DNA of 35,521 bases from Wohlfahrtiimonas populi (lineage in GTDB: Bacteria; Pseudomonadota; Gammaproteobacteria; Cardiobacteriales; Wohlfahrtiimonadaceae). Both the position numbers and the translations under genes were made by a program. Every line of letters begins with the position of its first letter. The stretch's first letter is position 1. Below the pieces are notes generated by a model. It saw only the letters and a program-made list of their open reading frames with translations, was not told the origin of the DNA and did not search any database. The DNA is taken from positions 1 through 35,521 of the forward strand of contig NZ_MVDN01000010.1 of assembly GCF_002006795.1 (NCBI RefSeq), written 5' to 3'. Below are positions 1 through 35,521 of the stretch, in pieces.

Positions 1-164
1 TTATTATTTAATGCTAAATCATATTTTGTATATTCATCAGCAAGGCACTGCGCTATTTCAGTTTCAGGTTTTGATAAACAAATCTGTGATGCAGTGCTTT
101 CTTTCGCCATCGAAAATGATAGGGGTAGTAATAAAGCTATGCCTGTTAATATCTTGTTTTTCAT
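1..164 (-). CDS. LprI-like secreted protein, partial (C-terminal part outside window)
   Basis: The reading frame opens at an ATG (162-164) preceded by an AAGGA ribosome site and stays open to the window edge, giving 54 residues. It begins MKNKIL and has a hydrophobic signal-like stretch, then a Cys-x(9)-Cys region typical of the N-terminal half of LprI/DUF1311 domains. Leader and first residues nearly match the two genes at 330-707 and 781-1164, so it is a third copy of the same tandem family. LprI-type proteins are secreted or lipid-anchored, and some are reported to inhibit lysozyme; whether this one does is unknown. The gene is incomplete only because the window ends. Confidence 0.75.
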   Translation of the reverse strand, partial: MKNKILTGIALLLPLSFSMAKESTASQICLSKPETEIAQCLADEYTKYDLALNN

Positions 165-329
165 GAATAGTCCTTAATTTCACTTTATTTTAAATAACTT
201 AAAAAATAACTCATGTAGCATAAATGATTTCTTAAATTGTTATATTATTAATGTGTTGCTGTTTACAATTAGCATAAATACTAATTGCCTATCATTCATT
301 GATTAATGAAATTTGTCATCTTTAATCTC

Positions 330-707
330 CTATTGATCTTCCATTTTTAAATTTATTAATAAACTAATTTCACTTACTCTAGTTGTTGCTTTTTCGATAT
401 AACAATTAGTTACGACATAATGATACAGATAACCATTTTTATATCGATCACCATACAACTGGCAATCTATTTCCTTATATTTAATCCAATTTATTTGTGC
501 TGCTTTTAGCAATTCTTTATCTTCATCATCTAATAAAGATCTATATTTTTTATAAAGTATATTCAGACTATCATCTATTTTTTGGTATTCTTGGCTAATA
601 CACTGATTACGAATAGTTTCAGACTTTGCATCAGTACACAATTCATTCGCAGATACAAATGAAAAAAATAGAGAGAGTGTGACACTAATTAATATTTTAT
701 TTTTCAT
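330..707 (-). CDS. LprI-like (DUF1311 family) secreted protein
   Basis: 125 residues. The ATG at 705-707 is chosen because it follows an AAGGA ribosome site and matches the MKNKIL start of both neighbours; an in-frame upstream ATG would add ten residues with no signal-peptide logic. Residues 1-20 form a signal peptide ending in Ala-Asn. The mature part has four Cys and the LprI pattern: Cys near residues 24 and 36, a Leu-x(2)-Ala-Gln-x(2)-Trp segment, then an Asp-Cys. It probably acts in the periplasm. The family includes a mycobacterial lysozyme inhibitor, but function varies and cannot be assigned here. It is the middle copy of three tandem paralogs. Confidence 0.8.
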   Translation of the reverse strand: MKNKILISVTLSLFFSFVSANELCTDAKSETIRNQCISQEYQKIDDSLNILYKKYRSLLDDEDKELLKAAQINWIKYKEIDCQLYGDRYKNGYLYHYVVTNCYIEKATTRVSEISLLINLKMEDQ

Positions 708-780
708 GAATAATCCTTGATTATCTATTTGCAACATTTAACAATTTAAAAAATTATTGAGTAAATATCTATGTTTCATA

Positions 781-1164
781 TTACATACTCCATGCATCAA
801 TAATCTTATTTAACTCTTCTGTTCTAACTACATTTTTATCTGTAATACAACGTGTTTCTATTTCAGCTTCCAATGTTCCTCCTAAATATGCAGAAGATAT
901 GAGAGAACAATCTTTATCACGATACGAAAGCCAAGATAGTTGAGCATTCTTTAAATTTTTAATATTTTCTTTATCTAAAAATTTTTGTAGCTTTTGATAA
1001 CTACTATTTAAAAGGAAGTCACTCACTTTTAAATGGTTAGTTAGACAATATAGCCGTTCTTTATCTCTAATAATTTCATTACAGTTATTCTGTTTGCTCA
1101 TTTCAGCATAAGAAAATGAAAAAAGTCGAAAGAGTATGATGCTAATTAATATTTTATTTTTCAT
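781..1164 (-). CDS. LprI-like (DUF1311 family) secreted protein
   Basis: 127 residues with an N-terminal signal peptide (MKNKILIS..., cleavage probably after the Tyr-Ala near residue 20). The mature part carries the LprI hallmarks: paired Cys, a Leu-Lys-Asn-Ala-Gln-Leu-Ser-Trp segment, and a following Asp-Lys-Asp-Cys. The ATG at 1164 matches the starts of the two downstream paralogs. Its ribosome site (ATGGA) is weaker than their AAGGA. Sequence identity to the middle copy is high only in the signal peptide and around the Trp motif, so the duplication is old or the mature parts evolve fast. It is probably periplasmic, with its role unknown. Confidence 0.8.
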   Translation of the reverse strand: MKNKILISIILFRLFSFSYAEMSKQNNCNEIIRDKERLYCLTNHLKVSDFLLNSSYQKLQKFLDKENIKNLKNAQLSWLSYRDKDCSLISSAYLGGTLEAEIETRCITDKNVVRTEELNKIIDAWSM

Positions 1165-1282
1165 GAATAGTCCATGGGCTTATCTAATTTGTAACAATTT
1201 AAAAAACAACTCACACAATATAAATAGATACCCATATTATCGTCAATAATCTCTTTATTGAACAAGTAATTAATTCCTAATA

Positions 1283-1309
1283 AAAAATCCCGCATTGAGC
1301 GGGATTTTT
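1283..1309. terminator. Intrinsic terminator hairpin, bidirectional
   Basis: An 11-bp perfect stem (1283-1293 pairs with 1299-1309, core TCCCGC/GCGGGA) with a 5-base loop, flanked by A and T runs. It sits just past the stop of the DUF819 gene and should end the minus-strand operon that starts at 3279. Confidence 0.88.
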
Positions 1310-1341
1310 CACATTAATTTTATATTAAATTAATCAGTGCA

Positions 1342-2562
1342 TTACATTAGTTTCGATAAGAAAATATATAACAATGTGCCAATGTAGTTACCCACGATAT
1401 AGCCCACTGTACCTACAACCAAGATTGGGCCAATTAACTTCGTCCAACCTTGGCTGATTGCCAATGCAGCTGCTGTTGTTGGGCCGCCCACGTTTGCATT
1501 ACACGCTAAGATAATTTCTTCCAATGTAAACTTGAACAATTTACCAACACCCAATGACCAAATTAAGTTCACAAGCATTACGACAATCACGAATACAAAT
1601 AAGATTGGCGCTTTTTGTACGATCAAAGCAATCGATGCAGGCATTGCGATCACTACGAAGAATAGATAAATCGCGTATGTTCCCAACTCTTGTGCACCAT
1701 GTAATTTTGCAAATTGCTTTCTGAAAATTAACAATGCAACCAATGTGAATGTTGTTAACAATAAGTATTTATCAGTAATCAAACCAAAAGCGATCTCTTC
1801 TAAGATATTGCTTGGTGCGCCGAAGAATGCTTTCAATAAGCTTGATGCTTTAAATGCTAATGCCACCAATAATGCAGATGCAGCGATTGAAATACCAATA
1901 TCTTTCAAACCGATCGTTTTAGGCTGCCAATAAGCTTCTGCAATCGTTCTATCATTTGTACCTTCTGCCGCTTCTTTTTCAAATTGATTGATGTGCGGTG
2001 TTGGATATTTCTTACGGAAAAGGCCCATGCCAGCAATCAAAATCAACATGATGAAGTAAACAGACATCACCAAGTTATCAGCAACTGTTGTTGCAGCTAC
2101 GATATCTTTTGTTGGCTCATATTTTGCAACCATTGCTGCAAAGTTTACACCACCGCCTGTATACGTTGCGCCGATCATTGCGCTCACTTTATCCAATTCT
2201 GGAATGTAATCTTTCAAAGCAAAGAATGCAATGATGACACCCAAAACTGTACCGATCGAACTCAATAAGAACATCGCCAATAAACGACCACTTTCTCTAA
2301 AGATTGCGTGAATATCCACATGAAATAGCAACAAAGGAATCGCTAATGGTACGATGTAAGCCCAAACAGCATCATACACAGCAGTATCTTGTGGCACTAA
2401 ACCAAAGTTAGTGGCTGCCAAACCAATAATCAACGCAATCACAGCACCCGATAACTTCGCTGCCCATTGATACTTTTGCTCCAATACGATGGAAACGGTT
2501 GCTGCAATCAATAAAAACGCCCATAAACCAATGGTATTATCGGCGGAAATCCAAGTTTCCAT
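1342..2562 (-). CDS. DUF819 family integral membrane protein (YjcL-like)
   Basis: 406 residues with about ten hydrophobic segments and little else, so an inner-membrane protein. The arrangement is typical of the DUF819 family (Bacillus YjcL): an early LSGAVIALIIGL segment, a GATYTGGGVNFAAM motif near residue 130 and a second NANVGGPTTAAALA motif near residue 355. These two Gly-rich motifs lie in opposite halves and suggest a two-fold repeat, as in several secondary transporters. The substrate is unknown. The gene lies 21 bases downstream of a D-Ala-D-Ala dipeptidase and ends at a strong terminator, so they form a two-gene operon. The link to peptidoglycan-derived D-amino acids or dipeptides is an inference from this pairing alone. 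Confidence 0.85.
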   Translation of the reverse strand: METWISADNTIGLWAFLLIAATVSIVLEQKYQWAAKLSGAVIALIIGLAATNFGLVPQDTAVYDAVWAYIVPLAIPLLLFHVDIHAIFRESGRLLAMFLLSSIGTVLGVIIAFFALKDYIPELDKVSAMIGATYTGGGVNFAAMVAKYEPTKDIVAATTVADNLVMSVYFIMLILIAGMGLFRKKYPTPHINQFEKEAAEGTNDRTIAEAYWQPKTIGLKDIGISIAASALLVALAFKASSLLKAFFGAPSNILEEIAFGLITDKYLLLTTFTLVALLIFRKQFAKLHGAQELGTYAIYLFFVVIAMPASIALIVQKAPILFVFVIVVMLVNLIWSLGVGKLFKFTLEEIILACNANVGGPTTAAALAISQGWTKLIGPILVVGTVGYIVGNYIGTLLYIFLSKLM

Positions 2563-2583
2563 ACTCTCTCCTTTTATCTCTTT

Positions 2584-3279
2584 TTATAAGCTTGTTGCTG
2601 AATAAACGGCGTGATTAGCAGCGCTGTAATGCGCCCACAATTGATTGCCATAATCAAAGTGCCACCATTCTGTGGGTAAATTGGTGAATCCAACATCTGC
2701 CATTGCATTGAATAAAATGCGGCGGCGCGTGCGGATTTCTAAAGATTTTCCTTCTACTTCAAAGGCTGCCGTCCATGAATCTTCTTCTGGGCTATCAAAC
2801 GCTGTGCCCATATCTAAAGCATTGCCTTCTAAATCACACAAAGTAATATCCACAGAGCCACCTGTTAAATGTGGGCTTGGGGAATCTTTTTGCGTGCGTG
2901 GTTCTGCCACAAATTCACTTAAACGTGCTTCAAATTCTTCTTGAGTTAAATGTGGCTCTTGTTCATGAATCACTTCACCGACAACATCGCGCAATGCCTT
3001 TTGGACACGATAAGGGCGCCAACCATCTAAAATGATAATGCCCATGGTTTTCGGTAACGTTGAAACCATCAACTGCAACTTTTCTGCTACATTCTTGCGT
3101 AACCAGATATCTGGTAATGCGCCATCAATCTTATTTTCATAGTAAAAAGACTGACACAAAATTCTATCACTGCTCTCAATCTTAACTAATTCATCTTCAT
3201 TTTCAATGATTTTACCTGTAAAGACACCATCCCAATTCGGTGTTGTCTGTTTTGGAATCATACGATCTTCCAAATTCAT
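2584..3279 (-). CDS. D-Ala-D-Ala dipeptidase, VanX/DdpX type (peptidase M15D)
   Basis: 231 residues. The ATG at 3279 has a good AGAGGA ribosome site seven bases upstream; a longer frame opens with GTG at 3309 but lacks one. Catalytic features of the VanX family are all visible: the substrate Arg in DGWRPY (R88), zinc ligands in SPHLTGGSVD (H137, D144), and EWWHFDYGNQ with the catalytic Glu and third ligand (E204, H207). The enzyme hydrolyses D-Ala-D-Ala. Outside vancomycin resistance clusters, such enzymes (E. coli DdpX) feed D-Ala into metabolism. No VanH/VanA genes are present, so this is the catabolic or recycling type. No signal peptide is visible, so it is cytoplasmic. Confidence 0.9.
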   Translation of the reverse strand: MNLEDRMIPKQTTPNWDGVFTGKIIENEDELVKIESSDRILCQSFYYENKIDGALPDIWLRKNVAEKLQLMVSTLPKTMGIIILDGWRPYRVQKALRDVVGEVIHEQEPHLTQEEFEARLSEFVAEPRTQKDSPSPHLTGGSVDITLCDLEGNALDMGTAFDSPEEDSWTAAFEVEGKSLEIRTRRRILFNAMADVGFTNLPTEWWHFDYGNQLWAHYSAANHAVYSATSL

Positions 3280-3364
3280 GCTGCCATCCTCTTCTACAAC
3301 CGTGTTCACAAATAAAGTACACTATGGAAAAGATTACAACTTAGCAACAAAAATTAATTTATTC

Positions 3365-3389
3365 TTTTGTTCTAATTTTTAGAACAAAA
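3365..3389. repeat. Perfect 10-bp inverted repeat, operator or weak terminator
   Basis: TTTTGTTCTA (3365-3374) and TAGAACAAAA (3380-3389) are separated by five bases. It lies 14 bases past the stop of the NlpE-like gene and about 85 bases ahead of the dipeptidase start. It could end nlpE transcription (the stem is AT-rich, so weak) or be a regulator site for the dipeptidase-DUF819 operon. Confidence 0.55.
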
Positions 3390-3402
3390 ATATTTTGAAT
3401 GA

Positions 3403-3882
3403 TTATTCAACCTTATATAACGTAAATGGATTGCCATCCACACTTAGGCAACCTATGCCATTCATGTTTAACTGTTGAAGATTACCATCTTTGAATAAGT
3501 ATTTACTTTGAGCAGGTGAATCTAGCTGAAACTTTTCACCTGTTTCATCCCATTGATATAAACCTGTATGGAATTCATCTAAATTGCTCGCTACGCCAAT
3601 CCTTGTCACTGTTTGACTGTAATGACCATCCATTAAATTCAACGTAATTTTAGTACCTTTGCAATCAGCACATGGCAACATACCTTCATAAGTACCATTA
3701 TATTCAATGCCTTTTTTCGGTGTATTTTGCTCATTAAACTTGGGGATTTTATCAGGGTCAACAATAACATCATCCACTTGGACAATTTCCATTTTAACTT
3801 CTGGTTTCTCGTGCATGATTACATTGAAAGAGACTAACGCAATGCCAGTTAAAATCATACCCAAGATAAATGCTCTCATCAT
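3403..3882 (-). CDS. NlpE-like protein with N-terminal membrane anchor
   Basis: 159 residues. The NlpE N-terminal domain is recognised by the motif NGTYEGMLPCADCKGTKITL, with its Cys pair C71/C74, followed by a small beta-barrel-like region ending in NPFTLYKVE. In E. coli NlpE is an outer-membrane lipoprotein that triggers the Cpx envelope stress response and senses surfaces or lipoprotein trafficking. Here the N-terminus is a hydrophobic segment (residues 3-22) with no lipobox Cys, so it is more likely anchored by a transmembrane helix or secreted. The second domain of E. coli NlpE is missing, as in many family members. Start is the first of two adjacent ATGs; the ribosome site is poor. Confidence 0.78.
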   Translation of the reverse strand: MMRAFILGMILTGIALVSFNVIMHEKPEVKMEIVQVDDVIVDPDKIPKFNEQNTPKKGIEYNGTYEGMLPCADCKGTKITLNLMDGHYSQTVTRIGVASNLDEFHTGLYQWDETGEKFQLDSPAQSKYLFKDGNLQQLNMNGIGCLSVDGNPFTLYKVE

Positions 3883-3966
3883 TTTATAGTGCTCTATAGA
3901 TATCTATGATTAATTTACTCATGGTAACAAATAATATTCATCACATTATTGAACTTGATCAATAAA

Positions 3967-3988
3967 AAATCCTGCCGAAGCAGGATTT
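3967..3988 (-). terminator. Intrinsic terminator with UUCG tetraloop
   Basis: A 9-bp stem (3967-3975 with 3980-3988) closes a C(UUCG)G loop on the minus strand and is followed by a U-rich tract. It lies 19 bases beyond the stop of the MFS transporter gene and ends the nucleoside hydrolase-MFS operon. Confidence 0.88.
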
Positions 3989-4006
3989 GATATTCATTTA
4001 TGTTAA

Positions 4007-5395
4007 TTAAGCGCTCTGCACTTCTGCATCCACTGGTTTTGGAATCAAGAATGATACCAAGAAAGCCAATACAGTAATGCCTAAACCGAGCAACATACCA
4101 TTGAAATAGCCATCTTTAGAAGTTGCATTCATCGCCTGCATTGCTGGTAATAACGCAAAACTTAAACCTGCACCAATATGGAAAGCGGCAGCATTCATGC
4201 CTGGCAAAAAGCCTGGATTATCTTTGGGTGATAATACAACACCTAAACCATTCAACATGATATTAGCTGTACCTGCATAAGTCACACCAATGAAGATCGT
4301 CGCTGCAATCAAGATTGCCATAGTATTTAAACCTAAATACATCAACGCCACAACGCCGAGTAAGCTACCAATTAAACCTACACGCAAGATTCTGTTATAA
4401 CCATAAACAGGTGCTAATTTACCCATGAATGGACCGACTAACCAGCCGATCAAAGCATAAGGTGCTAATAGATAAATCGCCGTAGCATTTGCAGTTAAGC
4501 TATAACCAATCTCACCATTTTGTGCGAATGAAACCACCAAGCCATTCACAATCGCAAAAATACCTGTCATGGTTAAGACTGTCGTTAACAGTAAAGCCCA
4601 CGTTGAGCGCTTTTTGAGATCCGCAATGGTCACCAATGGATTGATCACTTTCTTTTCCACTTGTACAAACAGAGTGAAAGAAACTAAAGCCACCACCACA
4701 GAACCAATCACTAATGGAATATTGCTTGTGAAGTTCAATGCCGTTAAGAAACCAGCTAAAGTGATCACTAGGAAGATAACGCCAACCCAGTCCATTCTCT
4801 GCCCTGCGTTCGGTTTAGATTCTGGCGCACCTTTCAAAATGAATGGCAATGTAATCACACCAACGGCAGCAATGAACCAAAATACTGGTCTAAAGCCAAA
4901 GTTCGTTGCGATATAACCACCCAAGAAAGCATCAATCCCTGCAATACCACCATTCACCGCTGTGATAATGCCCATCAAAATCCCATATTGCTTAGGATCT
5001 TTCACTTCATGATGAAGCATCAACAAACACAATGGCACAACTGGACCTGAAACACCTTGAATCACACGAGATAAGAAATAGATCTCGATATTGGGTGCTA
5101 AAGCCGCCACAACGCCACCAACAGTTGTAATTGCAATCAAAGTAAAGAGGACCTTTTGACGACCAACAATATCACTCAAACGAGGGATAAAGATTGAGAA
5201 TAACGCCGCTGACATAAAGAATGCCGTTTGCGTTAAACCTACAGTCGCTTCTGATGTGCCTAAGCTCTTTGCAATCGTCACCAATACAGGATTGAGCATA
5301 CTGGCATTCAGCTGGAATGCCATACATGCCATTAACAGCGCCACCATGAGTGGCACTACATTGGTTTTCTCCTTAAGCGGAGTGCTATTTGTCAT
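4007..5395 (-). CDS. MFS transporter (DHA-type), probably nucleoside-linked
   Basis: 462 residues with 12-14 predicted membrane segments. MFS signatures are visible: the loop 2-3 motif PRLSDIVGRQKVLF and RVIQGVSGPVVPLCL in the fourth segment (motif C-like, as in 14-segment drug:H+ antiporters). The ATG at 5395 is chosen over the upstream TTG at 5410 because it has a GAGG site seven bases ahead. It overlaps the 3' end of the nucleoside hydrolase gene by 11 bases, implying coupled translation. Fold similarity is to drug exporters, but the coupling to the hydrolase suggests a nucleoside, base or ribose substrate. Direction of transport cannot be read from sequence. Confidence 0.85.
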   Translation of the reverse strand: MTNSTPLKEKTNVVPLMVALLMACMAFQLNASMLNPVLVTIAKSLGTSEATVGLTQTAFFMSAALFSIFIPRLSDIVGRQKVLFTLIAITTVGGVVAALAPNIEIYFLSRVIQGVSGPVVPLCLLMLHHEVKDPKQYGILMGIITAVNGGIAGIDAFLGGYIATNFGFRPVFWFIAAVGVITLPFILKGAPESKPNAGQRMDWVGVIFLVITLAGFLTALNFTSNIPLVIGSVVVALVSFTLFVQVEKKVINPLVTIADLKKRSTWALLLTTVLTMTGIFAIVNGLVVSFAQNGEIGYSLTANATAIYLLAPYALIGWLVGPFMGKLAPVYGYNRILRVGLIGSLLGVVALMYLGLNTMAILIAATIFIGVTYAGTANIMLNGLGVVLSPKDNPGFLPGMNAAAFHIGAGLSFALLPAMQAMNATSKDGYFNGMLLGLGITVLAFLVSFLIPKPVDAEVQSA

Positions 5396-6338
5396 AGTCC
5401 ACCTCGCCAATGCGCTCTAGCGCATCCACGATTAAATCCCAAAAATAAGCATGATCCAATTTTACAGCCACTTGCGTGTGGCAATCAGGTTCTGGCGGAT
5501 TTCTGAAATCAGCAACCGTCATACCCAATGTCAAAGTACCTGTTAACTCAATATCCACTGGCACTTTCTGCGTTGTCATTACTTTGGGATCAATCACATA
5601 AGCGACAGCACATGGGTCATGTACAGGTGGATAATCAAAGCCTTGTGCCTTTTTATACATTTTGCCAAAGCATTCTAAAAGCTCTAATACAAACTTAGCT
5701 GGCTTTGTGCCAACTTTAGTAATCTTTTCAATCACTTCAGGGGTTGCCAATGCTTGATGAGTTAAGTCTAAACCAACCATTGTTAATGGCCATTTTTCAT
5801 TAAATACAATGTGCGCTGCTTCTGGATCGATTTTGATGTTGAATTCTGCAACTGCACTCCAGTTACCGACATGATAACCGCCGCCCATCAATACAACTTC
5901 TTTCACACGCTCAACAATTTTTGGCTCTTTTCTTGCAGCCATTGCAATATTTGTTAAACCGCCTGTTGGTACGATTGTTACTGTTTTTGGTGGGTGATTC
6001 ATGATCGTTTCAATGATCAAATCCACAGCATGACGAGAATCTAATTCTAATGTTGGTTTTGGTAATTCTGGACCATCCAAACCTGATTCACCATGAACAT
6101 CTGGAGCGATTTCGATATCTCTTACTAATGGTCTAACGCAACCTGCTGCAAATGGTACACCCACAATATTTGCAACTTTAGCAATTGCCAATGCATTGTG
6201 TGTTACTTTTGCTAATGTTTGGTTACCAACAACTGTTGTGACTGCTAACAATTCAATCTCAGGATTACCATGCGCTAGAAGTATTGCAATGGCATCATCA
6301 TGGCCTGGATCACAATCTAAAATTATTTTCTTGGTCAT
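5385..6338 (-). CDS. Inosine-uridine preferring nucleoside hydrolase (RihA/RihB-like)
   Basis: 317 residues, the normal length for the family. The N-terminal calcium-binding motif DCDPGHDDA (residues 8-16), the MGG loop near 151-153, AEFNIKIDPEAA (164-175) and the catalytic HDPCAVAY (H240, D241) are all intact. The enzyme splits ribonucleosides into free base and ribose in the cytoplasm for salvage. The sequence is close in style to E. coli RihB (YeiK), but the substrate (pyrimidine versus purine) cannot be decided. A ribosome site (AAGGTGA) lies ahead of the ATG. It is the first gene of a two-gene operon with the overlapping MFS transporter. Confidence 0.93.
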   Translation of the reverse strand: MTKKIILDCDPGHDDAIAILLAHGNPEIELLAVTTVVGNQTLAKVTHNALAIAKVANIVGVPFAAGCVRPLVRDIEIAPDVHGESGLDGPELPKPTLELDSRHAVDLIIETIMNHPPKTVTIVPTGGLTNIAMAARKEPKIVERVKEVVLMGGGYHVGNWSAVAEFNIKIDPEAAHIVFNEKWPLTMVGLDLTHQALATPEVIEKITKVGTKPAKFVLELLECFGKMYKKAQGFDYPPVHDPCAVAYVIDPKVMTTQKVPVDIELTGTLTLGMTVADFRNPPEPDCHTQVAVKLDHAYFWDLIVDALERIGEVDYDK

Positions 6339-6423
6339 CTGTGTATCACCTTGTATTGTTTAGAAGTACGCCTATCATAGCCTAGTTCTATTTATAATGG
6401 TTTGTAGTGTATAAAAATTTTAT

Positions 6424-8160
6424 TCATGTCATAAAATTATCGTTTTTATCTTTGCATTTAGCAGTAAACATGCTAACAAAAAATTGTGGAGGTATAGGTA
6501 CTCTGTAATGACGGCTTGCTGTTAATATTAATGGATATAAGCCTCCTTTAATGGCACTAAGTTCTTCAAAATATTTATTAGAATTAATTTCTTCCTCTAA
6601 CAACCTCTTATATTCAGTTATAGCAATTTCTTCAGAATTACTACTTGTATGAATGAAGACCTTACCATGTGCATCATTATTATTAAAATAATACTTTTCA
6701 GAAAAATCATCGGGAAACCAAGTTTGAAAAGTACATTTTTTTAAAATACCTGCTTTAGCTGCTGCTAAATCTGAATAAATATCATTCCAACCAAAAATAG
6801 ATGAAACCAGTTGTATGAAAGGATATAAGATGCTTGCTGTTGTTGCTTCTTCAAAATATTCTTTTGTATCATCTTTAGGGTGATGATACAGATCTCTATA
6901 TTCTCTAAAAACAGTAGGATATTTGCCATTACTTATAAACAAGCTGGCTATTCTATCGAGCATTTGTGATACATAATTTAATATAAATTTCTCATCTTGA
7001 TCAACTTGCATTAAAAATAAAATACACAACATTAAATCAATAGTTTGGTCATCTGAGTATGGCGAAAAAAGTAATGGATTATTTTGAATAATATTTTTTA
7101 GAATTAATAATTTTAATTCCAAAGCTTCGCGTAATTGCGCTTGTTTCTCTTGTTCATCTTTAAAATTATCATATAAATAATTCAACCATAATCCTGATAA
7201 TGATAATTGACCTAGAACCTCATAAAGTTTTAAATTAACATCAACATCACAATTTGCATTAATAAGCCATGATAATCCAAATTGCACCTTACAAGAATTG
7301 ATTAGCTTGGCTGTAAAACACTCCAAAACTGAGGCATACAAACCCATTATTTTTTGGAAAATACTATTAATTTGTGTTGGCACTTTATTCGTATCACTTT
7401 CATATTTTTTCACCATATCCCAAGCAAATAAAAGAGATTTTTCAGAAGCTAAAAGTGCACTTTTTATATTATTATCAGATTTTGCCCAATTAAATAATAT
7501 GCCATTAGCTAAATATAATTGTCGTAACGCAGTTAATACTTGTTCATTTTTATCATAATCAATACATAACAAATTAATAATTTGATTAAAATACTTAAAA
7601 GATATTTCAGGCTCTTCAATCATGGATAATGATTTACGTAATAAACTTCTAAAATCAATTTCTTTTTCATTATGAATAAATAAAGAATCATCTAATAAGT
7701 ATTTTTCAATCTTTTCAGCAATTACCTCCCCATTCCATTCTTCAAAAGTAATTTGAGAAGTACTATTATTCCTGACATAACCTTCATAATTATCTCGGAC
7801 TTCTGTTTTCATTCTGCCACCAAAAGTAGGACAAATAACAATAGGGAGATCTGCATATTCTTTTGGTAAACGTAACCTAAGATATACATCTTTAATGTCA
7901 TTCATTGACTGCCTTAGTGATTGCACACTACTATCCCATTCTTTTCTATCCAAATCCCCTGCTTTAATTGAAAAAAGATAAACTTTTACTTCAGTATCAA
8001 TTTTTCCTACTGCTGCAACATCTACACCGTATTCTCTTCCTCCTTGCAAAGGAGTTGAAAAAACATTCAACCCCATTTGGGATAATAGATTTGGCAGAAC
8101 AACATCAAGTTCATCTCTTTCTCTAAGTGACGATAAATATTCAGTTAAAACCAAACGCAT
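6424..8160 (-). CDS. PD-(D/E)XK-like nuclease-domain protein, candidate defence gene A
   Basis: 578 residues, not a protein I recognise by name. Residues 1-150 look like a restriction-endonuclease-like fold: a helix, then QGGREYGVDVAAVG (D47 in the usual metal-binding position), then a beta strand VYLFSIKAGD (K66). This gives D-x(16)-S-I-K, so the usual Glu/Gln two residues before the Lys is Ser64. A further strand, LPIVICPTFGG, and FEEWNG near 139-144 follow. Residues 160-578 are helical with no clear motif and many Lys, Asn, Ile and Leu. No membrane segment or signal peptide. Its ATG overlaps the stop of gene B by one base (TAATG), so translation is coupled. Base content is far more AT-rich than the flanking metabolic genes, suggesting acquisition by transfer. 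Confidence 0.6.
   Translation of the reverse strand: MRLVLTEYLSSLRERDELDVVLPNLLSQMGLNVFSTPLQGGREYGVDVAAVGKIDTEVKVYLFSIKAGDLDRKEWDSSVQSLRQSMNDIKDVYLRLRLPKEYADLPIVICPTFGGRMKTEVRDNYEGYVRNNSTSQITFEEWNGEVIAEKIEKYLLDDSLFIHNEKEIDFRSLLRKSLSMIEEPEISFKYFNQIINLLCIDYDKNEQVLTALRQLYLANGILFNWAKSDNNIKSALLASEKSLLFAWDMVKKYESDTNKVPTQINSIFQKIMGLYASVLECFTAKLINSCKVQFGLSWLINANCDVDVNLKLYEVLGQLSLSGLWLNYLYDNFKDEQEKQAQLREALELKLLILKNIIQNNPLLFSPYSDDQTIDLMLCILFLMQVDQDEKFILNYVSQMLDRIASLFISNGKYPTVFREYRDLYHHPKDDTKEYFEEATTASILYPFIQLVSSIFGWNDIYSDLAAAKAGILKKCTFQTWFPDDFSEKYYFNNNDAHGKVFIHTSSNSEEIAITEYKRLLEEEINSNKYFEELSAIKGGLYPLILTASRHYRVPIPPQFFVSMFTAKCKDKNDNFMT
6444..6476. repeat. Left copy of 33-bp imperfect direct repeat
   Basis: 30 of 33 bases match 9976-10008, with the three mismatches adjacent. 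This copy lies inside the 3' end of candidate gene A and encodes its segment SMFTAKCKDK. The two copies bracket the two-gene cassette. Confidence 0.8.
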
Positions 8161-9839
8161 TATAAATCTTCCTTACAATTATCTTTTTTGTATTCCTTTA
8201 AAATTAATCCATGACCATGTGGATCTAGGGAGTGCATCATTGGTAAAAATGTATTTCTACCCATTGTGTGCAATACGCTTTCTTGTCTAGGAAAATTATC
8301 AACTTTAGAAATACTTCCTCGACCATATAAAATAGTTTGCCTGCTAATTAAGGATAAAAAACCATCTTTATGTGCACTCTTAAAACCTATCGCTACTTGA
8401 TCTTGCCAAATCATATTTCTATAAGCTCTATTTTCTTTTGATGTATGTAATTCCAAAAGCTTAGGTAATTTATTTAAATCTTCAAGATATTGATCTATTA
8501 AAATTTTTTCATCATATATCCATTTATTTTTCTTATTATTTTTAATATGGTTTTGAAAATATTTAGTAAATAATGTTGGATAATTAAGCACGATATACCG
8601 TAAGATCTCTTTCATGCCTTCTTGTTCATTTTTTTTAGTATGTAGTAACAAAGAAAAGATGTATGAAACCATACTTTCAGGGTAAATGAACAGCCAACTA
8701 TATGCTTTTTTAGCTAAGTAAAGTGATGGATTATGAATAACAGTGCTATGAAGTTGGTTGATATCAACAGAGATATTATTTTTATCATGAAGCATGACAT
8801 TCCAAATATGGTAAAAGCTCCCTATTAAACGAAAATTTTGAGATAAAAAAATGGCTGTGATTAATTTCTCCAACGTTTCTTGTGTATTAAAAAAACTTTT
8901 ACTGAAATGATCAAAAATACTCAAATCTAAAATAATATTATTTTTATGATTAAAAGTTGCAACAAAATCTAAAATTTTGGTGATCTCTTTTTTGCTAACT
9001 AAATTCATAAGCCAATAATCTATTTGTTGTAATGTACCTTTATTATTTGGATTTACTCTTAAAATCACTTCGATAAATTTTAATTCTAGTTCACCTAACA
9101 TATTATTATTATTAAAACGTAGAAAGCATGCACAATTATGAATTAAATCATCATCTATATGTAACAAAATTCTATCAGATAGTAATAATATTTCTGTTTC
9201 ATAACAACTATCTTTATTACCTACAGAAACTAAAAATCTAAGAATAACTAAATATAATTCTGTACTTTCTTCTTGTAATATTTTCCCTATTTTTTTTAAG
9301 ATTATAAATATATATTCCTGAGATATAGTTTCACATAAACTCAATGAGAAAATTACTAATCTCAATAAATGCTCATTATCTGTTTCTAGCAACTCTATTG
9401 ATTTTTCTATATATAGCTGCTTATTAATGCGATAACCTGCTAATAAAAACCAATCTAAATATTGATTATATTTATCTTCTTTCAATACATTTTCAAAAAA
9501 GGTATCGAATGATTCTTTCTGAGTAGATAAATAATTGATAAAAATTCTTTTAGGTTCCCCGCTTGCCCCATCATTCCCAGATTCATTCGCAAGATGCAAG
9601 TAACAATCGAAGACCAAATAAATATCAAGGTCAATAATCTTTACTAATTCCTCTAATATATAGAATGATGTGAAAAAATGAGGGCTATCTTTTTTTAACT
9701 CTACAAAAAGCTTTAATACATCTATTTCACCAGTCGCATGCTGACTACGAATAGCTTCTGTAAGTTCTTCTCCAAAAACATAGTCATCTTCTTGATCTTT
9801 ATTTTTATAATAAGCTTCTACTAATTCTTCGATATTCAT
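8160..9839 (-). CDS. Unrecognised helical-repeat protein, candidate defence gene B
   Basis: 559 residues, no family recognised. The protein is almost entirely alpha-helical with repeated Leu/Ile-rich blocks of roughly 35-45 residues, suggesting an ARM/HEAT-like solenoid; no Walker A, nuclease or membrane motif is seen. The last 85 residues change character (WQDQVAIGFKSAHKDG, then GRNTFLPMMHSLDPHGHG), with several His and Gly, and may form a separate small domain. It is the first gene of the pair, starts at an ATG with an AGG site five bases ahead, and ends in a TAATG overlap with gene A. Like gene A it is very AT-rich. A scaffold or sensor role partnering the nuclease-like protein is inference. 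Confidence 0.55.
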   Translation of the reverse strand: MNIEELVEAYYKNKDQEDDYVFGEELTEAIRSQHATGEIDVLKLFVELKKDSPHFFTSFYILEELVKIIDLDIYLVFDCYLHLANESGNDGASGEPKRIFINYLSTQKESFDTFFENVLKEDKYNQYLDWFLLAGYRINKQLYIEKSIELLETDNEHLLRLVIFSLSLCETISQEYIFIILKKIGKILQEESTELYLVILRFLVSVGNKDSCYETEILLLSDRILLHIDDDLIHNCACFLRFNNNNMLGELELKFIEVILRVNPNNKGTLQQIDYWLMNLVSKKEITKILDFVATFNHKNNIILDLSIFDHFSKSFFNTQETLEKLITAIFLSQNFRLIGSFYHIWNVMLHDKNNISVDINQLHSTVIHNPSLYLAKKAYSWLFIYPESMVSYIFSLLLHTKKNEQEGMKEILRYIVLNYPTLFTKYFQNHIKNNKKNKWIYDEKILIDQYLEDLNKLPKLLELHTSKENRAYRNMIWQDQVAIGFKSAHKDGFLSLISRQTILYGRGSISKVDNFPRQESVLHTMGRNTFLPMMHSLDPHGHGLILKEYKKDNCKEDL

Positions 9840-9891
9840 AAATACCTATAACTCTTAATTTAATTAAATATTAGTTTAAAAAACATAAATG

Positions 9892-9897
9892 ATTATA
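9892..9897 (-). promoter_or_regulatory. Possible -10 box for the two-gene cassette
   Basis: A consensus TATAAT on the minus strand about 55 bases upstream of the gene B start. No convincing -35 box is visible at 16-18 bases, and the region is so AT-rich that chance matches are likely. Confidence 0.3.
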
Positions 9898-9975
9898 ATT
9901 ATTAAGTAAATCAATAAAGAGTATTTCAAAATCACTTCAATAATATCCCAAAGCAAAAATATTCAAAAAATTCAC

Positions 9976-10008
9976 TTTTATCTTTGCATTTAGCCACAAA
10001 CATGCTAA
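9976..10008. repeat. Right copy of 33-bp imperfect direct repeat
   Basis: Matches 6444-6476 at 30 of 33 bases. It lies between the cassette and the metH riboswitch and overlaps the likely metH promoter. Confidence 0.8.
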
Positions 10009-10012
10009 TAAT
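9984..10012 (+). promoter_or_regulatory. Likely sigma-70 promoter for metH leader
   Basis: TTGCAT (9984-9989) and AATAAT (10007-10012) are separated by 17 bases. Transcription would start near 10020, about 16 bases before the riboswitch. Most of this promoter lies within the right copy of the direct repeat. Confidence 0.5.
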
Positions 10013-10035
10013 AAAAACACGTTCTGTAAAGGACA

Positions 10036-10133
10036 CTTATCAAGAGTGGTGGAGGGATAGGCCCTGTGAAACCCGGCAACCTGAACAATGTTTAAGGTGC
10101 TAACTCCCACAAGTACTGTACTTGAGAGATAAG
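10036..10133 (+). ncRNA. SAM-I (S-box) riboswitch
   Basis: The S-box consensus is clear: P1 CTTATC (10036-10041) pairs with GATAAG (10128-10133). After it come CAAGAG...GGAGGGA, GGCCC, GAAACCCGGCAACC, AGGTGC-TAACTCC, and a P4 hairpin (10110-10115 with 10119-10124). When S-adenosylmethionine binds, P1 is stabilised and the downstream terminator at 10147-10190 can form, switching metH off. S-box RNAs are common in Firmicutes; in most gammaproteobacteria methionine genes use MetJ/MetR or other SAM RNAs, so its presence here is notable. Confidence 0.95.
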
Positions 10134-10146
10134 AGGATTGGATTTT

Positions 10147-10190
10147 AAAGCCAACATTCTTGATAAAAATTTAAGAATGTTGGCTTTTTT
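10147..10190 (+). terminator. Riboswitch-controlled intrinsic terminator
   Basis: A 15-bp perfect stem (10147-10161 with 10173-10187) is followed by a run of T. It starts 14 bases after the SAM-I aptamer and 42 bases before the metH ATG, the standard layout for an S-box expression platform. Confidence 0.95.
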
Positions 10191-10231
10191 AATGCCGCAA
10201 GAAAAGTTTTACTGAATTGAGGGATAATAAA

Positions 10232-13200
10232 ATGGATGATTGTTTGCGTCTGTCACAACTGCTTGCTGAAAGAATCTTAATTCTCGATGGCGCAATGGGG
10301 ACGATGATCCAAAAACATAAATTGGATGAAAATGCATTTCGTGGGGAACGCTTTAAAGATTGGCACAAAGATTTAAAAGGCAATAATGATCTGCTCTCTT
10401 TAACTCAACCTGAATTAATTTTGGATATTCACCGTGCTTATTTAGAAGCAGGTGCAGATATCATCGAAACCAATACATTCAACTCAACCAGTATGTCGCT
10501 TGCTGATTACGGCATGGAAAATTTAGCGTATGAATTTAACTTGGCAGGCGCAAAACTTGCAAAGCAAGCCACTGCTGAATTTTCTACACCTGAATCGCCA
10601 CGCTTTGTGGCAGGCACATTAGGTCCAACAAGTAAAACAGCATCCATATCACCTGATGTGAATGACCCTTCTTTTAGAAACACATCCTTTGATCAATTAG
10701 TGGAAGGCTACACAGAAGCGATCAATGGATTAATCGATGGTGGTTCGGACATCATCATGGTGGAAACGATTTTTGATACTTTGAATGCAAAAGCAGCGAT
10801 CTTTGCCATTGAATCGGTGTTTGAAGCATGTAATATCCATTTGCCTGTGATGATTTCCGCAACTATTACGGATGCATCTGGCCGAACATTATCAGGCCAA
10901 ACAACTGAAGCGATGTATAACTCGCTCCGTCATGCTGAGCCATTTTCTATGGGCTTAAACTGTGCACTCGGCCCTGATATGCTCCGTGCTTATTTAGAAG
11001 AGCTATCCCGTATTTCTGAATATCCAATTTCAGTCCATGCCAATGCTGGTTTACCGAATGCTTTTGGTGAATATGATTTAACTGCCAATGATATGGCAAA
11101 ATCCATGGAATCATGGGCAAAATCAGGCTTAATCAATATTGTGGGTGGTTGCTGTGGCACAACACCAGAACATATCGCTGCCATTAAAAAATTAGTATCA
11201 GGCTATGCACCAAGACAATTGCCTGAAATCCCAAAAGTCACACGTTTATCAGGCCTAGAAGCTTGTAACATCGAATCAGGCAAATCGTTATTTGTGAATG
11301 TGGGTGAACGCACAAACATCACAGGTTCAGCCAAGTTTAAGCGCCTCATTAAAGAAGGCAATTATGCAGAAGCGCTATCCGTTGCCCGTGAACAAGTGGA
11401 AAGTGGCGCCCAAGTGATCGATATCAACATGGATGAAGGCATGCTCGATTCTAAGCAAGCCATGATCACATTTTTGAATTTGATTGCGGGTGAACCTGAC
11501 ATTGTTAAAGTGCCCATCATGCTGGATTCTTCCAAATGGGAGATTTTAGAAGCAGGCTTAAAATGCGTACAAGGCAAAGCAATTGTTAACTCTATCTCCT
11601 TAAAAGAAGGCGAAGCGCTATTCATTGAACATGCAAAATTGCTGAAACGCTACGGAGCGGCTGCTGTTGTGATGGCATTTGATGAAGATGGCCAAGCGGA
11701 TACTTATGAACGCAAAACAGAAATCTGTGCCCGTGCTTACAAAGTATTAACTGAAAAAGTTGGCTTCCCTGCGGAAGATATCATCTTTGATCCAAACATC
11801 TTTGCCATTGCCACAGGGATTGAAGAACATGCAAACTACGCTGTAGATTTCATCAATGCCACAGAATGGATTCATAATAATCTACCGTATGCACATATCT
11901 CTGGTGGTGTTTCTAATGTTTCCTTCTCATTCCGTGGCAATAACCTCGTACGTGAAGCGATTCATGCAGTGTTCTTATATCATGCCATTCAAAAAGGTAT
12001 GAGCATGGGTATTGTGAATGCAGGGCAATTGGCAATTTATGATGAAATCCCTGCAAAACTTCGTAATGCTGTAGAAGCTGTTGTATTAAATACACATCCT
12101 GAAGCAGGTGAACAACTTTTAGAAATCGCACAAGAATATGCAGGGCAAGAAAGTAGTTCAGGCAAAAAAGAGGATTTAGAATGGCGCTCATTGCCAATCC
12201 AAGAGCGCTTAACTCATGCACTTGTCAAAGGTATTGATACTTACATCATTGAAGATACTGAAGAAGCACGCCAGCAATTTACGCGCCCGATTGAAGTGAT
12301 TGAAGGTCCATTGATGACAGGCATGAACATCGTGGGTGATCTCTTTGGCGATGGCAAAATGTTCCTACCACAAGTGGTGAAATCTGCGCGTGTGATGAAA
12401 AAATCAGTGGCTTATTTAGTGCCATTCATTGAAGAAGAAAAAGCTGCAAGCGGTGAAACCCATGAATCCAACGGCAAAATTCTACTCGCAACTGTGAAAG
12501 GCGATGTTCATGATATTGGTAAAAATATCGTGGGCGTTGTGCTCCAATGCAATAACTTTGAAGTGATTGATCTCGGTGTGATGGTGCCTTGCCAAACTAT
12601 TCTCGATACTGCAATTAAAGAAAATGTGGATGTGATCGGTTTATCAGGCTTAATTACACCATCTTTAGAAGAGATGGTGCATGTAGCAAAAGAGATGCAG
12701 CGCTTAGGATTCACAAAACCTTTAATGATTGGTGGTGCGACGACTTCCCTTTCCCATACAGCGGTTAAAATTGATCCAAACTATGACAATGCCATTGTAT
12801 ATGTGAAGGATGCTTCACGCTCTGTAGGTGTTGCACAGTCCTTAATTAGCCCTGAACTCCGTGATAATTTCGTTAAAGAAACCAAAGCGCTCTACGCAAC
12901 GCGTCGTGAGCTCTATTTATCTCGCCAGCAAAAAGTGGATTTAATTCCTTTTGCGGATGCCAAAGCTAACCATGCGCCGATTGCACAAAATGCAGTGAAA
13001 CCGTTGCAATTGGGGATTCATGAAATCACTGTAGATTTACATGAATTAGTCGGCACAATTGATTGGACGCCATTTTTCTCATCTTGGCAGTTACATGGTA
13101 AATTTCCACGTGTATTAGAAGATGAAGTTGTGGGTGAAGAAGCTCGTAAAGTTTATGCAGATGCTCAAGCGATGCTTGCTAAAATCTTGGATGAAAAATG

Positions 13201-13900
13201 GATCACAGCTAAAGCGCGTGTGGGTTTATTCCCTGCAAGCAATGCAGGTGAAGATACAATTTTATATACGGATGAATCTCGTACAGAAGTTTTAGCAACA
13301 TTGCACCATGTTCGCCAACAAACGGAGCGCCCAGCAGGCAAGCCAAATCGTTCACTCGCTGATTTTGTGGGCAACGAAGATTATGTGGGTGCATTTGCTT
13401 GCACAGCAGGTTTAAGTATTGAACCATATTTAGAAGCTTTTGAAGCAAAGCATGATGATTACGCATCCATTATGCTTAAAGCGTTGGCAGATCGCTTTGC
13501 AGAAAGCTTTGCCGAATATCTCCATAAATTAGTGCGCACAAGTTTATGGGGCTATGCAAAAGATGAAACTTTGGATAATGAAGCATTAATTCGTGAAGAA
13601 TATGTTGGCATTCGCCCTGCACCTGGTTATCCTGCCTGCCCTGAGCACACTGAAAAAGGTACAATTTGGGAACTCTTAAAACCTGAAGAAATCGGCATGA
13701 GTTTAACATCTAGTTATGCGATGTATCCGCAATCTTCTGTATCAGGCTTTTACTTCGCTGATCCTGAAGCGACATATTTTGGTGTTGGCAAAATTGGACG
13801 TGATCAAGTGGCTGATTATGCAAAACGCAAAGGCTGGGAATTGAAAGAAGCTGAAAAATGGCTTGCTCCGAACTTGGGTTATGAGCCTGATGATGAGTAA
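10232..13900 (+). CDS. metH: Cobalamin-dependent methionine synthase
   Basis: 1222 residues, near the 1227 of E. coli MetH, with all four modules. The homocysteine domain begins [11 protein letters not shown] and has zinc ligands C244, C307 and C308 ([11 protein letters not shown]). The methyltetrahydrofolate domain starts at [12 protein letters not shown]. The cobalamin domain has DVHDIG with D758 and the axial ligand H760. The C-terminal activation domain, for reductive methylation with SAM, ends near [15 protein letters not shown] and [18 protein letters not shown]. The enzyme transfers a methyl group from 5-methyl-THF to homocysteine. The ATG at 10232 follows a GAGG site; an in-frame TTG at 10217 is less likely. 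A SAM-I riboswitch and terminator in the leader give feedback control by SAM. Confidence 0.98.
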
Positions 13901-13929
13901 TTTTTCTTATTAAATAATGTGTATACAAC

Positions 13930-13959
13930 AAAGCCCATAATCTAAATATTATGGGCTTT
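13930..13959. terminator. Bidirectional terminator between metH and peroxiredoxin gene
   Basis: A 12-bp perfect stem (13930-13941 with 13948-13959) with a six-base loop, an A run on one side and a T-rich tail on the other. It serves the convergent metH and peroxiredoxin genes. Confidence 0.9.
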
Positions 13960-13964
13960 TACTT

Positions 13965-14600
13965 TTAAATCATCGCCAAAACTTCTCTTGGCTCTGCGCG
14001 CATCATATAGTTTGTTTCCACAAATGCATAAGTAATTTTGCCAGAAGGTGCTACCACATAAGTCGCAGGAATCGGCAATTCAAAAGAACTATCGCCATTG
14101 ATTGCTGATAAATCTGCACCAATTTTCTTGTAAATCTCGCGAATATTCTCATCCAACGTAAACACTAAACCAAACTGACGAGCAATTTCATTGTGCTGAT
14201 CAGCAATCAACGTTAAATCAAAGTCTTTTTCTGATTTCAACTGTGCACTATAAGCCTGCATCTGCGGTGAAATGAATAAAAATTGCGTTGTCGGCAAATG
14301 GAATTGCTGAATGGATTCTTGATAATCTGCTAATTCTGCCATACAGAAAGGGCACCAGTTACCACGGAAAAAGTTAATGATAACAGGACCATTTTTTAAT
14401 AGATCATATAATTTAATCTCTTTGCCATCTGTATCTAACATAGAAATATCAGGCGCTTGATCACCGATTTTTAAAGCTTTCTGATCGATTTTTTGCTCAA
14501 TCAACTCATTTAAATTCGCACCAAATGCTTGTAAAACTTCACTCGGTAATTGCTCTGCCATTTCATTTTGAATTTTTGTTAAAGTTGCTTTTAAATGCAT
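13965..14600 (-). CDS. AhpC/TSA-family peroxiredoxin-like protein
   Basis: 211 residues. After about 45 helical residues comes a thioredoxin-fold domain with GDQAPDISMLD and the active-site region FFRGNWCPFCMAEL (C83, C86). This CxxC placing in an RGxWCPFC context is typical of the AhpC/TSA peroxiredoxin-like group that acts as a thiol peroxidase or thiol-disulfide reductase. A cis-Pro region (LPIPATYVV) follows. There is no signal peptide, so it is cytoplasmic. An AAGGAA ribosome site precedes the ATG. It lies 16 bases downstream of a MarR regulator and is almost surely co-transcribed, suggesting redox or electrophile control. Confidence 0.88.
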   Translation of the reverse strand: MHLKATLTKIQNEMAEQLPSEVLQAFGANLNELIEQKIDQKALKIGDQAPDISMLDTDGKEIKLYDLLKNGPVIINFFRGNWCPFCMAELADYQESIQQFHLPTTQFLFISPQMQAYSAQLKSEKDFDLTLIADQHNEIARQFGLVFTLDENIREIYKKIGADLSAINGDSSFELPIPATYVVAPSGKITYAFVETNYMMRAEPREVLAMI

Positions 14601-14616
14601 AATAATTCCTTACATC

Positions 14617-15093
14617 TTATCTAATGTTGTGTTTAATTTTCGCTAATATTTCGCTGAGCTGATCCATTTCTGAATCGCTTAATGAGCTTGTCACTTTCTC
14701 AATCCATGCTGTATGTTCGGCTAAGGCTTTGGTGATCACTTGTTGCCCTTTGCCTGTGATCATCAATAAATATTTTCGACGATCTTCCTCAATTGATTGC
14801 TTATCAATCAATTGATCTTTAAATAATGTATTGATCTGTTGCGTCATCGTCGCTTTTGTTACGCCACAAAATTCCGCAGCTGTTTGTGGTGTCAAAGCGC
14901 CCTTTTCATTCAACAATGTCAAAAGCAACAATCGCGATTCTGACAATTGATGGCAATCCAACTTCTCTGCACAGGATTTATCTATTGCATCTGTTGTCGC
15001 CAATAGCTTCATACACAAGATAATTTTTTCCAAATTATCAGGATTTCTTGTGCGAATCAGATCAATAAACGTTGTGTGTTTTTGCGCTAACAT
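14617..15093 (-). CDS. MarR-family transcriptional regulator
   Basis: 158 residues from the ATG at 15093. A winged-helix domain is visible: TPQTAAEFCGVTKATMTQQINTL recognition region (written here in the family's HTH position), then the wing with DRRKYLLMITGKG, the usual DxR motif. The frame extends to 15174 with other ATGs (15120 being one), but 15120 lies within the palindrome proposed as operator, so the shorter start is preferred; the choice is not certain. Several Cys lie before the HTH, which may allow thiol-based sensing as in OhrR-type regulators. It probably represses its own operon, including the peroxiredoxin. It is divergent from the acyltransferase gene. Confidence 0.85.
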   Translation of the reverse strand: MLAQKHTTFIDLIRTRNPDNLEKIILCMKLLATTDAIDKSCAEKLDCHQLSESRLLLLTLLNEKGALTPQTAAEFCGVTKATMTQQINTLFKDQLIDKQSIEEDRRKYLLMITGKGQQVITKALAEHTAWIEKVTSSLSDSEMDQLSEILAKIKHNIR

Positions 15094-15110
15094 AATCTCG
15101 CTTTTTAAAT

Positions 15111-15128
15111 TAGTAAGCATACGTACTA
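15111..15128. promoter_or_regulatory. Probable MarR operator palindrome
   Basis: TAGTA (15111-15115) and TACTA (15124-15128) are inverted around eight bases, 18 bases upstream of the chosen marR start. Size and place fit an autoregulatory MarR site. Confidence 0.5.
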
Positions 15129-15234
15129 TATTATGAATTAACTTGTGAAATTTGGCAAATAATATATTTAACATTGCCCCACAGTAATTGCTACAATCTT
15201 GCCACTTTTATAATTAGTCTAAGTCTATATAAAT

Positions 15235-17115
15235 ATGCAAACTACTCACTCTAATAATTCAAACTTTAGATATGATATTAATGGGTTAAGAGCTATTGCT
15301 GTATTATCTGTCCTATTATTTCATTTTTCGCCTAACCTATTACCAGGCGGATTCATAGGTGTAGATGTATTTTTTGTCATTTCAGGATTCTTAATGACAT
15401 CTATCATTTTCCGCGGGTTTGAAAATAAAAATTTTTCCTATTTAACATTTATAATTAATAGAGCTAAACGTATTGTTCCCGCATTATTAGCCATTGTCTT
15501 AATTTTATTGGTGATTGGATACATTAGCCTAGGACAAGATGCTTATAAATTACTAGGCAAACACGCGAGGGATAGCTTACTTTTTATCTCTAATATCACG
15601 TATGCAAAAGAGAATGATTACTTTGATGTTTCATCAACATACAAATTGCTATTGCACACTTGGTCTCTATCCGTTGAATGGCAATTTTATCTTATTTATC
15701 CTGCTATTCTCTTAATACTGAAACGCTTTACTAAAATTCAAACTCTCAAAATATTTGTTCTTATTTTATTGTTTATCTCATTAATTCTATCCGTTTATAT
15801 TACATATAAGAATCCAATCAATGGATACTTTCAATTTTATACACGCGCTTGGGAAATGATGTTAGGCGGTGTAGCCTTTTTATATCCTTTGTCTTCTTTG
15901 CGTCAAAAATATAAATTACTTTTTGAATTGGCAGGATTAGCTCTCATTATCGCTTCATTTTTTCTCATAGATCATACAGTTATTTGGCCAGGTTATATGG
16001 CCATCATTCCAGTATTTGGTACTTATTTATGTATATTGGCACACAATCAATCCACTTTTTTAAGGTTTTACCCCATCAATAAAATTGGATTATGGTCTTA
16101 CTCTATTTATTTGGTTCATTGGCCACTATTATCCTTAAGCATTCTATTGGACTGGAATTTATCCATGGGTGTTTATTTAGGCACTACATTAGTACTATCA
16201 ATACTCTTATATTATACCGTTGAGAAACGCCGTAACTACAAATGGGGATTATTGATCGCCTATATTGTTATACTACTCATAGCAATTTATGCACGAGAAA
16301 CATCGGGTAAAGAACGTTTTGCTGTTCCTGATGTTTCACAAAAATCATTATCACACGGTCATACTGGCTGGGCTGCCAAACAATGGCACACATTTAACCT
16401 AGAAGATAATACTCAACAAGTCGATTATATTATTTATGGTGATAGTTTTAGCGCCCAATATACTGATTACTTTACTCAGCAAGATAAAAGTATTGCTAAT
16501 ATCTATGAAGGTGAGTGTTTTAGTACACCAAATTATTTCTCATATGATGCACGTTGCATTGAGCTGTATGATTTACTTAAAGCGGGGATCAAAAAAAATC
16601 CAAGTAATACTTTAGTAATTGCTCAATCATGGCATCATATCCTTCAAAATTTGAAAGACAAGAAAACTCAAGCAGTGATTAATAATGATATGGATGATTT
16701 TATCAACAACCTAAAATCTGAATTAATACTAATGAGAAATGATCTAAATATGAATAAAATCGTATTAATAGGTATTAATAATGGTTTTATAGGTCCATCA
16801 CCTGAGGAATGTATTTCACAAAAATTCATCAAAGACACTTTTGAGCCTTTCTTCCATCTCTCCAACTGTCAAGATAATGCATTGAGACAATATACTGATA
16901 AGGTTGAGAACTTTAATAAAAAATTAGCAACGCTTGCACAGACTGAAGACTGGTTAGAGTTCATTAATCCAAATGATGCTATTTGTACAGACCAAACATG
17001 TATACAAATTGAAGATAATTTATCTCTATATAGTGATCAATCTCATTTTTCTGTTATTGGTGCACAAAAAGTGGGTAAGTTGATCTTTGAGCAATTAAAT
17101 AATAAAATACATTAA
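15235..17115 (+). CDS. OafA-type acyltransferase 3 with C-terminal SGNH domain
   Basis: 626 residues in two parts. Residues 10-350 are the membrane acyltransferase-3 domain, with about ten helices, an early NGLRAIAVLSVLLFH (catalytic His), GGFIGVDVFFVISGFLM and HTWSLSVEWQFYLIYP. Residues 390-626 are a periplasmic SGNH hydrolase-like domain with YGDSFSAQY (Ser404) and SDQSHFS (D601, H604). Proteins of this build move acetyl or other acyl groups from the cytoplasm to surface sugars such as O-antigen, lipooligosaccharide or peptidoglycan. The acceptor here is unknown, since no polysaccharide genes are nearby. AT content is higher than in metH. The ribosome site is weak. Confidence 0.92.
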   Translation: MQTTHSNNSNFRYDINGLRAIAVLSVLLFHFSPNLLPGGFIGVDVFFVISGFLMTSIIFRGFENKNFSYLTFIINRAKRIVPALLAIVLILLVIGYISLGQDAYKLLGKHARDSLLFISNITYAKENDYFDVSSTYKLLLHTWSLSVEWQFYLIYPAILLILKRFTKIQTLKIFVLILLFISLILSVYITYKNPINGYFQFYTRAWEMMLGGVAFLYPLSSLRQKYKLLFELAGLALIIASFFLIDHTVIWPGYMAIIPVFGTYLCILAHNQSTFLRFYPINKIGLWSYSIYLVHWPLLSLSILLDWNLSMGVYLGTTLVLSILLYYTVEKRRNYKWGLLIAYIVILLIAIYARETSGKERFAVPDVSQKSLSHGHTGWAAKQWHTFNLEDNTQQVDYIIYGDSFSAQYTDYFTQQDKSIANIYEGECFSTPNYFSYDARCIELYDLLKAGIKKNPSNTLVIAQSWHHILQNLKDKKTQAVINNDMDDFINNLKSELILMRNDLNMNKIVLIGINNGFIGPSPEECISQKFIKDTFEPFFHLSNCQDNALRQYTDKVENFNKKLATLAQTEDWLEFINPNDAICTDQTCIQIEDNLSLYSDQSHFSVIGAQKVGKLIFEQLNNKIH

Positions 17116-17131
17116 CAATGCAACTCACTAG

Positions 17132-17163
17132 AAATAGCCTTGCTTTTACGCAAGGCTATTTTT
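17132..17163 (+). terminator. Intrinsic terminator, probably bidirectional
   Basis: A 12-bp perfect stem (17132-17143 with 17150-17161), six-base loop and T run. It lies just past the acyltransferase stop and ahead of the convergent MFS gene end at 17188. Confidence 0.9.
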
Positions 17164-17187
17164 ATATGTAACATTATCTAAAGAACA

Positions 17188-18393
17188 TTAACAACACTGA
17201 TCACATTCACTGGTTGGCTCATTTCTCAAGCCTCTTGTCATCGTAAACACCAATAAAAATGCTAATGCTGTGATGGTTAACATACTTGCCATCAAAGTAG
17301 TGCCATTAAATTTATCCATCAAAAAGCCACCCACTAAACTACCGATCGTGATCAAAATTAAGAACATAAATGTGATCAATGCAGAACCTTTTTCAGTCAA
17401 ATGTGGCACATGAATATACATCCAAATATTGATGCTCGATGGTACCATGCCTGCTGCAATGCCCCACAATAGAATCAATAATACCGCATGAACTAAACCA
17501 ATATTGATGATAGCAAATGTTAAAAATACAATCGTTAACAATAAAGCCATCACAGCAAAATTATAACGCACATTAATTTTACCTAAATAACCTGCCAATA
17601 AATTTCCTAATACACTAGCAACGCCAAATACTAATAATAAACCTGAAATCTGTGCATCAGAAAAACCTGCTGCTTGCTTAAAGAATGCAGTGAAATAGTT
17701 ATAAGCTGAGAAGTGTGCCAAGAAAATCAAGACAAATAAAATCAATCCCTTACGAGCAATTGGATGCATTGGCATCAATAGCAACTCTTTCCATTGTAAC
17801 GTTGAAGATGGCTTCAATGAAGGCAATGACCAATATTGTGCAATCAAAGCAACACCACCCAAGCCTGCCAACACCATATAAGGCACGCGCCAACCATAAT
17901 GGTTCGCTAACCATGAGCCAATAGGTACTCCAAGCACTGTCACTAATGTTACTGCGGAAAAGAAGATTGTGATCGCCATAGAGGTTGATAAAGTTTGTGG
18001 TGCTAAGCGTAAAACAAGTCCTGCTGCTACGCCCCAAAATCCACCTAAAGCAATGCCTAAAGCAAATCGCCCTAATAGAACAATATTGAAATTATTGGAA
18101 AAAGCTGTGATTAAGTTTGCAATCATCATCAATACAATGAGCGCCAATAAGATAAAACGGCGATCCATTGTTTTGGTGTAAATAGGAATCAAAAGTGCGG
18201 AAATCATGCCCGCAATAGATGTTGCAGTCACAGTTAAACCTGCTGTACCTGCGGAGATTTGAAAATCATCAGCGATATTATTCAATACACCAATGGCTAA
18301 GAATTCTCCTGTGACGATGATGAAGCATGCAAATGTTGCGGACAATAAAGCGAGCCAGCTGCCATTGTGCAGTGAAGAGTTTGAGGTTGTCAT
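17188..18393 (-). CDS. MFS transporter, DHA1 family
   Basis: 401 residues with 12 membrane segments. The pattern FIIVTGEFLAIGVLNNIADDF in segment 1, and RFALGIALGGFWG in segment 4, is typical of the DHA1 group that includes NepI, YdhP and AraJ. This group exports small metabolites such as purine nucleosides, sugars or drugs; the substrate is not determined. The C-terminus ends in an unusual Cys-rich tail, CDQCC, which may bind metal or simply be cytoplasmic decoration. It is divergent from a TetR-family gene, with two matching palindromes in the shared 139-base gap, so it is very likely the TetR target. Confidence 0.87.
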   Translation of the reverse strand: MTTSNSSLHNGSWLALLSATFACFIIVTGEFLAIGVLNNIADDFQISAGTAGLTVTATSIAGMISALLIPIYTKTMDRRFILLALIVLMMIANLITAFSNNFNIVLLGRFALGIALGGFWGVAAGLVLRLAPQTLSTSMAITIFFSAVTLVTVLGVPIGSWLANHYGWRVPYMVLAGLGGVALIAQYWSLPSLKPSSTLQWKELLLMPMHPIARKGLILFVLIFLAHFSAYNYFTAFFKQAAGFSDAQISGLLLVFGVASVLGNLLAGYLGKINVRYNFAVMALLLTIVFLTFAIINIGLVHAVLLILLWGIAAGMVPSSINIWMYIHVPHLTEKGSALITFMFLILITIGSLVGGFLMDKFNGTTLMASMLTITALAFLLVFTMTRGLRNEPTSECDQCC

Positions 18394-18423
18394 ATAGATT
18401 CCAAAAGCGAAAGAAGAAATACT

Positions 18424-18443
18424 TTTATATCGATCGTTATAAA
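18424..18443. promoter_or_regulatory. TetR operator copy 1
   Basis: A near-perfect palindrome of the form TTTATA-N8-TATAAA with a CGATCG centre. It sits 31 bases from the MFS start and matches the second copy at 18489-18508. Confidence 0.65.
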
Positions 18444-18488
18444 AATAGTGTGGTATTATTTATCGAAATTTTAATGCTGTCAATTTAT

Positions 18489-18508
18489 TTTATAACGATC
18501 ACTATAAA
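18489..18508. promoter_or_regulatory. TetR operator copy 2
   Basis: The same 20-base form TTTATA-N8-TATAAA, with ACGATCAC in the middle. It lies 25 bases from the tetR start, so binding here should repress tetR while copy 1 covers the MFS promoter. The copies start 65 bases apart. Confidence 0.65.
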
Positions 18509-18532
18509 ATAAGTTTTTAGAGATGATGAATC

Positions 18533-19144
18533 ATGACAAAACCAGTAAAACTAGGACGACCAAAGACTTTCGATGAGCAAGCTGCACTCGAAAAAGCTAT
18601 GCTATTATTTTGGGAAAATGGCTATATTGCGACGTCCATCAGTGATTTAACCAAAGCATTGGGCATCACAGCACCGAGCTTATATTGCAGCTTTGGTGAT
18701 AAGGCAACACTTTTTAACCGTTGCATTGATTACTATTTAGCTAATGAAGCTTGCCCTATTGTGCCCATTTTAAAACAAGCCAAAACCACAAAAGTTGCCT
18801 TTGAACTGTTTTTATACGATACAGCAAAACGCCTTGTACAACCTGATAAACCTATGGGATGTATGTTGGTCACGACAACTTTGGGCAATTCTAAACAGAT
18901 CCAAGAAGTGCAACACAATATTCAAGAAAAGAAAGAAAGCTACAGAACATTGTTGATGCAACGATTACAGCAAGGCGTTGAAGATGGCGACATTGCACCC
19001 AACACGCCAATTCAAGACATTTTAGATTTTTATCTCACGATCTTTAATGGCTTATCCATTAAAGCTTGCGATGGCGCTGATCTAGAAACATTGAACCGTA
19101 TCATTTGCAACGCCATTAAAGCTTGGCCAGTTTTTGAGGGTTAA
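18533..19144 (+). CDS. TetR/AcrR-family transcriptional regulator
   Basis: 203 residues. The N-terminal DNA-binding domain is clear: [20 protein letters not shown], then [20 protein letters not shown], and FGDKATLF. The C-terminal ligand domain resembles the TetR_C group often found next to efflux pumps, with PMGCMLVTT near residue 105. It probably represses the divergent MFS gene and itself through the two TTTATA-N8-TATAAA sites. Its stop overlaps the stop of the convergent ypfJ by four bases, leaving no room for a terminator between them. Confidence 0.93.
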
Positions 19145-20001
19145 TTAAACGTATTACAAGCTTGGATACTACCTGTTGTAAAGCCTTTATTAAACCAAGC
19201 TTGGCGCTCTTTAGATGTGCCGTGCGTGAAGCTATCTGGTACAACTCGACCACCGCTTTGTTGCTGTAAACGATCATCACCAATTGCAGAAGCTGTATTC
19301 ATGGCAGATTCAAAATCGCCTACTTCCATCAAGCCTTTATCTTGAACATATTTGCCCCAAATGCCCGCAAAGCAATCTGCCTGTAGCTCTTGTTTCACAG
19401 ATAATTGATTCGCTTGTTTCTTATTCACTCGGCTTTGCATTTCTCTCACTTGTTGATTAACGCCCAACAAGTTTTGAATATGGTGCCCAACTTCATGTGC
19501 AATGACATAACCTTGTGCAAAATCGCCGCCACCGCCTAAATTGCGTTTCATATCATTATAAAATGATAAATCTATATAAACTTTATAATCCGCTGGGCAG
19601 TAAAACGGCCCCATTGCCGCTTGACCATAACCACAAGCAGTTGAAGTTTGCCCTGTATATAAAACTAATTTAGGCGCTTGATAATTTTTACCTAATTTTC
19701 TGAATTCAGATTGCCATAAATCCTCAGTCATTCCTAAAGCTGCTGCTGTGAAATTCGCCATGCGCTCTTCTTGTGGTGAAGCTTTAGTTTGTATTTGACC
19801 TTGTGTTTGTACTTGTTGTGGAATTTCACCATTCAATAATGGCGTTAAATCCACGCCATAATAACCTGCCACTAATACAACGATTAATAGAACAGCGCCC
19901 ACCTTCCCTTTTGGTATTGGCAATCTTCCAAAACCTTGTTGGCGACCTGATCCACGTCGATCTTCGATATTGTCACTACGTCTTTCATTTTCCCAGCGCA
20001 T
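19141..20001 (-). CDS. ypfJ: Neutral zinc metallopeptidase family membrane protein
   Basis: 286 residues, full length for YpfJ. It starts [17 protein letters not shown], as most family members do, with a basic N-terminus, one membrane helix at about 33-50, and a periplasmic domain with the zinc motif HEVGHH and downstream [13 protein letters not shown] (third ligand Glu/Asp region). [18 protein letters not shown] is another family signature. The biological substrate of YpfJ proteins is unknown. It stands alone on the minus strand, with stops overlapping those of tetR. The ribosome site is weak. Confidence 0.93.
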
Positions 20002-20078
20002 TTATTTCACTTTATTAATAATGGTAATTAAATTATTCAGTATAAAACATGAAGAGCAATATTGAGCTTACCTTTCCG

Positions 20079-20504
20079 TTATCCCATCAATTTCTTTCTA
20101 ACTTTGTCATAACACCAATTATAAATATAGGTGTAAAACAAGAAGAAAATCAAAAAGCCAATTTCAATCATAAAGGCTTCCACAAAGCTCACTTTTAGAA
20201 AGAAAGCAATCATTGGCACTGTGAATAATACTAAAGTTCCTTCAAAGCCAATCGCATGAAGCATACGAATTTTGACAGGTCTATCACCATTCACAAATGG
20301 GAAAAATCGATCAAATAACCAGTTAAATACAATATTTAATAGTAAAGCTGTGACTGAAATTAATACTGATAAAACGCCCATGGATTCAATGGGTTTATTC
20401 AATAAAAATACACCAATTAATATCGTGAAAACAATCGCAAAAAACTCAAAAGTACATGCGTGAAAAATACGTTCTTTCACTGAACGGTTATTAGATAATG
20501 CCAT
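20079..20504 (-). CDS. PACE-family efflux pump (AceI-like)
   Basis: 141 residues with four membrane helices in two tandem bacterial transmembrane pair (BTP) domains. Each repeat has the expected marks: HACTFEFFAI followed by FNWLFDRFFP, and HAIGFEGTLV followed by YNWCYDK. The membrane Glu in the first repeat corresponds to the proton-coupling Glu of Acinetobacter AceI. Family members export biocides such as chlorhexidine and probably short diamines. No dedicated regulator is adjacent. No clear ribosome site is visible, and the start is inferred from family length. Confidence 0.92.
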   Translation of the reverse strand: MALSNNRSVKERIFHACTFEFFAIVFTILIGVFLLNKPIESMGVLSVLISVTALLLNIVFNWLFDRFFPFVNGDRPVKIRMLHAIGFEGTLVLFTVPMIAFFLKVSFVEAFMIEIGFLIFFLFYTYIYNWCYDKVRKKLMG

Positions 20505-20610
20505 TTTAAATAAAATTTTAAATTAAAAACATTTATGTATTATAGAGTAAACACCCCAATAATTATAACCCCATCACTTTAAAGGCTTTATTAACTTTTA
20601 GGAGTTCATC

Positions 20611-21252
20611 ATGCGTTTTTCATGGCTATTTTTATGCCTATTTCCTGTGTCGTTGGCGGAGCCACAATACACCATTTTGGATTCATCCATGATGGACATT
20701 GATAAAGATAAAAACTATGAATTAATGGTTCTATATACCATTACAGATCCTGAAGATGCTAACTTTGGATCACCAAGAGAATTGGTCTTTTATAAAGCTG
20801 ATCATCAAGGTGCATTAATCCCTTGGATTCGTTCAAAATCCGCAGTTTTAGATGCCAATGCAGGTGGAATTATGGGCGATCCTTTTATGGGCATGCATTT
20901 TGATAACGATACGCTCAACATCAGCCATTTTGGTGGTAGCCAGATTAAATGGTCTTATACTGATAAATATCGCTTTCAAGATGGACAATTAATCTTAGTT
21001 GAACATACATCTAAATCGTTTGATGGTGGCTGTCACTTTAAAGAGTTAACTTACAATTTAAACACTGGCGATGCTGTTTATACACAGAATAAAAACTTGC
21101 AAAGTGGCTTCAGAGAGTGCGAGAAAGACAATAAAACAGCACAAGCTCAAGGTAGTTTTCCTCGTTTACAGCCCATCACCATCGAAAATCGTCAGGTTTT
21201 TGTGCCTTATGAGATAATGAGCCAACTCGAACGAGAACTTTACAAGGAATAA
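20611..21252 (+). CDS. Unrecognised secreted protein
   Basis: 213 residues. A short signal peptide (residues 1-16, ending in Leu-Ala) precedes a periplasmic part of mostly beta character. Near residue 28 an Asp-rich stretch DIDKDKNYELMVLY resembles calcium-binding FG-GAP/VCBS-like repeats, as in proteins that measure or bind through beta-propeller blades, but only one such element is seen. Two Cys in the C-terminal half (near 137 and 167) could form a disulfide. A TAGGAG ribosome site supports the start. It sits three bases ahead of the App1-like gene, so the two are made together. Function unknown. Confidence 0.75.
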   Translation: MRFSWLFLCLFPVSLAEPQYTILDSSMMDIDKDKNYELMVLYTITDPEDANFGSPRELVFYKADHQGALIPWIRSKSAVLDANAGGIMGDPFMGMHFDNDTLNISHFGGSQIKWSYTDKYRFQDGQLILVEHTSKSFDGGCHFKELTYNLNTGDAVYTQNKNLQSGFRECEKDNKTAQAQGSFPRLQPITIENRQVFVPYEIMSQLERELYKE

Positions 21253-21255
21253 ATC

Positions 21256-22272
21256 GTGAGAAAAATGCTGAAAACTCTGTTTTTTATTTCTAATGCACTG
21301 TCATTTGTGGGTGCTTATGCATCGCCTTTAAAATCTGATGAACATGTCATGTTCCTACCAAGCATTGCTTATGTGAAGGACAATCAGCTTCATGTGGAAG
21401 TGAATGTTTGGGTTTATGAAAAAGAGTCTCGTCCTGGTTTTAATACAGTTTTAAGTTCGTATTTAAAAATTGATCGTGCCTCATTACCGAAAAATCAATT
21501 GGCCTATTTTGAACAGCAAACTGCCCTTTTTAAAGTGGATTCTGAGCGCAATAAAGTATTCACTGTCCAATTTGAAAATGGCACAAAGAAACCATTAATC
21601 GCTACAGATCGCGCTGGTCGCAGCAACAATACTTTCACATTCGATATCGCCGAAGCTCAACATTTAATCAAAGATAATCGCATTCACTTCACAATAGAAA
21701 ATGATGAGCGAGCCAAAGGCTACGCACTCTATTCACAAGACAAAGGCTATCTCGTGATTTCTGATATTGATGATACGATCAAAGATTCCTCTGTATTGGA
21801 TACAAAAACATTGCTTCGCAATACTTTCTTGCATGAGCCTAAAATTGCCAAAGGCATGCCAGAACTGTTCAAACAATTCCAACAAGATTTAGAATCACCA
21901 CTGTTTACTTATGTTTCATCAAGCCCCATTCAATTATTGCCAACGCTAGATCAATTCATCGCGAAAAACTATCCGCAAGGCTTTATTAAATTAAGACAAA
22001 GCACAGCTTGGAACCAAGTTTTAGCATCGAAAGAAGAATCCATGGCACATAAAAAATCCAGCATTACACAATTGTTAGATGCTTATCCTAATAAAACTTT
22101 GATTTTATTGGGTGATTCAGGTGAAAATGATCCAGAAATTTATTTGGATATTGTCCAAAATTATTCTGATCGTGTTGAAGCTATCTACATTCGTAATGTG
22201 ACGAACGAAGCCAAAGATAGCCAACGCTATCAAGCCTTTCCCCAATCGAAGTTGACCATTATTTCCCCATGA
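21256..22272 (+). CDS. App1-like phosphatase (DUF2183), secreted
   Basis: 338 residues. The GTG at 21256 is chosen because an AAGGA site lies eight bases ahead; an ATG nine bases further on is too distant from it. A signal peptide ends near Ala-Tyr-Ala at about 21. The catalytic part starts with VISDIDDTIKDSS, the HAD-like DxDxT motif of App1 phosphatidate phosphatases, followed by FTYVSSSPIQLL and LILLGDSGENDPEIY. Yeast App1 dephosphorylates phosphatidate. Bacterial members are often exported and their substrates are not settled. The stop overlaps the start of the MocR gene (ATGA), indicating coupled translation. Confidence 0.88.
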   Translation: MRKMLKTLFFISNALSFVGAYASPLKSDEHVMFLPSIAYVKDNQLHVEVNVWVYEKESRPGFNTVLSSYLKIDRASLPKNQLAYFEQQTALFKVDSERNKVFTVQFENGTKKPLIATDRAGRSNNTFTFDIAEAQHLIKDNRIHFTIENDERAKGYALYSQDKGYLVISDIDDTIKDSSVLDTKTLLRNTFLHEPKIAKGMPELFKQFQQDLESPLFTYVSSSPIQLLPTLDQFIAKNYPQGFIKLRQSTAWNQVLASKEESMAHKKSSITQLLDAYPNKTLILLGDSGENDPEIYLDIVQNYSDRVEAIYIRNVTNEAKDSQRYQAFPQSKLTIISP

Positions 22273-23687
22273 AGTTATATGAAAAATTTGCCAGTGAACT
22301 GATCGAACTGATCCGCAATGGTACGCTCAAAGGCTCTGAAAAGTTGCCATCCATTCGTCATGCTAGTAAACGCTATGGCATTAGCCAAGCAACAGTAATC
22401 GAGGCTTATTATTTATTAGAAACTCAAGGGATTATCTACGCGAAAGAGCGCTCGGGATTTTATGTTAAACCTACATTTAATCACACATTAAAAGCGCCAA
22501 GCCCGAGCGAAAAATACATTCATGAAACCACTGTGGAAGTCAGTGATTTCATCTTCTCTATTCTCAAAGTATTGAAAGATCCTGATACTGTGCAATTTGG
22601 CTCAGCCTTTCCTGATCCTAGTTTGTTCCCCATCGCAGAATTATCACAAAGCATGAATAAATCACTGCATGCTTTATTAAGCCAGCCTTATAAGCTGATT
22701 TCAGATGTTGCAACGGGCAATACTGAGCTCATTCGTCAAATTGAACTCCGTTATATTTTGAGTGGTATTCCATTATTGCCCAATGAATTAGTGATCACCA
22801 ATGGTGCGATGGAAGCTTTAAGCTTATCCCTTCAAATCACAACACAACCGGGTGATTTAGTTGCCATTGAATCTCCTGTTTTTTATGCAATTTTACAAAT
22901 TCTAGAACGCTTACAGCTTAAAGCTGTTGAAATTCCATTGGCTGCAGAACATGGTATGGATTTAAATGCGTTGGAAGATTCCATCGAGAAGTTCAATATC
23001 AAAGCTGTTGTGTTGATGACAAGTTTTCAAAATCCTATTGGTGCAAGCCTTTCCAAAGAAAAGCAACTTCAACTCATCGAGATTATCGAAAAGCACCAAT
23101 TACCAACGATTGTGGATGATGTTCACTCTGAGCTGTATTACAGTAAAAATCCACCGATTTCTTTGAAATCACTAGATCGCTCAGGCTTAGTGATTCACTG
23201 CAACTCTTTTTCTAAGTGCTTAGCACCAGGCTTTCGCATTGGCTGGGTTGCTGGTGGTAAATTTACTGATCAAATTGAACGATTAAAGCTCATGACGACG
23301 ATTTCGCCATCCATGCCATCACAATTGGCACTCAGCCATTATCTTCAACATAAACATTATGATCGCCACTTACAGCGATTGCGCTATGTGTTAGCACTGT
23401 CACAACGCAAAATGCTCGCAGCAGTTTCTAAGTACTTCCCTGATGACATTGCGGTAACAGAGCCTGAAGGTGGTTATTTCTTGTGGATTGAACTTAATCC
23501 TAAAGTGAATGCACTAGAACTCTGTCAAAAAGCGCTAGAACACAAGATCAGCATCGCGCCTGGGCCCATTTTCTCAGCATCTGATGAATTTAAAAACTGT
23601 ATTCGTCTGAATTATGGGATGGAATGGACATTAGAATTAGAAGAAGCCATGATGAAATTGGGCGCTATTATTAAAGAATTTAATTAA
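22269..23687 (+). CDS. MocR-family (GntR-aminotransferase fusion) regulator, YdcR-like
   Basis: 472 residues. An N-terminal GntR winged helix (SEKLPSIRHASKRYGISQAT, then QGIIYAKERSGFYV) is fused to a fold-type I aminotransferase domain. The PLP lysine is K316 in NSFSKCLAPGFRIGW, and VTNGAMEALSL and FQNPIGASLS are other PLP-site motifs. Such regulators bind PLP, sometimes with an amino-acid partner, and often control vitamin B6, GABA, taurine or similar genes. The four-base ATGA overlap with the App1-like gene is unusual for a regulator. The target could be its own operon or the cydAB genes 137 bases downstream; no site was identified. Confidence 0.92.
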   Translation: MKLYEKFASELIELIRNGTLKGSEKLPSIRHASKRYGISQATVIEAYYLLETQGIIYAKERSGFYVKPTFNHTLKAPSPSEKYIHETTVEVSDFIFSILKVLKDPDTVQFGSAFPDPSLFPIAELSQSMNKSLHALLSQPYKLISDVATGNTELIRQIELRYILSGIPLLPNELVITNGAMEALSLSLQITTQPGDLVAIESPVFYAILQILERLQLKAVEIPLAAEHGMDLNALEDSIEKFNIKAVVLMTSFQNPIGASLSKEKQLQLIEIIEKHQLPTIVDDVHSELYYSKNPPISLKSLDRSGLVIHCNSFSKCLAPGFRIGWVAGGKFTDQIERLKLMTTISPSMPSQLALSHYLQHKHYDRHLQRLRYVLALSQRKMLAAVSKYFPDDIAVTEPEGGYFLWIELNPKVNALELCQKALEHKISIAPGPIFSASDEFKNCIRLNYGMEWTLELEEAMMKLGAIIKEFN

Positions 23688-23824
23688 TAATGTATAAATA
23701 AAATCAATATATTCAGCAAAACTGTTATGGTTTTTAACTAAAAACTGTATCTGTACTGCTTTTATTCTGCTTGTAGAATGAGCGCTACCAAAAGTGCTAG
23801 TCATTGCAGTTATAGGAGCAAATC

Positions 23825-25159
23825 ATGTTTGGGTTAGAAGCGCTGGATCTGGCGCGCATACAGTTCGCATTCACAGTTTCATTTCACATTATCTTTCCAG
23901 CCATTACAATCGGATTGGCAACATATCTTGCTGTCCTCGAAGGTTTATGGCTCAAAACAAATCAACCCAAATACATCAATTTATTTAACTTCTGGAGCAA
24001 AATTTTCGCCGTTAACTTCGGCATGGGCGTTGTTTCAGGTGTTGTTATGGCATTCCAATTCGGCACACATTGGAGTGAATTTTCAAGATTCGCAGGCGGT
24101 ATTACAGGCCCATTATTAACTTATGAAGTTACAACAGCATTCTTCTTAGAAGCAGGATTCTTAGGTGTGATGATGTTTGGCCGCAATAAAGTCAGCAAAG
24201 GCATGCATTTCTTTGCAACATGTATGGTGGCACTCGGTACAAATATCTCTATGTTCTGGATTTTGTCATCCAACAGTTGGATGCAAACGCCAGCAGGTTA
24301 CGAAATCATCAACAATCAAGTGGTACCAACAGATTGGTTTGCCGTTGTCTTTAACCCATCATTCATCTATCGCTTAGTGCACATGGCAATTGCAGTATTC
24401 ATGACAACAGCATTATTCATTGGTGCTGTGGGTGCATGGCATTTATTGAAAGGCGATCAACGCCCTGAAAACAAAACAATGTTCTCAATGGCGATGTGGT
24501 TACTATTAGCAGTGATTCCATTACAGTTTTTTGCAGGCGATATGCATGGTTTAAATACACTCAAACATCAGCCAATGAAAGTTGCTGCGATGGAAGGACA
24601 TTGGGAAAATGTGGGCAATGAGCCAACACCATTGATCCTATTTGCAATCCCAGATATGGCACAAGAAAAGAACCATTTTGAAATCAAAATCCCAGCGCTT
24701 GCGAGCTTGATTTTGACACACAGCTTAACTGAACAAGTGCCAGCGTTGAAGGAAGCTGCTAAAGAAGATCGCCCAAATGTACCGTTAGTATTCTGGAGCT
24801 TCCGCATCATGGTTGGCTTAGGTTGCTTAATGCTACTCACAGCAGTGATCAGTGTTTATCAACGTAAAAAGCAGACTTTCTACACCAACAAAAACTGGCT
24901 TCGTCTAGCCATCGCAATGGGCCCAACAGGTTTAATCGCAATCTTAGCAGGATGGTTTGTGACAGAAGTTGGCCGTCAACCTTGGGTAGTTTATGGATTG
25001 CTGCGCACTAAAGATGCCGTTTCACCGCATACTACTTTACACATGAGCATCAGTTTAATCAGCTTCATCATCGTTTATGCATTGGTCTTCATCACAGGTT
25101 ATTTATACATGATCAAGCTAATGAAAAAAGGCGTTAACACAACACAAGGAGCAAACTAA
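23825..25159 (+). CDS. cydA: Cytochrome bd-type (CIO-like) quinol oxidase subunit I
   Basis: 444 residues with about nine membrane helices. Haem ligands and quinol-site residues are present: H21 in FAFTVSFHII, TYEVTTAFFLEAGFLGVM, the His in YRLVHMAIAVF, and the Q-loop signature GDMHGLNTLKHQPMK followed by AAMEGHWE. The Q-loop is short, as in cyanide-insensitive CioA enzymes, and the protein is shorter than E. coli CydA (522). GWFVTEVGRQPWVVYG ends the family core. It oxidises quinol and reduces oxygen to water without pumping protons. An AGGAG site precedes the ATG. Its stop overlaps cydB by one base (TAATG). Confidence 0.96.
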   Translation: MFGLEALDLARIQFAFTVSFHIIFPAITIGLATYLAVLEGLWLKTNQPKYINLFNFWSKIFAVNFGMGVVSGVVMAFQFGTHWSEFSRFAGGITGPLLTYEVTTAFFLEAGFLGVMMFGRNKVSKGMHFFATCMVALGTNISMFWILSSNSWMQTPAGYEIINNQVVPTDWFAVVFNPSFIYRLVHMAIAVFMTTALFIGAVGAWHLLKGDQRPENKTMFSMAMWLLLAVIPLQFFAGDMHGLNTLKHQPMKVAAMEGHWENVGNEPTPLILFAIPDMAQEKNHFEIKIPALASLILTHSLTEQVPALKEAAKEDRPNVPLVFWSFRIMVGLGCLMLLTAVISVYQRKKQTFYTNKNWLRLAIAMGPTGLIAILAGWFVTEVGRQPWVVYGLLRTKDAVSPHTTLHMSISLISFIIVYALVFITGYLYMIKLMKKGVNTTQGAN

Positions 25160-26151
25160 TGAGCACAACATTTGATCCTTCATTCATCTGGGCAGCTTTG
25201 ATCTTAATTGGGGTCACGATTTATATCATCACAGATGGATTTGACTTAGGGATTGGCATCTTATTGCCATTCCTCAAAGATGAAGCAGAACAAGACCAAT
25301 TTGTAGATAGTGTTGCACCTGTTTGGGATGGCAATGAAACATGGTTAGTTTTGGGCGGTGCAGCATTGATGGGTGCTTTTCCATTAGCTTACGCAGTTAT
25401 TTTAGAAGCCTTCACAATTCCTGTTGTCATCATGCTATTTGCTTTAATTTTACGCGGTGTTGCTTTTGAATTCCGTGTGCATTCTAACCATAAATTATTG
25501 TGGACACGTTCATTCATCATCGGTTCTTGGGTGGCAAGTTTCATGCAAGGCGCTATGGCTGGCGCATTCTTACAAGGCTTTGATATGGATGCTCAGAAAT
25601 TTGTCGGTACAGATATGGATTGGTTCACACCGTTTTCAATTTTGACTGGGTTTGGCTTGGTGATCGCTTTTGCATTGATTGGTAATTATTGGGGAATGAT
25701 GAAATGTCAAACTAGCATCAGAAATCGCCTTGCCCAACTCAGTCAGCCTATTTTAATCGCATTGATCGTTGCTTTAGCTTTAATTGCAATCTTGATGCAC
25801 TATTCAAGCAATATCTCTTATGACTTGAGCAATGGCAGAAAAATCATCATTGCAGCATGTTTCATCTTAATCCTTGTGATCGCAATCATCTTGTTTGCTG
25901 CAAAGATTAAAGATATGACGAAATTCTTATTAACGCTTGGCATTGTATGTTTGGGCATGATTGGTTTCATCACAATGTTCTTCCCTTACATCATTCCACC
26001 AAGCTTAACATTGGTCGATGCAGCATCATCGGGTGCAAGTCAAATGTTCTCTCTTGTAGGCACATTGATCATGCTCCCGATCATTCTGCTCTACTTAAGT
26101 TGGACGTACTACGTATTTCGCGGCAAGGTTTCATCGGAGGTGCATTACTAA
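25159..26151 (+). CDS. cydB: Cytochrome bd-type quinol oxidase subunit II
   Basis: 330 residues, eight or nine membrane helices. Family marks are IIYIITDGFDLGIG-like start (TIYIITDGFDLGIGILLPF), APVWDGNETWLVLGGAALMGAFP split across residues 50-73, and FILRGVAFEFR-like segment (LILRGVAFEFR). It stabilises the haem subunit and completes the oxidase. Start and stop each overlap a neighbour by one base (TAATG at both ends), so all three subunits are translated together. Confidence 0.96.
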   Translation: MSTTFDPSFIWAALILIGVTIYIITDGFDLGIGILLPFLKDEAEQDQFVDSVAPVWDGNETWLVLGGAALMGAFPLAYAVILEAFTIPVVIMLFALILRGVAFEFRVHSNHKLLWTRSFIIGSWVASFMQGAMAGAFLQGFDMDAQKFVGTDMDWFTPFSILTGFGLVIAFALIGNYWGMMKCQTSIRNRLAQLSQPILIALIVALALIAILMHYSSNISYDLSNGRKIIIAACFILILVIAIILFAAKIKDMTKFLLTLGIVCLGMIGFITMFFPYIIPPSLTLVDAASSGASQMFSLVGTLIMLPIILLYLSWTYYVFRGKVSSEVHY

Positions 26152-26282
26152 TGTCTAATCAAAACTCAACACTGAAACAATATGGCTGGATGTTTTTATT
26201 ATGGTGCAGTGGCGTTGGTGGCTTATTCATCATTGCCTTGATCATACGATTCATGCTGACTTCAGCGGGATTAACTAGCTAA
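26151..26282 (+). CDS. DUF2474 small subunit of CIO-type oxidase
   Basis: 43 residues: a short polar start, one membrane helix and a pattern of Trp and Arg (YGWMFLLWCSGVGGLF, then ALIIRFMLTSAG) typical of DUF2474. These are CydX-like single-helix proteins found after cioAB genes and probably assist oxidase assembly or stability. Its ATG overlaps the cydB stop by one base and a GGAGG site lies about ten bases ahead. The frame also stays open further upstream, inside cydB, but that part is a shadow. Confidence 0.88.
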   Translation: MSNQNSTLKQYGWMFLLWCSGVGGLFIIALIIRFMLTSAGLTS

Positions 26283-26298
26283 CAAATTCACAAACAAT

Positions 26299-26380
26299 GC
26301 ATTCCAATCAGCCCCCTTACTCCCAAGTTATCGTCCCATCTTTTTAATCTGAGATGTGATACCCTTGCTGATTGGGATGC
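26299..26380. repeat. Long imperfect inverted repeat between convergent genes
   Basis: Arms 26299-26312 and 26367-26380 pair over 14 positions with one mismatch, around 54 bases that include a smaller CATCT/AGATG hairpin. There is no U-run after the outer stem, so it is not a simple terminator. It may be a transcript-end structure for the cyd operon or a copy of a dispersed repeat. Confidence 0.5.
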
Positions 26381-26404
26381 GCCCTATTCTCACCATGATT
26401 AAAG

Positions 26405-27367
26405 CTAGTCTTTGATCATTTCTCCGATCAGAGAAGACGTTTTGTTTTCTCTTTCTTTTTGTCTGGATTTTGAAGATTGGTTCACTAAATAGATCGCCAA
26501 AAAGATAAACAAACAGCCTAAGAAAAATTTTAATGTTAATGCTTCGCCCAAGAAAATAATGGCAAACACTGTCGCAAACATTGGCACTAAAAACAGGAAT
26601 GAAGAAGTTTGAGAAACACCGCCTTTTTGTAATGCCATAAACCATAATGAAAATGAGCCAATCGATGCAGGTATGATTAACCAAATCAAGTTAAACCAAC
26701 CTAAACCACTCAATTGTGCCCAATCATACGATTCTGATGAAGAAAGCGAAATCACAGACAATATGAAACCGCCCATCAACATCTGCCAACCTGCCAAACT
26801 AAATGGCGTGCTATCAATTCTACAAAAGCTTCGTACAGAGATCGTGCATAATGCCCAGCTCAATGCACCCAACAATGCAAACATCATCCCCAAATAACTG
26901 CCGCCTTTACCTAATTTTAAGCACAAAATCACACCAAAAATGCCGAGCAATAAGCCAATCAAACGCTTCATTGTCATTTTCTCCATTTTAGTGAAATGTG
27001 CCAAAATCAAAACCCATAAAGGATTCGTAAAGAATAGAACTGATGCTAATGCAGAATCAATACGCATCAATGCTAGATTTAAAAATCCCATGGCAGCTGC
27101 TGTTTGTAATATCCCCACAATGGTAACATTCAAGAAGCCAAAGAACATCGAGTCTCGGAATGTTGGAATCACGCCAGCTAAACCATATTTATAGCGACAA
27201 ATGGCTAAAACAATCATGCCGGCCACCACAAAACGAACGCCACCTAAGAAAAATGGTGGTAATGATTCTGTTGAAATTAAGAACTTTCCTGTGGGAAATG
27301 ATGATCCCATACAGAAAGTCGCTACTAATAGTAGCGCAATGAATCCTAGATTTTCTCGATTAACCAC
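26405..27367 (-). CDS. DMT-superfamily (EamA) transporter
   Basis: 320 residues with ten membrane helices in two EamA repeats. The first starts GFIALLLVATFCMGSSFPTGKF across residues 8-29; the second includes GALSWALCTISVRSF near residue 170 and ends with FLGEALTLKFFLGCLFI. Family members export amino acids or other metabolites; the substrate is unknown. The start is GTG at 27367, with GGAG five bases ahead; an overlapping ATG at 27369 is out of frame. The C-terminus is basic and hydrophilic. It converges on the cyd operon and stands alone. Confidence 0.9.
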   Translation of the reverse strand: MVNRENLGFIALLLVATFCMGSSFPTGKFLISTESLPPFFLGGVRFVVAGMIVLAICRYKYGLAGVIPTFRDSMFFGFLNVTIVGILQTAAAMGFLNLALMRIDSALASVLFFTNPLWVLILAHFTKMEKMTMKRLIGLLLGIFGVILCLKLGKGGSYLGMMFALLGALSWALCTISVRSFCRIDSTPFSLAGWQMLMGGFILSVISLSSSESYDWAQLSGLGWFNLIWLIIPASIGSFSLWFMALQKGGVSQTSSFLFLVPMFATVFAIIFLGEALTLKFFLGCLFIFLAIYLVNQSSKSRQKERENKTSSLIGEMIKD

Positions 27368-27556
27368 ATCTTCTCCTTCTCTATTTTTCGTAGTTAGTAT
27401 ATCCCCACACTACTAATTAGCAGATTATGATTAATTCATCATACTTTATTTATTATTTTATTCTGATTTTGTTTAATAACTCATACATATTATATTGCCA
27501 AGTTACTTAAGCCGTAATGACTGCTATCGAGCGCAAGAATGGGGATAGGAATAGTT

Positions 27557-27566
27557 ATGCTATAAT
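27557..27566 (+). promoter_or_regulatory. Extended -10 promoter for the Bcr/CflA gene
   Basis: TATAAT (27561-27566) with an upstream TG one base away forms an extended -10 element about 80 bases ahead of the ATG; no good -35 is seen. The rest of the 277-base gap 27368-27644 shows nothing else recognisable. Confidence 0.5.
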
Positions 27567-27644
27567 TTTTCATTTTTATTTTGATCTTCACGCTGATAAA
27601 AACTAGCAACTCAACCGATCTTTAATAAATGGCACTTCAATCTT

Positions 27645-28856
27645 ATGACTTTGTTTACTCCTAAAAAACTCCCCAATGCGCCGTTGTTGGTGATTATTAT
27701 TACTCTGATGGGCGCATTTGCACCAATGTCGATAGATCTCTATTTGCCGGCATTTTTACAAATTCAGGAAGGATTAGGAACGACAGATTCCGAAGTAAAA
27801 AAGACCTTAACGCTCTTTTTGGTAGGACTTTGCATTGGCATGATGTTTTATGGGCCGTTGTCGGATAAATATGGTCGCCGAAACATTATCTTAATTGGTG
27901 CAACAATCTATTCCTTAACGAGTATTGCGAGTACGTTTATTGCCAATATTGAAGGATTGCAAGCGTTACGATTAGTACAAGCAATTGGTGCAGGTGCGTG
28001 TATGGTTGTCGGACGAGCAGTGATCCGAGATGTCTTTAAAGGCAAGCAAGTGGCGGTAATGATGTCAGTTGTGCAGGTGATTATGATGATTGCACCTTTG
28101 CTCGCACCATTAGTTGGCGTAATGTTGCTCTATATTTTTAATAGCTGGCGCGCACTCTTTTGGGCATTAACCTTTTTTGGCTCTATGGCATTTTTTCTCA
28201 CCTTTTTCTTTTTGCCAGAAACTTATCAGAAAGAAGATCGCCCCAATATTACGTTGTGTGAAACATTTAATAATTACTTTTTAATCTTAAAAGATCGTCG
28301 TTCATTAGGTGCGATGCTTGGCTGTGCGTTTCCTTCCGGTATTACATTTGCGTATCTCACAGGATCATCCTATCTCTATCAAGCAAAGTACGGCATTTCA
28401 GAGCTCCATTTTAGTATTATTTTTGGGCTAAATATTGTGGGTGTAATTGTGAGCGCGCTCTTAAACATTTTCTGTTTGCGCCGTTTTAATGTGATTACAT
28501 TGGTAATATTTGGATTAGGTTGGATGAGCCTTTCCGGTATTGTGATGCTGGTGATCGGTGATCATTCTTTGATTGGCTTCTTTGTTTCTACATTCTTGCT
28601 GATGTGTGTTTCTGGCTTTATTGGTAATAATATTGTCTCGCAAATTATTGAACTCAATTACCATCGTGCTGGCGCGGCAATGGCACTGAATTCTTCCACA
28701 CAATTCTTTGTGGGCGCAATCGCAAGTTTAATCGTCACCCATCATCAAGAGATGTTAGTGCCAGTCATGGGCATTTCAGGCATCTTAGCGGTGATTGCTT
28801 ATTTAACTCTCTATCAGCCTTGGAGAGAAGTGAGCACAACAACACATAATAGCTAG
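27645..28856 (+). CDS. Bcr/CflA-family drug resistance MFS transporter
   Basis: 403 residues, 12 membrane helices. The family signature PMSIDLYLPAFLQI in segment 1, FYGPLSDKYGRRNIIL between segments 2 and 3, and RLVQAIGAGACMVVGRAVIRD (residues in segment 4) identify the Bcr/CflA group of proton-coupled exporters for bicyclomycin, chloramphenicol and some peptides. The start is the first ATG of the frame; no good ribosome site is visible. It lies alone with its own promoter and is followed at 74 bases by an unrelated unknown gene. Confidence 0.92.
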   Translation: MTLFTPKKLPNAPLLVIIITLMGAFAPMSIDLYLPAFLQIQEGLGTTDSEVKKTLTLFLVGLCIGMMFYGPLSDKYGRRNIILIGATIYSLTSIASTFIANIEGLQALRLVQAIGAGACMVVGRAVIRDVFKGKQVAVMMSVVQVIMMIAPLLAPLVGVMLLYIFNSWRALFWALTFFGSMAFFLTFFFLPETYQKEDRPNITLCETFNNYFLILKDRRSLGAMLGCAFPSGITFAYLTGSSYLYQAKYGISELHFSIIFGLNIVGVIVSALLNIFCLRRFNVITLVIFGLGWMSLSGIVMLVIGDHSLIGFFVSTFLLMCVSGFIGNNIVSQIIELNYHRAGAAMALNSSTQFFVGAIASLIVTHHQEMLVPVMGISGILAVIAYLTLYQPWREVSTTTHNS

Positions 28857-28929
28857 TACACAAGAAAATTGCTCAAATTGAGCCAATGGAGTAACCTGCC
28901 ACATTCCTCTATTTTCCTCAAGGATTTAC

Positions 28930-30072
28930 ATGCAAGACTATCGTGCGCTCGTTTTAGAGTATTTTGATCACAATGAATTTAGCTATTCAAGTATTCATTC
29001 ATTATGTGAATCCTTTAATCCTGCTGAGAATTTTGAGAAGTATCGTTATCCATTCACTAAAGCCGTAGAAAGCGTTGCAATTCAGCACTTTCCAATGCTG
29101 AAATCTTTTGATCAAGCAGTGCAAACTACATTGAATGAGGAACTTTCTCCCATTCAAGCAGATATTCTAAAAGCCTTGGCTTATTTGGCACTGTGCCACA
29201 TGAAATATGGTGCAAGCTATGATCAAGTCACAGCCAATCGTTTGTATGGCATCATTCAAAAGTTATCACCTGAATTTTATGAAACTTTGAAAGTTGATAA
29301 TACAGCTCAAAATGAACAGATCACTTTTCAATACAATGAGTACTTTGCCACCATTCACATTATCTTCCATCAAACAGATGAAGAAGCTTTAAAAACTGCA
29401 TTAACAGCAATTAATCAGCTATTAGCTACGAAAGAATTCCCTAAAAGCTATCAGCTCACTTTTGAGGTTGAATCAGGTGTAGAATTTACAATATTACCAA
29501 TTGAAGATCTACCGATTTGTGCGCCCCATCAATTATTTGCAGAAGCCATAAAATACCCAGCGTTACATCCTTTGATGGTGGAATATATCCAATTAGCACA
29601 GCATAAATGGCACAGTTATAACAATCCTGAATTGGAAGATCCTTGTGCGATGCCATCCACATTTGCTGTGTTTGCCTTAGCGTTATTGGATGAACAATAT
29701 TTTGATCTCACGCTTCGTTATTTCAAAAATTCTGATGATGAGCATCAATGCATTCAAACGCTCTTTACGCCTGTATTTATGGAAAAATATGGCGTAACTA
29801 AAAAGAGCATTCGCGTTTATATTCAGTGCATTTTATCCATGCAGGAACATGAGCATTTCCCACTCTTTGCAGAGCTCTTTTCAACAGACGAAGCTAAAGC
29901 ATTACTAGAAGATAGTCGACAGAATATGCGTGATTATTATTTTACAGATGAAGATTGGGAAGATATGGATCTCGAAACGGATGAAGAGATCAATGAATTA
30001 TTGGCTTATATGTGGGATAGCGTGCTTTATACAACCTACAATCAAACAGAATTTAACAATATTAACTATTAA
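28930..30072 (+). CDS. Unrecognised 380-residue cytoplasmic protein
   Basis: 380 residues, no family recognised. It is soluble, with no signal peptide or membrane helix, and largely helical, apart from a central part (about 145-215) with beta strands. The end is strongly acidic: FTDEDWEDMDLETDEEINEL near 340-365. The start has a good AAGGA site five bases ahead. It has no operon partner: upstream is a transporter, and downstream a terminator hairpin and a convergent queuosine gene. The 48 bases after the stop hold only a loose GTTCCC/GGGAAC pairing. Codon use resembles neighbouring core genes, so it is not an obvious recent import. Confidence 0.75.
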   Translation: MQDYRALVLEYFDHNEFSYSSIHSLCESFNPAENFEKYRYPFTKAVESVAIQHFPMLKSFDQAVQTTLNEELSPIQADILKALAYLALCHMKYGASYDQVTANRLYGIIQKLSPEFYETLKVDNTAQNEQITFQYNEYFATIHIIFHQTDEEALKTALTAINQLLATKEFPKSYQLTFEVESGVEFTILPIEDLPICAPHQLFAEAIKYPALHPLMVEYIQLAQHKWHSYNNPELEDPCAMPSTFAVFALALLDEQYFDLTLRYFKNSDDEHQCIQTLFTPVFMEKYGVTKKSIRVYIQCILSMQEHEHFPLFAELFSTDEAKALLEDSRQNMRDYYFTDEDWEDMDLETDEEINELLAYMWDSVLYTTYNQTEFNNINY

Positions 30073-30161
30073 CTTTGTTCCCTATGGGAGCTAGGCACAA
30101 AAATAGTATTATTGGGAACGATATAGGATTGTTCTTGTAGTAATTTTAATTAGCCACAAAC

Positions 30162-30189
30162 AAATATCTCGCCAAAAGGCGAGATATTT
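30162..30189. terminator. Terminator hairpin between convergent genes
   Basis: A 12-bp perfect stem (30162-30173 with 30178-30189) with a four-base loop. It lies just past the yhhQ stop and 89 bases after the 380-residue gene. The T tract is short on both sides, but stem strength and position support termination in both directions. Confidence 0.8.
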
Positions 30190-30197
30190 CAACAAGT

Positions 30198-30866
30198 TTA
30201 AGCCATATTTAAATGGCTCTGATCTTTATGATCCGTTGCCATTTTCTTCAAGATGTAATTCAGCAAAACACCATACAACGGCAAGAAAAATAGCGCACAA
30301 ATGATGATCTTAAACGCATAATCCACCATTGCGATTTCTTGCCAATTTGCCGCCATAAATGGATCTTCACTCATATAAAATGCAACGCTGAAGAACACAA
30401 TCGTATCAATCAAGTTACCTGCAACCGCAGCAGCACTTGGCGCAACCCACCATTTTTGTTGACGGCGCAAATAACTGAACACAGTAATATCCATCAACTG
30501 CCCAACTAAATAAGCAGCAAAACTTGCCAATGCAATACGTGCCACAAACATGTTGAATTGAGAAAGTTCACTCAAGCCCATCCATTGCCCTTTAAAAAAT
30601 ACAACGGATAAAACATACGAGATTAATAACGCTGGCATCATCACTACAAAAATGATCTTACGTGCAAGGGATGCCCCAAATACGCGGATCGTTAAATCTG
30701 TGGTTAAAAAGATGAATGGAAATGTGAAAGCGCCCCATGTTGTGTGAAAGCCAAAAATCGTAAATGGCAACTGCACCAAATAGTTACTGGATGCAATGAT
30801 TAAAATATGAAAAAACGATAACTGATACAAAGCACGGTGGCGTTGTTCGTGTGTAAAACTATACAT
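30198..30866 (-). CDS. yhhQ: Queuosine precursor (preQ0/preQ1) transporter
   Basis: 222 residues with six or seven membrane helices. The YhhQ/ECF-type pattern is visible: [37 protein letters not shown] (early Asp/Arg), [17 protein letters not shown] and [14 protein letters not shown]. In E. coli YhhQ imports 7-deazaguanine precursors of queuosine. Its ATG overlaps the end of queC by eight bases, so synthesis and uptake genes are coupled and share the preQ1 riboswitch. The gene ends at a hairpin. Confidence 0.93.
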
Positions 30867-31527
30867 GATGTTCCCTTTCTGCTAAATATGTCGCTAACCC
30901 TTGTTCGCGCAATTGGCAACTTGGGCACTGCCCACAACCGCCTTCCACGCCTTCATAACAAGTGTGTGTATATTCTTGAATAAACTCTAACTGCCCCATT
31001 TGATCTGCCAATGCCCATGTTTCAGCTTTGGTTAAATACATTAAGGGCGTGATGAGATTGAATTTATAATCCATCGCTAAATTCAGCGTCACATTCATGG
31101 ATTTAATGAACACATCACGACAATCGGGATAGCCACTGAAATCTGTTTCACATACGCCAATGATGATATCTGTAATGCCATTTTCCTTGGCGTGACAACC
31201 TGCCAATAGTAGAAATAGCGCATTGCGCCCTTCCACAATGCTGTTGGGATAAGGTTCACCATCATTATGTATAATCGTGACAGAATCATCCGTTAACGCA
31301 CTGTGCGTTACAGTTTTAATCACAGAAGTATCAATAAAAGTTTGGGAAACACCTAACTTTTCAGCAATGAGTTTAGATTTATCCAACTCAATTGCATGGC
31401 GCTGGCCATACTGAAAAGTAATCGTAGAAACATTCTGCATGCCATAATTTCGAATGGCTTGCAATAAGCATGTGGTGGAATCTTGTCCGCCAGAAAAGAT
31501 CACCAATGCCTTTTTTGAAGAAAGCAT
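30859..31527 (-). CDS. queC: 7-cyano-7-deazaguanine (preQ0) synthase
   Basis: 222 residues, normal family length. The PP-loop SGGQDSTT (residues 12-19) binds ATP, and C190, C198, C201 and C204 ([10 protein letters not shown]) bind zinc. [15 protein letters not shown] and [11 protein letters not shown] are further family marks. It converts 7-carboxy-7-deazaguanine to preQ0 using ammonia and ATP. No other queuosine synthesis gene (queD, queE, queF) is in the window. The leader carries a preQ1-I riboswitch that overlaps the AAGGA ribosome site, so translation should drop when preQ1 is plentiful. Confidence 0.97.
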
Positions 31528-31532
31528 ATTAA

Positions 31533-31570
31533 TTCCTTAGTTTTTTAAAGTGGGAGGTTTTCGAACCACG
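31533..31570 (-). ncRNA. preQ1-I riboswitch, translational type
   Basis: Read on the minus strand: a GTGG/CCAC stem, the loop TTCGAAAACCTC, and the hallmark A-rich tail TTTAAAAAACTAAGGA. The loop CCU can pair with AGG of the ribosome site to form the H-type pseudoknot and hide it. Layout and tail match the Bacillus queC leader class. It ends about six bases before the queC ATG. Confidence 0.92.
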
Positions 31571-31576
31571 GATGCT

Positions 31577-31604
31577 ATTCTAACGTGCTTTCTAATAACA
31601 TCAA
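31577..31604 (-). promoter_or_regulatory. Sigma-70 promoter for queC-yhhQ
   Basis: On the minus strand TTGATG (31599-31604) and TAGAAT (31577-31582) are 16 bases apart. The start of transcription would fall close to the first base of the riboswitch. Confidence 0.65.
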
Positions 31605-31617
31605 GTTTTTTAGTAGA

Positions 31618-31932
31618 TCAAAGATTTTGACCAATAAAACTCGCAAGTTTGGCAAGGGTTTCTTCATTGCGGCGATAATATGTCCATTTCCCATTACGCA
31701 CAGATTCTAATAATTCTGCCTTTTGCATCATGGATAAATATTGGGAAATCGTAGATTGGGACAAACCTGATTTTGTTTGGATATCGCCCACACAAACACC
31801 GCCTCTGAGCATTAATTTCTCATTGCTAGTATCAAAGTGTTTCTCTGGCTCTTTAAGCCATTGCAAAATCTCTAAACGTTTATCATTTGCGAGGGCTTTG
31901 AAAATTTCAACGGTATCCATGGCGATTATCAT
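31618..31932 (-). CDS. ArsR-family transcriptional regulator
   Basis: 104 residues. The winged helix is typical of ArsR proteins: FKALANDKRLEILQWL at the start, then VCVGDIQTKSGLSQSTISQY and a wing ending GKWTYYRR. The metal-type CVC motif is absent; only one Cys stands at that position, so direct arsenic or zinc sensing in the classical way is unlikely. The frame may start at the ATG at 31932 or at 31920; neither has a strong ribosome site. It lies 39 bases after the GDSL lipoprotein gene, as the last gene of the minus-strand run, or it may have its own promoter. Confidence 0.87.
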   Translation of the reverse strand: MIIAMDTVEIFKALANDKRLEILQWLKEPEKHFDTSNEKLMLRGGVCVGDIQTKSGLSQSTISQYLSMMQKAELLESVRNGKWTYYRRNEETLAKLASFIGQNL

Positions 31933-31971
31933 AATATTAACTGTTTACATAGTCAAAAAATCGCTCAATCA

Positions 31972-32589
31972 TTACAAACCCATCTTACTCAAAGCTTGAT
32001 AAATGCCTTCAGCTAAAACTCTATAGCCTGCTTGATTTGGGTGAACATGATCTTGCTTTAAATTCTCTTGCCCTAAAATATCTGAAAATACGTTTGGAAT
32101 AAGATTAATTTTCTCTTCTTTCGCAAGTTCCTTATAAATATCAGCATCGCTTGGCTTTCCTGTAATCGCTGCAACTGGTGACAATGCAGGTACGGCAACC
32201 AATACAGGAATCGAACCATGAGCTTTCACGCTTTGAATGATGGCTCTTAAATCTTCCTTAACAGCTTTAGCATTGCGTCTTTGCAAAAAATCATTGCCAC
32301 CCAATTCGATGATCACTAACTTTGGATTATACTCTGCCAAAACACCATCAATGCGTGATTTAGCTTGATCAGCACGTTCGCCACTAATTCCAGCATTGAT
32401 CACATTCCAATAGGATAATTCTGCCAAAATTGTAGGGTAGGAATCTTTGGGATCAACGCCATAGCCAAATGTCACGCTATCCCCAAATGCTAATACCGTT
32501 GCACCTGATGATAAACGATTATATTTCTGTGGTTTATCACCACAAGCCATCACAACAAAGCTTAATAACAATACCCAAAGATATCTCAT
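31972..32589 (-). CDS. GDSL/SGNH lipoprotein esterase (TesA-like)
   Basis: 205 residues. All SGNH blocks are intact: FGDSVTFGYG (S38), a central Gly in NAGISGERA, GGNDFLQRR (Asn), and DHVHPNQAGY (Asp-x2-His). The family includes the thioesterase/lysophospholipase TesA and arylesterases. Unlike E. coli TesA, the signal peptide ends in a lipobox (Val-Met-Ala-Cys16), so it is a membrane-anchored lipoprotein. The residue after Cys is Gly, favouring the outer membrane under the usual +2 rule. It lies four bases after modE and is co-transcribed. Confidence 0.93.
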   Translation of the reverse strand: MRYLWVLLLSFVVMACGDKPQKYNRLSSGATVLAFGDSVTFGYGVDPKDSYPTILAELSYWNVINAGISGERADQAKSRIDGVLAEYNPKLVIIELGGNDFLQRRNAKAVKEDLRAIIQSVKAHGSIPVLVAVPALSPVAAITGKPSDADIYKELAKEEKINLIPNVFSDILGQENLKQDHVHPNQAGYRVLAEGIYQALSKMGL

Positions 32590-32593
32590 TGAT

Positions 32594-33358
32594 TTATACC
32601 TTCACTAAAATGATATTTTTAGGATCAATTCTAATTCCTACTGAATCGCCTTCATTCAATGCCTTAACATCTGCATAAATGTTACTGGAAACAACTGTTT
32701 GATTACCTACTTTCAATGTTACTTCACAGCCATCTTTATCTGATTTATGAGAAATGACTTCGCCTAAAATGCAGTTCTCTGTTGTATTTGGTACAACATC
32801 TACATTTGGCGCTTTGATGAGCAAAATGAAACGGCCATTTTCCTCAATCTCTAGTAGCTTTGTACTTTCATCAGTGATGGTTGCTTTTAGAATATTCTCT
32901 GCACCAATGTCAAAATAGATATCATCATGAATCCCAAATGATTCAATTTTCACAACTTTGCCTGATAACTGATTGCGCGCACTCGTTTGAAAGCGTAACT
33001 GCTGTAACAAGTTAATATCTACTGCAAAACTTTGAGAATATTGGCTCATACTTTTCAAAAATGCTGAATGAGCTTCTTGGATTAAATCAAAATGTTTAAC
33101 TAATTGTAAGCCACGCTCCGTTAAACATGTGCCACCACCGCCCTTGCCGCCAGTAACACGAACAACCAAAGGTTCATCCGATAGATTATTCATTTTATTG
33201 ATGGCATCCCAAGCAGCCTTATAGCTCATTGGCACAGCTTTCGCTGCATGAGTAATAGAACCTGTATTTTGGATCTCTTTCAATAATTTAATCTGTTGTG
33301 GGTTACCAAAATGAACACCTTCCGCTGTTAACCGGAGATCACCTTCAAAGTTAAACAT
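32594..33358 (-). CDS. modE: Molybdate-responsive regulator ModE
   Basis: 254 residues with the full ModE build: an N-terminal winged helix (NTGSITHAAKAVPMSYKAAW and the GGKGGGGTCLT wing), then two TOBE-type molybdate-binding domains (about 125-190 and 195-254). E. coli ModE (262) binds molybdate and represses modABC. No molybdate transporter or molybdenum cofactor gene is in the window, so it is an orphan here. The ATG has a GAGGTGA site and overlaps the end of the YcxB-like gene by eight bases. Confidence 0.95.
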   Translation of the reverse strand: MFNFEGDLRLTAEGVHFGNPQQIKLLKEIQNTGSITHAAKAVPMSYKAAWDAINKMNNLSDEPLVVRVTGGKGGGGTCLTERGLQLVKHFDLIQEAHSAFLKSMSQYSQSFAVDINLLQQLRFQTSARNQLSGKVVKIESFGIHDDIYFDIGAENILKATITDESTKLLEIEENGRFILLIKAPNVDVVPNTTENCILGEVISHKSDKDGCEVTLKVGNQTVVSSNIYADVKALNEGDSVGIRIDPKNIILVKV

Positions 33359-33851
33359 TTGTCACCTCATAATCTGCTAATTGACGAACACACAACTGGC
33401 GCAATTGGTCAATCTCTGCATCATCTTTTAGGGCTCGTTTAGGAATGATCATATAATGATCTGATGAATCATAAAATACTATGAATAACTCGTCTGTTTC
33501 TAAATAAGCTGCGTAATCATCCCATGTAATTACTTCGGCAACCATGCCACATTCATAGATAATTTTTTCTTCAGAGAAAGTCAGCGTTTCCAGCTCTCCT
33601 GCATTCACCATTTTATAAAAGTTACGACGCACAATCCAACGTTTTGCATAACCTTGATGCAAAATGAACGCAATCACAGCAATGGTTCCACCTAAAAAAA
33701 ACTGACCAATTGCCATGAAAGCAATCGCAATGAGCCATAAAGCAATCTGCACATATAAATCTACTGAGCCTTTATTCAAAGCCTGACGGAAAGCCTCATC
33801 TGCATGATAGTATTCTTCCAACGTTGCAATATAGGCAACTTTAATCTGCAT
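33351..33851 (-). CDS. YcxB-like membrane protein
   Basis: 166 residues. Two adjacent membrane helices at about 30-70 are followed by a cytoplasmic beta-rich domain like the YcxB C-terminal domain: LTFSEEKIIYECGMVAEVITW, then DDYAAYLETDELFIVFYDSS and MIIPKRAL (positions about 88-140). The family function is unknown. It overlaps modE by eight bases and follows the MidA-like gene by 15, so it belongs to the same run. Confidence 0.8.
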   Translation of the reverse strand: MQIKVAYIATLEEYYHADEAFRQALNKGSVDLYVQIALWLIAIAFMAIGQFFLGGTIAVIAFILHQGYAKRWIVRRNFYKMVNAGELETLTFSEEKIIYECGMVAEVITWDDYAAYLETDELFIVFYDSSDHYMIIPKRALKDDAEIDQLRQLCVRQLADYEVTNV

Positions 33852-33866
33852 CCTATTTTCCTCGAG

Positions 33867-35054
33867 TTATAATTGCTGACTCATATCGTACAACGTAAAT
33901 CCTTGCGGTTCTATTGCGATATTCTTACCCAAAGCTAATACCTTAAAGCGTTCACCCATTTCGGCTGGTAAAACGAGTATTTGGATCGCCTGCGCGATTT
34001 TATACCATGCCATTTCATCACTGATTTGCTCTTTAGCTTCTGTAAGCATCGCTTCCAAACCATTACCGTATAAGAAATAAGCTTGGGATGTATAACCTAA
34101 GAAATCTAAATCAGCTTCTAAACCTGCTTCTGCCAACAATGTGAAATCCACATTCGCAGTCAAATCCTGCAAGCCTTGGAATAATTCCCAACTGTTGTGC
34201 ACACGATGTTTAAAGTGAGCGATCAACGTGCCTTCTACACGCTCTTGCATATAATATTGCTGACGACTATAACCATAGTCAATCATCAATACAGCACCTT
34301 TTGTGAGTGTTTGAGTGAGATTAGCCAACCAATTTTTCACCATCGGGCAAACTTCACTCAAATAGCCATCGGGCAATGTGATATTTTCTTCCGCCAATTG
34401 TGCCATAAACTCTGTTAATTGCTCATCTTGGCGATGTGCAACTGTGATGAACTGTTCAGATTTTTCATCATAACCAACATCTGCATAATACGCTTCGCCA
34501 TTTTGAATCGTAAAGCGTTCCACAGGCAATGCATCCACAATTTCATTGCCAATGATGCAACCTTGCCATGCTTCTTTCGGTGGCTCATTCAACCAAATCA
34601 CACGGTCAATCAAATCAGGATGTGTTTTGGCAATACTTTCACGCTGTCTTTCACGCAAAACTGGTGAAATTTCTAGGATATAATAATGCTTTGGCAATGC
34701 ATTGATCGCTTTTAACTGCGTTAAAATATCTGTTGCCATCACGCCTGTGCCTGCCCCCACTTCCATGACAGAAGGCGATTCGCACAGTGCTAAAATCTCT
34801 GCGATCTGATTGGCTAAGCAATAAGAAAAATAAGGTGAAATCATCGGCGCAGTCACAAAGTCACCTGAACTGCCAAATTTAGGTAAAGCACCGGTGTAAT
34901 AGCCCAGCTCAGGATGATACAAGCACTCAGCAAAGTATTCGCTGAATGGGATTGAGCCATTGGCCTTGATTTTCTCAACCAACAAATGCGCTAAACGCGC
35001 ACTATGTGCGCGCTCATCGTCTGTTAGCTCAGGAAGATCTAACTCAACCTTCAT
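33867..35054 (-). CDS. MidA/NDUFAF7-like SAM-dependent methyltransferase (DUF185)
   Basis: 395 residues, typical length. Family motifs are YHPELGYYTGALPKFGSSGDF split near residues 46-67, then APMISPYFSYCLANQI, the SAM-binding VMEVGAGTGVMATDIL, and GNEIVDALPVERF. Mitochondrial NDUFAF7 methylates an arginine of complex I. The bacterial substrate is not firmly known. There is no signal peptide. Its ATG overlaps the stop of the small lipoprotein gene by four bases (ATGA), with GAGG about ten bases ahead. Confidence 0.92.
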   Translation of the reverse strand: MKVELDLPELTDDERAHSARLAHLLVEKIKANGSIPFSEYFAECLYHPELGYYTGALPKFGSSGDFVTAPMISPYFSYCLANQIAEILALCESPSVMEVGAGTGVMATDILTQLKAINALPKHYYILEISPVLRERQRESIAKTHPDLIDRVIWLNEPPKEAWQGCIIGNEIVDALPVERFTIQNGEAYYADVGYDEKSEQFITVAHRQDEQLTEFMAQLAEENITLPDGYLSEVCPMVKNWLANLTQTLTKGAVLMIDYGYSRQQYYMQERVEGTLIAHFKHRVHNSWELFQGLQDLTANVDFTLLAEAGLEADLDFLGYTSQAYFLYGNGLEAMLTEAKEQISDEMAWYKIAQAIQILVLPAEMGERFKVLALGKNIAIEPQGFTLYDMSQQL

Positions 35055-35326
35055 CGAACCGTTACCTCACCGTAACCACCTGCATGTCTTTTCACATGAA
35101 CTTTTTGGCCTGGGAAAAGATCTTTAGGTTCTTTCAACATCACAACCATATAACCTTGTTCTTCAATTTTCACACCAACTTCTTGTTGGTTATCTTCACG
35201 AATAATCACAGAAGAGATTTCACCATTGCCTGTATAAGCCGATTTTTGATCTTCAGGTACAGGTGCATTTGCACAACCCACAACCATTAAACCTGTCAAT
35301 ACAGCTGTTAAAAATTTAACCTTCAC
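35051..35326 (-). CDS. Small lipoprotein, unknown function
   Basis: About 91 residues from a GTG at 35326, chosen because GGAGG lies five bases ahead; the ATGs at 35329 and 35338 are too close to or within that site. The N-terminus is a lipoprotein signal with lipobox Val-Val-Gly-Cys, followed by CANAPVPEDQKSAYTG. The mature part (VIIREDNQQEVGVKIEEQGY, then FPGQKVHVKRH) resembles small outer-membrane lipoproteins with a glycine-zipper-free, SlyB-like C-terminal beta domain, but no family is firmly assigned. It overlaps both neighbours. Confidence 0.72.
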   Translation of the reverse strand: MKVKFLTAVLTGLMVVGCANAPVPEDQKSAYTGNGEISSVIIREDNQQEVGVKIEEQGYMVVMLKEPKDLFPGQKVHVKRHAGGYGEVTVR

Positions 35327-35521
35327 CATTGCCTCCATTTTCTGTCGGTGCTTGTGTATTATTGCGTTGATGTGATTTGCTACGACCGCGCGTGTGCATA
35401 TTGCGTGGGCGACGGCGCTTATCAAATTTACGCTCGATCTTATCTTCTGCTGATTGAACCATTTCATTATTGTCTGAAGATTCTTCCACAGCATCTTCTA
35501 CGATGAATACAGGTTCTTTCT
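35316..35521 (-). CDS. Partial protein, basic disordered C-terminus
   Basis: The last 67 residues of a gene whose start lies beyond the window. An acidic part (IVEDAVEESSDNN) is followed by a very basic Arg/Lys/His stretch, KRRRPRNMHTRGRSKSHQR, and a polar Gly/Asn end. This composition is typical of disordered RNA-binding tails, as in RNase E/G, RNA helicases or ProQ-type proteins; the family cannot be named from this part. The stop (35316-35318) overlaps the start of the small lipoprotein gene by 11 bases, so it is probably the upstream member of the same operon. Confidence 0.7.
   Translation of the reverse strand, partial: KEPVFIVEDAVEESSDNNEMVQSAEDKIERKFDKRRRPRNMHTRGRSKSHQRNNTQAPTENGGNGEG

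Follow-up and report, generated by a model that had tools for sequence, protein, structure and literature searches.

Olokun is a two-gene system that is credited, in PMC10121019, to Millman et al. (2022, Cell Host Microbe 30:1556). It is listed among the phage defence systems, with the mechanism given as unknown (PMC12926258, PMC12592470), and one table groups it under nuclease activity (PMC10855318). We found no published mechanism for the system. The gene pair discussed here comes from Wohlfahrtiimonas populi (assembly GCF_002006795.1, contig NZ_MVDN01000010.1, positions 1 to 35,521), and this whole stretch of 35,521 nucleotides is referred to below as the window. Judged by its sequence, the pair is almost certainly a divergent copy of the OloA-OloB pair of Olokun (Table 1).

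The assignment is carried by matches over the full length of both proteins. The 578-aa protein matches the PADLOC model for OloB (PDLC03926, 2.1e-161), with residues 2-562 aligned to positions 3-552 of 556, and the 559-aa protein matches the model for OloA (PDLC03925, 1.6e-56), with residues 4-556 aligned to positions 25-595 of 596. When relatives of the two proteins (58 of OloB and 47 of OloA) were compared with PADLOC, they matched the OloB and OloA models only. The relatives from E. coli, which share 37% (OloB) and 22% (OloA) identity with the window proteins, are recognized by both models as well (3e-207 and 4e-111, respectively). The candidate is a known system, real and horizontally acquired, and not a new one. 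The defence role that the initial annotation had proposed is now predicted from the identification of the pair as Olokun, a known phage defence system. It is very probable that the pair is an Olokun anti-phage system, a two-gene operon that was gained horizontally and inserted between uriH and metH, and that can be predicted to protect its host.

Table 1. Coordinates of the Olokun genes, the flanking features and the direct repeat in the window
Feature	Coordinates	Strand	Remarks
oloA	8160..9839	(-)	559 aa, first gene transcribed; HEAT/ARM-type solenoid and small C-terminal beta part
oloB	6424..8160	(-)	578 aa; N-terminal PD-(D/E)XK-like domain (~residues 1-155) and alpha-helical C-terminal domain
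OloB PD-(D/E)XK-like domain codons (residues 1-155)	7696..8160	(-)	strand/helix order of model
uriH, left flank, outside system	5385..6338	(-)	NCBIfam NF052221, 7e-158
metH SAM riboswitch, right flank, outside system	10034..10135	(+)	Rfam RF00162, 87.3 bits
Direct repeat, left copy	6433..6483		includes, together with adjoining bases from 6424, the final 12 oloB codons and the stop
Direct repeat, right copy	9965..10015		between oloA start and metH riboswitch

The genes are coupled, sharing one base in the sequence TAATG, and they are flanked by housekeeping genes for a uridine nucleoside hydrolase (uriH) and a methionine synthase under SAM riboswitch control (metH). Their G+C content is 26.5% (oloA) and 29.1% (oloB), against 40.4% for uriH and 41.9% for metH; the rest of the window, outside the cassette, has 37.9%. 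The initial annotation had described the pair as two long, coupled, AT-rich genes between housekeeping genes, and this description is borne out. Low G+C content is also found elsewhere in the window, in ORFs at 330-1164 (26-27%). These are two adjacent small ORFs that weakly resemble UmoC, a flagellar regulator (2e-4 and 3e-9, under the NCBIfam cut-off). A connection between the SAM riboswitch and oloAB was considered and dropped, because the riboswitch faces away from the pair and belongs to metH. A further riboswitch of the window, of the preQ1 class (31531-31575, minus strand), lies immediately upstream of an ORF at 30859-31527, which is followed by a gene for a Vut_1 vitamin uptake transporter (30198-30866).

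Evidence of the insertion comes from the direct repeat that bounds the cassette, which the initial annotation leaves unmentioned, and from related genomes. The two repeat copies share an exact match of 19 nt, whereas none of 500 shuffles gave more than 13 nt. In another genome of the same genus (G004), uriH and metH are adjacent without the cassette, and the junction (L136) contains a single copy of CATAAAATTATCGTTTTTATCTTTGCATTTAGCCACAAACATGCTAATAATAAAA, the sequence that is found on either side of oloAB in the window. Two matches to the repeat in G004 were counted as one copy, because their offsets fit overlapping contig ends. In a second genome of the genus (G002), uriH and metH are also adjacent. 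The end of oloB, AKCKDKNDNFMT (12 codons followed by the stop), reads host intergenic DNA. The idea of an accessory island gained by insertion, already put forward from the sequence of the locus, is upheld by the empty site in G004 and by the patchy presence of the pair. The repeat is not a generally dispersed one, since it occurs twice in the genome of origin and elsewhere only in G004 (40 genomes). Nor is it a general boundary of Olokun, as similar repeats are absent at four other Olokun loci. No integrase gene was found on the 92.5-kb contig to which the window belongs. A less likely idea is that the cassette is a minimal mobile unit, brought into a specific intergenic target by a recombinase acting in trans. 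The reverse complement of 6484-6520, which encodes the conserved end of OloB (RHYRVPIPP), resembles by eye the start of the SAM riboswitch at 10046-10082 (GTGGAGG-ATAGG); the likeness is possibly due to chance, or to microhomology used by the insertion.

A scan of GTDB species genomes led to 80 fetched loci, and in all of them oloA is located directly upstream of oloB, nearly always with an overlap; two of the loci (L020 and L030) have a split reading frame for oloA. Of 398 genomes sampled evenly across the same phylum, nine have OloB, counting one short fragment and two partial proteins, and each of the nine has an adjoining OloA. The further OloA matches in this sample are weak (E > 7e-5), as is expected for helical repeats. 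The homologs are therefore paired and do not occur mostly singly. They are also sporadic and do not occupy a core position: OloB is present in the genome of origin and in 2 of 143 relatives, and among E. coli genomes relatives were found in 14 of 5426. The phage collection contained no relative at 1e-5. When DNA of individual copies was used as a query against E. coli, the Mixta copy gave a match and the Pantoea copy gave none. In a Tolypothrix plasmid (L011, 2610-7740), genes for ISAs1 transposases separate an oloA-like gene from oloB.

Proximity to known defence genes, which the initial annotation had named as a point to survey in other genomes, was seen for relatives, but not for the copy in the window. 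In a plain listing, drawn up with no random-gene baseline, genes for type I restriction, Septu, Gabija, PARIS AriA, AbiL and AbiH are among those closest to the relatives, and NA-iREase1 also occurs among the neighbours. Plasmid copies adjoin CBASS-like, NACHT and restriction genes. Among ten genes that flank the pair within the window, PADLOC detected no other defence gene.

OloB was modelled by AlphaFold2 with a mean pLDDT of 91. At the N-terminus, two helices are followed by three strands (32-35, 48-53 and 58-65), a helix (82-97), a strand (107-112), a helix and a strand, which is the order of the PD-(D/E)XK fold. D47 is located before strand 2 and K66 after strand 3 of the model. The GVD...SIK stretch that the initial annotation had singled out as a nuclease-like core of the second gene is indeed there, and contains G45, D47 and K66. 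A comparison of 88 OloB sequences, with divergence down to 27% identity, identified E14, D19, G40, G45, D47, K66, R72, W75, Q80, G114 and G115 as invariant. In 81 of the 88, an acidic residue (E or D) occupies position 88. Residue 64, two positions before the lysine, is never acidic (S in 64 sequences, T in 14, V in 7, L in 2 and A in 1). According to the model, OloB thus has the PD-(D/E)XK fold but an incomplete version of the classical motif, since the order of strands and helices and the residues D47 and K66 fit, and residue 64 is non-acidic.

Searches with OloB returned little. The Foldseek comparison of the N-terminal part with the PDB aligned it with FokI (probability 0.96, rmsd 4.9, E 0.73); no Foldseek match of OloB had an E-value of 0.001 or lower, and among the matches to the PDB and to viral models, which are mainly chance helical ones, the FokI alignment alone is meaningful. 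The OloB profile did not match any PDB sequence, and OloB did not match any nuclease family of Pfam. The conservation is highest in the N-terminal domain. The remaining part of about 400 residues is conserved too, is helical, and resembles nothing known.

OloA is a helical protein, as had been anticipated from its sequence. The model (pLDDT 85) consists of a long solenoid with more than 20 successive helices, and the OloA family profile matches HEAT/ARM proteins of the PDB at 5.4e-15. The conservation climbs towards the C-terminus, where LYG, P533 and P540 are located, and the N-terminal part varies most. The distinct His/Gly-rich end that had been noticed in this protein is present (SLDPHGHG), but it is peculiar to the window copy, and the family consensus in this region is LDPxGLDYxLRxFR. 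Plasmids of the Klebsiella/Enterobacter type carry an intact gene for an OloA of 300 aa, which overlaps oloB (L007, 4096-6674). From the conservation of the C-terminal half, and from this Klebsiella relative that retains it alone, we infer that the C-terminal half of OloA couples to OloB and that the variable N-terminal half senses.

The best supported reading is that OloA senses infection and controls the PD-(D/E)XK-like OloB, which would act on DNA. OloA, as the putative sensor, would recognize a phage component or process, and would hold OloB by way of its C-terminal region, the more conserved part. Upon infection, OloB, licensed by OloA, would use its N-terminal domain to act on DNA, and this action would block phage replication. 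Catalysis by OloB is predicted to be likely, and we rate the nuclease mechanism at slightly better than an even chance. Two bolder ideas appear doubtful. OloB could represent an unrecognized branch of the PD-(D/E)XK fold that does without the usual acidic residue, with OloA supplying or positioning the missing part and neither protein cutting alone; separately, the same doubt attaches to the cassette as a minimal mobile unit.

The main rival to the sensor-nuclease reading is an Olokun in which the PD-(D/E)XK domain of OloB is catalytically dead and binds nucleic acid, and the effector role falls to the helical C-terminal portion of OloB or to a recruited factor of the host. The domain might bind instead of cut because the (D/E) of (D/E)xK is absent from every relative. 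Inactive restriction endonuclease folds of defence proteins are represented in Pfam (NA-iREase1), and some 400 OloB residues outside the domain are conserved as well. However, E14, D47, K66 and Q80, all without exception in the alignment, look like an active site, as does the mostly acidic position 88, and acidic residues that have moved are known in this fold from the Cfr10I/Bse634I group. On balance, a non-cutting domain is possible, but rather unlikely.

The other two alternatives concern the pair as a whole. It was initially annotated as an undescribed system. That it looked novel is explained by the lack of both proteins from Pfam and NCBIfam: no family of these collections covers OloA or OloB, the sole trace being a sub-threshold HEAT match, and the relatives are labelled as hypothetical proteins in RefSeq. 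A defence system unrelated to the known ones is nevertheless refuted by the full-length matches to both PADLOC models, and hardly credible. It is also very unlikely, if less so, that the pair is a recently gained, non-functional relic in which host sequence has replaced the end of oloB. The target site does supply the last 12 codons of the gene. Yet both reading frames are intact and of full length, the OloB end that is conserved in the family (RxYRxPVPP, residues 550-558) has been kept, and the tail past it varies among relatives.

The locus thus provides a known defence system that is rare in its genus. Since the insertion can be compared with an empty sister site, it indicates that Olokun can be carried as a lone two-gene cassette. 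The invariant set of E14, D47, K66 and Q80, the structural model, the strict co-occurrence of the two proteins and the natural variant with a short OloA make the mechanism of Olokun testable.

In comparison with the PD-(D/E)XK superfamily (FokI-type and related nucleases), OloB has the alpha-beta-beta-beta-alpha-beta arrangement, with the aspartate at strand 2, the lysine closing strand 3 and the glutamine just ahead of the next helix, but it differs in having no acidic residue in (D/E)xK. The nuclease fold that had been suspected for the pair is in this sense predicted in the OloB model. OloA is built of helix pairs arranged as a solenoid, like the HEAT/ARM proteins, and its profile matches alphaRep, coatomer and adaptin chains. 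In contrast to these, it adds a C-terminal region with short strands and a conserved LYG...SI...RxE...PR...LDP motif. The variant with the short OloA resembles the window pair in OloB (4.8e-81), in the C-terminal half of OloA (1.8e-18) and in the overlap of the genes, and differs from it by the missing N-terminal half of the solenoid. With Olokun itself, the window pair agrees in both genes, their order and overlap, the full-length homology and the patchy distribution. It is set apart by its diverged sequence, by its location as a lone cassette between housekeeping genes, by the direct repeat and by the host-derived tail of oloB, whereas the E. coli copies at the two loci that were viewed are situated at prophage ends.
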